Source: Hydrogenophaga sp. (GTDB taxonomy: Bacteria; Pseudomonadota; Gammaproteobacteria; Burkholderiales; Burkholderiaceae_C). From it: a stretch of 64,000 nucleotides of DNA. Positions 1 through 64,000 of this stretch are shown piece by piece. Both the position numbers and the translations under genes were made by a program. The stretch's first letter is position 1. Every line of letters begins with the position of its first letter. The stretch is taken from contig NZ_JAABRQ010000014.1 of assembly GCF_011390835.1 (NCBI RefSeq), positions 40,300 to 104,299 of the forward strand, given 5' to 3'. The notes beneath the pieces are model-generated. The model saw only the letters and a list, made by a program, of their open reading frames with translations. It made no database searches and was not told the origin of the DNA.

Positions 1-446
1 TAGGAATAGTTGGAGTTGATCAAGGGCACCAGGCCCGCTTTGCCTGCCTCACCAGCGATCAGATTGGCATAGGCCGCGTCCAGCGGAATCTGCTTTTTCA
101 TGTCGATCGCGATCGGATAGAGCGACGTGACGCGGTAGCAAGGCAAGCGCTTGTCGGCCGACACCCAGCTGATGTCGGAGACACCGCCAAGCATTGCGTC
201 GACACCTTCACTCCAGCCGTGCAAGGTAGAAGATGGAAAGATTTCCACCTTCACTCTGCCAGCCGTTTTGGTGTTCACCAGATCGGCGAATTTCTTGAAG
301 CCCTGGTACCGGATGTCGACCTCGTTGACATAGGTCGACAAACGCAGGGTGGTGGTCTGCGCATGGGCGGCGGAAGCCAGTACGGCTGAAGCAGCCAGAG
401 CGAGTGAGGTGAGGCGCAGCAGCGTGCGAGCGTTTTTCTTGAACAT
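1..446 (-). CDS. TRAP transporter substrate-binding protein (DctP family), partial, runs off the left edge
   Basis: Minus-strand reading from ATG at 446: MFKKNARTLLRLTSLALAASAVLASAAHAQTTTLRLSTYVNEVDIRYQGFKKFADLVNTKTAGRVKVEIFPSSTL; signal peptide followed by DctP-like sequence. Confidence 0.75.
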   Translation of the reverse strand, partial: MFKKNARTLLRLTSLALAASAVLASAAHAQTTTLRLSTYVNEVDIRYQGFKKFADLVNTKTAGRVKVEIFPSSTLHGWSEGVDAMLGGVSDISWVSADKRLPCYRVTSLYPIAIDMKKQIPLDAAYANLIAGEAGKAGLVPLINSNYS

Positions 447-508
447 CGTGATTTCTCCTGTTGAATGAACCATGAACCATTGAAAGCGCCTTCTCCCGGC
501 GCACCAAA

Positions 509-1522
509 TCAACCCTGAGGACCCTTGAGGCCAAACGCCTCTGCATACCCAAACAACGCCACCGAGCCACCGGTGTGCAGGAAGACCACGTTGTCCGTGG
601 TTTTGAAGTGACCCTTGCGAATCAAATCAATCAGGCCTGCCATGCCCTTGCCGGAGTAAACCGGATCCAGCAGCAAACCTTCCGTGCGCGCCAACAGCTC
701 CACCGCCTCCTGCATGCCCGGTGTGGGTATGCCATAGCCAGCGCCCACGTAGTCGCAATTGGCCACCACCGACTCGCGTGCAACGGGCGCGCGCATGCGC
801 AGGTGCTCGGCCGTGCGGCAGGCCAGGTCGTAGACCATGGTCTCCTGTTTCTCTTTGGGCGCTCGCGTGCCAATGCCCAGCAATTTGATGTCGCTGTTGA
901 GGCCATGCAAGCCAGCCACCAGGCCCGCCTGCGTACCGGCACTGCCGGTCGCGTGCACCAGGTGATCGATCCTCAAACCCAGCGTGGCAGCCTGGCTGAC
1001 CAGCTCTGCGGCGGCGCTCACGTAGCCCAGCGCGCCCACCGGGTTGGAGCCACCACCAGGAATCACGTAAGGACGCGCACCGTCGGCCTTCAGGCGCTCG
1101 GCCAGCTGCTCCATTTCCTGCTGCATGTTGGTGCCGCCCGCTCGCCGCTCCACCGTGGCGCCGTGCAGGCGGTTGAGCAATACGTTGCCGTTGTCCGTGT
1201 AGTCCGGGTCGGTGCTGCCGGTGCGGTCTTCCAGCAGGATGTGGCACTTCATGCCCAGCTTGGCCGCCGCCGCTGCCGTCTGGCGCGCGTGATTGGACTG
1301 GGTCGCCCCTTGCGTGATCACCACGTCGGCGCGCGCCGCGATGGCCTCGGCCATCAGGTACTCCAGCTTGCGTGTCTTGTTGCCCCCGCTGGACAACCCC
1401 GTGCAGTCATCGCGCTTGACCCACAGCCGAGGCCCGCCCAGCACAGCCGTGAGGTTCGCCATGGGCTCCAGCGGCGTCGGAAAGTGCCCCAGCTGAATTC
1501 GGGGAAAGAGAGACAGATCCAT
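509..1522 (-). CDS. dcyD: D-cysteine desulfhydrase / ACC-deaminase-like PLP enzyme
   Basis: [63 protein letters not shown] lysine motif GGNKTRKLE. Confidence 0.85.
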
Positions 1523-1803
1523 GAAAGACTTCGATTTTTTGCTTGATTGCCTGCACGATGACCTGAAATAACCTCGGTGTCCAGCGGGTTTGCCACGATG
1601 TATTTTTCGTTTTCTGCATACTGAGGAAGACATTGACTTTGTTATCAAGCAGCTTCCATGCCCACAAGAACCGCGAACACGGCACCGAACCAGTGCATGC
1701 GCTCTCACAACCTGAAAAGTCTGCTGAACGTGTGAATGCCCGCCCTGAAACCGGGCTAACTCAAGACCACAGGCTCGTTCGCGCTTTCTGATAGCGTGAC
1801 CTC

Positions 1804-3288
1804 ATGGCCCTCTCGCTCGACTTCCTCACCTTGCCGCTGCTGATCGCCGCAGCGCTGGTTTTCGTGAGCGTGCTGGCTGGGGTGTTCTCTGCGCGGGCAG
1901 GGTTTTCATTTCTACTGGTGTTTCTGGTGGCCGGCACGCTTGCCGGAGTGGATGGGCCGGGCGGGCTGGTCTTTGATGATTTCCGGCTCAGCTTTGTGGT
2001 GGGCAACGTGGCGCTGGCGGTGATCCTGCTGGACGGCGGGCTGCGCACCGACTTCACCACCTTTCGAACCGGGCTCAAGCCCTCGCTGCTGCTGGCCACG
2101 CTGGGCGTGCTGGTGAGCGCAGGCATCACGGGTGCAGCGGCCTGGTGGCTGCTGGACCTGAGCTGGCCGCTGGCACTTCTGCTGGGCGCCATCGTGGGCT
2201 CGACCGACGCGGCGGCCGTGTTTTCGCTGCTCAAGTCCTCGGGCGTGAAGCTCAACGAACGGGTGGCAGCGACGCTGGAAATCGAGTCGGGCATGAACGA
2301 TCCCATGGCGGTTTACCTCACGCTGACTTTCATCGGCGTGGCGCTGGTGGCCACGACCGCACCAGCAGCGGGCGCCGGGCTGGATGCGGCTCAGGTGGTG
2401 CGCAGCCTGCTGCTGCAATTCGGCTGGGGTGCGGCGCTGGGCGTGGCAAGCGGCTTTGCTCTGGCCGGGCTGCTCAAGCGCCTGGGACGGGGTGAGGACG
2501 GCGGTGGCGGCATTCGCGCACTGCTGGTGGTGTCGGCCGGGCTCACGGTGTTTGCGGGCACCACCTGGCTGGGCGGCTCGGGTTTTCTCGCGGTGTACGC
2601 CATGGGCGTGATCACCGGCAATCGCGCGCGGCGGCTGGTGCGATCGTCGCTGTCGGCCATGGACGGCTACGCCTGGCTGATGCAGGCGAGCATGTTCCTG
2701 TTGCTGGGCCTGCTGGTGACGCCGACCGATTTGTTGCGCACCATCTGGCCGGCGCTGGGGGTGTCGCTGGTGCTGATGCTGGTGGCGCGACCGATTTCCG
2801 TCTGGCTCTGCCTTGCGCCGCTGCGTTTTGACCGACGCGAGATGACCTTCATTGCCTGGGTGGGGCTGCGCGGCGCGGTGCCGATTGTGCTGGCGGTGTT
2901 TCCGGTGATGGCGGGCGTGCCGGGAGCGCAGATTTTTTTCAACGTGGCGTTTGTGGTGGTGCTGACTTCGTTGCTGCTGCAGGGTTCCACCATCGCCTGG
3001 AGCGCGCGCCGCCTGGGCGTGGTGCTACCCGACCCGGAAGACGAGGCACTGACCCGCGCGGTGTTTGGCGACTTTGTGCTCGATGCCTCGGTGCCGGTGG
3101 GCCAGCTGTGCGCATTTTACGGCCTGCCCACCCCACCCGAACCGGAGCAACCGGTTGGCGACTGGCTGACGCTCACGCTGCACCGCCCACCCGTGGTGGG
3201 CGACAGCGCGCAGCTTGGCCACGCCGAACTCAGCGTGCGCAGCATGGACGGCAAGCACATCCAGCAGGTGGGCATCCGGCTGGAGTGA
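1804..3288 (+). CDS. potassium/proton antiporter (NhaP2/CvrA-type CPA1)
   Basis: 494 aa, multi-TM, GSTDAAAVFSLLKSSG...LEIESGMNDPMAVYL motif, C-terminal cytosolic domain. Confidence 0.85.
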   Translation: MALSLDFLTLPLLIAAALVFVSVLAGVFSARAGFSFLLVFLVAGTLAGVDGPGGLVFDDFRLSFVVGNVALAVILLDGGLRTDFTTFRTGLKPSLLLATLGVLVSAGITGAAAWWLLDLSWPLALLLGAIVGSTDAAAVFSLLKSSGVKLNERVAATLEIESGMNDPMAVYLTLTFIGVALVATTAPAAGAGLDAAQVVRSLLLQFGWGAALGVASGFALAGLLKRLGRGEDGGGGIRALLVVSAGLTVFAGTTWLGGSGFLAVYAMGVITGNRARRLVRSSLSAMDGYAWLMQASMFLLLGLLVTPTDLLRTIWPALGVSLVLMLVARPISVWLCLAPLRFDRREMTFIAWVGLRGAVPIVLAVFPVMAGVPGAQIFFNVAFVVVLTSLLLQGSTIAWSARRLGVVLPDPEDEALTRAVFGDFVLDASVPVGQLCAFYGLPTPPEPEQPVGDWLTLTLHRPPVVGDSAQLGHAELSVRSMDGKHIQQVGIRLE

Positions 3289-3349
3289 GTCCACTCGCAG
3301 GCCAGCGCGCTTGATTTTTCGCAAGAGCAAGCTGGGGGCCTAGGTTACA

Positions 3350-3371
3350 TTAATAACCCATCGGTCATTAA
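3350..3371. promoter_or_regulatory. candidate TetR-family operator
   Basis: TTAATAACCCATCGGTCATTAA: 9-bp inverted arms with one mismatch, about 72 bp upstream of the TetR start. Confidence 0.6.
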
Positions 3372-3443
3372 AAACTGTTCACGCTGTTTTCACCTCGTTC
3401 GCACACAGCAAAGTCGTGCGAAAAGGCCCTATCCGCTTACGCC

Positions 3444-4199
3444 ATGCCCAACGCCCGTTCTGCGCCTGCCTCGCGCCCGCCCGCCCCACACGGGGCGAAG
3501 GCGCCGCAGCGACGTGAACGCCGCAAAGAGGCTCGCCCGGGTGAGCTCCTGGCAGCGGCGCTGGCGCTGTTCGTTGAAAAGGGCTTTGCCGCCACACGGG
3601 TGGAAGAGGTAGCGGCGCGAGCTGGCGTGTCCAAGGGTACTCTGTTCCTCTATTTCCCAAGCAAGGAAGAGCTGTTCAAGGCGCTGGTGCGCCACACCAT
3701 TTCGGGCCGCTTCACCGAGTGGAATGAAGAGCTCAATCATTTCACCGGCAGCAACGCCAGCCTGGTGCGTTACTGCATGCACTCCTGGTGGGAGCGCATC
3801 GGCATGACTGAGGCCGCAGGCATCAGCAAGCTGGTGATGAGCGAGGCTGGCACGTTTCCGCAGATCGCGGCCTTCTACCAGCAAGAGGTGATCGGCCCGG
3901 GCCACGACCTGCTCAAGCGGGTGTTGCAGCGCGGCGTGGATAGCGGCGAGTTCCGGCCCCTGAACATGGAGTACGCGGTCTACAGCCTGATCGCCCCCAT
4001 GATTTTCCTGCTGATGTGGCAGCACTCGCTGGCGCCCTGCTGCCCAGCCAACCAGCAGATCGAGCCAGTGAGCTTCATCGACAGCCAGCTGGATTTGCTG
4101 CTCGGTGGCATGCTCGCGCCGGGCTCAACGCCCTCCCCAGCGGCCAAGGTCCCTAGGAACACCGTCCCCAAGTCCAAGTCTCGGATCAAGACACCATGA
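3444..4199 (+). CDS. TetR/AcrR family transcriptional regulator
   Basis: LLAAALALFVEKGFAATRVEEVAARAGVSKGTLFLYFPSKEELFKALVR HTH; next to RND efflux genes. Confidence 0.9.
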   Translation: MPNARSAPASRPPAPHGAKAPQRRERRKEARPGELLAAALALFVEKGFAATRVEEVAARAGVSKGTLFLYFPSKEELFKALVRHTISGRFTEWNEELNHFTGSNASLVRYCMHSWWERIGMTEAAGISKLVMSEAGTFPQIAAFYQQEVIGPGHDLLKRVLQRGVDSGEFRPLNMEYAVYSLIAPMIFLLMWQHSLAPCCPANQQIEPVSFIDSQLDLLLGGMLAPGSTPSPAAKVPRNTVPKSKSRIKTP

Positions 4200-5377
4200 A
4201 CGCCCCGACACGCCGCACCGCCTGGATCAAATGGTTGCTGCTCGTCCTGCTGGTACTCGGCATCGCCCTGGGCGTGGCGCGGGCACTGCAAAAGCGCGCC
4301 GCGCAGGCCGCCGCAGCCAACGCGGCAGCTCAGGCCTTGCACACCGCCCCGGTGTTTCAGCTGCTGCCGCAGGACGTGATCACGGTACAGTCGCTGGCGC
4401 TGGACCAGACCGTGGCCTTCTCGGGCTCGTTGCGCGCGGTGCAGACCGCGATGATCAAGGCGCGTGTGGCTGGCGAACTGCAAGGGCTGAACAAGCGAGA
4501 AGGAGACACTGTGCGCGCAGGCGAGGTGGTCGCGCGCATCGACAGCACTGAAGCGCAGGCGCGGGTGCGTCAGGCCGAGCAGCAAGCCGCCGCGGCCCAG
4601 GCTCAGGTGGCAATTGCTCAGCGAGGTTTCGACAACAACCAGGCACTGGTCAAACAAGGCTTCATCTCAGCCACGGCGCTGGACACGGCCAGCGGCAACC
4701 TGGCCGCCGCGCAGGCCAACCACCAGGCGGCGCTGGCCGCGCTTGACATCGCCCGAAAATCGCTCGGCGACACGGTGCTGAAATCGCCTCTGGCCGGGGA
4801 GGTCGCGGCGCGAATGGTGCAGAACGGTGAGCGTGTGGGCGTGGATGCGCGGGTGCTGGAGGTAGTAGACCTCTCGGTATTCGAGATCGAAGCCGCACTG
4901 GCACCCGCCGATGCCGCTCGGGTGCAGACCGGGCAGGCAGCACGCCTGCTGGTGGAGGGCCTAAGCACGCCAGTGGAGGCCACCGTGGCGCGCATCAACC
5001 CCAGCGTACAGACGGGCAGCCGCAGCGTGCTGATCTACCTGCGCGTGCGAGCCGCAGCGGGCATGCGCCAGGGCCTGTTTGTGCAGGGCGCGATCGTGAC
5101 CGGAAGCCTCAATGCGCCGGCGGTGCCGCTGTCTTCGGTGCGCAACGACAAGCCCCAGCCTTACATCCAGGTGTTGCGCGATGGCGCCATTGCCCATGTG
5201 CCGGTGCCGCTGACGCGCCAGGCGCAGCACGATGGCGAGCCCATGGTGGTGATCGACGGCGTGAGCGCCGCGCCTGTGGGTGCCATCGTGTTGCGGGTTC
5301 AAGCCGGCTTGATCCGCGAGGGCACAGCCGTCACCCTGCTCGACGCGAGCGCGGCGGCTGTGAAGCCCGCGAACTGA
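4196..5377 (+). CDS. efflux RND transporter periplasmic adaptor subunit
   Basis: Biotinyl-lipoyl-like hairpin (VAGELQGLNKREGDTVRAGEVVARID), overlaps the tetR stop by 4 bp. Confidence 0.9.
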   Translation: MNAPTRRTAWIKWLLLVLLVLGIALGVARALQKRAAQAAAANAAAQALHTAPVFQLLPQDVITVQSLALDQTVAFSGSLRAVQTAMIKARVAGELQGLNKREGDTVRAGEVVARIDSTEAQARVRQAEQQAAAAQAQVAIAQRGFDNNQALVKQGFISATALDTASGNLAAAQANHQAALAALDIARKSLGDTVLKSPLAGEVAARMVQNGERVGVDARVLEVVDLSVFEIEAALAPADAARVQTGQAARLLVEGLSTPVEATVARINPSVQTGSRSVLIYLRVRAAAGMRQGLFVQGAIVTGSLNAPAVPLSSVRNDKPQPYIQVLRDGAIAHVPVPLTRQAQHDGEPMVVIDGVSAAPVGAIVLRVQAGLIREGTAVTLLDASAAAVKPAN

Positions 5378-5389
5378 GCGCCGCCCGCC

Positions 5390-8300
5390 ATGTGGTTCAC
5401 CCAGATCTCATTGCGCAACCCGGTCTTCGCGACCATGGTCATGCTCGCGCTGATGGTGCTGGGCGTGTTCTCCTATCAGCGGCTGCAGATCGACCAGTTC
5501 CCCAATATCGATTTCCCGGTAGTCGTAGTCACCACCGAGTACCCCGGCGCCTCGCCCGAGATCATCGAGTCGGAGGTAACGAAAAAGGTGGAGGAAGCGG
5601 TCAACGCCATCGCAGGCGTGAGCTCGATCAGCTCGCGCAGCTACGAGGGCCGCTCGGTGGTGATCATCGAGTTCCAGCTTTACGTGGATGGGCGCAAGGC
5701 GGCCGAGGACGTACGTGAAAAAGTCGCCATCCTGCGTCCAGCGTTCCGCGACGAGGTTAACGAGCCGCGGGTCTTGCGTTTCGACCCGGCGAGCCGCTCA
5801 GTATGGTCGGTGGCTGTGTTGCCGACCGAAGTCGATGGCAATTCGCCCTCAGCGGCTGAACTCACCACTTGGGCTGAGCAGACGCTCAAGAAGCGGCTGG
5901 AAAACGTGCGCGGCGTCGGCTCCGTGACGCTGGTGGGTGGTACGCGGCGTTCGGTCAACATCGACCTCGACCCCAGGGCTATGGAAGCACTGGGCGTAAA
6001 CGCCGAGCAGATCGCCAACGCGGTGCGCACCGAAAACCAGGACCAGCCGGTCGGTACGCTCAAGACGGCCAACCGTGAGCGCGTTGTCCAAATGCTCTCC
6101 CGCCTGCAGAACCCGCAAGACTTCGGCGCCATCATCGTGGCGCGCCGCGGCGGCAGTCCGGTGCGGCTGGACCAAGTGGCGCAGGTGAGCGATGGCACCG
6201 AAGAGGTGGAGAACCTCGCGCTCTACAACGGCCAGCGCACGCTGCTGCTGCAGGTACAAAAGGCACAAGACGAAAACACGATTGCGGTGGTCGATGGGCT
6301 GAACGTTGCCCTCACCTCGTTGAAAGCCGACCTGCCTCCGGGCGTGAAGCTGGAGCCGATCGCTGACGGCTCGCGCCCCATTCGCGTCTCGGTGAACAAC
6401 GTGCGCCAGACGCTGATCGAGGGTGCGGCGCTCACCGTGCTCATCGTTTTTCTGTTCCTGAACTCGTGGCGCTCCACCGTGATCACCGGCCTCACGCTAC
6501 CGATCGCGCTGGTGGGCACGTTTTTTTTCATGAACCTGTTTGGCTTCACCATCAATATGATCACGCTGATGGCGCTCACGCTTTCGGTGGGTTTGCTGAT
6601 CGATGACGCCATCGTGGTGCGCGAAAACATCGTGCGCCATGTGCAGATGGGCAAGACGCCGTACCAGGCGGCGATGGACGGCACGCAAGAAATTGGTCTG
6701 GCGGTGCTGGCGACCACTCTGTCGATCGTGGCGGTGTTCCTGCCCATCGGCTTCATGGGTGGCATCATCGGCAAGTTCTTCCACGAGTTCGGCATCACCA
6801 TGGTGGCGGCAGTGCTGATCTCCATGTTTGTCAGCTTCACGCTCGACCCGATGCTCTCCAGCATCTGGCACGACCCGGAAATTGAAAAGCAGGGAAAACA
6901 CACCGCACCGGCCAGCCTGTACGACAAGACAATTGGCCGCGTCACCGGCTGGTTTGACCGCGTGCAGGACGACCTGTCCGACACTTACCAGAGCGCGCTA
7001 CGCTGGTCGCTCAGACACAAGCTGATCACCTTGCTGCTGGCGCTCGCCACCTTCGTCGGCAGCCTGTTTTTGGTGCCACTGTTGGGTACCGAATTTGTGC
7101 CCAAGGCCGATTTCTCGGAAACCTCGATCAGCTTCAACACCCCTGTGGGCTCGTCGCTGCAGGCTACCGAAGCAAAGGCGCGGCAGGTAGAAGAGGTGCT
7201 GCGCGAGTTCCCGGAGGTGCAGTACACGCTGACCACCATCAACACCGGCAACGCTCAGGGCAGCATGTACGCCAGTATCTATGTGCGCCTGACTGATCGC
7301 AAGAAACGCACGCTCAGCGTGGACGCGATGTCGGCCAAGCTGCGCGAGCGCCTTCGCAGCATCCCTGGCATTAGCGTGACCCATGTCGGCCTGCTCGACG
7401 CGGTGGGTGGCAACAAGCAGGTGGAATTTTCACTGCAAGGTGACGACCTGGCCGAATTGGAGCGCCTGACCAACCAGGTGATGGAGCGCATCCGCCCGAT
7501 CGTGGGGCTGGTCGATCTGGACGCCAGCGTCAAGCCCGACAAGCCCACGGTGGACGTGCGGCTGCGGCGCGACATCGCGTCCGACGCCGGGCTCAACCCG
7601 GGCGCGGTGGCGAGCAACCTGCGCACCCTGGTAGCGGGGCAGACAGTGGGCAACTGGCGCGCGGCCGATGGCGAGAGCTACGATGTCAAGGTGCGGCTCG
7701 CGCCCGATCAGCGCGAGCGCACCAGCGATCTGGCGCAGCTGCCGCTGGTGGTGGGTGCCGCGCCCGACGGCTCGGCGCGGGTGGTTCGCCTCGCCCAGGT
7801 GGCCGAGGTGAGTGAAGGCACCGGGCCGAACCAGATCAACCGGCGCAACCTGAACCGCGAGGTGGCGATCAGCGCCAACGTGTTCGGCCGCTCCGCTGGC
7901 GAGGTCTCGGCAGCCATCCGGCAATCGCTCGACACCATGAGCTTCCCGCCCGGTTACCGCTACGAGTTCAGCGGCTCCACCAAGAACATGGCCGAGTCAT
8001 TCGGCTACGCGCTCTCGGCGCTGGCGCTGGCCGTGATATTCATCTACATGATCCTGGCCAGCCAGTTCCAGAGCTTCCTGCAGCCACTCGCGCTCATGAC
8101 CGCGCTGCCACTCACACTGATCGGCGTGGCCCTGGCGCTGCTGATGTTTGGTTCGACCATGAGCATGTTCTCGGTGATCGGCATCGTGCTGCTGATGGGG
8201 CTGGTGACCAAGAATGCGATTTTGCTGGTGGACTTTGCGATCCGCGCCCGCAACGGCCTGGATGGCGCTGCGCCACTCGACCGCGAAAGCGCGCTGCTGC

Positions 8301-8584
8301 TGGCGGCACGGGTACGGCTGAGACCCATTCTGATGACCACGCTGGCCATGGTGTTCGGCATGGTGCCGCTGGCCTTCGCCATCACCGAGGGCTCGGAACA
8401 GCGCGCTCCAATGGGCCAGGCGGTGATTGGCGGGGTGATCACCTCGTCGGTGCTGACGCTGGTGGTGGTGCCGGTGGTCTACTGCTACATGGACGACCTG
8501 GCCCATTGGTTGCGGCGGCTGTTCGGCGCCCGCCCGGCAAATCCCAGCCCGGCTGTCAGCGGTTCGGCGGGTGGTGCTCGCTAA
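5390..8584 (+). CDS. efflux RND transporter permease subunit (AcrB/MexB family)
   Basis: 1064 aa; MWFTQISLRNPVFATMVMLALMVLGVFSYQRLQIDQFPNIDFPVVVV; LSVGLLIDDAIVVREN. Confidence 0.95.
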   Translation: MWFTQISLRNPVFATMVMLALMVLGVFSYQRLQIDQFPNIDFPVVVVTTEYPGASPEIIESEVTKKVEEAVNAIAGVSSISSRSYEGRSVVIIEFQLYVDGRKAAEDVREKVAILRPAFRDEVNEPRVLRFDPASRSVWSVAVLPTEVDGNSPSAAELTTWAEQTLKKRLENVRGVGSVTLVGGTRRSVNIDLDPRAMEALGVNAEQIANAVRTENQDQPVGTLKTANRERVVQMLSRLQNPQDFGAIIVARRGGSPVRLDQVAQVSDGTEEVENLALYNGQRTLLLQVQKAQDENTIAVVDGLNVALTSLKADLPPGVKLEPIADGSRPIRVSVNNVRQTLIEGAALTVLIVFLFLNSWRSTVITGLTLPIALVGTFFFMNLFGFTINMITLMALTLSVGLLIDDAIVVRENIVRHVQMGKTPYQAAMDGTQEIGLAVLATTLSIVAVFLPIGFMGGIIGKFFHEFGITMVAAVLISMFVSFTLDPMLSSIWHDPEIEKQGKHTAPASLYDKTIGRVTGWFDRVQDDLSDTYQSALRWSLRHKLITLLLALATFVGSLFLVPLLGTEFVPKADFSETSISFNTPVGSSLQATEAKARQVEEVLREFPEVQYTLTTINTGNAQGSMYASIYVRLTDRKKRTLSVDAMSAKLRERLRSIPGISVTHVGLLDAVGGNKQVEFSLQGDDLAELERLTNQVMERIRPIVGLVDLDASVKPDKPTVDVRLRRDIASDAGLNPGAVASNLRTLVAGQTVGNWRAADGESYDVKVRLAPDQRERTSDLAQLPLVVGAAPDGSARVVRLAQVAEVSEGTGPNQINRRNLNREVAISANVFGRSAGEVSAAIRQSLDTMSFPPGYRYEFSGSTKNMAESFGYALSALALAVIFIYMILASQFQSFLQPLALMTALPLTLIGVALALLMFGSTMSMFSVIGIVLLMGLVTKNAILLVDFAIRARNGLDGAAPLDRESALLLAARVRLRPILMTTLAMVFGMVPLAFAITEGSEQRAPMGQAVIGGVITSSVLTLVVVPVVYCYMDDLAHWLRRLFGARPANPSPAVSGSAGGAR

Positions 8585-8626
8585 AATGGGTCAACCTGGT
8601 TTAAGATACCCCCTGGAGTATTAAAG

Positions 8627-9331
8627 ATGACATCCCCCACCCCAGTCGTGCCCGACGCCTTCGAGCAGGCGCGCTTCAATATGATCGAGCAGCAAATCCG
8701 CCCCTGGGAGGTGCTGGATGCCCGGGTGCTCACGCTGCTGGGCACCGTACGGCGGGAAGACTTCGTGCCGCCCGCGCACCGCGCCCTGGCGTTTGCCGAC
8801 ATGGAGCTGCCGCTGTCCCAGCCCGCCGTGGAAGGCCAAGTGATGCTGCCGCCTCGTGTCGAAGCCCGCTTACTGCAAGACCTGAACATTCAGCCGGGCG
8901 ACAAGGTGCTGGAAGTGGGTGCCGGCAGCGGCTACATGGCGGCTCTGCTCGCCCACATGGCGCAGCGTGTGGTCTCGGTGGAGATTGATGAGGCGCTGGC
9001 GCGCACCGCCCGCGCCAACCTGCAACGAGCCGGCATTACCAACGCTGACGTGCGCGTGGCCGATGCCACGGCGCAGAATTTTGCCGCCTGTGCCAATGAA
9101 GCACCGTGGGACGTGATTTTGCTCAGTGGCTCGGTGGCTGAGATCCCCCCTGCCCTGCTGGCGCTGCTCGCGCCCGACGGCCGACTCGCCGCCATCACGG
9201 GCCATGAGCCGGTGATGCGTGCCACCATCGTTACCCGCACAGGCGAAGCCTCGTTCACCACCGCCCAACCGTGGGACACCACGGCGCCGCGGCTGCGCCA
9301 CTTCCCCGAGCCGTCGCGCTTTCACTTCTGA
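8627..9331 (+). CDS. protein-L-isoaspartate O-methyltransferase family protein
   Basis: ARFNMIEQQIRPWEVLD...VLEVGAGSGYMAALLAHMAQRVVSVEID. Confidence 0.9.
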   Translation: MTSPTPVVPDAFEQARFNMIEQQIRPWEVLDARVLTLLGTVRREDFVPPAHRALAFADMELPLSQPAVEGQVMLPPRVEARLLQDLNIQPGDKVLEVGAGSGYMAALLAHMAQRVVSVEIDEALARTARANLQRAGITNADVRVADATAQNFAACANEAPWDVILLSGSVAEIPPALLALLAPDGRLAAITGHEPVMRATIVTRTGEASFTTAQPWDTTAPRLRHFPEPSRFHF

Positions 9332-9352
9332 CACTGTACAACCTGCACCACA

Positions 9353-9700
9353 ATGCAATCTATCCACCCCGCCCAGCTCGACGAGTGGCTTGAACAGGCC
9401 CGCCAGGCCGCACCCGGCAAAGCACCAGTGGTGCTGGACGTGCGTGAGCCCTGGGAGCTGCAGACCGCCTCGGTAAAACCTGACGGCTTCGAGCTGCTCG
9501 CCATGCCCATGCGCAGCGTGCCGGCTCGCTACCTCGAGCTCGACCGGCACCAGCCCATCGCCTGCCTGTGTCATCACGGCGCACGCAGCGCGCAGGTGGT
9601 GCACTTTCTCATGAACCAGGGGTTTGACCAGGTGGTCAACATCCACGGCGGCATCAACGCCTGGTCGCACGAACGCGATACGACCGTGCCGCGCTATTGA
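9353..9700 (+). CDS. rhodanese-like domain protein
   Basis: VVLDVREPWELQTA...IACLCHHGARSAQVVHFLMNQGFDQVVNIHGGINAW; active-site Cys loop CHHGARS. Confidence 0.9.
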   Translation: MQSIHPAQLDEWLEQARQAAPGKAPVVLDVREPWELQTASVKPDGFELLAMPMRSVPARYLELDRHQPIACLCHHGARSAQVVHFLMNQGFDQVVNIHGGINAWSHERDTTVPRY

Positions 9701-9731
9701 GGCCCTGAAGAAGCCGCTCCAAGGAAAGCCC

Positions 9732-11093
9732 ATGAAACACCTCCACCCATCCATTGGCCAAGCCCGTTTACGCGGTCACGCCCTGAGCCGGCTGACCGCT
9801 GGCATCTGCCTGGCGCTGGGGGTCGGCGCGGTCCACGCACAAAGCCTGGTGGAACTGTACGAAGCAGCGCGCGGCTTCGACGCCACCTACCTGTCGGCCC
9901 GCTCCCAGTTCGACGCCAGCGTGGCCCGCGCCGAACAGGCCCGCGCCGGCCTGCTGCCGCAGGTGGGGCTGGGCGCAGGCGCCAGCTGGACCAATCGCGA
10001 CAGCTCGGTGGCTGCGCTCGACGGTACCAGCAACAGCCAGAACGTCACGCTTTCGGCCAGCCAGCCCCTGTACCGCCCGGCCAACAAGATCATCAACGAC
10101 CAGGGGCAACGCTCGGTGGAAGTGGCCAAGGTGCAGCTGCAGGCGGCTGAACAAGACCTGATCGTGCGCACTACGCAGGCGTATTTCGACGTGCTCGCTG
10201 CCGAAGACACGCTCACCTTTGTCAAGGCACAAAAAACCGCGGTGTCCGAACAACTGGCCGCCGCCAAACGCAATTTTGAGGTCGGCACGAGCACCATCAC
10301 AGACTCGCGCGAGGCGCAGGCTCGCTTCGACCTCACCACGGCGCAAGAGATCGCCGCCGAAAACGATCTTCGCGTAAAAAAGCTGGCCCTTGATCAGCTG
10401 GTTGGCCAGAACGGCACTGCCCCCAAGCCTCTGGTGGCACCCGTCCAATTGCCACCGCTCTCACCCGCTGATCCGCAGGCGTGGGTCAGCCAGTCGGAAA
10501 TACTCAGCCCCAATGTGTTGCAGGCGCAAAAGGGCCTGGAGATCGCGCAGCTCGAAACCCAGAAAGCCGAAGCGGGACACCTGCCCACACTGGACTTGGT
10601 GGGGCAGTACCAGATCGCTCGCGGGCCTTCAGGTTTCACCACGATCCCAGGCAACGTCCGCAACAACAACGCCACCGTCGGCCTGCAGTTCAACATGCCG
10701 CTGTTCGCCGGCTACGCCATCCAGAACCGAGTCAAGGAAACCCTGTCGCTGGAAGAAAAAGCCCGCGCCGACCTCGAAGCTGCCAAGCGCGCCGTAGCCC
10801 AGGCTACCCGCACTGCCTATTTCGGCGTGCTCTCAGGTCAAAGCCAGGTCAAAGCCCTTGAAGCTGCGGAGGCCTCCAGCCAGAGCGCTCTCGATGCCAA
10901 CAAGCTCGGCTACCAAGTGGGCGTGCGAATCAACATTGACGTGCTCAACGCCCAGAGTCAGCTGTTCCAGACCAAACGCGATCTGGCCTTGGCACGCTAC
11001 AACGTGCTGATCGGTGAGCTGAGGCTGCGGCAGGCGAGTGGACAGCTCACGGCTGACGACTTGCTCCCGGTGAATGCGCTGCTGGCACGTTAG
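9732..11093 (+). CDS. tolC: TolC family outer membrane protein
   Basis: Signal peptide then LVELYEAARGFDATYLSARSQFDASVARAEQARAGLLPQVGLGA; TolC repeats. Confidence 0.9.
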   Translation: MKHLHPSIGQARLRGHALSRLTAGICLALGVGAVHAQSLVELYEAARGFDATYLSARSQFDASVARAEQARAGLLPQVGLGAGASWTNRDSSVAALDGTSNSQNVTLSASQPLYRPANKIINDQGQRSVEVAKVQLQAAEQDLIVRTTQAYFDVLAAEDTLTFVKAQKTAVSEQLAAAKRNFEVGTSTITDSREAQARFDLTTAQEIAAENDLRVKKLALDQLVGQNGTAPKPLVAPVQLPPLSPADPQAWVSQSEILSPNVLQAQKGLEIAQLETQKAEAGHLPTLDLVGQYQIARGPSGFTTIPGNVRNNNATVGLQFNMPLFAGYAIQNRVKETLSLEEKARADLEAAKRAVAQATRTAYFGVLSGQSQVKALEAAEASSQSALDANKLGYQVGVRINIDVLNAQSQLFQTKRDLALARYNVLIGELRLRQASGQLTADDLLPVNALLAR

Positions 11094-11106
11094 GGCTTTC
11101 TGAAGA

Positions 11107-12210
11107 ATGGGCCTTCTGAAATGGAAACTGGTCCGCGAGATCAACCGCATCAGGCAACAGCTGCGCGGCATCCCTGAGTTTTTCAGTGAGCCGGCTCAAC
11201 GAAGGCAGCACGATGCGCAGCGCTCGGTGTTGCTGGAGCCCCAGCACGGCGATGTGGCGAAGAGAAAGAAGATTGCCCTGTTGCTTGTGTACCAACCCCA
11301 AGGGGTAGCAGACTCCACGCGGTGGACCTGCGAACACCTGGTGGCCAAAGGCTACTCGCCGCTCATCATCAGCAACGCCCCACTTTCTGCAGCTGACCGT
11401 CAAATGCTCGCGCCCTGGGTCTGGCGCATGGCCGAACGTCCCAATTTTGGCTATGACTTTGGTGGCTACCGAGACGGCATCTGGCTTCTACAGCAGTGGC
11501 AGATCGCCCCCGAGACACTGATCGTGCTCAACGACAGCATATGGTTTCCATTGACTGGCAACGAAACGCTCATCGATTGCATGGAAGGCAGTTCAGCAGA
11601 CTTTGTCGGGGCGCTGCAGCTCGATCCTCTTCGCCAGGTTGAGGGTATCCCACGTAAAAAGCGCCCCTTCTTCGGATCTTTTTTCTTGATGTTCAAGCGC
11701 AATGCCTGGGAGCACTCGGCTTTCCGGATGTTCTGGAGTGGATACGAGAACACCAGCAACAAATACAAGACCATCCGACGGGGAGAGCGGGGTCTATCGC
11801 ATGCGTTGATGGACGCTGGCGTTTCATACGAGGCCATTTACACGCGATCGGGACTGGATGCCTACCTTGGCCGACAATCCAACCATGCTTTGGTGCGGGT
11901 CTTGCAACAGTTAGTGACGATTGATGAGCGCCTGGAGACCCAGATCGCCGATGCGGTCATTCAGTTCGATTCCTCGCCAGAGTGGCGCAATAGAGCACTG
12001 GAACTCGCCATGGCCGCCACGGAAAAACAGAATATCCTCGCTACGGCGCCCATCGCCTCGCTCAGCGTCTTTGCTGTGCCATATCTCAAGAAATCCCGTG
12101 ACTGGAACAACCTTAAGGCTTTGTACAAGGTGCGGGATGCCATGCTGGAAGGCAGCCTGCCGATCGCTCACGCATCCATCATGAATGACTTGAATGCGCT
12201 GCTGGACTGA
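11107..12210 (+). CDS. rhamnan synthesis F (RgpF)-like protein
   Basis: IALLLVYQPQGVADSTRWTCEHLVAKGYSPLIISNAPL...RPNFGYDFGGYRDGI...LIVLNDSIWFPL. Confidence 0.8.
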   Translation: MGLLKWKLVREINRIRQQLRGIPEFFSEPAQRRQHDAQRSVLLEPQHGDVAKRKKIALLLVYQPQGVADSTRWTCEHLVAKGYSPLIISNAPLSAADRQMLAPWVWRMAERPNFGYDFGGYRDGIWLLQQWQIAPETLIVLNDSIWFPLTGNETLIDCMEGSSADFVGALQLDPLRQVEGIPRKKRPFFGSFFLMFKRNAWEHSAFRMFWSGYENTSNKYKTIRRGERGLSHALMDAGVSYEAIYTRSGLDAYLGRQSNHALVRVLQQLVTIDERLETQIADAVIQFDSSPEWRNRALELAMAATEKQNILATAPIASLSVFAVPYLKKSRDWNNLKALYKVRDAMLEGSLPIAHASIMNDLNALLD

Positions 12211-12372
12211 GCGAGTTGCAGCAACCATGGCTCCGCAAAAATCGACCCGCAGGCAACTTGCAATGGCTCCGTCTGCGCCATCCGAACACGTGCTCTGTGT
12301 CTGCTTCCCTCGCCAGACCTGATCCAGAGTTCGCCCGATCTTGGGTGACACCTGTATTTCCCCTAGCCTCCA

Positions 12373-13641
12373 ATGCTGTCCTCTGCATCTAACCCCAGCG
12401 CCTGGCCTCAGTGGCGAAACTTCACCGATCAGTGGTGTGGTTGGGCCGTGGTGGCCATGGTCTTTGCGGCGCCAATTTCTCGGTCACTCTTCATCGTGAC
12501 GGGCTTGCTGTTTGCGCTCGGCTGGATGGTACAAGGCCAATTCCAGACGAAGGCGGCGCTCTTGGCCAAGCAGCCAGTCACAGCACCTTTGCTGCTTCTT
12601 GCTGGCATAGTTGTTTGCTGGTCTGTCTTCAGTCCTGCGCCATGGGACGCCATTTTGACCAGCCTGAAGGTCTACTCCAAGTTACTGTTGGTTCTGATGA
12701 TTCTGTTCACATTGACTGAGGAACGCTGGCGAAACCGTGCGTGGTGGGCATTTGGAATCTCGATGAGCATCGTGGTGGCGTCGACCTATGCCAATGTGCT
12801 GCTTGATCTGCCATGGTCGAAGACACAAAACCAAGGGCTGGGTCAGGATCACAGTGTGTTCATTGAACATGTGTCACAAAGCGTGATGACCGCTGTGGCT
12901 GTCGCTTGGATACTCCAACATGCCACCACCTGCAAAACCTGGGCTGGCCGTTTTGCTTGGGGTAGCGCCGCCGTCTTGGCGTTTTGCAGCGTGCTGTTCC
13001 TGCTTGCAGGTCGCTCCGGTCTGGTGGCCATGGCTCTGGTCACAGTGGTGTTCATTGCCTTGGCCACACCCAAGTCTAAGCGTCTGCCAGTGACCCTGGC
13101 CGCTGGTCTGATCGGCCTTGCCGCCATGGTTTCCAGCCCCTTGATTAAAGACCGTATCCTTCTCGGATACCACGAGGTGATCAACTACCAGCCCTTTGAA
13201 TTGACTTCACTGGGTGCACGCATCGATATGTGGCGCTTTGCCCTGGATCGAACACTGGACCAGCCCTTGTTGGGCAGCGGCATCGGCACCTACCACCAAC
13301 AGGCAGCGAAGCACTTTGGGCACTGCACCTGGGTTTGCGACCATCCGCACAACCAGTACCTCTTCTTCGGTATGGAACTTGGCTTGCCTGGTTTGCTGGC
13401 GTTCGTTTGGCTGCTGTGGCGCATCGGTGCGGTCGCACACGCATCGCCCTTCCCCGAACGAGCAACGCTCTTCGCTTTCTTGCTGATTCTTGTGGTGGAC
13501 AGCCTGATCAATGTGCCGTTTTGGTGGCGCGGACAGAGCTATTTCACCTACTCAATGCTCGGCCTTTTGCTCGCCAGCAATTCGCTGGAAAAGTCGACCG
13601 ACAAGGGGCAAAGGCTCAAGGCTTGTGAGCCACCAGCTTGA
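12373..13641 (+). CDS. O-antigen ligase family protein (Wzy_C domain)
   Basis: Multi-TM; LTSLGARIDMWRFALDRTLDQPLLGSGIGTYHQQAAKHFGHCTWVCDHPHNQYLFFGMELGLPGLLAFVWLL. Confidence 0.9.
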   Translation: MLSSASNPSAWPQWRNFTDQWCGWAVVAMVFAAPISRSLFIVTGLLFALGWMVQGQFQTKAALLAKQPVTAPLLLLAGIVVCWSVFSPAPWDAILTSLKVYSKLLLVLMILFTLTEERWRNRAWWAFGISMSIVVASTYANVLLDLPWSKTQNQGLGQDHSVFIEHVSQSVMTAVAVAWILQHATTCKTWAGRFAWGSAAVLAFCSVLFLLAGRSGLVAMALVTVVFIALATPKSKRLPVTLAAGLIGLAAMVSSPLIKDRILLGYHEVINYQPFELTSLGARIDMWRFALDRTLDQPLLGSGIGTYHQQAAKHFGHCTWVCDHPHNQYLFFGMELGLPGLLAFVWLLWRIGAVAHASPFPERATLFAFLLILVVDSLINVPFWWRGQSYFTYSMLGLLLASNSLEKSTDKGQRLKACEPPA

Positions 13642-14650
13642 TGAAGTCTTGCCCGTGAGGTGTTCTATCCAGTGACTGCCGCAATTGCCTCGCTTGCGCC
13701 CGATCTTGTGAGCGTATCCGCTTGTTGCCGTTTGCGATGCGTGCAGACTCCCTGATGGTTTCCAGTTGCTGATCACACCTTGAATCCACCACAAAGCCCT
13801 GTTCCATCAAGAGACCACTCAACGTGGACTCAGAAAAGATCATGAGGTGTCGAGGTGCCTCCAGTCCACGCCAATAACGACCAAAGTGGAGGTGCACATC
13901 GCTGAGCGCGTTGGGCGTGGCCAAGATCAGAGTGCCTCCTGGCTTGAGTGCTGCAAACACCACGCGAAGCAAATCTCTGGGATCAAAGACGTGTTCGATG
14001 ACATGCGAGCAGTGCACGCAGTCAAAGCTCGAAGGGGACTGAGAGAGACGCTCGTATCCACCATCCCCCACGCTCAAGCCCGCCGCCTGCGCCGCTCGCA
14101 CCGCTTCTGGGTCCATTTCTAGACCCTCCGCCTTCCATCCCAGTTGCAAGGCCAGACTCAGCGTGGCGCCCGAACCGCAACCGACATCCATCAACCGGCC
14201 AGGCGGTAAATCAGCGAGCTCCTGCCACCCGAAGGGCAATGCGATTCGCTGCGCACGCTTCGCAATCGAGGACCTGAACAGCCGAGGCAAGTTGAGGCGC
14301 GGTTCGATGTTGCGATCAAATCGTTCAGACAAGCGCTCGTTCTTCCACCGTTGCCGCCAACTCTGGAACATCGAGTGTGTGCCTTGGCCTGAATGGGTGT
14401 AGTAGCTTGCATAGGCACGACCGATGGACTGTGGGGTAGGCCGCGGGTTCAGATACAAAGTCTCGCAAACAGTGCATCGCCAATAGTGCCAGTGGCCCGG
14501 CGCCGTGTTGAAGCTCCAGTCGGCAACACCTTCGTGTTGCAAGACCCCCTCCGCACTCGAACAAACCGGACAGGCCGAGACAACGTCCAAGTCCTCAATC
14601 GGCCATTCGGAAAACGTCTCGTGATTCAAAATCTTACGCCCCTGTAGCAC
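13616..14650 (-). CDS. class I SAM-dependent methyltransferase with N-terminal Cys cluster
   Basis: VVSACPVCSSAEGVLQHEG...WRCTVCETLYLNPRPTPQSIGRAYASYYTHSG; LMDVGCGSGATLSLALQLGW. Confidence 0.85.
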   Translation of the reverse strand: MLQGRKILNHETFSEWPIEDLDVVSACPVCSSAEGVLQHEGVADWSFNTAPGHWHYWRCTVCETLYLNPRPTPQSIGRAYASYYTHSGQGTHSMFQSWRQRWKNERLSERFDRNIEPRLNLPRLFRSSIAKRAQRIALPFGWQELADLPPGRLMDVGCGSGATLSLALQLGWKAEGLEMDPEAVRAAQAAGLSVGDGGYERLSQSPSSFDCVHCSHVIEHVFDPRDLLRVVFAALKPGGTLILATPNALSDVHLHFGRYWRGLEAPRHLMIFSESTLSGLLMEQGFVVDSRCDQQLETIRESARIANGNKRIRSQDRAQARQLRQSLDRTPHGQDFIKLVAHKP

Positions 14651-14819
14651 TTAATAGAAATCCTCTCGAGGCTCCTGTGGCTATTTGCCAGCCACCTTGA
14701 CAAAGCAGCCATGCCGCTGGATCACACCCAGCCTCGACTGCCATGGCCTACGTTGCAGTCTGACCAACAAACCATTGGAACAAACCATGTTAAGCAGCTC
14801 GGTAGATGCAGATGAGCCG

Positions 14820-15977
14820 TCAGGCATCGGCAAACACCTTTTGCAGCGTCCGGTCCCAGAAGGTGGCATCCGAAAGCACCGCGGCAAACTTATGCGCAGC
14901 GTCACCCGCACCGAAAGAAGAATCCAATTCGAACCTGACTTTCCACCGATCAATCAGGAAACGATCAATGATCGAGTGCTCATCGGCGCGACAACCGACC
15001 ACCGACGGAGATTGGGCACGATTGGTCTGCCGCGTGCCCACATCCAAACTCGGTAGCCCGAGAAACGGCGCCTCCCGTACACCAGCACTGCTGTTCCCGA
15101 CCATTACAGCAGCGTGTCGCATCAGCTCAGAGAAATAGGCGAATCGCATCGACGGTATCTGTCGAAACCGTTCCCTTGGCAGCTCGTCAATTACCGCAAA
15201 AATATCCTCCGTACCAGGGTCGTTGTTGGGCGAGATGACAATAAAGTTGCGTCCACTGGCCTCGAGACGATCGAATAGGGCGCGAGCCTGGGCTCCCATG
15301 GTGGCGACCTCGGAGGTCACCGGATGGAAGATCACGATGCCGTAATCATCAAATGGGATTTCGTAGCGCGCCTTGACCTCCTCGATGGTCACGCCAGATG
15401 GTTGGGCGTGGGTATCGAGTTCGGGTGAGCCGATGTTGTACACGCTGTCGGCGGACTCGCCCAGCGCCAGTACGCGAGCGCGCGCCGCCTCGGAGCTCAC
15501 GAAATGCGTGGCGCACAGCTTGGTGTTGCAGTGGCGGATGCTCTCGTCAATGGTGCCCGACACCTCCCCTCCCTCGATGTGGGCCGAAGGAATGTACTTC
15601 ATGGCGCAGACGATGGACGCTGCCAGTGCCTCGACACGGTCGCCGTGGATCACCACCAGGTCGGGCCGGTGTTCGTGCACGAAGTCGGAGAACCCGAGCA
15701 GCGTCTTGGACAGAATGAACTCCTGCGCGTCGCCCTCGCGCTGGTTCACGAACTCGAAGAACTCGGCACCAGGAAAACGCTTCACTTCCAACCGGGTTTC
15801 GCCGTAGCGTCGCATCATGTGCATCCCAGTGATGAAGAAGCTGATGGCGAAACCCGCCGATGCTGCAGCGGTGGCCAGAGGTTCGAGCTTGCCGAAGTCG
15901 GCTCGCGTGCCGGTGACGAACAGCAGCCGCTTGCCGGTGACGCGCTCCTTGTTGCTCTCGCCTTGCACTTCAGGCAT
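14820..15977 (-). CDS. neuC: UDP-N-acetylglucosamine 2-epimerase (hydrolyzing), NeuC/LegG-like
   Basis: LLFVTGTRADFGKLEPLATAA...VVIHGDRVEALAASIVCAMKYIPSAHIEGGEVSGTIDESIRHCNTKLCATHF. Confidence 0.88.
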   Translation of the reverse strand: MPEVQGESNKERVTGKRLLFVTGTRADFGKLEPLATAAASAGFAISFFITGMHMMRRYGETRLEVKRFPGAEFFEFVNQREGDAQEFILSKTLLGFSDFVHEHRPDLVVIHGDRVEALAASIVCAMKYIPSAHIEGGEVSGTIDESIRHCNTKLCATHFVSSEAARARVLALGESADSVYNIGSPELDTHAQPSGVTIEEVKARYEIPFDDYGIVIFHPVTSEVATMGAQARALFDRLEASGRNFIVISPNNDPGTEDIFAVIDELPRERFRQIPSMRFAYFSELMRHAAVMVGNSSAGVREAPFLGLPSLDVGTRQTNRAQSPSVVGCRADEHSIIDRFLIDRWKVRFELDSSFGAGDAAHKFAAVLSDATFWDRTLQKVFADA

Positions 15978-17022
15978 TCGCCAGCGGCGTCACGCCGTCC
16001 AGATCGCTCCACAGCAACTGCTGGTTGCGCTTGACCGCGCGGGTCAGGCGCGCGCCCACCAGCCGGTCGAAATGTTGCACCGAAATCTCGCCCGAGCCGG
16101 GACGGCGCGCCCAGATATCGGTGGCGCCAACCACATGACCGGCGGGCAGATCCTTGTCGGCGACCATGGAGCCACGTGCGAAGCGGTAAACGTCTTCTTC
16201 GGGCCCGGTGCGCTGCTTGGGGTTGTGCAGCGCGGTGTGGATTTCGCGCGACCGGTCGATCAGGAACTTGAGTTCGGCGGGGTCCATGGAGCAGGAGATG
16301 TCCGGCCCCTTGCGGTAGCGCGTGTCGGTGAAATGGCGCTCCAGAATGCAGGCGCCCAGCGCCACCGAGGCCAGCGCCATCGACGGGCCAATGCTGTGGT
16401 CGGAGAAACCGATCACAGCGAGCGGGAAGGCTGCCCGCAGCTCGTTAATGCCTTGCAGGCTCACGATCTCGGGCGGCGAAGGGTAGAGATTGGTGCACTC
16501 CAGCAGCGCGTATTCGACACCCGCTTCGTCCAGCGCCTGCACCGAAGGCCGCATAGTCTCCACCGTCTGCATGCCGGTACTCATGATGATGGGCTTGCCA
16601 AATCCGGCGATGTGGCGGATCAGCGGCAGGTGGTTGCATTCGCCCGAACCGATCTTGTAGCCGGCCACGCCAATGTCATTCAGAAAATCGGCGGCAGCGC
16701 GTGAAAAAGGTGTGGAGATATAGATCATGCCGAGCGACTCGGCGTGCTTCTTGAGCGCGATCTCGTCGTCCTTGGACAGGGCGCAGCGCTCCATCACCTC
16801 CCAAATGGACACGTCCGCATTGGGCGGAAAGATCTGCTTGGCCTCGTCGGTCATTTCGTCGTCGACGAAATGCGTCTGGTGCTTGACCATTTCGCAGCCA
16901 GCGCTGTGCGCCGCACTGACCATGCCCTTGGCCACGTCCAGGCTACCGCCGTGGTTGATGCCGATCTCGGCGATCACCAGCGGCGGGTGCTGAGGACCAA
17001 TTTCTCGGTGAGCGATTTTCAT
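15970..17022 (-). CDS. neuB: N-acetylneuraminate/legionaminate synthase family protein (NeuB/LegI-like) with C-terminal SAF domain
   Basis: PPLVIAEIGINHGGSLDVAKGMVSAAHSAGCEMVKHQTHFVDDEM...LLECTNLYPSPPEIVSL...IGFSDHSIGPSMALASVALGACILERHFT. Confidence 0.9.
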   Translation of the reverse strand: MKIAHREIGPQHPPLVIAEIGINHGGSLDVAKGMVSAAHSAGCEMVKHQTHFVDDEMTDEAKQIFPPNADVSIWEVMERCALSKDDEIALKKHAESLGMIYISTPFSRAAADFLNDIGVAGYKIGSGECNHLPLIRHIAGFGKPIIMSTGMQTVETMRPSVQALDEAGVEYALLECTNLYPSPPEIVSLQGINELRAAFPLAVIGFSDHSIGPSMALASVALGACILERHFTDTRYRKGPDISCSMDPAELKFLIDRSREIHTALHNPKQRTGPEEDVYRFARGSMVADKDLPAGHVVGATDIWARRPGSGEISVQHFDRLVGARLTRAVKRNQQLLWSDLDGVTPLANA

Positions 17023-17069
17023 GGAAGCGTCCTAGGGAAAGAAATTTTCAGATCGACGTGTCTTCGTCC

Positions 17070-17155
17070 AGCGCACGCCGCAGAACCGGCTCCGCCGGGC
17101 TGCTGGCGTGGCCCCCCCATCGAGGGGAAGGCGCGAAGCGACGCAGAGGGGCATC
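17070..17155. repeat. mosaic intergenic palindromic repeat, copy A
   Basis: cgcacgccgcagaaccggctccgccgggctgctggcgtggcccccccatcgaggggaaggcgcgaagcgacgcagagggg. Confidence 0.6.
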
Positions 17156-17184
17156 TCAGGTACACGGCGTAGGGGTAGTCATCG

Positions 17185-17988
17185 CTACACAGCGGTCCAG
17201 CCGCCCTCGACAAAAAACTGCTGCCCCGTCGAGTACGCCGAAGCATCGGACACCAAGTAGATCATCATGCCCACCATGTCCTCTGGCTTGGCCATGCGGC
17301 CCAGCGGGGTGCGCGCGACGTAGCGGCGAACAAACTCTGGGTCGTGGTTGTTTTGCACTCCACCAGGCACCAGCGTGTTGACCCGGATGCCTTTCTCTCC
17401 CCAGTAGGTGGCGAGCCAGCGCGTGAGGCCGTGCACGCCGGCCTTGGCCGCCGCGTAGCTGGGCAGGGAATTGAATTTCATGCCTTCGTATATACGGTGG
17501 TCGGGTCCGACCACGCCATAGGTGCTCGACACGTTGACCAGGCTACCGCCTCCACCCTGGAGCATGGCCTTGCCGCCTTCGCGGGCCACCAGATAGACAC
17601 CGGTGAGGTTGACGCGGATCGCCTGCTCCCACACCGCCAGGGTGGAGTCTTCAAACGACGTGAACACAGCGCCCTGGCGCATCAGGTGTTCGCCAGTGGC
17701 CGCCGCGTTGTTGAGCACCGCATCAACACGTCCGAATTTCTTCAGCACGGTCTGGAACAGCTCCACCACATCGGCCTCCACGCCCACGTCGCAGACGATG
17801 CCCCACGCGCCTGGGCCTTGAGGCGACTTGACCGCCCGGGCCTTGGCCACCGGATCGGCGGCGGCCAGATCGGCCATCACCACCTGGGCGCCATGTTCGG
17901 CCAGCCCCTGGCAATAGGCCGAGCCCAGCAGACCAGTACCACCGGTCACCACCACCACCTTGCCGGTCAGATCAAATCGTTGTGTCAT
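17185..17988 (-). CDS. SDR family oxidoreductase (PtmA-like in context)
   Basis: KVVVVTGGTGLLGSAYCQGLAEHGAQVVMAD...LVNVSSTYGVVGPDHRIYEGMKFNSLPSYAAAKAGVHGLTRWLATYWG. Confidence 0.88.
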   Translation of the reverse strand: MTQRFDLTGKVVVVTGGTGLLGSAYCQGLAEHGAQVVMADLAAADPVAKARAVKSPQGPGAWGIVCDVGVEADVVELFQTVLKKFGRVDAVLNNAAATGEHLMRQGAVFTSFEDSTLAVWEQAIRVNLTGVYLVAREGGKAMLQGGGGSLVNVSSTYGVVGPDHRIYEGMKFNSLPSYAAAKAGVHGLTRWLATYWGEKGIRVNTLVPGGVQNNHDPEFVRRYVARTPLGRMAKPEDMVGMMIYLVSDASAYSTGQQFFVEGGWTAV

Positions 17989-18008
17989 GTCGTGTCCTGA
18001 GTTGGGTT

Positions 18009-18719
18009 TCAGGTGGGCAGGCCAAGGCGCTTGCGCATCAGGTACTCCACCAGCTCAAAGTCGAATTCGCTGTCGATATCCAGGCTCTTGGCCGAACCGA
18101 TGTCGTAACCCTGCGTGCGGCCCGAGAGCAAGCCGGTGCCGCGCCGCAGGTAGTCGGGCGAGAGCACATAGATGGAGGCCACATGCTCCACCACCTTGGG
18201 CGCGTCCTGCCGCCGCACGATGGGCTTGGGTAGTTGCTTGCAGATGCGAAGGCTGCCGCCTTCGTCCACCTCCAGCATGTTGAAGTAAGGATTCTTGCGC
18301 GCCTCGCAGACGGTGAAGACGGCGTCCACATCGGCGGTTTGAAACTGCGCAATGGCCCTAGAAATGTCGGCCACCTCGCGCAGCGGTGAGGTGCAATCCA
18401 GGTCCACAAAGAGGTCAATCGGGTCGCCAGCAAAGTGAGCGTCGGTGGCGGCCAGCGCGTGCTGCCACACCTCCCACTTGCCCGCGGTGTCGTTGGCGAG
18501 CTCGGCGGGGCGCATGAAAGGCACGTGAGCTCCGGCCTGGCGCGACACCTCGGCAATCGCTTCGCTGTCGGTGGACACCACCACGCGCTTGATTTCCGGG
18601 CAGGCCAGTGCTTGCTCGATGCTCCAGGCGATCAGGGGTTTGCCCAGCAAGGGGCGGAAGTTTTTGCCGGCAACGCCTTTGGAGCCGCCTCGCGCACCGA
18701 TGAAGCAGGTGATGTTCAT
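18009..18719 (-). CDS. CMP-nonulosonate (acylneuraminate) cytidylyltransferase
   Basis: MNITCFIGARGGSKGVAGKNFRPLLGKPLIAWSIEQAL...VVVSTDSEAIAEVSRQAGAHVPFMRPAELA. Confidence 0.9.
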   Translation of the reverse strand: MNITCFIGARGGSKGVAGKNFRPLLGKPLIAWSIEQALACPEIKRVVVSTDSEAIAEVSRQAGAHVPFMRPAELANDTAGKWEVWQHALAATDAHFAGDPIDLFVDLDCTSPLREVADISRAIAQFQTADVDAVFTVCEARKNPYFNMLEVDEGGSLRICKQLPKPIVRRQDAPKVVEHVASIYVLSPDYLRRGTGLLSGRTQGYDIGSAKSLDIDSEFDFELVEYLMRKRLGLPT

Positions 18720-18732
18720 GTCAGTCGATCTT

Positions 18733-19749
18733 TCAAGGGGTCACATCTTCGGGGCGAACACAGCGCCGCTCTCGGTCGGACTGGTGAGCCGCGAGCGCGA
18801 TGCGCAGCACCGACACCGCGTCGGCCAACGAGGACGACGCAGGTAAGCTCGGCTTTTCAATGCGCTGCAGAAAATGCGCCATGTGGTCGCGAAACAAGGT
18901 GTTGCGCTCAAAACCTTCAGGCACGCGGTGCACCACCTCGGGCGCTGCGCCGGCGCGGGTGAGCGACACCGTACCGGCCGCGTAATCCCAGGTCAGCACG
19001 CCGTGGCGACCCACCAGCTCCATCTCACGCCCATAGCCTGGACGCACATAGTCCAGATGCACCTGAGCCAGCACGCCAGAGGCCATGCGCAAGCCGATCT
19101 GGGCGATGCCTTCTGTCTCGATCTCCAGCGCCGGCACGACGCGGGTCATGGCACTCGCATCGACTACCGGGCCGACCAGCCAGTGAACCAGATCGAGCTC
19201 GTGCACCAGATCAAAAATCACACCGCCACCCTGTGCGCGAAAGGCGCCATAGCCCTGGCGGTGGTCGGTACCAGGCCGCCAGTCGGGTAGCCACTGGCCT
19301 ACCGCCGCGCGCACATGCATCAGCTCACCCAAGGCACCGCTGGCCAGGTGCGTCTGCATCCAGCGCAGATTGGGGTGATGCCGCAGCATGAAGCCAGCTT
19401 CCACCACTGTGCCCCGCTCGGCCACGGCATCCACCAGATGCTGAACCTGAGCCAGCGAAGCGGCCAGCGGCTTTTCGATGAAGAGGTGTTTGCCGTGGCG
19501 AGCGGCCTGCAACGCAACGGGCAGGTGCTGATCGGTGCGGTTGGCGACGACGACAGCCTGCACGTCCGAGGCCAGCGCCTGGTTCAGGTCGAGCACGCGT
19601 TGCACGCGTGCATCGTCAAACACCGATCCGCTCTGCGCTGCACCCGAGGCCAGCCGGTAGCTGTACGCTCGGACCTGCACCCCCAAAGCCAGCAGATTGG
19701 CGATGTGTCGCTTGCCGATGGAGCCGGTGCCGACAACCAGAATGTTCAT
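18733..19749 (-). CDS. Gfo/Idh/MocA family oxidoreductase (PtmF-like in context)
   Basis: MNILVVGTGSIGKRHIANLLALGVQVRAYS...LFIEKPLAASLAQVQHLVDAV...GGGVIFDLVHELDLVHWLVG. Confidence 0.88.
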   Translation of the reverse strand: MNILVVGTGSIGKRHIANLLALGVQVRAYSYRLASGAAQSGSVFDDARVQRVLDLNQALASDVQAVVVANRTDQHLPVALQAARHGKHLFIEKPLAASLAQVQHLVDAVAERGTVVEAGFMLRHHPNLRWMQTHLASGALGELMHVRAAVGQWLPDWRPGTDHRQGYGAFRAQGGGVIFDLVHELDLVHWLVGPVVDASAMTRVVPALEIETEGIAQIGLRMASGVLAQVHLDYVRPGYGREMELVGRHGVLTWDYAAGTVSLTRAGAAPEVVHRVPEGFERNTLFRDHMAHFLQRIEKPSLPASSSLADAVSVLRIALAAHQSDRERRCVRPEDVTP

Positions 19750-19814
19750 GCAGGGGAGGTGATTTCAGAGCGAGGATCGGTGGGACAACGGCGGCGTCGA
19801 ACCCAGGGCCTTAC

Positions 19815-19820
19815 TATACT
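19815..19820 (+). promoter_or_regulatory. candidate -10 element (TATACT) upstream of the GT30 pair
   Basis: TATACT in the 91-bp divergent spacer between the Gfo/Idh gene (-) and the GT30 pair (+). Confidence 0.35.
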
Positions 19821-19840
19821 GGCCCGAGCCCCCCGCCCGC

Positions 19841-21247
19841 ATGCCAGACACCCCGCACGATCCACGCCCGCCCTTGCGGCGATTTCCCCCCAGCCGGCGC
19901 ATGGCGGGGCTCATTGCGCTCTACCAGCTGCTGTGGCATTCGCTGCTGCCCGTGGTCTTTCTGTTCCTCTGGCGCCGCGGGCGGCGCGAGCCGCTCTACC
20001 GGCAATTCTGGGGCGAGCGGTTTGGCAACACCCACACCCCGCTGCACCGTCCGCTGTGGGTCCACTCGGCGTCCATGGGCGAGCTGCGAGGCGCTGCCCC
20101 GCTGGTGCGCGCGCTGCTAGCCGAAGGCCTGTCCATCGTGATCACCACACTTACGCCGGCGGGCCGCACGGCGGCACAGCAGCTGTTCGACGAACCCATT
20201 GCACAAGGCCGGCTGGCCGTGGCGTATCTGCCGCTGGAGCTGGGCTGGGCGGTGCGCCGCTTCATCCGCCAGGTGAATCCGCGCGCGGCGGTCATGACCG
20301 AGATCGACACCTGGCCGGTGCTGCTCGCCACGCTGCGCACCCAAGGTGTGCCCTTGGCCATGGCCAATGCGCAGTACCCGAAAGAAAGCTTCATCCGAGA
20401 CAGGAAGCGCTGGTGGGGGTTTCGCGCCGCGCTATTCCAGGCCTACGAGCTGGTGCTGTGCAAGTCGGACACCCATGCCCAGAGGTTTCGTCAGCTGGGT
20501 TGTGAGCGTGTGGTGATCGCCGGGGAAACGCGCTTTGATCTGCCTGCCTCGCCACAGCAACTCCATGCTGCCAGCGAACTCTCGCGACAGTGGGGGCTGG
20601 CCACCCACACGCCAAGTGGGCGACCCGTCGTGTGTTTTGCCAGTGTGGTGGTGGGCGAGGACGCCACTTTTGTCAGCACCATGCAGACCATCCGCCAAGC
20701 ACTGGCCAAGCAGTCAGCGACTCCGCCGCTGTTCGTCTGCGTGCCGCGCAGCCCACAGCGTTTTGACGAGAGCGAGCGGTTGCTGGCAGAAGCGGGCTTG
20801 CGTGTGGTTCGGCGCAGCGCCTGTCTCGATGCAGCGTTTCAGCCAGACGAGAACCTGAAGATGGCGGATGTCGATGTCTTGCTCGGCGACTCGCTGGGCG
20901 AGATGTACTTTTACCTCGCGCTGTCGCAGGTGGTGGTGGTCGGCGGGTCCTTTGTGGACACCGGCGCACACAACGTGATCGAACCGCTGGCGCTCAAGAA
21001 GCCGGTGATGGTGGGGCCCAGCATCTGGGGCATTGAGTATCCTGGCGCTGAAGCATTGGCTGCTGGGGTGTTGCAGCAGCACGCCGACGCGAACCGCCTG
21101 GCGCAGGCGCTGTTGTCGCTACTGACTTCACCGCAGGCCTATGCACAGGCGACGGCCGGTGCAGCGGCATTTTTTGCCGAACACGGCGGCGCCACCGACA
21201 AGCACATGGCCACGTTGATGCCCTGGCTGCAGGAGCGCGCACCATGA
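19841..21247 (+). CDS. GT30 (KdtA/WaaA, Kdo-transferase-like) glycosyltransferase, divergent copy 1
   Basis: LIALYQLLWHSLLPVVFLFLWRRGRREPLYRQFWGERFG...LWVHSASMGELRGAAPLVRALLAEGLSIVITTLTPAGR; membrane anchor and SMGE motif; unusual NAQYPKESF. Confidence 0.82.
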   Translation: MPDTPHDPRPPLRRFPPSRRMAGLIALYQLLWHSLLPVVFLFLWRRGRREPLYRQFWGERFGNTHTPLHRPLWVHSASMGELRGAAPLVRALLAEGLSIVITTLTPAGRTAAQQLFDEPIAQGRLAVAYLPLELGWAVRRFIRQVNPRAAVMTEIDTWPVLLATLRTQGVPLAMANAQYPKESFIRDRKRWWGFRAALFQAYELVLCKSDTHAQRFRQLGCERVVIAGETRFDLPASPQQLHAASELSRQWGLATHTPSGRPVVCFASVVVGEDATFVSTMQTIRQALAKQSATPPLFVCVPRSPQRFDESERLLAEAGLRVVRRSACLDAAFQPDENLKMADVDVLLGDSLGEMYFYLALSQVVVVGGSFVDTGAHNVIEPLALKKPVMVGPSIWGIEYPGAEALAAGVLQQHADANRLAQALLSLLTSPQAYAQATAGAAAFFAEHGGATDKHMATLMPWLQERAP

Positions 21248-22494
21248 GCCGTCGACCCCTGGCCTTGCGCGCCTATCTGCGCCTGGCACGGGCACTGGCG
21301 CCGGTCTGGCACCGGGGCCTGCAGCACCGCCTATTGCGCGGCAAGGAAACAGCGGCCAGCATCCAGCAAAAACTGGCGCTGCAGATGCCTCCACGCCCCG
21401 ACGGTCCGCTGGTCTGGGGCCATGCGGTGGGCGTGGGCGAGTCCATGGCACTCGCCGGCCTGTTCCACCGTCTCGGTATAGAGCGCCCCGATCTCCATTT
21501 TCTCATCACCACCACCGCGCGCACCTCGGGCGACGCCTTGCAACGGCAGGGGCTTCCGCCGCGCTGTCAGCACCAGTTCGCCCCGGTGGACACGCCCGAG
21601 GCCACGGCGCGCTTCATGGCGCACTGGCACCCCCGCCTTGCGCTGTGGTGCGAGATGGACCTATGGCCCGCGCTGATTGCAGCCGCTGACGATGCCGGAG
21701 TGCCTCGCGTGCTGGTGAATGCACGCTTGTCAGAGAAGTCGCTGGCCAAACGGCGCTGGGGCCGGTGGGTTTACCAGGCGCTGCTGCCCGGGTTCACCGA
21801 CGTGTTTGTGCAAAACAGCGAATCGGCGCGTGGCCTGCAAGCACTCGGGGCTCAGCCCGAGTCCATCACCGTGAGCGGCACCATCAAGACGATGTCGCCA
21901 CCGCTTACCTGCAACGCGGCCGAGCTGGCGCGCTGGCAACGTGCGTTGGGCCAGCGTCCGCGGTGGCTACTCGCCTCCAGCCACCCAGGCGAAGAAGCAC
22001 TGGCGCTGGCGGCCCACGCCCAGCTGCGCGAGCTTGCACCCGACGCCCTGCTCATCATCGTCCCGCGCGTGCCTATCCGCGGCACCGAGGTGGCTGCCCT
22101 GTGTCCGCCCGGCTCGCCGCAACGCAGCCAGGGCGCCAGCCTGGCAAACGAAACGCCGGTGTACATCGCCGACACCATCGGCGAACTCGGCCTGTGGTAT
22201 CGGCTGGCGCCTGTGGCGCTGGTCGGCGGATCGCTGGCGGCAGTCGGCGGCCACAACCCCCACGAACCTCTGGCGCTGGGCTGCGCCGTGTTGCACGGCC
22301 CCCAGGTGTGGAACTTCAGCGAGAGCTACACCGCGCTGGACGAACAAGGCCTGAGCCAACGCGTGGGCGATGTCGCCGAGATCGCGAAAGCCGTGCAAGC
22401 CGCTTGGCTCTCACCGCGACAGCGCGAGGATAGACGCCCGAAAGACGAGCAGGCAGAGGCATTGCTGACTCGCTTGTTGTCGCATCTCTCTTAG
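21244..22494 (+). CDS. GT30 (KdtA/WaaA-like) glycosyltransferase, divergent copy 2
   Basis: LLRGKETAASIQQKLALQMPPRPDGPLVWGHAVGVGESMALAGLFHRL...LALWCEMDLWPALIAAADDAGVPRVLVNARLSEKSLAKRRWG...VALVGGSLAAVGGHNPHEPLALG; 4-bp overlap with copy 1. Confidence 0.82.
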   Translation: MSRRPLALRAYLRLARALAPVWHRGLQHRLLRGKETAASIQQKLALQMPPRPDGPLVWGHAVGVGESMALAGLFHRLGIERPDLHFLITTTARTSGDALQRQGLPPRCQHQFAPVDTPEATARFMAHWHPRLALWCEMDLWPALIAAADDAGVPRVLVNARLSEKSLAKRRWGRWVYQALLPGFTDVFVQNSESARGLQALGAQPESITVSGTIKTMSPPLTCNAAELARWQRALGQRPRWLLASSHPGEEALALAAHAQLRELAPDALLIIVPRVPIRGTEVAALCPPGSPQRSQGASLANETPVYIADTIGELGLWYRLAPVALVGGSLAAVGGHNPHEPLALGCAVLHGPQVWNFSESYTALDEQGLSQRVGDVAEIAKAVQAAWLSPRQREDRRPKDEQAEALLTRLLSHLS

Positions 22495-22530
22495 CGCTTC
22501 AGCTTGACCCAGACAGAAGGTTCAGAAGAA

Positions 22531-22626
22531 AGGGGGGGAGTTAGCCCAGGGCACCGCGGAAGCGGCTTTGCCGAGCGGCCAATGCCCCCCCTTTAGAGGG
22601 TCGTGCGAAACGCGGCGGAGGTGGGC
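22531..22626. repeat. mosaic intergenic palindromic repeat, copy B
   Basis: aaagggggggagttagcccagggcaccgcggaagcggctttgccgagcggccaatgccccccctttagagggtcgtgcgaaacgcggcggaggtgggc between convergent genes. Confidence 0.6.
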
Positions 22627-22632
22627 CTAATC

Positions 22633-24027
22633 TCAGTGCGCGGCGCTGCCCACCACTGCGTCGGGCTTGACCTGCAACAGCAGCGCCAGCATCACCGCCT
22701 CGATGCGGTGCAGGGCCTCGGGCGTGTGCCCTTCGAAGCGCAGCACCAGCACCGGTGTGGTGTTGGATGCGCGGATCAGACCGAAGCCATCCGGCCAGTC
22801 CACACGCACGCCGTCGATGGTGGACACCTTGGCGGGTAAAGCGAACGCCGGATAAGTGGCCGACAGTTCAACCAGCTTTTCGACCACGGCGTGCGGTTCG
22901 CCCTCCGCGCAGGCCACATTGAGTTCGGGTGTGCTGTGGCTGGTGGGAAGGGCGTTGAGCACGGCATTGGCGTCGGGGCTGCGGCTCAGGATTTCCAGCA
23001 GGCGCGCGCCGGCGTAGCTGCCATCGTCGAAGCCGTACCAGCGTTCCTTGAAAAAGATGTGGCCACTCATCTCGCCGCCGAGCGGGCTGTCCAGTTCCTT
23101 CATGCGCGCCTTGATCAGCGAGTGGCCGGTCTTGTACACATGCGCGACACCACCCGCTGCCTCGATCGCCGGCGCCAGGCGCTGCGAACACTTCACATCG
23201 AAGAGGATGTTGCCGCCGGGCACGCGCGACAGCACGTCTTGAGCAAACAGAATCATCTGCCGGTCAGGGTAGATGTTCTGACCGTCGCGCGTGACGATGC
23301 CCAGGCGGTCGCCGTCGCCATCAAAGGCCAGACCCAGCTCGGCGTCAGTCTCACGCAACATGCGAATGAGGTCTTGCAGGTTTTCGGGTTTGCTCGGGTC
23401 CGGATGGTGATTCGGGAACTCCCCGTCGACTTCGCTGAAGAGCTCGATCACTTCACAACCCAGGGCCCGGAACAGCGCAGGCGCAGACGCGCCTGCCACG
23501 CCGTTGCCGCAGTCCATCACGATCTTCATGGGCCGGCTCAGCTTGACGTCGCCCGTGATTCGGTCGCGGTACTCGTCTGACACATCCACGTGCCGGACCT
23601 GGCCGCCCTCGGCGCGCTGATGCGATTCGGTCTCCATCGTGCGGCGCAGCGCCTGAATGTCGTCACCGTAGATGGCGCGACCAGCCAGCACCATCTTGAA
23701 GCCGTTGTAGTCCTTGGGGTTGTGGCTACCGGTGACCTGGATACCGCTCTGGCAGAGGGTATTGGCAGCAAAGTACAGCATGGGCGTGGTCGCCATACCG
23801 ATATCGATTACATCGATGCCTGCGGCCACCAGCCCGCGGATCAAGGCCGCGGAGAGCGCCGGTCCGCTGAGCCGGCCATCGCGGCCGACCGCTACGGCCT
23901 GCTCACCCAGGCGCCGGGCCTCGGTGCCAAACGCCAGGCCCAGTGCTTCGGCCACGTCCTCGTTCACGGTGCTAGGGACAACACCCCGGATGTCATAGGC
24001 CTTGAAGATCGAAGCGGCAACTTGCAT
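22633..24027 (-). CDS. phosphomannomutase/phosphoglucomutase
   Basis: MQVAASIFKAYDIRGVVPSTVNEDVAEALGLAFGTEARRLG...QVTGSHNPKDYNGFKMVL phosphoserine loop; LGLAFDGDGDRLGIV. Confidence 0.93.
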   Translation of the reverse strand: MQVAASIFKAYDIRGVVPSTVNEDVAEALGLAFGTEARRLGEQAVAVGRDGRLSGPALSAALIRGLVAAGIDVIDIGMATTPMLYFAANTLCQSGIQVTGSHNPKDYNGFKMVLAGRAIYGDDIQALRRTMETESHQRAEGGQVRHVDVSDEYRDRITGDVKLSRPMKIVMDCGNGVAGASAPALFRALGCEVIELFSEVDGEFPNHHPDPSKPENLQDLIRMLRETDAELGLAFDGDGDRLGIVTRDGQNIYPDRQMILFAQDVLSRVPGGNILFDVKCSQRLAPAIEAAGGVAHVYKTGHSLIKARMKELDSPLGGEMSGHIFFKERWYGFDDGSYAGARLLEILSRSPDANAVLNALPTSHSTPELNVACAEGEPHAVVEKLVELSATYPAFALPAKVSTIDGVRVDWPDGFGLIRASNTTPVLVLRFEGHTPEALHRIEAVMLALLLQVKPDAVVGSAAH

Positions 24028-24140
24028 GAAACGGTTTCCCTGAAGAACATAGGTGACAAACATTGTAGGGATGACCCTGCGCTCAGCGAGTGAGGCAAAA
24101 GTCCGGAAACGGCCAGTCAGATCGCGGCCTTCCACGTAAC

Positions 24141-25694
24141 ATGCACGCCATGGATCACGCCGCACGACACGCTGACGAAGTCCGCTACCGGGCGCTGGCG
24201 GCGCATGACGCGCGTTTTGATGGTCGGTTTTTTGTGGGTGTCACCTCCACCGGCATCTACTGCCGACCAGTCTGCCGGGTGCGCTTGCCGCGGCGCGAGA
24301 ACTGCCGTTTCTTTGACCACGCGGCGCAGGCCGAAGGCGCCGGATTCCGCCCCTGTCTGCGCTGCCGGCCCGAACTGGCCCCGCTGGACCGTCACTGGTC
24401 CAACCAGGACGCCTGCAGCATCCTGGTGCGCGAGGCCACGAAGCTGCTGGACGCACCCGCCAGCTGGGCCCTCCCAGACTGCGGCTCTCCCTTGCTTGCG
24501 CTGGCTCAGCGCCTGGGGGTGAGCGACCGGCATCTGCGCCGCGCCTTCGAGCATGACCTCGGCGTGTCGCCGCTGCAATACCTGCAGACGCGCCGGTTGC
24601 TGGCCGCCAAGCAGCTGCTGGCTGACACCCGCCTGTCGGTGCATCAGGTGGCTCAGATGAGCGGTTTCGGCAGCGTGCGCCGCTTCAATGCCGCGTTCCA
24701 GGCCCGCTACGGGCTGAGCCCGAGGCAATTGCGGCCGACCCCGCGCAGCAAGGCATTGGCCCCGACCGACCGCACCACCTGCACCGCCCGTCTCGGTTGG
24801 CGCCCGCCCTACGATGAGGGCGCCATGCTGGCCTTTCTGGCGACGCGGCAATTGCCCGGCGTGGAGCGGGTCGACAGCGTTGCGCGCCTGTATGCCCGCA
24901 CCTTCTCTCTCAGCATCGACGGGGCATCTCACACCGGCTGGCTGCAAGCGCACTTCAAGCCCGAGGCGAACGAAGTGACGCTGGAACTCAGTGCTGGCTT
25001 GCAGGCCGCAATACCCCACGTGCTGTGGCGCGTGCGCGCCATGTTCGACCTTGACGCCGATCCACAGGCCATCAACGCCAGCTTACACCGTGATTTCCCC
25101 GCCTGTGATGGCCTGCGCGTGCCGGGCTGCATGGACGGCTTCGAGCTCGCGGTGCGCGCCGTGCTCGGCCAGCAGATCACGGTCGCCGCTGCGCGTACCC
25201 TCGCAGCCCGCCTTATCGAGCGCTTCGGTGAAGCGCTGATCACGCCTGTTCCGCAATTGACCCGCCTCTTCCCCGCCCCACAGGCCCTGGCGCAAGCCGA
25301 TCCCGCCGAAATGGGCGCGCTCGGCATCGTGCGCCAGCGTCAGGCGGCCATCCAGGCGCTAGCGCGTGCGGTCTGCGACGGCTCGCTCGACCTGAGCGAT
25401 CAGGCCGACATCCCGGCGTCCGTGCAAGCCTTGCAGCAGTTGCCTGGCATTGGCCCGTGGACCGCGCAGTACATCGCCCTGCGCGCGCTGCGCTGGCCCG
25501 ATGCATGGCCTCCGGGCGATGTGGCGGTGCACGCCGCGCTGGGCCTGTCGCCGCTGCGCGGTCGCTTGGCCGAGCAGGCCGCCGCGCTCCAAGCCGCCGC
25601 CTGGCAACCGTGGCGCGGCTATGCCGTCATCCGCGCGTGGGCAGGTTGCCACCGATCTGCCCACGCCCCCTCTTCCGAAAGCGAGTCGCCATGA
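24141..25694 (+). CDS. Ada (methylphosphotriester)-AraC HTH-AlkA DNA-3-methyladenine glycosylase fusion
   Basis: GIYCRPVCRVRLPRRENCRFF...FRPCLRCRPELAP zinc Cys4; AraC HTH; C-terminal HhH-GPD glycosylase (LQQLPGIGPWTAQYIALRALRWPDAWPPGD). Confidence 0.9.
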   Translation: MHAMDHAARHADEVRYRALAAHDARFDGRFFVGVTSTGIYCRPVCRVRLPRRENCRFFDHAAQAEGAGFRPCLRCRPELAPLDRHWSNQDACSILVREATKLLDAPASWALPDCGSPLLALAQRLGVSDRHLRRAFEHDLGVSPLQYLQTRRLLAAKQLLADTRLSVHQVAQMSGFGSVRRFNAAFQARYGLSPRQLRPTPRSKALAPTDRTTCTARLGWRPPYDEGAMLAFLATRQLPGVERVDSVARLYARTFSLSIDGASHTGWLQAHFKPEANEVTLELSAGLQAAIPHVLWRVRAMFDLDADPQAINASLHRDFPACDGLRVPGCMDGFELAVRAVLGQQITVAAARTLAARLIERFGEALITPVPQLTRLFPAPQALAQADPAEMGALGIVRQRQAAIQALARAVCDGSLDLSDQADIPASVQALQQLPGIGPWTAQYIALRALRWPDAWPPGDVAVHAALGLSPLRGRLAEQAAALQAAAWQPWRGYAVIRAWAGCHRSAHAPSSESESP

Positions 25695-26212
25695 AACTGC
25701 CTCATACCCTGGCCTGCACCACCGTGGCTTCGCCACTGGGCCCGCTGCTGCTGGCCGGCAGCGAACAAGGCCTGGCGGGTCTGTGGTTTGACGATCAGCA
25801 ACACCAGCCTGATGCCCAGATCGTCGCCAACTGGACCATCGATGCAGACCACCCACTGTTGCGCCGGGCAGCGCTGCAGCTCAGCGCCTATTTCAACGGT
25901 GAGGCCAACACCTTCGACCTGCCGCTGGACCTGTCAGCCGGTACGGCGTTTCAGCAAGCCGTGTGGCGCGCGCTGTTGACCATTCCCTACGGCCAGACCG
26001 CCAGCTACGGTCAGATCGCGCAAGCCTGCGGGCGCGCCAGCGCGGTGCGGGCGGTGGGCGCCGCCATTGGACGCAACCCGGTCGGCATCGTGGTGCCCTG
26101 CCACCGCGTGCTGGGCGCTGACGGCCAGCTCAACGGCTACGCCGGTGGCTTGCCACGCAAATCGGCCTTGTTGACCCTGGAGGGCGGGCGCATCAATGCG
26201 CTGGCTCAATAG
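25691..26212 (+). CDS. ogt: methylated-DNA--[protein]-cysteine S-methyltransferase
   Basis: RALLTIPYGQTASYGQIAQACGRASAVRAVGAAIGRNPVGIVVPCHRVLGADGQLNGYAGGL; PCHRV active site; ATGA overlap with the Ada-AlkA gene. Confidence 0.93.
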   Translation: MKLPHTLACTTVASPLGPLLLAGSEQGLAGLWFDDQQHQPDAQIVANWTIDADHPLLRRAALQLSAYFNGEANTFDLPLDLSAGTAFQQAVWRALLTIPYGQTASYGQIAQACGRASAVRAVGAAIGRNPVGIVVPCHRVLGADGQLNGYAGGLPRKSALLTLEGGRINALAQ

Positions 26213-26260
26213 CATCAGTGAGTCGTCTCTGACGAGCACCCGACCCCGCATACTCTGCGC

Positions 26261-27172
26261 ATGTCACCCACCCTGATCGCCGAATTCTGTCTGCTCGCCG
26301 CCCTTTGGGGCGCCTCCTTCATGTTCATGCGGCTGGGAGCTGCCGAGTTTGGTGCACTACCCACCGCCGGCCTGCGCGTGGGACTGGCTGCGATGTTCCT
26401 GCTCCCGGTGTTCCTGGTGCGTGGCGTGTGGACCGACTTCCGCCGCCGTGCCCGGCCCATCCTGCTGGTCGGCCTGCTCAATTCGGCGTTGCCGTTCGCG
26501 TTCTTCTCGTTTGCGGTGCTGCACATCAACACGGGCCTCACCGCCATCCTCAACGCCACCGTGCCGCTTTCCGGTGCCGTGGTGGCCTGGTTGTGGCTGA
26601 AAGACCGGCCGGGTGGCTCGCGCGCGCTGGGCCTGGGAATCGGGTTTCTGGGCGTAACGCTGCTGGTGTTGGGCAAGTCGGGCGTGGCCCCGGTCGGGTC
26701 ACTGGCGGGTGGCAACACGACCATCAGCCTGCTGGCCATGGGGGCCTGCCTGCTCGCCACGCTTTGCTACGGCGTGGCCGCGAGCTTCACCAAACGCCAC
26801 TTGGCCGGCGCTCATCCGCTGGCCACCGCTGCGGGCAGCCAGCTCGGGGCTACCCTCGGGCTGGCCCTGCCCACGCTGTGGCTGTGGCCGACCCAAGGCG
26901 TGAGCTCCACAGCCTGGCTAGCTGTGTCCGCGGTGGCGCTGTTCTGCACCGCGGTGGCCTACATCCTGTTCTTTCACATCATCGAACAGGCCGGCCCGTC
27001 CAAGGCCTTGACGGTGACGTTTCTGGTGCCAGTGTTTGCGCTGATCTACGGCGTGTGGTTTCTGGACGAGAGCATCACCGGCTGGACCCTGCTTTGCGGT
27101 GCGGTGATCATTGTCGGCACGGCGCTATCGACCGGGCTGGTGAACATCCGCACAGTGGTTCGTGCTCGCTGA
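26261..27172 (+). CDS. DMT superfamily (EamA) transporter
   Basis: LIAEFCLLAALWGASFMFMRLGAAEFG; two EamA repeats. Confidence 0.88.
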   Translation: MSPTLIAEFCLLAALWGASFMFMRLGAAEFGALPTAGLRVGLAAMFLLPVFLVRGVWTDFRRRARPILLVGLLNSALPFAFFSFAVLHINTGLTAILNATVPLSGAVVAWLWLKDRPGGSRALGLGIGFLGVTLLVLGKSGVAPVGSLAGGNTTISLLAMGACLLATLCYGVAASFTKRHLAGAHPLATAAGSQLGATLGLALPTLWLWPTQGVSSTAWLAVSAVALFCTAVAYILFFHIIEQAGPSKALTVTFLVPVFALIYGVWFLDESITGWTLLCGAVIIVGTALSTGLVNIRTVVRAR

Positions 27173-27268
27173 TACAGCAGTCTCGCGAGAATCCCTTGGC
27201 CAACGATCCCATCGCGAACGCGCAACAAAAAACCGCCCAATCTTGCGACGGGGCGGCTTCTGCATGCT

Positions 27269-27345
27269 TGGCGGAGTGGACGGGGCTCGAACCCGCGACC
27301 CCCGGCGTGACAGGCCGGTATTCTAACCAACTGAACTACCACTCC
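27269..27345 (-). tRNA. tRNA-Asp (GTC)
   Basis: GGAGTGGTAGTTCAGTTGGTTAGAATACCGGCCTGTCACGCCGGGGGTCGCGGGTTCGAGCCCCGTCCACTCCGCCA; cloverleaf, encoded CCA. Confidence 0.95.
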
Positions 27346-27401
27346 GCAGTGGTGAGGCTTTCGCCTGATGCCTTTCGGCGCCAGACCAAGTGCCACAAAC
27401 T

Positions 27402-27477
27402 TGGCGACCCTACGGGGATTCGAACCCCGGTACTCACCGTGAAAGGGTGATGTCCTAGGCCTCTAGACGATAGGGTC
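27402..27477 (-). tRNA. tRNA-Glu (TTC)
   Basis: GACCCTATCGTCTAGAGGCCTAGGACATCACCCTTTCACGGTGAGTACCGGGGTTCGAATCCCCGTAGGGTCGCCA. Confidence 0.95.
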
Positions 27478-27552
27478 AAAACCTTGGAACTTCCGAGTCG
27501 AGCATTGTAGCAGTGCGGTATGCAGTTGCTTCTCGGCCCGGCTGTCAAATTG

Positions 27553-27628
<76 letters not shown>

Positions 27629-27704
27629 ACAGGGATTGCTGATCGGCGCCGGATCGTCACCAATCCGCTGCATTTCAGCAAGCCTCAAATTATAGGACAT
27701 TTTT

Positions 27705-29120
27705 TCAGGCGATCCGCAGCCGTTGCAAAACAGTTTCGCGATTGTGCAACGCCAGCACCGCATCCAGCGAGGGCGTCTGCGCGGTGCCCATGAGCAGCAC
27801 GCGCACCGGCATCGCCAGTTGTGGCATCTTGAGCCCATGCGCAGTGATCGCGGCCTTGATGGCGGCAGACAGACTGGCTTTGTCCCAGGCACAGTCACCG
27901 AGCTGAGTCGCTAGCGCCTGTATCGCTGGCTTCACTGCATCGGTCACGTGTTGGGTGAGCTCATCGGCGTTCGGGGTGACCGGCGCGTAAAAAGCACTCG
28001 CCCAAAGCGCCAGCGCCACCGTGGTGTCGCAGCGGTCCTTGAACAGGCCACAGATGGCGGGCAAGCGGTCATCGGCTTTGATGCCTGCTTTGGCCAGTTG
28101 CTCGGCCACCAGGGTGCTGAGCGCACCATCGTCCATGGCCTTGAGGTGCTGGGCGTTGACCCAGCGCAGCTTGGCTTCGTCGAACTGCGCCGCACTGCGG
28201 CCCAGGTGGTCGAGGTTGAACCAGTCGAGAAACTGCGCGCGGCTGAAGATTTCGTCGTCACCATGACTCCAACCCAGGCGCGCCAGGTAGTTCACCATGG
28301 CATCGGGCAAGTAACCTTCGTCGCGGTACTGCGTCACAGGTTTGGCGCCGTTGCGCTTGGACATCTTGGACACGTGCTTTTCGCCCTGCTCGTCCACGGT
28401 CTCGGTCATCACCGTGGGCAGGTGCGCGTAGATGGGTGGCTCTTGGCCCAGCGCGCGAAAGATGTTGATTTGGCGCGGCGTGTTGTTCACGTGGTCGTCG
28501 CCGCGGATGACGTGGGTGATGGCCATGTCGATGTCGTCCACCACCACGCAGAAGTTGTAGGTCGGCGTGCCGTCGGGCCGCGCGATCACCAGATCGTCGA
28601 GCTCGTCGTTGCGGATCTCGATCAGGCCCTTGACCTTGTCTTCCCAGGCCACCACACCGCCCTGCGGATTCTTGAAGCGCAGCACGGGCTTCACGCCTTC
28701 AGGTACAGGGGGCAGGACCTTGTCCGGCTCGGGTCGCCAGGCACCGTCGTAGCGCGGCTTTTCCTTGGCAGCCATCTGGCGCTCGCGCAGAGCGTCAAGC
28801 TCAGCCATGCTCATGTAGCAGGGGTAGACGTGACCGGCTGCGACCATTTCCGCCAGCACGGCCTTGTAACGATCCATGCGCTGCATCTGGTAGAACGGCC
28901 CCTCGTCATGGTCCAACCCCAGCCAGCGCATGCCTTCGATGATCACGTCCACCGCCGCCTGAGACGAGCGCTCCAGATCGGTGTCTTCGATGCGCAGGAT
29001 GAACACGCCGCCATTGGCGCGGGCAAACGCCCAGGGGTACAGCGCCGAGCGGATGTTGCCCAGGTGAATGAAGCCAGTTGGAGATGGTGCGAAGCGGGTG
29101 CGGACGGTGGACATGTTCAA
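27705..29120 (-). CDS. gltX: glutamate--tRNA ligase
   Basis: [80 protein letters not shown]. Confidence 0.97.
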
Positions 29121-30349
29121 AGCAATGAGAGACCGCGATCGAGGTCGGCCGTGATGTCGTCGAGGTGTTCCAGGCCAACGGCCACCCGGATAAGGCCCTG
29201 GTTCAAACCTGCGGCCTGGCGCTGCTGTTCCGTCAGGCGGCCATGGGAGGTGCTGGCCGGGTGCGCCACCAGGGTCTTGGTGTCACCGAGGTTGGTGGAC
29301 AACGACAGCAGCTGCATCGAATCGAGCACCTGAAATGCACAAGCGCGAGCCTGTTGAGGATCGCCCGCCTTGATCTCGAACGACAGCACCGCACCGCCAC
29401 TACCCGATTGCTGGGCCATGGCCAGCGCATGCTGCGAATGGCTAGCGAGACCGGGGTAAAACACACGCGCCACTTTCGGGTGATCCTGCAACCAGTTCGC
29501 GAGGCTGAGCGCACGGGCCGACTGGGCCCGCATGCGGATGTCCAGCGTCTCCAGACCCTTGAGCACCACCCAGGCATTGAAGGGGGAGAGCGTCATGCCG
29601 GCGCTTTTGAGCACCGGCAGAAAGGTCTTGGTGACCAGCGCTTCGCTGGCGCACAGCGCACCGGCCATGACGCGGCCTTGGCCGTCGAGGTACTTGGTGC
29701 CGGAGTGCATCACAAGGTCGGCACCGTGGTCCATGGGCCGCTGCAAGGCAGGTGTGGCAAAGCAGTTGTCCACGCACAGCAGCGCGCTGGCGTTGTGCGC
29801 AATGTCAGCCAAGGCCTGGATGTCGCACACCTCGGTGAGCGGGTTGGTGGGGGTCTCGGCAAACAGCAGCCGGGTACTGGGCTGGACGGCGGCACGCCAG
29901 GCGGCCACGTCGGTCTGCGACACGAAACTGGACGACACGCCAAATTTCGCCAAATCGGTGCCAATCAGCTTGATGGTGGAGCCAAACATGGACTGCGAGC
30001 AAACCACATGGTCGCCCGCCTTGAGCAGGCCCATGCACATCATCAGGATGGCCGACATGCCCGAGGCGGTGGAGATGCAGGCCTCGCTGCCTTCCAAGGC
30101 TGCCAGGCGCCGCTCGAAGCTGGCCACCGTGGGATTGCCGTAGCGGCCATAGGTGTAGCCGTCCTCATCGCCAGCAAAACGGCGCGCCGCCGCTTCGGCC
30201 GAAGGCTGCACGTACCCGCTGGTGAGGAACAAGGCCTCAGAGTTTTCGCCGTACTGGCTGCGCTCCGAAGCTTCGCGCACTGCCAGAGTGTCGCGATGAA
30301 GCGAGGGTGTCGGGCTGCGCCCGCTGGACTGGTCGCTCATGACAGACAC
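29117..30349 (-). CDS. metZ: O-succinylhomoserine sulfhydrylase
   Basis: [70 protein letters not shown]. Confidence 0.9.
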
Positions 30350-30358
30350 TGCCCTCGG

Positions 30359-31861
<1,503 letters not shown>

Positions 31862-31891
31862 GTTCAGATCCTCAAAGAGAAAAGCCAGGGT

Positions 31892-32378
31892 TCAAGGCAG
31901 ATGACGCGACACCGCGTCGGGCAACAGGGGCTTCAAGGTATGCAGCGAAGCGTTCAGCGTTTGCGCCACCGGTGAAGCTCGCCAACCCGCTTGCGCGCTG
32001 GGCGGCAGCATGCTCATCACCAGCGTGACGCCGAGCAGGATCACCAACCCGCGCAACACGCCAAACACCCCCCCCCAGCACCCGATCGACCGGCCGCAAG
32101 CCCACCGACTCGACCATTTTTTTGATCAGCCACGACAGCAGACCGGCCGCAAACGCCACTGCGATGAACACCGCGGCAAAGCCTGCCGCCAGACGCAGCG
32201 GCGGCGCTGCACCGTCCATCGGCAGCAACATCCCGACCGGTTCGGCCCAGGCCTGCGCCAGCACGAAGGCCAGCACCCATCCTGCGACCGACAGCACTTC
32301 GTACACCAATCCGCGCCACAGCCCCACCAGGGCAGAGACCAGCAGCACCGCGAGCAAGGCCCAGTCGACCCAGCTCAT
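31892..32378 (-). pseudogene. cvpA: CvpA family protein, frameshifted at a 9-nt G run (colicin V production protein homolog)
   Basis: MSWVDWALLAVLLVSALVGLWRGLVYEVLSVAGWVLAFVLAQAW...GLRPVDRVLG|GVFGVLRGLVILLGVTLVMSMLPPSAQAGWRASPVAQTLNASLHTLKPLLPDAVSRHLP* only if one G is removed from the run at 32068-32076. Confidence 0.85.
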
Positions 32379-32409
32379 GCGACACGCTTTCGTCCATGTG
32401 CTGCACTCA

Positions 32410-33141
32410 TCACAGCGTGAGAATGGCTGCGGGCAACCCCAGCGCTTTGACGCGGGCAGCCACCTTCTCGGCCTCGGCACGGCTGGCAAACGGGCCAACG
32501 CGAACCCGGATGCGCTGGCCGTCGGCCGTGTTGGCGACATGGGTGTAAGTCTTGAGGCCAGCGCGCTCCAGCTTTTGGCGCACTTCTCGCGCGCCCGACG
32601 CTTCAGCAAACGCCCCCACCTGCACCACCAGGCGCTCGCCGGTGGCCGCAGGCATATCGGGTATCTTGCCTTCCAGCAAGGCCCTGGCCCGATCGGCATC
32701 GGCGCTCGGCGCCGACTTGGCCGCGGGCTTGGGTGCCGCTGGCGCCTCGGCTTTCGGCGTCGGCTCATCTGCTTTTTTCGCCTCGATCTTGGGCTCGACC
32801 TTGGCGGCTGGCTTGGGTTCAGGCGGGGTCGGATCCACCACCTCTTCTCGCGCGCCCAGACTTTCATTGGCACTCAGACTGGGTGCTGCCGGTGGCGCCT
32901 CGGCGGCTTTCTTGGCAGCGGCCAGCGCAGGTGGCGCGTTCTTGGCGGGAATCTCGATCGGAATATCGACCGAAATCGGCCGCGGCTCGGTGTCGAACAG
33001 CAGGGGAAAACCGATCACGCCGATCAACACGAGGACCGCAGCACCAATGAGGCGATGCCGGGCACGTCGGCGGACGGCCTCGACGCTCTGGGGCTGAGGC
33101 TGAGCGGCTTTACCGGATGCGCTGGAGCGGGGAGCAAACAT
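32410..33141 (-). CDS. SPOR domain-containing protein (DedD-like)
   Basis: Single TM, Ala/Pro/Lys linker, C-terminal RLVVQVGAFAEASGAREVRQKLERAGLKTYTHVANTADGQRIRVRVGPFASRAEAEKVAARVKALGL. Confidence 0.9.
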   Translation of the reverse strand: MFAPRSSASGKAAQPQPQSVEAVRRRARHRLIGAAVLVLIGVIGFPLLFDTEPRPISVDIPIEIPAKNAPPALAAAKKAAEAPPAAPSLSANESLGAREEVVDPTPPEPKPAAKVEPKIEAKKADEPTPKAEAPAAPKPAAKSAPSADADRARALLEGKIPDMPAATGERLVVQVGAFAEASGAREVRQKLERAGLKTYTHVANTADGQRIRVRVGPFASRAEAEKVAARVKALGLPAAILTL

Positions 33142-33202
33142 GGGGACGATTGAGTTGCCGCGCGAGCGGGTCGCGGCCGGCAGCGCTGAGGCGAAAAGGC
33201 GA

Positions 33203-34561
33203 TCAGGAGGACAGGTGTTTGGCCTGGAGCCGGGGCACGCCGTCCTGCAAAACACCCCCCACCGTGTGGAACGATCCAAAGACTACGATTCTATCAGCGG
33301 GGTCCGCGCCGGACACGGCTGCCTGCAGGGCGTCCTGGGGGTTGCTGTACAGGCCGGCCACGGTGCTGCAGCGGGCCAGACCCGGCGCTGGGCTGGCCTC
33401 GACGATGGGCGCCAGCGCCGCGGCTTTGGCGGCCCGCGCCAACGGCAGGTCGGTGAGGTGCCAGCGGTCGATCAGCGGGCTGATGCGCGCCAGCATGGCT
33501 GGCAAGTCCTTGTCGGCCATGGCGCCGAACACGGCGTGGGTGGTCGGGTAAAAGCCCATCGCATCCAGGTTTTCGGCCAGCGCGGCCACCGAATGCGGGT
33601 TGTGCGCCACATCCAGCACCAGGGTCGGCGTGCCTGGCACGATCTGAAAGCGACCCGGCAACTCCACCATGGCCAGCCCGTTTCGCACCGCCTGGGCGGT
33701 CACCGGCAGGTGGCCGCGAAGGGCCTCGATCGCGGCCAGCGCGCCAGCCGCATTGACCAGCTGGTTGGCGCCTCGCAGCGCCGGATAGGCCAGTCCGCTG
33801 TAGCGGCGGGCGCCGTGCGACGGGTGCATGGCCCAGCCCCATTGCTGCTGGTCGCCCGCAAAATGGAAGTCTTGGCCGATGCGCCAGAGCTGCGCACCCA
33901 CCTCCAGCGCCCGGTCCAGCACGCTTTGCGGCGGAACCGGGTCGCTCACCACGACCGGACGGCCGGTGCGCATGATGCCCGCCTTCTCGTAGCCGATGGC
34001 CTCGCGGTCAGGCCCCAGGTACTCCATGTGGTCCAGCGCAATGCAGGTGATGACAGCGCAATCGGTGTCGATCACGTTGACTGCGTCCAGCCGCCCGCCC
34101 AGGCCCACCTCCAGGATCGCCACGTCCAGCACGCTGCGCGACAGGGTGCGCAGAATGGCCAGCGTGGTGAACTCGAAGTAGGTCAGGCTGACCTCGGCCT
34201 CGTCCGCCCCCCCCAGGCGCGCCGCGTCCACCTCGGCAAACGCCGGCAGCAGCTCGCTGGCAGCCACCGCCTCGCCACCAATCCGGCAGCGCTCCTCGAA
34301 GTGCACCAGGTGCGGCGAGGTGTAGACCCCGGTGCGAAAGCCCGCCTCACCGTACACCGCCTCCAGCATCGCGCAGGTCGAGCCTTTGCCGTTGGTGCCA
34401 GCCACCGTGATCACCGGGCAGCCCATCCCCAGCCCCATGCGGCGGGCCACCAGTTGCACCCGCTCCAGCCCCATGTCGATCTGCTTGGGATGCAGCTGCT
34501 CGCAGCGAGCAAGCCATTCGGGCAGGGTGGTGGGGTGGGTCGGCAGCGGGATGTTGAGCAT
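33203..34561 (-). CDS. folC: bifunctional tetrahydrofolate synthase/dihydrofolate synthase
   Basis: CPVITVAGTNGKGSTCAMLEAVYGEAGFRTGVYTSPHLVHFEERCRIGGEAV. Confidence 0.95.
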   Translation of the reverse strand: MLNIPLPTHPTTLPEWLARCEQLHPKQIDMGLERVQLVARRMGLGMGCPVITVAGTNGKGSTCAMLEAVYGEAGFRTGVYTSPHLVHFEERCRIGGEAVAASELLPAFAEVDAARLGGADEAEVSLTYFEFTTLAILRTLSRSVLDVAILEVGLGGRLDAVNVIDTDCAVITCIALDHMEYLGPDREAIGYEKAGIMRTGRPVVVSDPVPPQSVLDRALEVGAQLWRIGQDFHFAGDQQQWGWAMHPSHGARRYSGLAYPALRGANQLVNAAGALAAIEALRGHLPVTAQAVRNGLAMVELPGRFQIVPGTPTLVLDVAHNPHSVAALAENLDAMGFYPTTHAVFGAMADKDLPAMLARISPLIDRWHLTDLPLARAAKAAALAPIVEASPAPGLARCSTVAGLYSNPQDALQAAVSGADPADRIVVFGSFHTVGGVLQDGVPRLQAKHLSS

Positions 34562-34617
34562 GCATCGATTCTCCCATTGCGCTCGAAGCTCGCGCGGGCT
34601 TGGGAGACAATTGCCCC

Positions 34618-34962
34618 ATGATTCACGTCTACGGCATCCCCAACTGCGACACTGTCAAGAAGGCACGCGCATGGCTGAATGAACAGGGCGCCGCGCACAG
34701 CTTTCACGACTTCAAGAAACAAGGTGTGCCCGAAGCGGCGCTCGACCGCTGGCTGGCCGAGGTGGGCTGGGAGACATTGGTCAACCGCAAGGGAACGACC
34801 TGGCGCAAACTGGATGAATCCGAACGCCAGGCCGTGGTGGACGCCGCCAGCGCCCGCGCCCTCATGCTCGGTCATGGCAGCGTGATCAAGCGCCCGGTGG
34901 TGGAATGGGGCCCGGCGGTGACCGTGGGCTTTGACGCGGCAGACTGGCAGCGCCGGGTGTGA
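34618..34962 (+). CDS. ArsC/Spx-family reductase (YffB-like)
   Basis: MIHVYGIPNCDTVKKARAWLNEQGAAHSFHDFKKQGVPEAALDRWLAEVGWETLVNRKGTTWRKL. Confidence 0.9.
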   Translation: MIHVYGIPNCDTVKKARAWLNEQGAAHSFHDFKKQGVPEAALDRWLAEVGWETLVNRKGTTWRKLDESERQAVVDAASARALMLGHGSVIKRPVVEWGPAVTVGFDAADWQRRV

Positions 34963-35045
34963 GCTCAGGCGAGCGGCCCGACCGAAGAGCCTGCGCGCCG
35001 GCGCCGCCTAAAATGGGCGGTTAGCCCTGTTTGCCCCCCCCACAC

Positions 35046-36741
<1,696 letters not shown>

Positions 36742-36764
36742 ACGGCTGAACGGCCTGACACCTG

Positions 36765-36794
36765 AAAAAGGCCGCTGATTCCAGCGGCCTTTTT
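36765..36794. terminator. bidirectional intrinsic terminator between convergent argG and murB
   Basis: AAAAAGGCCGCTG-ATTC-CAGCGGCCTTTTT, perfect 13-bp stem. Confidence 0.9.
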
Positions 36795-36798
36795 CGCT

Positions 36799-37863
36799 TC
36801 ACACCACGACCGGCTCGGGCTCCAGCAGGATGCCGAAGCGCTCGTACACACTGGTCTGGATGGCCTTGGCCAGTGTCATCACCTCGCCGCCGGTACATGG
36901 CTGCTCAGGCCCGCCCTTGTTCACCAGAACAAGCGCCTGTTTTTCGTACACCGCCGCGTTGCCCACGCTCTTGCCTTTCCAGCCGCAGGCGTCGATCAGC
37001 CAGCCCGCCGCCAGCTTGATGCTGCCGTCAGGCATGGGGTAGTGCACCACCTTGGGATCGCGCGCGATGATGTCGGCGCACTGCTCAAGTGTCACGGTCG
37101 GGTTCTTGAAGAAGCTGCCGGCATTGCCGATGAAGGCCGGGTCGGGCAGCTTGGCGCGACGGATGGCGACCACCCAGTCGAAGATCTGCTGCGCGCTGGG
37201 CGAGTGGTTCCCAGTCTCTGCCATCTTGCGCTCAAGGTCCATGTAACCGAGCACCGGTTTCCACGGCTTGGGCAACAGAAAACGCACCCGCGTGATCAGC
37301 GCCCGACCCGCCAGACCGAAGCTGCGCTCGTCCGATGGGGCATGTTTGAACACCGAGTCGCGGTACCCAAAGCCGCATTGCGCAGCGTCCAGCGTGAAAG
37401 CCTGCCCGGTCTGCAGATCCACCGCGTCTAGCGAGTGAAAACGGTCTTGCAGCTCGACACCATAGGCACCGATGTTCTGCACCGGCGATGCGCCGACCGA
37501 GCCCGGGATCAGCGCCAGGTTTTCCAGCCCTGGCCAGCCCTGGTCCAGCGTCCAGGTCACGAAGTCATGCCAGTTTTCGCCCGCGCCGCCCTCCACTACC
37601 CAGGCTTTGTCGGTTTCTTCCACAAGACGTCGACCGGCAATTTCTACCTTGAGCACCAGAGCCTTGATGTCGCCCGTGATCACCAGGTTGCTGCCGCCGC
37701 CCAGCACAAACGGCGGAGCTTCTGAGCGCGCCTGTGCCCAGACTTCACTCGCCATAAGCGCAGTCAGGTCGTCAGTCTGACGGATGCGCGTGAGCTTTTT
37801 GGCGCGCGCCGCGATGCCAAAGCTGTTGTATCGCTGAAGGGCGACCTGGTTCTCGACTAACAT
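36799..37863 (-). CDS. murB: UDP-N-acetylmuramate dehydrogenase
   Basis: [29 protein letters not shown]...[25 protein letters not shown]. Confidence 0.95.
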
Positions 37864-37902
37864 GTTTCCATTGTCTCACTCAGCCTATCGGGAAACCTGA
37901 CC

Positions 37903-38388
37903 ATGCCCTCTTTTGACACCGTTCTCGAAGCCGATTTTGTCGAAGTGAAAAACGCCGTTGACCAGGTGACCCGCGAGGTGGGCACGCGCTTCGATTTCAA
38001 GGGCACCAGCGCTGGCATCGAACTCAAGGACAAGGAAATCACCCTGTTCGGTGATGCCGATTTCCAACTCCAGCAGGTGGAAGAAGTGTTGCGCAACAAG
38101 CTTACCAAGCGCGGCGTGGACGCGCGCTTTCTCGATGTGGGCAAGGTCGAGAAAATCGGTGGCGACAAAGTCAAGCAGGTGGTGAAGGTCAAGAACGGCA
38201 TCAGCACCGAAGACGGCAAGAAGATCCAGCAAGCGCTCAAGGCAAGCAAGCTCAAGGTGCAGGGCGCCATCCAGGGCGACGCGGTGCGCGTCACCGGTGC
38301 CAAACGGGACGACCTGCAGGCGGCGATGGCGCTGATCCGCAGCGAACTCAAGGACCTTCCACTGTCGTTCGACAACTTCAGGGATTAG
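37903..38388 (+). CDS. YajQ family cyclic di-GMP/nucleotide-binding protein
   Basis: [56 protein letters not shown]. Confidence 0.95.
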
Positions 38389-38390
38389 AT

Positions 38391-38473
38391 GACTCCCCCT
38401 GCGCCGCCTGCGGCGTCACCCCCCGGGGGGGGCGGCGCTGGCGGGTCGGTGAAGCCGGACCTGCGGCGCCGTG
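38391..38473. repeat. mosaic intergenic palindromic repeat, copy C
   Basis: gactccccctgcgccgcctgcggcgtcaccccccggggggggcggcgctggcgggtcggtgaagccggacctgcggcgcc. Confidence 0.65.
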
Positions 38474-38476
38474 GGA

Positions 38477-39130
38477 ATGAAACACTTCATGAGCAAACGG
38501 ATCCTTCTTGCGGCTCTATTCGCACTCACCCTGATGGGTGCGCAGGCTCAATCGGTCGCGCTGTCGGGCGTGGCGGGTGGCAAAGCCTTGTTGACGGTGG
38601 ATGCGTCGGCGCCACGTTTTCTGAGCCCTGGGCAGACGCATCAAGGTGTGAAGCTGCTGGCCACTCAGGGTGAGTCGGCCACCGTGGAAGTAAACGGTCA
38701 GAAACAGACGTTGCGGGTGGGTGACGCGCCGGTCAGCGTCGGGCGCAGCGGCTCAGCGGCTGGCGCCCAGCGCGTGGTGCTCACAGCAGACGGGCTGGGC
38801 CACTTCCTGCCGCCGGGCCAGATCAATGGCCGCGCCGTGCAGTTCATGGTCGACACCGGGGCCTCGCAGGTCATCCTGAGCGAGTCGGATGCGCGGCGCA
38901 TCGATCTCAAGTTTGAACAAGGCCAGCTGGTGCGAGTGAGTACTGCCAACGGCAACACCACGGGCTACAGCGTGCGGCTGTCCAGCGTGAAGGTGGGCGA
39001 CGTGCTGGCCTACGACGTGGCTGCCATCGTGTTGCCCCTGGCCATGCCGTATGTGTTGCTGGGCAACAGTTTTCTCACGCGTTTCCAGATGCAGCGCACC
39101 AACGATCAGCTGACCCTCGAAAAACGCTAG
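38477..39130 (+). CDS. retropepsin-like aspartic protease family protein (clan AA, TIGR02281-type)
   Basis: GHFLPPGQINGRAVQFMVDTGASQVILSESDARRIDL; DTGAS active site; NSFLTRFQMQRTNDQLTLEKR. Confidence 0.88.
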   Translation: MKHFMSKRILLAALFALTLMGAQAQSVALSGVAGGKALLTVDASAPRFLSPGQTHQGVKLLATQGESATVEVNGQKQTLRVGDAPVSVGRSGSAAGAQRVVLTADGLGHFLPPGQINGRAVQFMVDTGASQVILSESDARRIDLKFEQGQLVRVSTANGNTTGYSVRLSSVKVGDVLAYDVAAIVLPLAMPYVLLGNSFLTRFQMQRTNDQLTLEKR

Positions 39131-39163
39131 CGCAGGTGGCCCGAGCGAGAAGGGCCTTCATCT

Positions 39164-39242
39164 CAGGGCGCCGCGAGTCCGGCTCTGCCGACCCGCCAGC
39201 ACTGCCCTCCCCCCGGTGGTGACGCGAAGCGGCGTGGGGAGG
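39164..39242. repeat. mosaic intergenic palindromic repeat, copy D
   Basis: tcagggcgccgcgagtccggctctgccgacccgccagcactgccctccccccggtggtgacgcgaagcggcgtggggagg between convergent genes. Confidence 0.65.
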
Positions 39243-39596
39243 TCAAACCGCAGCAGTCACCACGATCTCGATCCGCCACGTCGGGTCGGCCAGTGCCGCC
39301 TGCACGGTGGCGCGCGGGGGAGCTGCCCCCGGCACTACCCAGGCATCCCAGACTTCGTTCATTGCCGCGATGTCCCGGATGTCGGTCAGGTAGATTTCGG
39401 CCCGCAGGATGCGCGACTTGTCGCAGCCCGCTTCCTTCAGGCGCTGCGCCACCTGAGCCAGAACGTCCTGTGTCTGCCCCCGGATATCGGTGTCGCCCCG
39501 CTCGGGCACCATGCCCGCGAGGAAAACCATGCCATTGAACACCGCGGCCTCGCTGTAGCGGGCGGCCATGCCGTGGCGGGTGATGTCCTGGGTCAT
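39243..39596 (-). CDS. RidA family protein
   Basis: [74 protein letters not shown]. Confidence 0.92.
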
Positions 39597-40222
39597 GATT
39601 TTTTAGCTCCCAGGCGGCTTTCTTTGCCGGCCAGCAGCCGGTTTATGTTGTCGGCGTGGCGCCAGACCAGCAGTACGCCCATTGCCGCCAGGCTAACCAC
39701 CATGGCACTGGGTGCGTCCCAGGCGACGCGGTGTCCAAACAAATAAAACGCAGGTGCAAACAGCGCGGTCACGATGGATGCCAGCGACGAATAGCGGAAA
39801 AAGAACGCGACGATGGCCCAGGTGGCCAGCGCGGCCAGCCCAAGCCAGGGCTCGAAGCCGACAATGACGCCTGCCGCGGTGGCCACACCTTTGCCGCCTT
39901 GAAAGCGGAAGAACACCGGATACAGATGACCCAGAAACGCGGCCAGCCCGACCAGCGCCACCGTACCATCCCCCAGTCCCCAGGCCTCGCCCCACCACTT
40001 CACCGCCACCACCGGCAGCCAGCCCTTGAGCGCATCGAGCAGCAGCGTGATGACCGCCGCCGGCTTGCTGCCCGAGCGCAGCACGTTGGTGGCGCCGGGA
40101 TTCTTGCTGCCATAGGTTCGCGGATCGTTCAGACCCATGACACGGCTCACCAGCACCGCAAACGACAGCGATCCAATCAGGTAGGCGACCAGGGTGGCGA
40201 CCAGCGGGGCAAGAAATTCCAA
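39593..40222 (-). CDS. plsY: glycerol-3-phosphate acyltransferase PlsY
   Basis: [62 protein letters not shown]. Confidence 0.96.
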
Positions 40223-40277
40223 CTCAGACTCCTCTTGTCGTGATGATGTGGCGACGCAGCTCTCGCGTCACGCCACC

Positions 40278-40769
40278 CTATTCTGCCAGCGCACACTGCA
40301 CAGGCCGAGCGCCCAGCGCGCCGCTCAGCACGGCCGGATCAAGCCCCACCAGGAAGCCGCGTCGCCCGCCATTGATCCAGATGCGCGGCAATGCCAGCAC
40401 CGACGATTCAACCCAGACCGGCATCTCGCGCTTGAGACCAAAGGGCGACGTGCCGCCGACTAGGTAACCGCTGTGCCGGTTGGCCACGTCGGGCTTGCAG
40501 GGTTCGATGGACTTGACCCCGGTCTGGCGCGCGAGGTTCTTGGTCGACACGCTGCGGTTGCCATGCATCAGAATCACCAGCGGCCTCCCGGACTCGTCCT
40601 GCATCACCAGCGTCTTGACCACCGCAAACGGGTCCAGCCCCAGCACCTGCGCGCTGTGCTGCGCGCCGCCGTGCTCCAGGTACTCGTAGGGATGCTCGGT
40701 GAACACCACGCCCTGCACCTTGAGCCAGGCGGTGGCGGGCGTTTCACTCACATGGGCTTTCTTGGCCAA
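40278..40769 (-). CDS. ybaK: Cys-tRNA(Pro)/aminoacyl-tRNA deacylase YbaK
   Basis: HVSETPATAWLKVQGVVFTEHPYEYLEHGGAQHSAQVLGLDPFAVVKTLVMQ; GYLVGGTSPFGLKREMPVWVE. Confidence 0.92.
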   Translation of the reverse strand: MAKKAHVSETPATAWLKVQGVVFTEHPYEYLEHGGAQHSAQVLGLDPFAVVKTLVMQDESGRPLVILMHGNRSVSTKNLARQTGVKSIEPCKPDVANRHSGYLVGGTSPFGLKREMPVWVESSVLALPRIWINGGRRGFLVGLDPAVLSGALGARPVQCALAE

Positions 40770-40810
40770 CTAGATGCTCCGCGAACCTTGCCTTCTTTCA
40801 GAACGCCGAT

Positions 40811-40880
40811 GATCCGGCTCCGCCGGTCGGCCAGCGTCACCCCCCCCGGGGGGTGACGGCGAAGCCGGCACGGGGGGGAC
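40811..40880. repeat. mosaic intergenic palindromic repeat, copy E
   Basis: gatccggctccgccggtcggccagcgtcacccccccggggggtgacggcgaagccggcacgggggggac; includes GTCACCCCCCC/GGGGGGTGAC inverted arms. Confidence 0.7.
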
Positions 40881-40886
40881 TTTTGC

Positions 40887-41939
40887 TCACTGTGCGGGAT
40901 CGCGGAGCTCCCACCGAACCTGATCGATCTCGGTGAGCATCTCAGGTGACAAAGGGGTGTCCCAGGCGTCCAGGCAGTCGTCCAGCTGCTCCATAGAGGT
41001 CACGCCGATGATCGTGCTGGCCACGCGCCAGTTGCTGTAGCAGAAAGCCAGTGCGAGTCGTGTAGGCGTCATGCCGTGGTCGCGAGCCAGCACGTTGTAG
41101 CGGCGGGAAGCGACCAGCGCCTCCGGGCGGCCCCAGCGCTGCTTTCGCATGGACTCGTACAAAGCCAGTCGCCCCACATCGCCCACCAGCCCTGACTCGT
41201 CGTACTTGCCAGTGAGCAAACCAAAGCCCAGCGGCGAATAGGCCAGCAGCGACACACCGAGCCGGTGACAGGTTTCGTCCAGACCGTTTTCATAGCTGCG
41301 GTTGATCAGGCAATAGGGGTTTTGGATCGTGTCCACCCGCGGCAGGCCATGCTGCTCGGCCAGCCGCACGAACTCGTGCACGCCATAAGACGATTCGTTG
41401 GACAGGCCAATGGCGCGCACCTTGCCCGCTTTCACGAGCTTGTGCATGGCTTCAAGCTGCTCGTGCACCGAGGCACACGGCTTGTCTTTGCTGGGGTCAA
41501 AACTGAGCTGGCCGAACGCCGGCACGTTGCGCGCCGGCCAATGAATCTGATAGAGGTCGATCACGTCGGTCTGCAAACGCCGAAGGCTGGCGTCGCAGGC
41601 GTTGACGATCTCGGCCTCGGTGAGGCCAGAGGTCTCGCCGCGAATCCACGGCATACCCCGCGACGGGCCCGCGACCTTGGTGGCAAGCACCAGCTTCTGG
41701 CGGGCGCTCGGCGTCTTCTTGAACCAGTTGCCCAGGATGGTTTCCGTGGCACCACAGGTCTCCGCCCGCGCCGGCACCGCATACATCTCGGCAGTGTCGA
41801 GGAAATTCACGCCTCGCTCCAGCGCGCGGTCGAGGATCTGGTGAGCCAGGGTTTCGTTCACTTGTTCGCCAAAGGTCATGGTGCCCAGGCAAATGGGGGT
41901 GACACGCAGGGCTGAGGCGCCAAGAGCTATGGTTTTCAT
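40887..41939 (-). CDS. aldo/keto reductase (Tas-like)
   Basis: MKTIALGASALRVTPICLGTMTFGEQVNETLAHQILDRALERGVNFLDTAEMYAVPARAETCGATETILGNWF. Confidence 0.93.
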   Translation of the reverse strand: MKTIALGASALRVTPICLGTMTFGEQVNETLAHQILDRALERGVNFLDTAEMYAVPARAETCGATETILGNWFKKTPSARQKLVLATKVAGPSRGMPWIRGETSGLTEAEIVNACDASLRRLQTDVIDLYQIHWPARNVPAFGQLSFDPSKDKPCASVHEQLEAMHKLVKAGKVRAIGLSNESSYGVHEFVRLAEQHGLPRVDTIQNPYCLINRSYENGLDETCHRLGVSLLAYSPLGFGLLTGKYDESGLVGDVGRLALYESMRKQRWGRPEALVASRRYNVLARDHGMTPTRLALAFCYSNWRVASTIIGVTSMEQLDDCLDAWDTPLSPEMLTEIDQVRWELRDPAQ

Positions 41940-42102
41940 GAAAGTCTTTGTAACAAATGGGGATGGATGCGGTACGGCTTCACGATTGATCGCCAGTTTA
42001 GGCTTCAATGAGGAACGTCGGCGTCGCGTTCGTGTCCTAATAAAGTATGCAAAGTGCCAAGCGCTGCATGTTCCCGTCACAACATTTCTTGAGGAGTCTT
42101 CC

Positions 42103-42777
42103 ATGAAAACACGCTTCACTTCTACCCTTACCCTGTCGGCGGTGGCCGTTGCCCTGACGCTCGGCGGCTGCGCCAACATGAGCCAAACACAGCAGGACTC
42201 CGCCAAGGGGGCGGGGATCGGCGCCCTGGCGGGCGTCCTGCTCGGCGGCGCCACTGGCGGCTCCAAGGGCGCGGCCCAGGGCGCGGTGCTGGGCGCTGGC
42301 GCCGGCGCTTTGGGCGGCTACATCTGGTCGCAGAAGATGCAGGAGCAGAAAGCCGCGATGGAAGCAGCTACCGCTGGCACCGGCGTGGGCGTGAGTCAGA
42401 CCGCCGACAACCGCCTCAAACTCGACATCCCGAGCGACATCTCGTTCGACGTCGGTCGTTCGGCCATCAAGTCCAACCTTGCGGGCGTACTCAACCAGTT
42501 CGCCACCACGCTCAACAGCAACCCCGGGACGCAGATCACCATCATCGGCCACACCGACAGTAGCGGGAGCGATGCCATCAACAATCCGCTGTCGCTGGAC
42601 CGCGCCAACAGCGCGCGCGACTATTTGATCGCCCGTGGCGTGGCGGTGACCCGCTTCACCACCCAAGGTCGTGGTTCGAGTGAGCCGGTCGCCGACAACA
42701 GCACCTCGGATGGGCGCGCCAAGAACCGTCGTGTGGAGATCTACGTGGCCGAGCCGGTGTCGACCGCACAGCGGTAA
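42103..42777 (+). CDS. OmpA family lipoprotein with glycine-zipper region
   Basis: LTLGGCANMS lipobox; GAGIGALAGVLLGGATGGSKGAAQGAVLGAGAGALGG; OmpA C-terminal ITIIGHTDSSGSDAINNPLSLDRANSARDYLIARGV. Confidence 0.92.
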   Translation: MKTRFTSTLTLSAVAVALTLGGCANMSQTQQDSAKGAGIGALAGVLLGGATGGSKGAAQGAVLGAGAGALGGYIWSQKMQEQKAAMEAATAGTGVGVSQTADNRLKLDIPSDISFDVGRSAIKSNLAGVLNQFATTLNSNPGTQITIIGHTDSSGSDAINNPLSLDRANSARDYLIARGVAVTRFTTQGRGSSEPVADNSTSDGRAKNRRVEIYVAEPVSTAQR

Positions 42778-42830
42778 TTTCGAGCGGGAGGCGCGCAACG
42801 CTTCCCAACCGCGATCGCAGGGACGTGGCC

Positions 42831-44645
42831 TTAGGCCCGTCCCTGTTGTGCTTTCTGGAAGCGCTCCACTTCCTGCAACCTCAGCAGGCGGCGCTGCACC
42901 TTGCCAGTGGTGGTCATGGGCAGTGCGTCCACGAACTCAATGTCCTTGGGGTATTCGTAAGGCGCCAGCTTGCCTTTGACATGGGCCTGCAGCTCGGCCA
43001 CCAGGGCCTGCGCAAAGACGGTATTCAGCAGCGACTGCTCGGGTCGCGCGGCCAGGTACTCCTGTGCCACCACCACATAAGCCTTGACCACGGCGCCCCG
43101 CTCGGCATCGGGCTTGGGCACCACGGCCGCATTGGCGACCGCCGGGTGCTTGACCAGGCAGTTCTCGATCTCGCTCGGTCCAATCCGATAGCCCGCGGCT
43201 TTGAACACATCGTCTGAACGCCCCTGGTACCAGAGGTAACCATCGGCATCGCGAACCGCCACATCGCCGGTGCGGCACCAGCTGTCGCGAGGCTCGCCGG
43301 TGAACTTGGCCCGCGTGGAGGCATCGTTTTTCCAATAGCCCAGAAAGAAAATCGGGTCTGGTTCACCATGCACGTCCAACCGGTGAACCGCCACATCCCC
43401 GGGTACGCCTACGGGGCACTCGTGGCCGGCGTCATCGATCACCGCCACCCGGTGACCCGGATAGGCCTTGCCCATGCTGCCGGGTTTGGCGGGGTACAGG
43501 CGTGTGCAGTTGCCCACGATGTAGTTGATCTCGGTCTGTCCAAACATCTCGTTGACCGTCACGCCCAGCTGCTGCTCGCAGTACGCGAACACCGCGTCTC
43601 CCACCGCCTCGCCAGCGCTCATGATGGCCTCCAGGCACAGATCGAAGTCGGCGCGCGGCTGGGGATAGGCCTTCATCATCGCCTTGAGCGCGGTTGGAAA
43701 AAGAAAGGTGTGTGTCACCCGCTGGCGCTGCATCAGCTCCAGCGCCATCTGGGGGCTGAAGCGGCCGTTGTAGGCCACGATGGGCCGACCGAAATACAGA
43801 GTGGGCAACAGCGCGTCCATCAGGCCGCCGGTCCATGCCCAGTCGGCGGGTGACCAGAACACCGCCTGTGATACCACGCTCGCATCGTCGGGGTCAAAAC
43901 CGAACCAGTTCTGGCTGCACACGAAGCCACTGAGATTGCCAATCAGCGCGCGATGTGGAATGAGCGCGCCCTTGGGGTTGCCGGTGGTGCCGCTGGTGTA
44001 GATCAGCACCGCAGGCTCTTCGGCCAACGTGCTGACCGGCTCGAAATCTGCCGGCTCCTGCGCCAGCACCGCGGCCCAGTCCAGCGCAGCCGCTCCGCGC
44101 GCCTTCGCGTCGATGCCGATCACCGTGTGCAGCAGTGGGCAGGTCGCGCTGATGGCCTGCACCGCGTCGAGCGTGCTGCCATCGCACAAGGCCACCACCG
44201 CCTCGCTGTCGTGGAGCCGGTATTCCAGTGCCTCGGGCCCAAACAACTGCGAAAGCGGCATACCGACTGCGCCCAGCTGCAACACCGCCATGTACGCCAC
44301 CGCGGTTTCAAAACGCTGGGGCATGACGATCGCCACACGGTCTCCGCGCTGCACCCCGAGCAACTGCAAGGCGTTGGACAGCCGGTTGGCCTGCGACTGC
44401 AATTCAGCATAGGTGTGCACACGATCCACCTCACCGGGTGCACACGCGATCACCGCCGGGCTGCTGGCGGTGGCGGAGTGCTGTGCCCAGCGCTGCGCGC
44501 AGACCTGTGCCATGTTGAACTGCTCCGGTACGCTCCAGCGGAACTGCTGGTGCAGGGTGGCATGGGCATCCGGCTGCGGTGGGCTGACTGGTTGAACCGG
44601 GGAGCGTCGAACCGCCGCACTGTCGCTACTTTGACTCTGACGCAT
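42831..44645 (-). CDS. AMP-binding acyl-CoA synthetase (acetyl-CoA synthetase-like)
   Basis: PAVLIYTSGTTGNPKGALIPHRALIGNLSGF AMP-binding signature; YLWYQGRSDDVFKAAGYRIGPSEIENCLVKHPAV. Confidence 0.92.
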   Translation of the reverse strand: MRQSQSSDSAAVRRSPVQPVSPPQPDAHATLHQQFRWSVPEQFNMAQVCAQRWAQHSATASSPAVIACAPGEVDRVHTYAELQSQANRLSNALQLLGVQRGDRVAIVMPQRFETAVAYMAVLQLGAVGMPLSQLFGPEALEYRLHDSEAVVALCDGSTLDAVQAISATCPLLHTVIGIDAKARGAAALDWAAVLAQEPADFEPVSTLAEEPAVLIYTSGTTGNPKGALIPHRALIGNLSGFVCSQNWFGFDPDDASVVSQAVFWSPADWAWTGGLMDALLPTLYFGRPIVAYNGRFSPQMALELMQRQRVTHTFLFPTALKAMMKAYPQPRADFDLCLEAIMSAGEAVGDAVFAYCEQQLGVTVNEMFGQTEINYIVGNCTRLYPAKPGSMGKAYPGHRVAVIDDAGHECPVGVPGDVAVHRLDVHGEPDPIFFLGYWKNDASTRAKFTGEPRDSWCRTGDVAVRDADGYLWYQGRSDDVFKAAGYRIGPSEIENCLVKHPAVANAAVVPKPDAERGAVVKAYVVVAQEYLAARPEQSLLNTVFAQALVAELQAHVKGKLAPYEYPKDIEFVDALPMTTTGKVQRRLLRLQEVERFQKAQQGRA

Positions 44646-44680
44646 GCTCGGTCTCCGTTCCGTTCCTTATGATGAATTGA

Positions 44681-45598
44681 ATGTACCAAGTCCGGCACGC
44701 CTCCCGCAGCACGTTTGTCCCGATACGCCAGCTCGATTACCACGTTCGCGAATGGGGTGATCCGGTGGGCGGCCAGCCGCCGCTGGTGCTGGTACATGGC
44801 TGGATGGACGTATCTGCATCGTGGCAGTTCATGGTGGATGCGCTGGACACCCAGCGCCACATCGTCGCCCCCGACTGGCGCGGCTTTGGTCTGACGCAAC
44901 ACAAGCCGCCTTCACCCGACAGCTACTGGTTTCCCGACTACCTGGCCGATCTGGACTGCCTGCTGGACCAGGTGGCAGGCGATCAGCCGGTTGATCTGGT
45001 GGGCCACAGCATGGGCGGCAACGTGGCCATGATGTACGGCGGGGTGCGTCCCGAGCGCATTCGCCGCCTGATCAATCTGGAAGGTTTCGGCCTGCCCGCC
45101 ACACGGCCTGCTCAGGCGCCTGAGCGATACAGCAAGTGGATCGACCAGATCAAGGCCTTGCAGCGTGGTGAGGTCGATCTCAAGAGCTACGACAGCGCCA
45201 ATGGCGTGGCGCGCCGACTCATGAAAACCAACCCCCGGCTACCGGCGGACAAGGCCGCCTGGCTGGCCCAGCACTGGGCAGCGCCCGACGCGCAGGGTCG
45301 TTGGGTCATTCTGGGTGAGCCCGCGCACAAGATCATCAGCGCCCACCTCTACCAGCTTGACGAAGCGCTTGCCATCTACGGGCGCATCAGCGCTCCGGTG
45401 CTCAGCATCACCGCCAGCGACGACAGCCTGGGCCAGTGGTGGAAAGGCCAGTACAACCTGACGCAATACCAGGACCGACTGCGCGCCGTGCCCAGGCTGC
45501 AGCAGGCGGTGGTGCAGGACGCGGGCCACATGATGCACCACGATCAGCCCAACGAACTCGCGCGCCTGATCGAAGACTTTCTGGCGCAGCCAGACTGA
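44681..45598 (+). CDS. alpha/beta hydrolase
   Basis: LVLVHGWMDVSASWQFMVDAL; VDLVGHSMGGNVAMMYGGVRPERI (GHSMGG nucleophile elbow). Confidence 0.9.
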   Translation: MYQVRHASRSTFVPIRQLDYHVREWGDPVGGQPPLVLVHGWMDVSASWQFMVDALDTQRHIVAPDWRGFGLTQHKPPSPDSYWFPDYLADLDCLLDQVAGDQPVDLVGHSMGGNVAMMYGGVRPERIRRLINLEGFGLPATRPAQAPERYSKWIDQIKALQRGEVDLKSYDSANGVARRLMKTNPRLPADKAAWLAQHWAAPDAQGRWVILGEPAHKIISAHLYQLDEALAIYGRISAPVLSITASDDSLGQWWKGQYNLTQYQDRLRAVPRLQQAVVQDAGHMMHHDQPNELARLIEDFLAQPD

Positions 45599-45623
45599 CC
45601 TTGGCAGGAGACCTCGCGCTGCA

Positions 45624-46499
45624 TCAGCGCCCTGGCGCTCTTCGACAGCTCGACTGGATCTCGCGCCACGCGGCGTCGTAGCGCCCCGTGGGATCGGTCT
45701 GCAGGTTGCTGTGTCCCAGCGGCCACTGCAGCCAATGCTTGGGCTGACGCGCACCTTCAAACAGCTGCCGGCCCAGCTCGATGGGAATCGTTTCGTCTTT
45801 GCTGCCATGGAAAAACCACAGCGGCGGGTCCACCTGCTCAATGCGGTTGATCGAGGCCATGCGCTCTCGGTTGAGCAACACCAGCGCACTGCCCAGCCAG
45901 CCGGCTGCGGCGCGGGCCACGTCGGGAAAACTGGTGAACGCACTCTCCAGCACCACGCCACAGTAAGCGCTCTGACCCGCGAGCTGCTCGGCCAGCTTCA
46001 CCGCCACGCCCGAGCCCATGGAGTGGCCATAGATGACCCAGCCACCCGAACCCTCGCGCGCCTGCAAGGCCTGCCAGGCCGCCCATGCGTCTTCGTGAAT
46101 GCTCTTCTCGTCGGGCACGCGCGGCGACGAAGCTCCCCAGCCGCGGTAGTCGAGCAGGTAGACGTCCATTCCGGCGCGCTGCATGGGCGCGGCCTTGGCC
46201 AGATTCTGGAAGGCATGACGGAAGGTGCCGTGCAGGAACAGCACCCGCGCCGCGCTGGTGCGCCCAGCCTGTGCCGGCCAGCGAAGCACCTGCACCTGCT
46301 CGTCCGCCTGCCCCACTGGCAAGGTCATGGATTGCATCTCGGGGCGCTGGGCCAGCATCTGCTGCCAAGTCTCGCCGGCCACTGACGTTGGCCGATACAG
46401 CTTCTCGCGCTGCCAGGTGTCCAGCGAGGAACAGGCTCCCAGCAAGCCCGTCAGGCACAGTAACCCAAGACAGGCGGCGCGACGCAAGCCCCCTGCCAT
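45624..46499 (-). CDS. alpha/beta hydrolase, predicted lipoprotein
   Basis: MAGGLRRAACLGLLCLTGLLGACSSLD lipobox; VLFLHGTFRH; VIYGHSMGSGVAVKLAEQL. Confidence 0.85.
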   Translation of the reverse strand: MAGGLRRAACLGLLCLTGLLGACSSLDTWQREKLYRPTSVAGETWQQMLAQRPEMQSMTLPVGQADEQVQVLRWPAQAGRTSAARVLFLHGTFRHAFQNLAKAAPMQRAGMDVYLLDYRGWGASSPRVPDEKSIHEDAWAAWQALQAREGSGGWVIYGHSMGSGVAVKLAEQLAGQSAYCGVVLESAFTSFPDVARAAAGWLGSALVLLNRERMASINRIEQVDPPLWFFHGSKDETIPIELGRQLFEGARQPKHWLQWPLGHSNLQTDPTGRYDAAWREIQSSCRRAPGR

Positions 46500-46571
46500 G
46501 GCCTTCCGCCCAACTGGGCAGGTCAGCAATGTCACAATCGCTCCCTGATACTTTTTACTGAGTTGCAAGAT

Positions 46572-47132
46572 ATGGTGATGTCGCCCCATCCGCACATACT
46601 GCGAGCGCTGGTCTTGGGGTTGGCCCTTTGTGGACTGTCTCCCCTGGTGCAGGCCAGCATGTGGCCCGACAGCCTCTGGCCAGACAGCTTTGAAGTATGC
46701 CCGGGCAGCGACCAGCCTTCCGACAATGGCAGCCGGTACGAGGTGTTTTTCTCGCCCCACACCCACCACTGGACCCGGTCGCCCGAGCACAAGCAGGTGA
46801 TCGCGGTCAGTGTGAGCCGCCAGCTGCCGAACGACCGGTTTTGCGGCTTCAGCCTGTTCACCAACTCGTTCGGTCAGCCCTCGGCCTACGCCTTCACCGG
46901 CAAGCTCTGGCCCAGTCCGTTCGCCTCCATGCCGAATGTCTACGCCACCCTGAGCGGCGGCATCATGTATGGCTATGTCGGGCGGTTCAAGAACAAGGTG
47001 CCCCTGAACCTGGGCGGCTTTTCACCCGTGATCATTCCCGCTCTGGGTTACCGGATCAGCCCTCGAGTGGCGGCAGAAGTCCAGTTGCTAGGCACCGCAG
47101 CGGTGATGTTTGGCGTGACCTGGCGCTATTGA
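46572..47132 (+). CDS. predicted small outer-membrane/secreted beta-rich protein of unknown function
   Basis: Signal peptide (ALVLGLALCGLSPLVQA), beta-rich sequence, C-terminal aromatic WRY. Confidence 0.6.
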   Translation: MVMSPHPHILRALVLGLALCGLSPLVQASMWPDSLWPDSFEVCPGSDQPSDNGSRYEVFFSPHTHHWTRSPEHKQVIAVSVSRQLPNDRFCGFSLFTNSFGQPSAYAFTGKLWPSPFASMPNVYATLSGGIMYGYVGRFKNKVPLNLGGFSPVIIPALGYRISPRVAAEVQLLGTAAVMFGVTWRY

Positions 47133-47282
47133 GCCAACCTCCCTGGCCCAGGTGTTGGCGGGCCAGCAATCGGTGCCTGAAGGCCGCGGTGTGTAACGTG
47201 AGAAAATGCGGGGTTTCGGCAGGTGCTCACGCGTTGCGTCGCCACCGGCTCGACCCATCATCGAATCCTACAGAGGCACCCC

Positions 47283-48387
47283 ATGGAAGCAGAACGCATC
47301 AACACCATCCGCACCCAGCTTGACGACCTCAGCACCCGCGTCGTCGAGCTCCGGAGGTATCTTTGACTACGATGCCAAAGCATCAAAACTGAAAGAAGTC
47401 GAAGCCGCACTGGAAGAGCCCACGGTGTGGGACAACCCCAAGCGCGCGCAAGAGCTGGGACGCGAGAAAAAATCGCTCGAAGACGTGGTGCTCGTGCTGG
47501 ACCGCCTGACCAACGAGCTGAGCGACAACACCGAGCTGTTCGAGATGTCCGAGGCCGATGGCGATGACGCTGGTCTGGCCACCATCGAGACCGAGGCGGG
47601 CAAGTTGGCCAGCGAGGTGGAGAAACTTGAGTTCCGCCGCATGTTCAACAACCCGGCAGACCCGCTCAACTGTTTTTTGGACATCCAGGCCGGCGCCGGT
47701 GGCACCGAAGCCTGCGACTGGGCCAGCATGCTGCTGCGCCAGTACCTGCGCTACGCCGAACGCAAGGGCTTCAAGACCACGATCGAGGACGAGTCAGCCG
47801 GTGACACCGCCGGCATCAAGGGCGCCACGATAAAAATCGAGGGCGACTACGCGTTTGGCCTGCTGCGCACCGAGACCGGTGTGCATCGCCTGGTGCGCAA
47901 GAGTCCGTTCGACTCGTCGGGCGGTCGTCATACCTCGTTCGCCTCGGTATTCGTCTACCCCGAGATCGACGACTCCATCGAGATCGAGATCAACCCGGCC
48001 GATGTGCGCACCGACACTTACCGCGCCAGCGGTGCAGGTGGTCAGCACATCAACAAAACCGACTCGGCGGTGCGTCTCACGCACATCCCCACTGGGATCG
48101 TCGTGCAATGCCAGGACGGTCGAAGCCAGCACAGCAACCGAGACGTGGCCTGGAAACGACTGCGCTCCAAGCTCTATGACCACGAGCTGCGCAAACAACA
48201 GGAAGAACAGCAGAAGCTGGAAGACACCAAAACCGACGTCGGCTGGGGTCACCAGATCCGCAGCTACGTGCTGGACAACAGCCGCATCAAAGACCTGCGC
48301 ACCAACGTCGAAATTTCCGCCACCCAGAAAGTCCTGGACGGTGATCTCGACCCATTCATCGAAGCCTCGCTCAAGCAAGGCGTTTGA
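47283..48387 (+). CDS. prfB: peptide chain release factor 2, programmed +1 frameshift
   Basis: First [30 protein letters not shown] with GGAGGTATCTTTGAC at 47353-47367; +1 frame continues [22 protein letters not shown]...[26 protein letters not shown] (GGQ). Confidence 0.97.
47361..47367 (+). promoter_or_regulatory. RF2 programmed frameshift site CTT TGA C
   Basis: In-frame TGA at codon 28 preceded by an SD-like GGAGG and followed by C. Confidence 0.95.
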
Positions 48388-48492
48388 ATTTGACATCTTC
48401 ACCACTTGCCGCCTGTGCCACAGAATCCCGAGGGAGTCGCTTCCTCAGGAGAGCCCAGATGGCAAGCAGGCCAAACGATTGAGGACCATGAC

Positions 48493-51189
48493 ATGAGCTC
48501 CCTGCGAGAAGGATCCAGCACCGTGGTGCGCCGCGAGGACTACGCCGCCCCCGCCTACTGGATCGACACGGTGGACCTCACGTTCGACCTTGATCCGGGC
48601 AAGACGCGCGTGCTCAACCGTATGCGGCTGCGCCGCAACCCCGATGTACCGACCCAGTCTTTGCGCCTGGACGGTGATGAGCTGAACCTGGCGCGTGTGC
48701 TCGTCAACGGCGCGGGTTGTTCGTTCAAGATGGATGGCTCCACCCTGGTGCTCGAGAGCCTGCCAGAGGGCTCCGAGCCGTTCGATCTCGAAATCTTCAC
48801 CACCTGCGCCCCGGAGAAGAACACCCAGCTCATGGGCCTGTACGTGAGCCAGGGCACTTTCTTCACCCAGTGCGAGGCCGAAGGTTTCCGGCGCATCACC
48901 TATTTCCTGGACCGCCCCGATGTGATGGCCAGCTACACGGTGACACTGCGCGCAGACAAGGCCGACTACCCGGTGCTGCTCTCCAACGGCAACCTGGTGG
49001 ACGAAGGCGAGCTTCCCGACGGGCGTCACTTCGCCAAGTGGGTTGATCCGCACAAGAAGCCCTGCTACCTTTTCGCGCTGGTGGCTGGGCCGCTGGTCGC
49101 GCGTGAGCAGCGCATCGTGTCGCGATCCGGTAGCCACCACCTGCTGCAGGTGTATGTGCGCCCGGGCGACATGGACAAGACCGAACACGCGATGAACTCG
49201 CTGATCGCCAGCGTGGTGTGGGACGAAGCCCGCTTTGGCCTGCCACTTGATCTGGAGCGATTCATGATCGTGGCAACCGCCGACTTCAACATGGGTGCGA
49301 TGGAGAACAAGGGCCTCAACATCTTCAACACCAAGTACGTGCTGGCCAACAGCACCACCGGGACCGACACCGACTTTGCCAACATCGAGTCGGTCGTGGG
49401 CCACGAGTACTTCCACAACTGGACCGGCAACCGCGTCACCTGCCGCGACTGGTTCCAGCTCTCGCTCAAGGAGGGCCTCACCGTCTTCCGCGATCAGGAG
49501 TTCAGCATGGACCTGTGCGCCGAGCCTTCGGCACGCGCGGTCAAACGCATCGAAGACGTGCGGGTGCTGCGCACCGCGCAGTTCCCGGAAGATGCCGGTC
49601 CGATGTCGCACCCGGTGCGGCCGGACAGCTATGTCGAAATCAACAACTTCTATACCGTCACGGTGTACGAAAAAGGCGCTGAGGTCGTGCGCATGATGCA
49701 GACCCTCGTGGGTCGCGCCGGCTTTGCCGCTGGCATGAAGGAATATTTCGCGCGCCATGATGGGCAAGCGGTCACCTGCGATGACTTCGCCCAAGCCATG
49801 GCCGATGCCAACCCCGACAGCGAGCTGGCCCGTCTGCTGCCCCAGTTCAAGCGCTGGTACAGTCAGGCCGGCACACCGCGCCTACAAGCCCAGGGCATGT
49901 TCGACACGGCTTCACGCAGCTACCGTCTCACCCTGAACCAGCGCTGCGCGCCCACGCCGGGGCAGCCTGACAAGGCGCCGGTGGTGATTCCGGTGGCGCT
50001 GGGCCTGCTGGATGCCATGGGCCGTGAACTGCCTACCCAGCTCGCGCATGAGTCGAGCTCGCAGCCTGGCACCCGCCTGCTGGTGCTCAGCGAAACCAGC
50101 ACCACGGTTGAGTTCGTCAACCTCGACGCCGAACCCGTGCCCTCGCTGCTGCGCGGCTTCTCCGCGCCGGTGGTGCTGGAGCTGGAACAGGCTGATGCCC
50201 ATTGGCTGACCTTGCTCGCCCACGACACCGATCCGTTCAACCGCTGGGAAGCCGGTCAGCGGCTGGCGCTGCAGCGAGCCCTTTCGGCCATCCGTGCCGA
50301 AGGTCCGGTGTCAAAGCGGCCCTTGGACGCGGCCTATGTGGAGGCCATGCGCAGCGTGCTGCGCCACCCGCAGCTCGACGCCGCCTTCAAGGAACTCACC
50401 CTCACACTGCCCAGTGAAACCTACATCGCCGAGCAGCTCGACGAGGTGGATCCGCAACGCGTGCATGCGGTGCGCGAGGCCATGCGCGAGCAACTCGCCC
50501 ACGACCTGCACGACGACTGGGCACAGGCCTTCGAAGCCCATCAGGACAATGGCGCCTACCGCCCCGATCCGCTGAGCAGCGGGCGCCGCGCGCTCAGCGG
50601 CATGGCGCTCACCATGCTGTGCCTGGCCTCGCGCGAGAACGGCAACCCGGTCTGGCCAGGCAAGGCGCTGCAACGCTTCAAGGATGCGTCCAACATGACC
50701 GACCGCTTCAATGCGCTGTCTGCGTTGGTCGTCAGCGGTCAGCCCTTGGCACAGGACGCGCTTTCGCGCTTTCATGCCCTGTTCCGCCACGAGGCTCTGG
50801 TGCTGGACAAATGGTTTGCCCTGCAGGCGGGTGCGCCCGATCGTGGAGGTCAGATCCTGCCGGCCGTGCGCCAGCTGATGGCCCACCCGGACTTCAACCT
50901 GCGCAACCCCAACCGGGCGCGCAGCGTGATCTTCAGCTTCTGCAGCGCCAACCCGGGCGCCTTCCACCGCCGCGACGCATCGGGCTATGTGTTCTGGAGC
51001 GAGCGGGTGATGGAACTCGACGGCTTCAACGCGCAGGTGGCTGCCCGGCTGGCGCGCGCGCTGGACCGCTGGAGGCACCTGGCCGAACCCTACCGCAGCG
51101 CAGCCCGCGAAGCCATCGTGCGCGTCGCGGGCAAGCCTGGCCTGAGCAACGACGTGCGCGAGGTGGTCACCCGCGCGCTGGCTGAATGA
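48493..51189 (+). CDS. pepN: aminopeptidase N
   Basis: [14 protein letters not shown] (GAMEN) and [38 protein letters not shown] (HEXXH). Confidence 0.96.
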
Positions 51190-51283
51190 TTGCCCCACGC
51201 TCCACTGCTGCGCGGGTCGGGCCTTGCAGGGCACGCCACGGCCAGAGGCCGTGCCTCTTAGGGGTGGCCCGGCGCGGCGGCCT
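51190..51283. repeat. possible degenerate member of the intergenic repeat family, copy F
   Basis: gggtcgggccttgcagggcacgccacggccagaggccgtgcctcttaggggtggcccggcgcggcgg; inverted arms cacggcc/ggccgtg. Confidence 0.4.
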
Positions 51284-51307
51284 GTTCTTGTCTTTGACGG
51301 ATTTCAC

Positions 51308-52315
51308 ATGAGCAAAAAGATCTCTCTCACCCGCTACCTGGTCGAGCAACAGCGCGTCGACGGTCACATTCCTTCCCAGCTTCGGTTACTGCTGGAAGTG
51401 GTGGCGCGCGCCTGCAAGAACATCAGCCAGGCGGTCAACAAGGGCGCACTCGGCGGCGTGCTGGGCACGGCCCACAGTGAAAATGTGCAGGGTGAAATTC
51501 AGAAAAAGCTCGACATCATCGCCAACGAGGTCCTGATCGAAGCCAACGAATGGGGTGGTCACCTGGCCGCCATGGCCTCGGAGGAGATGGACGCCATCTA
51601 CGTGGTGCCCAACCGCTATCCCAAGGGCGAATACCTGCTGCTGTTCGATCCGCTGGACGGCTCGTCGAACATCGATGTGAACGTCAGCATCGGCACCATC
51701 TTCAGCGTACTCAAGATGCCCGAGGACGATCGCGGCGTGGACGAAGGCGACTTCCTGCAGCCTGGCCGCCAGCAGGTGGCAGCTGGCTACTGCGTCTACG
51801 GCCCGCAGACCACACTTGTGCTCACGGTGGGCGATGGGGTTGCCATGTTCACCCTCGATCGTGAGCAAGGGTCATTCGTTCTGACGCAGGAGAACATCCG
51901 GATTCCGGAAGACACCCAGGAATTCGCCATCAACATGAGCAACATGCGGCACTGGGACGCACCGGTGAAGCGCTACATTGACGAATGCCTCGCTGGACGC
52001 GAAGGCCCTCGCGGCAAGGACTTCAACATGCGCTGGATCGCCAGCATGGTCGCCGACGTGCACCGCATCCTCACGCGCGGCGGCGTGTTCATGTACCCGT
52101 GGGACGCCCGGGAGCCCAACAAACCCGGCAAGCTGCGTCTGATGTACGAGGCGAACCCTATGGCCTGGCTGATCGAACAAGCCGGCGGTGCCGCCACCAA
52201 TGGCCGCCAGCGCATCCTCGATATCCAACCCAGCAGCTTGCACGAACGGGTGAGCGTCATCCTTGGCTCAAAAAACGAAGTCGACCGCGCGACCAGTTAC
52301 CATGCCCCGCTATAA
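51308..52315 (+). CDS. fbp: class 1 fructose-1,6-bisphosphatase
   Basis: [71 protein letters not shown]. Confidence 0.96.
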
Positions 52316-52326
52316 TTTAAGGCTAA

Positions 52327-52402
52327 GCCGGTGTAGCTCAGTCGGTAGAGCAGCTCATTCGTAATGAGAAGGTCGGGTGTTCGATTCATCTCTCCGGCAC
52401 CA
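52327..52402 (+). tRNA. tRNA-Thr (CGT)
   Basis: GCCGGTGTAGCTCAGTCGGTAGAGCAGCTCATTCGTAATGAGAAGGTCGGGTGTTCGATTCATCTCTCCGGCACCA; anticodon CGT, encoded CCA. Confidence 0.93.
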
Positions 52403-52410
52403 AATGGAAG

Positions 52411-52447
52411 AAGCCCCGCGTTGATTGCTCAGCGCGGGGCTTTTTTT
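52411..52447 (+). terminator. intrinsic terminator downstream of tRNA-Thr
   Basis: AAGCCCCGCG-ttgattgctcag-CGCGGGGCTTTTTTT. Confidence 0.85.
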
Positions 52448-52466
52448 CCTGCGTACCGCTGCAGGA

Positions 52467-54197
52467 TCAGCCGACCATGCCCGGGTTGCCGCTCATGCCC
52501 ACCAGCTTGGGCGTGTTGAGCTTGCGAGGGGTGATCGTCTTGTTGTTCTTGAAGAAGGCCTCCATCACGTCCCAGATCGGCTCACCCTTGGCGCCTTCGG
52601 CCACTGGCGCCCAGCCCGCCACCTTGTAGGTCTTGCCAGCCTCAATGGCTTTGCCTTTGAGCATCATGTTGCTGATGCGCTTGCCGGCACCGGCATTGGG
52701 ATCACAGGTGTAGGCCAGGCCGCCCACGCGCACCATGTCACCGCCTTGCTGGTAGTAGGGGTCGGGATTGAAGAGGTTGTCGCACACGTCTTCAAGCACG
52801 GTCTTGATGGTCTCGCCGCTCATTTCGGTGAGCGTGCTGGTGGGGTACGTGATGGCCACCTGATCCATCATCAGCTCGCGCGTGATGGACTGACCCGGCA
52901 GGATGGTGGTGCCCCAGCGGAAGCCTGGCGAAAACGCCATGTCGGCCCCCTTGACTTCCATCAGCGCATCGACGATGAGCTGGTCCCATGAGCCGTTGAA
53001 GTTGCCGCGACGGTACAGCAGGCCTTCGGTCACGGCCAGCTTTTCATCGAGCTTGTCCTTGAACGGCGCACGCATCTTGTCGATGTAGGTCTGCATTTCC
53101 ACATCGGCCGGGAGCAGGTTGGCGAACACGGGCAGCAGCTTGTAGCGGAAGTCCTGCACCTTGCCACCACGCACGTCGAAGTCGAGCACGCCGAGGAATT
53201 TGCTGTTGGAGCCGGCATTGGTGACCAGGGTCTGGCCGCTGGCGTTCTTGACAATCGTGGGCGCGGGCATGCCGTCATGGGTGTGGCCGCCCAGGATGGC
53301 GTCGATGCCGGTCACGCGCGAGGCCATCTTGATGTCCACGTCCATGCCATTGTGCGAGATCACCACCACCGCCTGCGCACCCTTGGCGCGCACCTCGTCG
53401 ACCATCTTCTGCATGTTGTCGTCCTGGATACCGAAGGTCCAGTTGGGCACCATGTAGCCGGGGTTGGCGATCGGGGTGTAGGGAAAAGCCTGGCCGATCA
53501 CCGCCACGGGCACGCCGTTCATTTGCTTGATGACGTATGGCTTGAACACGGGGTCGCCGAAGTCGTTGGTCTTGACGTTCTGCGCCAGGAAGTCGAGGTT
53601 GCCAGCGAAGTCCTTTTCGATGATTTCCTGCACCCGCTTCTCGCCCAGGGTGAACTCCCAGTGAGGGCTCATGGCGTTGACGCCGAGCAGCTTGCAGGCA
53701 TCCACCATGTCCTGACCGTTGGTCCAGAGCGCGGTCGCGCTCCCCTGCCAGGTGTCGCCACCATCCAGCAGCATGGCATGGGGGCGGCTGGCGCGCATCA
53801 TCTTCACCAGGGTGGCCAGGTGCGCAAAGCCGCCGACCTTGCCGTAGGTCTTGGCCGCCTGCTCGAAGTTAAGGTAGGTGAAGGCATGCGCTTCTGGTGT
53901 GCCCGGGCGGATCTTGAAATGCTTGAGCAGCGCCTCACCCACAATGTGTGGTGGCTGGCCAAGCGCACCAGCCACGCCGAGGTTGACGTTGGGCTCGCGG
54001 AAATAAATCGGCATCAACTGCGCGTGGCAGTCGGTGAAGTGCAGGAAGCTGACATTGCCAAAAGTGGGCAGTTCGTACATCGCCTGCCCCGCACCGGGCT
54101 TGCCGGCCAGCACATCCTTGTGATTCAAGGCCATGCCACCGGCGCTGGCAACGGCCAGGACCTGCATGAATTCACGACGGCTGAAGCTCATAAACAT
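52467..54197 (-). CDS. soxB: thiosulfohydrolase SoxB
   Basis: SFLHFTDCHAQLMPIYFREPNVNLGVA...DGGDTWQGSATALWTNGQDMVDACKLLGVNAMSPHWEFTLG; ILGGHTHDGMP; Tat-like MSFSRREFMQVLAVA. Confidence 0.95.
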   Translation of the reverse strand: MFMSFSRREFMQVLAVASAGGMALNHKDVLAGKPGAGQAMYELPTFGNVSFLHFTDCHAQLMPIYFREPNVNLGVAGALGQPPHIVGEALLKHFKIRPGTPEAHAFTYLNFEQAAKTYGKVGGFAHLATLVKMMRASRPHAMLLDGGDTWQGSATALWTNGQDMVDACKLLGVNAMSPHWEFTLGEKRVQEIIEKDFAGNLDFLAQNVKTNDFGDPVFKPYVIKQMNGVPVAVIGQAFPYTPIANPGYMVPNWTFGIQDDNMQKMVDEVRAKGAQAVVVISHNGMDVDIKMASRVTGIDAILGGHTHDGMPAPTIVKNASGQTLVTNAGSNSKFLGVLDFDVRGGKVQDFRYKLLPVFANLLPADVEMQTYIDKMRAPFKDKLDEKLAVTEGLLYRRGNFNGSWDQLIVDALMEVKGADMAFSPGFRWGTTILPGQSITRELMMDQVAITYPTSTLTEMSGETIKTVLEDVCDNLFNPDPYYQQGGDMVRVGGLAYTCDPNAGAGKRISNMMLKGKAIEAGKTYKVAGWAPVAEGAKGEPIWDVMEAFFKNNKTITPRKLNTPKLVGMSGNPGMVG

Positions 54198-54247
54198 TCC
54201 TTATCAATTGATCGCTGATATTTGCGGCAAATTTTTTTTCAACCCAA

Positions 54248-54275
54248 GCCCGCGTCGGCTCATGCCGACACGGGC
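54248..54275 (-). other. intergenic hairpin between soxX and soxB
   Basis: GCCCGTGTCGGC-ATGA-GCCGACGCGGGC on the minus strand, one mismatch, no T tract. Confidence 0.6.
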
Positions 54276-54283
54276 CAGGGGAC

Positions 54284-54934
54284 TCACTGATTGACCGGCG
54301 ACTTGGGGTCCAGCAGCAAAGCCATGACGTGCTGCAACTGCTGTTCGGTCAAGATGCCGTTGTGCCCTGCGCGTGGCATTTGCGAGCAGGCGTTGTAGGC
54401 CCGGGAATTCCACAGCTTGCCCCAGGTGTACTCGACGATGGCCTTGGATGCAGGCGCATTCGGATCGGTCACACCTCGAAGCTTGCCGTAGTTGTACAGG
54501 CTAGGACCAAGGTTGCCGAAGGAGATCTCCTTCTTGTCCATCTGGTGGCAGTTGTAGCAGTTGCCACCGTTGGCAGCACCTGCCTTGTCACGCCATGTCA
54601 GGCCTCGACCACTCTGGGCAATCTTCTCGCCCTCGTTCCAGTCACCCAGGAACTTGCCGTCGCTCGGCATCTTGACGGTTTTGAGTTCCGCAGCCTCGAT
54701 GGCCTTGGCGGTTTTTTCGTCCAGCGGCTTGCCGGCCACGTCAGCCGCACTGCACAGCCGGTTGGCTTCGTCCTGCTGCAAGCGGTCCATGGTGGCAATG
54801 CCCTTGGCCTGGAACGAGTTCTGTTTCACCTGCAAGGCGATCTTGTCGTAGTCGGCCCCCGAGGGCGACGAGGAGCATGCCGCCAGCAACAAGGCAGTGG
54901 CGGGAATCAGCGCAATCTTCATGGTCTTGTTCAT
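54284..54934 (-). CDS. soxX: sulfur oxidation c-type cytochrome SoxX
   Basis: GNCYNCHQMDKKEISFGNLGPSLYNYGKLRG...MPRAGHNGILTEQQLQHVMALLLDPKSPVNQ. Confidence 0.92.
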   Translation of the reverse strand: MNKTMKIALIPATALLLAACSSSPSGADYDKIALQVKQNSFQAKGIATMDRLQQDEANRLCSAADVAGKPLDEKTAKAIEAAELKTVKMPSDGKFLGDWNEGEKIAQSGRGLTWRDKAGAANGGNCYNCHQMDKKEISFGNLGPSLYNYGKLRGVTDPNAPASKAIVEYTWGKLWNSRAYNACSQMPRAGHNGILTEQQLQHVMALLLDPKSPVNQ

Positions 54935-54949
54935 CTTGGGGTCTCCTGA

Positions 54950-55768
54950 TCAGCGCTTGATGGCGGGCACGATGGACTCGGCACCCTGAGCGTTGACGCC
55001 CATGTACACACCCAGTGCAATGGTGACGTCACTGCCGAATTTGGGTTCGGGAAAGCGCTGCTGGCGGTAGCAGTCGTTCAGGCGCTTCTGCATGGTCCAC
55101 ATCTGCGCGTTGGAAACGCGATAAGCCGGCCAGGCGGCAAAGCCCACGCCGTCACCCGGGTTCTTGGTCAGGTTGGGCAGGTCCTGCAGGCGAATGCGAC
55201 CACCGTCTACACCATGGCAGGAGGCACAAGAAAAATCATGTGGCCCACCGCGTGCGAAAAACGCGCGCTTGCCCACTTCGTACATGACTTTTTCCTTCTC
55301 ATGGGATTGAGAGAGATTGAAGCGCATGCCCTTGGACTGCGTGGCCACATAGGTCGTGATCGCGACCAGGTTGGCCCCATCGCCTTTTCCAATGGTGGGA
55401 GCAGCCTTGTACAGGTCGGCTTCGTTGAAGCCCTGCAGGGTCACCATGCAATGGATCAGGCGGGTTTCCAGATCCATGACTTTGCCAGTGTCCTTGAAGA
55501 ATCGTGGCAGCTCTGTGAACGCGCCCTTGAGCACACCAGGGCCCTTGCCCAAGTCGCACTGCTCCAGGGAAGCATTCTTGGGACCCCGCTTCTGCTTCCA
55601 CAGCTCCTCGCCTTTCATTTCGAAAAGCTCGGCCGGGTTGCCATCCTGAAGCATTTCACGGTACTTGGCGATGCCATCGGCAGCAGAGCCCTGCGCATGC
55701 GCAACGCTCAGTCCGGCGGACATCGCAATGGCCAGCAAGAGCGGGCGGTGGGACAACGATTTTTTCAT
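54950..55768 (-). CDS. soxA: sulfur oxidation c-type cytochrome SoxA (one CxxCH visible)
   Basis: GEELWKQKRGPKNASLEQCDLGKGPGVLKGAFTELPRFFKDTGKVMDLETRLIHCM...FSCASCHGVDGGRIRLQDLPNL...CYRQQRFPEPKFGS. Confidence 0.93.
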   Translation of the reverse strand: MKKSLSHRPLLLAIAMSAGLSVAHAQGSAADGIAKYREMLQDGNPAELFEMKGEELWKQKRGPKNASLEQCDLGKGPGVLKGAFTELPRFFKDTGKVMDLETRLIHCMVTLQGFNEADLYKAAPTIGKGDGANLVAITTYVATQSKGMRFNLSQSHEKEKVMYEVGKRAFFARGGPHDFSCASCHGVDGGRIRLQDLPNLTKNPGDGVGFAAWPAYRVSNAQMWTMQKRLNDCYRQQRFPEPKFGSDVTIALGVYMGVNAQGAESIVPAIKR

Positions 55769-55793
55769 CTGAAAGTCTCCTCTTTTTTCACCT

Positions 55794-55831
55794 AAAAAAA
55801 CAAACGGCCAGCAACGTGTGTGGCTGGCCGT
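55794..55831 (-). terminator. intrinsic-terminator-like element between soxZ and soxA
   Basis: Minus strand ACGGCCAGC-cacacacgtt-GCTGGCCGT then TTGTTTTTTT. Confidence 0.75.
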
Positions 55832-55848
55832 GTCGATCACCGAGCCAA

Positions 55849-56160
55849 TCAGGCGATGGTCGCTTCGTCGGAACGGGACTCGCCCTTGTTGTCGGACCAC
55901 TTGACGGTGACTTTGTCGCCCTTGGCAGCACCCTTGAACTTGAACGACAGGAAAGGGTTCTGCGACACCGAGCCCGACCACATGGCCTTGAGCACCGACT
56001 TGCCGTTGTGGGTCGCCTCCACATCCTGGATGAAGTGGGCGGGGATGAGGGCGCCGGAGGCGTCTTTGCGGGTTCCGGGCTCCATGGGGTGGGACATGAG
56101 CACGCGGACGGTGGTTTCTTCGCCGGCAAGGGCGGCACGGATGCGCATCGGATCAGCCAT
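55849..56160 (-). CDS. soxZ: thiosulfate oxidation carrier complex protein SoxZ
   Basis: MRIRAALAGEETTVRVLMSHPMEPGTRKDASGALIPAHFIQDVEATHNGKSVLKAMWSGSVSQNPFLSFKFKGAAKGDKVTVKWSDNKG. Confidence 0.94.
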   Translation of the reverse strand: MADPMRIRAALAGEETTVRVLMSHPMEPGTRKDASGALIPAHFIQDVEATHNGKSVLKAMWSGSVSQNPFLSFKFKGAAKGDKVTVKWSDNKGESRSDEATIA

Positions 56161-56221
56161 GATGGACTCCTAAATCGAATTAAATGGGTTGAATGGTCAA
56201 ACGTTGGAGTGGTCGGGGCGA

Positions 56222-56677
56222 TCAGCCGCCGCAACCACCCAAGGTCACCTTGGTTTCTTTGATGGCAGAGAACAGCTTGCCATCGGCCTTGACCACCGCA
56301 TAGACGTTGGTGCTCTGGCCCATCTTCAGCCGGGTCTGCACGTCAGCTACGGTGCCTGTGGGGATCATGAAGCCGCACGACAGAGGGGTCGGGTTTTTCT
56401 CGACGATGAGGTACATCTCGGTCGTGTTGGGCAGCTTGGAAACGGCACCCACGGGCACCACGGCGCCGTTCTCGGCGATGTCAGGAGACACCACGGACAC
56501 CTGGTCGCTGGTGGCGGGGGTGCCACCGATGGCCTTGAGCGCGTCGTCCAGCGTCTTGACGGCGAAGCTGGCGCGGTCCACGGCGGCTTGAGCCTGGCTC
56601 TGGGTCACGATGCCGAGGGATACCAGGGTGGCAAAAGCACCGGTGGTCTTGATGGCGGTGCGGCGGGAATTATTCAT
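56222..56677 (-). CDS. soxY: thiosulfate oxidation carrier protein SoxY
   Basis: Tat-like N-terminus; C-terminal swinging arm ...KETKVTLGGCGG*. Confidence 0.95.
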   Translation of the reverse strand: MNNSRRTAIKTTGAFATLVSLGIVTQSQAQAAVDRASFAVKTLDDALKAIGGTPATSDQVSVVSPDIAENGAVVPVGAVSKLPNTTEMYLIVEKNPTPLSCGFMIPTGTVADVQTRLKMGQSTNVYAVVKADGKLFSAIKETKVTLGGCGG

Positions 56678-56708
56678 GTCGAACTCCTTTGAATGGGATG
56701 GATACAGT

Positions 56709-57047
56709 TTACTTGTCGGGTGCGCCGGCGAGCACCCAGGCAGCGAGCAACTTCAGCTCGTCGTCTTTCAGATTCGGTTGCGCCGGCATGGGCACAGGCC
56801 CATACACGCCAGAGCCGCCGGACTTGATGCGCGCAGCCACTTTTTCCAGCGCACCGGCCTGACCTTGGTGCTTGGCGGCCACGTCCTTGTATGACGGACC
56901 CACCAGCTTCTTGTCGACCGCATGGCAGGCCAGGCAGGCGCTCTTGCTTGCCAGCGCCTTGGCGGCAGCAGCGTCGAACGCATGCGCCCCAGCGGACATC
57001 AGCAGCGCCGAACTGGCCAGCGTGATCGATCTCAACAACATGTTCAT
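56709..57047 (-). CDS. small monoheme cytochrome c in the sox operon, resembles the SoxD C-terminal heme domain
   Basis: ACLACHAVDKKLVGPSYKDVAAKHQGQAGALEKVAARIKSGGSGVYGPVPMPAQPNL. Confidence 0.9.
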   Translation of the reverse strand: MNMLLRSITLASSALLMSAGAHAFDAAAAKALASKSACLACHAVDKKLVGPSYKDVAAKHQGQAGALEKVAARIKSGGSGVYGPVPMPAQPNLKDDELKLLAAWVLAGAPDK

Positions 57048-57093
57048 AGCTTACGGTCTCCTTGGAAAAGGTCGGTTGGGGTTTACGAGTAAA

Positions 57094-57105
57094 TCCGAAT
57101 ATTTA
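57094..57105. promoter_or_regulatory. candidate Sox regulator motif, site 3
   Basis: TAAATATTCGGA on the minus strand, upstream of the small cyt c-soxYZ block. Confidence 0.4.
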
Positions 57106-57134
57106 AGCTTGTCACTGGTCTGACGAAGCGCTGC

Positions 57135-58232
57135 TCACTTCGCACCTGCCGAGATCCACTGGGCAATGGTCTTGGCGTCGGCATCGCTGAGCTGAGGCTG
57201 GGCCGGCATCGGGATGGAACCGAAAACCCCCACACCACCGCCCTTGATCTTGCCGGTCAGGTAGGCCTCCAGATCGGCACGGCCCTTGTGCTTGGCGACC
57301 ACCTCGTTGAAGCCGGGACCGACGATTTTGTTGTTGAGACCGTGGCAAGCCAGACAGGCGTTGGCGCCCAGCAGGCCTTTCACATCCGCAGCCCCGCCGC
57401 TGGCTGCGGCCACCACCACCGCCTTGGGCAGCGGCACTGAGCCGACCGGCCCCTTGGGCGCCGGCTGCGTGGTGTCGGCGCCGCGCACCGGACCGACCAC
57501 GCGGTTCTGCTCGGCGATGTTGCCGTGCGCGTCGCGGGCAAAGTCAGGCAGGAAGGAGCGCACCTTGGGGTCGGTTTCGCAGTTTTTCATGCAGGCCACG
57601 TTCTTCACGTCACCCTTGCCGTCGACTCTCCACAGTGGCTCATAGAACACCATGCCGTTGCGGTTGGGCATGAGCTTCTGCACCTCGGCAATGTTCTTGT
57701 CCGACAGAGTGAAGTCGGCAGGAACGACGTTGGCCAGATTCAGGATGTAGGCGGTGACGCCAAAGACTTCGTCAGGCGTGAGGGTCTTGGGGTTGTTCCA
57801 AGGCATGGCCCGGTTGATGTAATCCCAGAGCGTCGAGAGCGTCGCGACCTTCATCATGGTCGTCTTCTGCGGCACGGTGGCTGCAGCGCCCTCCACCAAG
57901 GCAGCCACGCGACCGGACTTGATGTCCTCTTGGGTGGTCCCACCGACGATGGGTGTGAACACCTCGTTGGACTCTCCAAAGACGCCGTGGCAGGACGCGC
58001 ACTTGGATTCCCAGACCTGGGTACCCAGATCCACCGACCCCGCGCCCTTAGGCAAGCCCTTGAAGTCGGGTCGCACGTCAATGTCCCAGGCCTTGACTTC
58101 CGCTGGCGTCGCATCGCGGCCAATGGTGTGCCAGGGCTTGTCTTGGGCAACAGCGGTCAGAGAAGCGCAAGCTAGGGCGAGCGCCGCCAGGCCCCGGGCG
58201 GGGCTGATCAGGTTCTTGTCGAGGATCGTCAT
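57135..58232 (-). CDS. soxD: sulfite dehydrogenase cytochrome subunit SoxD (two CxxCH)
   Basis: HTIGRDATPAEVKAWDIDVRPDFKGLPKGAGSVDLGTQVWESKCASCHGVFGESNEVFTPIVGG; second heme ANACLACHG. Confidence 0.93.
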   Translation of the reverse strand: MTILDKNLISPARGLAALALACASLTAVAQDKPWHTIGRDATPAEVKAWDIDVRPDFKGLPKGAGSVDLGTQVWESKCASCHGVFGESNEVFTPIVGGTTQEDIKSGRVAALVEGAAATVPQKTTMMKVATLSTLWDYINRAMPWNNPKTLTPDEVFGVTAYILNLANVVPADFTLSDKNIAEVQKLMPNRNGMVFYEPLWRVDGKGDVKNVACMKNCETDPKVRSFLPDFARDAHGNIAEQNRVVGPVRGADTTQPAPKGPVGSVPLPKAVVVAAASGGAADVKGLLGANACLACHGLNNKIVGPGFNEVVAKHKGRADLEAYLTGKIKGGGVGVFGSIPMPAQPQLSDADAKTIAQWISAGAK

Positions 58233-58233
58233 T

Positions 58234-59577
58234 TCAATACACCTGCACGTTGGAGACTTCACCGTTTTCGGACACCAGCCAGCTCTGGATGGCGTTCTGG
58301 TGATACACAGAGCGCGTACCGCGCACGGCACGCAGCTGGTTGATCTTGGGCTGCACATAACCTGTGCTGTCGATCGCGCGGGCTTGCAGGATGGCAGGCT
58401 TGCCATCCCAGACCCAGTCGATGTTGAAGCGCGAGAAAGCCTTCGATAACACAGGTCCTTCCAGGCGCGCGGTGCGCCAGTTGCGACCGCCGTCGGTGCT
58501 CACATCCACGCGCTTGATCGAACCGCGCCCCGACCAGGCCAGGCCGGTCACGTTGTAGAAGCCCTTGTCCAGCAGCGTCTGACCCGCCGACGGCGTGGTG
58601 ATGACGGACTTGCACTCCTGGATGCCGGTGTATTGGCGGTGCGTGCCGTCGGGCATGTGGTCGATGTAGTGGACCGCTTCGTCCTTGGCAGCGTACTTCT
58701 GGTCACCGACCTCGATGCGGCGCAGGTACTTCACCCAGCTAACGCCCTGCACACCTGGCACCACCAGACGCAGTGGGTAGCCATTTTCCGGACGCAGCAT
58801 TTCGCCATTCATGGCCCAGGCGACGATGCAGTCGTCCATGGCCTGATCGAGCGCAATGGTGCGGGTCATGGACGATCCGTCGGCCCCTTCGGCGAGCACA
58901 AACTTGCCGTTCTTCTTGTCGACACCGCACATCTCTAGCAAGGTCGAGAGCAGCACACCCGTGAACTCGGAGCAACTCACCATGCCGTGCGAGTACTGCA
59001 CGGTCGGCACCGCCACGTTGCCCCACTCGGTCGCGGAGTTGGCGCCGCATTCGATGAAGTGGATGCGCGAGACGCTGGGCAGGCGCATCAGGTCGTCCAT
59101 GGTGAAGACGCGCTGGCGCTTGACCAGACCGTTGATCATCAGGCGGTGCTTGGAAGGGTCGATGTCCCACCAGCCCTGGTGGTGGCGCTCGAAATGCAGA
59201 CCGCTGGGCGTGATGATGCCGAACAGGCCCTGCAAGGGCGTGAAGCTCACCGACGCCTGGTTCACACGCGTGAGCCCCGGACTCTGGCGGCGCTGCAGAT
59301 TGGCCTCCCACTTGCTGGGCTTGCCATAGCCGTCGGTCACCACCGGCAGGCCCAGGCCTGTGGTGTGCTCGGGCAGCTTGAGGATGGCGTCTTCGCCATC
59401 GGCAGCCAGCGCCCGCGTGGCGGTGCCCGCCGAGGCGGCCACACCGGCACCCATCGCCAGGGCGGTACCCATGAAGCGACGGCGGGCCTTTCGAGCATCT
59501 TCAATCTGCTCGGGACTTAAAAAGTTTTCAGGTGCGGGCAGGACGCGCCCGATCACGTCGCTCAGATCTTTAGACAC
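58234..59577 (-). CDS. soxC: sulfite dehydrogenase molybdoprotein SoxC (GTG start proposed)
   Basis: TPLQGLFGIITPSGLHFERHHQGWWDIDPSKHRLMINGLVKRQRVFTMDDLMRLPSVSRIHFIECGANSATEW (molybdenum-ligating Cys). Confidence 0.93.
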   Translation of the reverse strand: MSKDLSDVIGRVLPAPENFLSPEQIEDARKARRRFMGTALAMGAGVAASAGTATRALAADGEDAILKLPEHTTGLGLPVVTDGYGKPSKWEANLQRRQSPGLTRVNQASVSFTPLQGLFGIITPSGLHFERHHQGWWDIDPSKHRLMINGLVKRQRVFTMDDLMRLPSVSRIHFIECGANSATEWGNVAVPTVQYSHGMVSCSEFTGVLLSTLLEMCGVDKKNGKFVLAEGADGSSMTRTIALDQAMDDCIVAWAMNGEMLRPENGYPLRLVVPGVQGVSWVKYLRRIEVGDQKYAAKDEAVHYIDHMPDGTHRQYTGIQECKSVITTPSAGQTLLDKGFYNVTGLAWSGRGSIKRVDVSTDGGRNWRTARLEGPVLSKAFSRFNIDWVWDGKPAILQARAIDSTGYVQPKINQLRAVRGTRSVYHQNAIQSWLVSENGEVSNVQVY

Positions 59578-59980
59578 TGGCTTCTTCCTTGTGGTTGGCA
59601 GAGGGAACATGGCGCGTCGAGCCCCTGGCTTCTTTGCGCGCGAAAAGGGTTTGGGCAGCAGACTCAGCGCCCGTGGTTGCAGACCGGGCGGCACCGTCGG
59701 CCCGGCTGTTGATCTGCAAGATGACGCTGCGACACAGCTCGACGTACATGGGATCGGCCACCTTGTAGAAGACCTGGGTACCCTCCCGGCGACGCGACAG
59801 CAGACCAGCCTGGTACATGAGGCCCAAGTGGCGCGAACCGTTGGCCTGGGCCAGGCCGGCAACCTTGATGATGTCGTTCACGCAGCGCTCCCCCTGGCAA
59901 AGCGCATGCAGGATGCGCAGGCGCGTCGGCTCGCCGAGCACGCTGAAGTAGCGCGCCACCGACTCAAAAACCTCGTGCAT
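59570..59980 (-). CDS. ArsR/SmtB family regulator of the sox locus (SoxR-like)
   Basis: VARYFSVLGEPTRLRILHALCQGERCVNDIIKVAGLAQANGSRHLGLMYQAGLLSRRREGTQVFYKVADP; overlaps the soxC start. Confidence 0.88.
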   Translation of the reverse strand: MHEVFESVARYFSVLGEPTRLRILHALCQGERCVNDIIKVAGLAQANGSRHLGLMYQAGLLSRRREGTQVFYKVADPMYVELCRSVILQINSRADGAARSATTGAESAAQTLFARKEARGSTRHVPSANHKEEASV

Positions 59981-60052
59981 GTCATCCAAGAGCCTGTCTC
60001 CGACGGGTTGGAGCACCTGTCTAGGCGCCCTGACCTTCACTATATGATTGAT

Positions 60053-60064
60053 TGCGAATATACA
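60053..60064. promoter_or_regulatory. candidate Sox regulator motif, site 1
   Basis: TGTATATTCGCA on the minus strand, upstream of the ArsR gene. Confidence 0.4.
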
Positions 60065-60188
60065 GATCAGTGTAAACCCCAATTCCGACAAAAGGCTGAC
60101 ATGCGTCCAGGCTGACCGCCCAGGCCTTAGCAGAGACCAGCCCGCTTTCTTGCAACTGACGCCGGCCTGACAAACTTCGGGACAGGCT

Positions 60189-60212
60189 GCAAAAACCCAC
60201 TAGGGTTTTTGC
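60189..60212. other. perfect inverted repeat in the divergent ArsR/fccA spacer
   Basis: GCAAAAACCC-ACTA-GGGTTTTTGC, 10-bp perfect arms. Confidence 0.75.
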
Positions 60213-60251
60213 GCTCCCAGGGGCCGAAAACCCGCAATAGCATCAATCATC

Positions 60252-60263
60252 TAAATATGCGGA
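60252..60263. promoter_or_regulatory. candidate Sox regulator motif, site 2
   Basis: TAAATATGCGGA upstream of the fccA-like gene. Confidence 0.4.
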
Positions 60264-60341
60264 AGTACGGATGAATTGCACGAACTCGGTGCCCGCCGTG
60301 AATTTGGATTTCCTTGCTCAACTTCTCAAGCGGAGACAACA

Positions 60342-60644
60342 ATGAAGACACGAACGAAATGGCTGGTTGCAGGCACCCTGTGTGTTTCAGCCCTGGGGGT
60401 TCAGGCGCAGGTCAACCAGGTGCGCATCTGGGCAGCGGCCTGTGCCAATTGCCACGGCACCGAGGGTCGCGCACTCGAGGGCAACGAAACCCTCGCTGGC
60501 AAGGACAAGGACGAAATGGTCCAGAAACTGATGGACTTCAAGTCAGGTCGCAAACCCGCGACCATCATGCATCAGATCTCCAAGGGCTACAGCGACGAGC
60601 AGCTCATGCAGATCTCCGCCTATTTCGCCGCCCAGAAGAAGTGA
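60342..60644 (+). CDS. monoheme cytochrome c, probable FccA/SoxE-like partner of flavocytochrome c
   Basis: IWAAACANCHGTEGRALEGNETLAGKDKDEMVQKLMDFKSGRKPATIMHQISKGYSDEQLMQISAYFAAQ. Confidence 0.88.
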   Translation: MKTRTKWLVAGTLCVSALGVQAQVNQVRIWAAACANCHGTEGRALEGNETLAGKDKDEMVQKLMDFKSGRKPATIMHQISKGYSDEQLMQISAYFAAQKK

Positions 60645-60655
60645 GGAGACACACC

Positions 60656-61939
60656 ATGCAACGTCGTCAATTTGTACAAACGCTGGGCGCCGGTTCTGCC
60701 GTCGCAGGTCTGGGCTTGATCAGCGGCTGCGCCACTTCAGGTGGTGGCAGCGGCGCCAAGGTGGTGGTGGTCGGAGGCGGCTATGCCGGCGCCACCGCTG
60801 CCAAATACCTGCGCATGTTCTCGGACAACAGCATCCAGGTCACCCTGATCGAGCCCAACGCCGACTTCATTTCCTGCCCCATTTCCAACCTGGTGCTGGG
60901 CGGTCACAAAACCATGGCCGACATCACCACGCCCTACTCCAACCTAGAGAAGCGCCACGGCGTGAAGCTGGTGCGCGACATGGTGGCGAGCGTCGATCCT
61001 GACAAGCGCATGGTCAAGCTGGCCAGCGGCGGAGAACTTCCCTACGACCGCCTCATCGTGTCCCCTGGCATCGACTTCATGTGGGAGAGCCTGCCCGGCA
61101 TGGCCAAAGACGGCGCCAAGGACAAGGTGCTGCACGCCTGGAAGGCAGGCCCGCAAACGGTGGCGCTGCGCAAGCAGCTTGAAGCCATGCCCGACGGCGG
61201 CGTCTACGCGCTTTCGATCCCGCTGGCTCCCTACCGCTGCCCGCCCGGTCCATACGAGCGCGCCTGCATGGTGGCGAGCTACTTCAAGACCGCCAAGCCC
61301 AAGAGCAAGGTCGTGGTGTTCGACGCCAACGATGACATTCAGTCGAAGAAGGGCCTGTTCATGAAGGCCTGGAAGGACCATTACGACGGCATGATCGACT
61401 ACCGACCCAAGCACCGAGCGGTCGATGTGGACGCTGCAACCAACACCCTGAAGTTCGACTTCAACGAAGACTTCAAGGCCGCGGTGCTCAACGTCGTGCC
61501 CAGCATGCGCGCTGGCGAGATCGCCCGCAAGACCGGGCTGGACACCGCCAACAAGCGCTGGTGCGAGGTCGACTTCCTGACCTTCGAGTCCAAGGCGGTG
61601 AAGAACGTGCACGTGCTTGGCGATTCCATCCAGACCGCACCGGGCATGCCCAAGTCGGGTCACATGGCCAACCAGCACGGCAAGAACTGCGCCGCGGCGG
61701 TGGTCGCCCTGCTGGCCGGACAGGAGTTGCAGGCACTGCCGATCTACGCCAACACCTGCTACAGCTTCGTGACAGCCGACGAAGCCGTTCACGTGGCCAG
61801 CATCCACCGCTACGATGCCGAGAAAAAGACCATGCTGACGGTACCCGGCTCGGGAGGCATCTCCAAGGCCGCCAGTGAGCTCGAAGGCAAGTACGCCATG
61901 GGGTGGGCGCGCAACATCTGGGCCGACACCCTCGCCTGA
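60656..61939 (+). CDS. FAD-dependent sulfide dehydrogenase, flavocytochrome c FccB/SoxF-like
   Basis: AKVVVVGGGYAGATAAKYLRMFSDNSIQVTLIEPNADFISCPISNLVLGG; Tat-like MQRRQFVQTLGAGSAVAGL. Confidence 0.92.
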   Translation: MQRRQFVQTLGAGSAVAGLGLISGCATSGGGSGAKVVVVGGGYAGATAAKYLRMFSDNSIQVTLIEPNADFISCPISNLVLGGHKTMADITTPYSNLEKRHGVKLVRDMVASVDPDKRMVKLASGGELPYDRLIVSPGIDFMWESLPGMAKDGAKDKVLHAWKAGPQTVALRKQLEAMPDGGVYALSIPLAPYRCPPGPYERACMVASYFKTAKPKSKVVVFDANDDIQSKKGLFMKAWKDHYDGMIDYRPKHRAVDVDAATNTLKFDFNEDFKAAVLNVVPSMRAGEIARKTGLDTANKRWCEVDFLTFESKAVKNVHVLGDSIQTAPGMPKSGHMANQHGKNCAAAVVALLAGQELQALPIYANTCYSFVTADEAVHVASIHRYDAEKKTMLTVPGSGGISKAASELEGKYAMGWARNIWADTLA

Positions 61940-61948
61940 AGAACTCTC

Positions 61949-61983
61949 AAAGCGCATCGGTGTCTCACTGGTGCGCTTTTTTC
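61949..61983 (+). terminator. intrinsic terminator after the fccB-like gene
   Basis: AAAGCGCATCGGTG-tctc-ACTGGTGCGCTTTTTT. Confidence 0.75.
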
Positions 61984-62014
61984 TCGTCAACAGATATCAG
62001 TCGAAGGTGATGCA

Positions 62015-62623
62015 ATGAACACGGTGCGATTCATGGTCCCCGTCCTAGCGGCTTTCAGCCTTCTGGGGACCGGCTCTGTCTGGGCCCAGGCGGACGAAGC
62101 CCGCGCCAAGAAGATCGCTGGTGGCTCTTGCTTTCTGTGCCACGGCGAACGCGGCGAATCCACCAGCGAAATCTTCCCGCGCCTGGCCGGACAGCACGCC
62201 GAATACGTGGCCAAGCAGCTGGCGGCGTTCAAGAGCGGGCAGCGCAAGAGCACGGCAATGGCCGAGATGGTGGCCAAGCTCACGCCCGACGAGATGCTGG
62301 CTCTGGGCAAGTACTACGAGAAGATGAACCTGCCCCGCGAGGAAGCCAAGGACCCGCAGCTTGCCGCCATGGGTCGCTACATTTATCACAACGGCAACAA
62401 GTTCAGCGGCGTTCCCGCCTGCGCGAGTTGCCACGGAACAGCGGCCGAGGGCACAGCCAACCTGCCTCGCCTGGCCACCCAGTTCTCGGGCTACATCCAC
62501 ACACAGCTCAAGTCGTTCAACAAGCGCGAACGCACCAACGACAACACGGTGATGCACGTGGTCGCGGAGAAGATGACCGAGCTGGAGATGGCGGCGGTGG
62601 CGGAGTATGTGAGCAGCAAGTAA
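62015..62623 (+). CDS. diheme cytochrome c (c4/c553-like)
   Basis: GGSCFLCHGERGESTSEIFPRLAGQHAEYVAKQLAAFKSGQRKSTAMAEM...VPACASCHGTAAEGTANLPRLATQFSGYIHTQLKSF. Confidence 0.92.
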   Translation: MNTVRFMVPVLAAFSLLGTGSVWAQADEARAKKIAGGSCFLCHGERGESTSEIFPRLAGQHAEYVAKQLAAFKSGQRKSTAMAEMVAKLTPDEMLALGKYYEKMNLPREEAKDPQLAAMGRYIYHNGNKFSGVPACASCHGTAAEGTANLPRLATQFSGYIHTQLKSFNKRERTNDNTVMHVVAEKMTELEMAAVAEYVSSK

Positions 62624-62628
62624 AGGCT

Positions 62629-62757
62629 CCCCCCCCCCCCCCCCCCCCCCCCCGCGCCGCTCCTGCGGCGCGTCACCCCCCTAGGGGTCGGTGGGAGTGG
62701 CCCGGCGAAGCGGGTTCCACCGCATCCTGGGTTGGGGCAGTCCGCGCCGGAGGGTCT
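62629..62757. repeat. mosaic intergenic palindromic repeat, copy G, with a 25-nt poly-C tract at 62629-62653
   Basis: C25 followed by gcgccgctcctgcggcgcgtcacccccctaggggtcggtgggagtggcccggcgaagcgggttccaccgc. Confidence 0.75.
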
Positions 62758-62780
62758 GCCGCTGCCCCCTTGCGTCTTGC

Positions 62781-63848
62781 TCAGGCCACCTTGGCCGCGA
62801 GTTCGCCCTTGTCGTACCGCTTCTGCATCGTCTCCAGACTGTGCACCTTCGTGATCTTTGAAGCCATGCCAGCTGCGCCAAACGCTTCATAGCGCGCCGC
62901 GCAGATCGTCTGCATCGCCTTGGTGGCTTCCTTGTAGAACTTGCGCGGATCGAAGTTCTTCCGGTCTTCCGCCAGGAACTTGCGGATCGCGCCCGTGCTG
63001 GCCATGCGCAGATCGGTGTCGATGTTCACCTTGCGCACACCGTTCTTGATGCCTTCGACGATCTCCTCCACCGGTACACCGTAGGTCTGGCCCATGTCGC
63101 CACCGTACTGATTGATGATGGCCAGCCAGTCTTCGGGCACGCTGCTGGAGCCGTGCATCACCAGGTGCACGTTGGGAATGCGCTGGTGAATTTCCTTCAC
63201 CCGGTCGATGCGCAACACCTTGCCGCTGGGTTTGCTGGAAAACTTGTAGGCACCGTGGCTGGTGCCGATGGCGATCGCGAGCGCGTCCACCTGGGTCTTG
63301 GTCACGAAGTCAGCGGCCTCGTCGGGATCGGTCAGCAACATGGAGTGGTCCATCTCACCTTCGGCCCCGTGGCCGTCTTCTTCGCCGGCCTTGCCGGTTT
63401 CCAGCGATCCCAGGCAACCCAGTTCCCCCTCAACCGACACGCCGCAGGCGTGGGCCAGGTCCACCACCTGCCGGGTGGTCGCCACGTTGTACTCGTAGCT
63501 CGATGGTGTCTTGCCATCAGCCAGCAGGCTGCCGTCCATCATCACCGAACTGAAGCCCGACTGGATGGAGCGAAAACAGATCGCCGGGGCTGCACCGTGG
63601 TCCTGGTGCATGCAGACCGGGATGTGCGGATACATCTCGATGGCTGCGGCGATCAGGTGGCGCAAGAACGGTTCACCCGCGTAGGAACGCGCGCCAGCAG
63701 AACCCTGCAGAATCACCGGGCTGTTCACCGCATCAGCCGCTTGCATGATGGCCTGCACCTGCTCCATGTTGTTGACGTTGAAAGCCGGCAGACCGTAGCC
63801 GTGCTCGGCCGCGTGATCCAGCAGTTGGCGAAGGGTGATGAGTGCCAT
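62781..63848 (-). CDS. fba: class II fructose-1,6-bisphosphate aldolase (Calvin-cycle subtype)
   Basis: [85 protein letters not shown]. Confidence 0.95.
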
Positions 63849-63895
63849 GTGAACTCCTTGGTTGATTGAAATTAAAAACAGGTCGCCGGGCGTGA

Positions 63896-64000
63896 TCAGT
63901 CGCCAGCTCTTCGCGCCAGCACTTCAAACGCTGGCAAGGTCTTGCCCTCCAGCACTTCGAGAAACGCGCCGCCGCCGGTGGAGATGTAGCCCACCTGCTT
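63896..64000 (-). CDS. pgk: phosphoglycerate kinase, C-terminal fragment, runs off the right edge
   Basis: Minus-strand [34 protein letters not shown]. Confidence 0.85.

Follow-up and report, generated by a model that had tools for sequence, protein, structure and literature searches.

Why does a Hydrogenophaga genome carry two adjacent, dissimilar glycosyltransferase genes of family GT30, a dedicated Kdo transferase family, transcribed divergently from a set of genes for nonulosonic acid synthesis, and which sugar does each of the two enzymes transfer? We addressed this question for a stretch of 64,000 nucleotides from Hydrogenophaga sp. (hereafter the window) and for related loci. The obligate linkage between the GT30 pair and the neu genes, described below, suggests that one of the two GT30 enzymes attaches a sialic-acid-like sugar deep in the lipopolysaccharide (LPS) core.

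Gene Content and Layout of the Locus

The features of the locus are as follows (window coordinates):

11107..12210, plus strand: RgpF-like protein (PF05045), a frequent but non-universal neighbour in pair loci
12373..13641, plus strand: O-antigen ligase-like protein (Wzy_C, PF04932), found in both kinds of locus
14820..15977, minus strand: NeuC-like hydrolysing UDP-GlcNAc 2-epimerase (TIGR03568, 350 bits; cut-off 236)
15970..17022, minus strand: NeuB-like nonulosonic acid synthase of the sialic-acid-synthase type (PF03102, 229 bits)
17185..17988, minus strand: SDR oxidoreductase (PF13561), only in the window-type subset of loci (L034, L048, L167)
18009..18719, minus strand: CMP-nonulosonate synthetase-like cytidylyltransferase (PF02348; PseF-like, below cut-off)
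18733..19749, minus strand: Gfo/Idh/MocA oxidoreductase (PF01408/PF22725), only in the window-type subset of loci (L034, L039, L048, L167)
19750..19840, no strand: divergent spacer of 91 bp separating the operons for sugar synthesis and for the GT30s, with TATACT at 19815-19820 (a resemblance to the consensus only)
19841..21247, plus strand: GT30a, WaaA-like transferase with betaproteobacterial ancestry and altered motifs (PF04413), the proposed nonulosonate transferase
21244..22494, plus strand: GT30b, KdtA of alphaproteobacterial descent (PF04413), the proposed Kdo transferase

The minus-strand genes, which an earlier note made from the sequence alone had read as neuC-, neuB-, SDR-, CMP-transferase- and Gfo/Idh-like, gave the expected Pfam and NCBIfam matches. 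Both plus-strand genes, described there as KdtA-like, are clear members of PF04413 (151 bits for GT30a and 158 bits for GT30b; cut-off 23.9). The divergent spacer with its TATACT and the 4-bp overlap of the two genes (ATGA at 21244-21247) were likewise borne out, and the motifs picked out by that reading are all present: SMGE and NAQYPKESF in GT30a; GVGE, CEMDLWP and RGKET..PPRPDGPLVW in GT30b. The N-terminal membrane anchor that it ascribed to GT30a agrees with a long predicted helix spanning residues 19-49.

This gene arrangement is far above chance, since it is conserved across two genera, Hydrogenophaga and Limnohabitans. Only GT30a, GT30b, NeuC, NeuB and a CMP-sugar synthetase are encoded in every complete pair locus, the last being a cytidylyltransferase of one of two types that are 31-37% alike. 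NeuC shows 72-89% identity among the other pair loci that extend far enough. The ligase-like and RgpF-like genes, a gene for a 311-aa protein lacking a Pfam match, and the SDR and Gfo/Idh genes vary across pair loci; no RgpF-like gene was seen in L049, L167, L168 and L171. One locus (L173) has its GT30 pair about 10 kb from the neu genes, with both halves retained. The neu genes of L033, which had seemed to be missing, are located about 10 kb away.

Protein distances were compared across 14 pair genomes. The mean distance of NeuB (0.10) is below that of the housekeeping protein PGM (0.14); distances of GT30a and GT30b correlate with each other (rho 0.93), and those of NeuC correlate with both (rho 0.87-0.88). 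These values indicate that NeuB is conserved in the manner of a core function, not of an O-antigen gene.

The GT30 Pair Occupies the Place of waaA

No other waaA was found in the window genome (99.3% complete), where GT30a and GT30b are the sole GT30 genes. Nearly all of the 151 family genomes possess exactly one GT30 gene; the window genome and the one other genome sampled from its genus possess two each, both scoring weakly against the family profile. The same pair, with no third GT30, is found in the 20 genomes of the related loci L033-L052, with a single exception at a contig end, and a canonical WaaA accompanies the pair in none of the relatives searched. A hidden canonical waaA is ruled out, as neither the window genome nor the pair genomes contain another GT30. 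The pair is flanked by TolC and PGM, the site of the single waaA in most sampled relatives.

Ancestry, Motifs and Fold of the Two Enzymes

Both copies have long branches in the GT30 tree, where GT30a groups with the betaproteobacterial WaaA proteins of the family (95/83) and GT30b with the KdtA proteins of alphaproteobacteria (100/100). The two copies had been described in the earlier note as unlike each other, and the N-terminus of GT30b as reminiscent of alphaproteobacterial KdtA; both observations agree with these separate positions. Constraining GT30a and GT30b together was rejected (AU p = 0.0007), ruling out a recent tandem duplication of one GT30. In a class-wide search, no GT30a-like gene from outside the genus exceeded 39% identity (the Limnohabitans loci had been obtained in a separate search), and no second, unrelated lineage with such a gene turned up.

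The catalytic Glu of the SxGE motif and a second Glu are kept in both proteins (E81 and E154 in GT30a, E66 and E137 in GT30b), fixed in 26/26 cases each. By sequence, fold and these Glu residues, both proteins belong to CAZy GT30/Pfam PF04413. GT30a carries 14 derived, fixed replacements at columns that are near-invariant in reference GT30s, including NARLS to NAQYP, LKFD to TRFD, RHP to RSP, GGHN to GAHN and NF to GIE; several are in the C-terminal half, i.e., the CMP-Kdo-binding domain. GT30b carries 7 replacements at the same columns, 3 of them partly or wholly common to ordinary alphaproteobacterial KdtA. Considering the near-invariant Kdo-transferase residues alone (NAR, LK, RHP, GGHN and NF), GT30a is devoid of all five, whereas GT30b keeps NAR, K, GGHN and NF and is devoid of the His only. 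The VPRH histidine is missing in both proteins, so the motif argument separates them imperfectly. The altered motif positions suggest that GT30a is the copy whose donor has changed.

Predicted models of the two proteins (pLDDT 84.8 and 85.9) both have Aquifex WaaA (2xci) as their top Foldseek match, consistent with the GT-B fold of this enzyme. The Acinetobacter structure 4bfc, titled as a CMP-Kdo binding domain, is matched with a TMt of 0.82 by GT30a and 0.78 by GT30b. Scores against the NCBIfam Kdo-transferase equivalog do not separate the enzymes: GT30a and GT30b fall below the cut-off, and so do two tested WaaA-KdkA fusion proteins.

Two Exclusive States in the Genus

A total of 67 genus genomes were searched with GT30a, NeuB, Kdo kinase and rpoB. 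In 39 of them a single open frame encodes both GT30 and Kdo kinase (WaaA-KdkA fusion), 22 carry the GT30a-GT30b pair, and two (G583 and G601) have an unfused WaaA with neither partner; the four genomes without a GT30 match are all incomplete. Fusion and pair occupy the same TolC-PGM site and never occur together (0/67). Two of the fusion proteins score 244 and 229 bits against NF002475 (cut-off 142), which confirms the identity of the Kdo kinase, and no kinase match above 30 bits was obtained in any pair genome.

The window-type NeuB is found in 21/22 pair genomes at 83-96% identity. In the remaining one (G572/L048), the contig ends inside the SDR gene. None of the genus genomes without the pair encodes a NeuB with more than 50% identity to that of the window. 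With the one truncated contig set aside, the GT30 pair thus always occurs together with this neuB, as would be expected under the idea put forward in the earlier note, and the association persists through several state switches on the rpoB tree.

The replacement of a fused Kdo kinase by this module lay outside the view of the earlier note, and we regard it as the strongest clue. Heptose proved uninformative as a discriminating core feature: the heptosyltransferase I cut-off is passed by no genus genome in either state.

On the best rpoB tree (49 genomes), the presence of the pair changes state 8 times (7-8 in bootstraps), and at least four of these changes are forced by well-supported branches. 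Independent contrasts on these branches show NeuB changing with the pair and KdkA against it in 4/4 cases; in a few random contrast pairings the Kdo kinase does not differ. A sign test on the four supported contrasts gives p = 0.125, 0.05 being unreachable with this number. The pattern of a repeated, linked switch is strong and its statistics are modest: four contrasts are too few for significance, and a species tree drawn from rpoB alone is weak. The GT30 and neu genes adjoin, so block exchange could carry both together; the main caveat is that exchange of the whole LPS locus could have carried unrelated neu genes along with the GT30s.

Nature of the Nonulosonic Acid

The cassette had been labelled as legionaminate-type in the earlier note. 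This label is not supported: the constant set of NeuC, NeuB and CMP-transferase corresponds to the CMP-Neu5Ac route, and the family-scanned genes around the cassette include no 4,6-dehydratase or aminotransferase in general and no LegB dehydratase, LegC aminotransferase or LegH acetyltransferase in particular. Among the scores for the Neu5Ac pathway, NeuC is over the cut-off and the CMP-transferase below it, while NeuB reaches 342 bits for NnaB (cut-off 400) and 223 bits for PseI, remaining below both NCBIfam equivalog cut-offs. The best solved relatives of NeuB are SiaC sialic acid synthases (376 bits), and those of the cytidylyltransferase are CMP-Neu5Ac synthetases. The nearest relatives of NeuC are hydrolysing 2-epimerases of two types, bacillosamine and GlcNAc.

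Judging by these similarities, the product is probably a Neu5Ac-like nonulosonic acid, and the SDR and Gfo/Idh proteins of window-type loci may modify it. The window NeuB is unlikely to be a flagellin pseudaminate gene. A second NeuB (36% identical) is encoded elsewhere in the genome, on contig 32 (L177), where it adjoins an open reading frame with a start that looks PseG-like.

Proposed Function of the GT30 Pair

Every pair genome searched contains kdsA, and most also have a kdsB above the cut-off; those that do not are draft assemblies. Kdo is therefore still made, and its complete replacement is ruled out. In the earlier note, a nonulosonic acid was proposed as a sugar transferred by the pair, either replacing Kdo or alongside it; the second of these options fits the data better than the first.

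We hypothesize that the locus is an inner-core LPS module, in which NeuC, NeuB and the cytidylyltransferase would supply a CMP-activated nonulosonic acid. As to which donor GT30a uses, where its sugar is attached and which of the two GT30s carries out which step, we infer the following scheme. GT30b would add Kdo, and GT30a, a re-specified betaproteobacterial WaaA, would then move the nonulosonic acid, most likely onto the Kdo added by GT30b. There it would replace the phosphate that KdkA adds in sister species, or the second Kdo that a bifunctional WaaA attaches in other organisms.

In the species tested, cells are viable only if the inner-core Kdo is substituted, and the simplest account of the exclusivity between pair and fusion would be that a nonulosonic acid transferred by a GT30 serves as the second acidic group. 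We consider it likely that at least one of GT30a and GT30b uses a nonulosonic acid. We also lean towards the view that a GT30 donor has switched from CMP-Kdo to CMP-nonulosonic acid, building a lipid A-Kdo-nonulosonate core by means of a single gene module exchanged between species. The full assignment, with GT30b as the Kdo transferase and GT30a as the nonulosonate transferase, appears to us evenly balanced between right and wrong.

The main rival explanation, which we hold to be rather unlikely, is that both GT30s are Kdo transferases, with one adding the first Kdo and the other the second; the second Kdo would replace the phosphate, and the neu sugar, destined for the outer core or O-antigen, would be co-inherited. 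Retained Kdo synthesis agrees with this explanation, as do the catalytic Glu and many donor motifs kept in both enzymes and the O-antigen ligase-like genes within the locus. The Kdo kinase would moreover be dispensable if a second Kdo were added: in B. pertussis, viability requires Kdo with either phosphate or a second Kdo, and the second Kdo could substitute for phosphate (PMC10743493). A pair that builds Kdo-Kdo would account for the loss of the kinase just as well, yet it leaves the constant presence of the neu genes unexplained. These are found in every complete pair locus, whereas neighbours such as the ligase and RgpF-like genes are variable or absent; NeuB is conserved on a par with housekeeping genes, and its clade is missing wherever the pair is missing. 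GT30a, in addition, has lost near-invariant residues of the donor-binding domain.

The roles could also be swapped, GT30a being the native Kdo transferase and GT30b, imported with the neu genes, the nonulosonate transferase. The relatives of GT30b are indeed outside the host's own group in the GT30 tree, and GT30b has fixed changes of its own near the catalytic Glu (S63G and T92A). However, conserved columns show half as many derived changes in GT30b as in GT30a, part of these being shared with alphaproteobacterial KdtA, and the NAR, K, GGHN and NF motifs retained by GT30b make this arrangement improbable. It is very improbable that the RgpF-like or the 311-aa protein is the nonulosonate transferase, with the GT30 pair playing no part in this transfer. 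RgpF-like genes do occur in many pair loci and were absent from all KdkA-type loci checked, but each of the two candidate genes is missing from some pair loci, and GT30 is the one family at the locus known to use CMP-ulosonates.

If a GT30 member does use a nine-carbon, sialic-type sugar, the rule that the second acidic group of the inner core is either Kdo or phosphate would fall. Lipid A-Kdo-nonulosonate would then join Kdo-Kdo and Kdo-phosphate as a third type of natural inner core, and the pair would provide a natural paired enzyme set for studying donor choice in CMP-ulosonate transferases. Both states occur within one genus, so the idea is directly testable.

Comparison with Known Systems

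A literature search in an open-access library found no GT30 enzyme with a nonulosonate donor. The characterized WaaA/KdtA enzymes of GT30 (Aquifex aeolicus, 2xci/2xcu) share with the present pair the fold, the N-terminal anchor, the SxGE Glu and the PR, D, E and N motifs. The Hydrogenophaga locus differs from them in having two adjacent, separately derived copies, fixed motif losses in GT30a and an obligate linkage to nonulosonate synthesis.

In Haemophilus influenzae and Bordetella pertussis, a monofunctional WaaA acts together with KdkA, and a single Kdo is given a second acidic group required for viability, as proposed here. In sister Hydrogenophaga species, unlike these two, WaaA and KdkA are encoded in one open frame. 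Pair loci have no kinase; a second GT30 and a CMP-nonulosonate pathway are found at the site instead.

Ulosonic acids other than Kdo are known from inner cores: Shewanella cores contain Kdo8N (PMC4052302), which is an eight-carbon derivative of Kdo, whereas a nine-carbon NeuB product is proposed here. Acinetobacter baumannii provides a case of split Kdo transfer, in which a separate enzyme beside WaaA, KdoT, adds a third Kdo to the inner core (PMC12856342). KdoT differs from GT30a in being annotated as ELM1-like, in not being described in that work as a GT30 and in using CMP-Kdo as donor.

Finally, bacterial sialyltransferases of families GT38, GT42, GT52 and GT80 also use CMP-nonulosonate donors, and acceptance of both Kdo and Neu5Ac has precedents. 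Lst accepts both Kdo and Neu5Ac, CMP-Kdo being among its donors (PMC8092323), and Maf likewise accepts both sugars (PMC11339370). The sialyltransferases belong to other glycosyltransferase families and act on terminal sugars, whereas the transfer proposed for GT30a would take place in the inner core.

GT30 arrangements and core genes in related genomes

The main alternative to the GT30 pair in the genus places a Kdo transferase (WaaA) and a Kdo kinase (KdkA) in a single open frame, found at L105:8017-10575, at L104:7548-10301 and in 37 further genomes of the genus; this arrangement is an apparent fusion in most Hydrogenophaga-group genomes. A description of such a WaaA-KdkA fusion was not found in the open-access papers searched. 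Genome G583 has an unfused WaaA and lacks a Kdo kinase, and NeuB (50%), NeuC (44%) and CMP-transferase (36%) genes cluster apart from its GT30 gene (L169, G583:C14).

Genome G145 carries a second, very divergent GT30-like gene (L175, G145:C3:79230-79757) about 1 kb from its only kdsA. In the family sample of 151 genomes, a GT30 match was absent from G017 and G056, both at least 90% complete. The heptosyltransferase I cut-off (TIGR02193) was passed by none of the 67 genomes of the genus, suggesting that the core is heptose-free or unusual.

Additional proteins of the nonulosonate loci

Three loci carrying the GT30 pair encode proteins of about 300 aa with a WQCVM(V/I)CWGxKYP-like start:

L037:4847-5782, protein of about 300 aa
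L043:350-1228, protein of about 300 aa
L046:340-1233, protein of about 300 aa

A Pfam scan of those from L037 and L046 matched neither.

Contig 32 of the window's own genome bears a further NeuB-type gene, 36% identical to the window NeuB and adjoining an ORF whose start looks PseG-like (region L177:942-3543); together they probably belong to a pseudaminate pathway.
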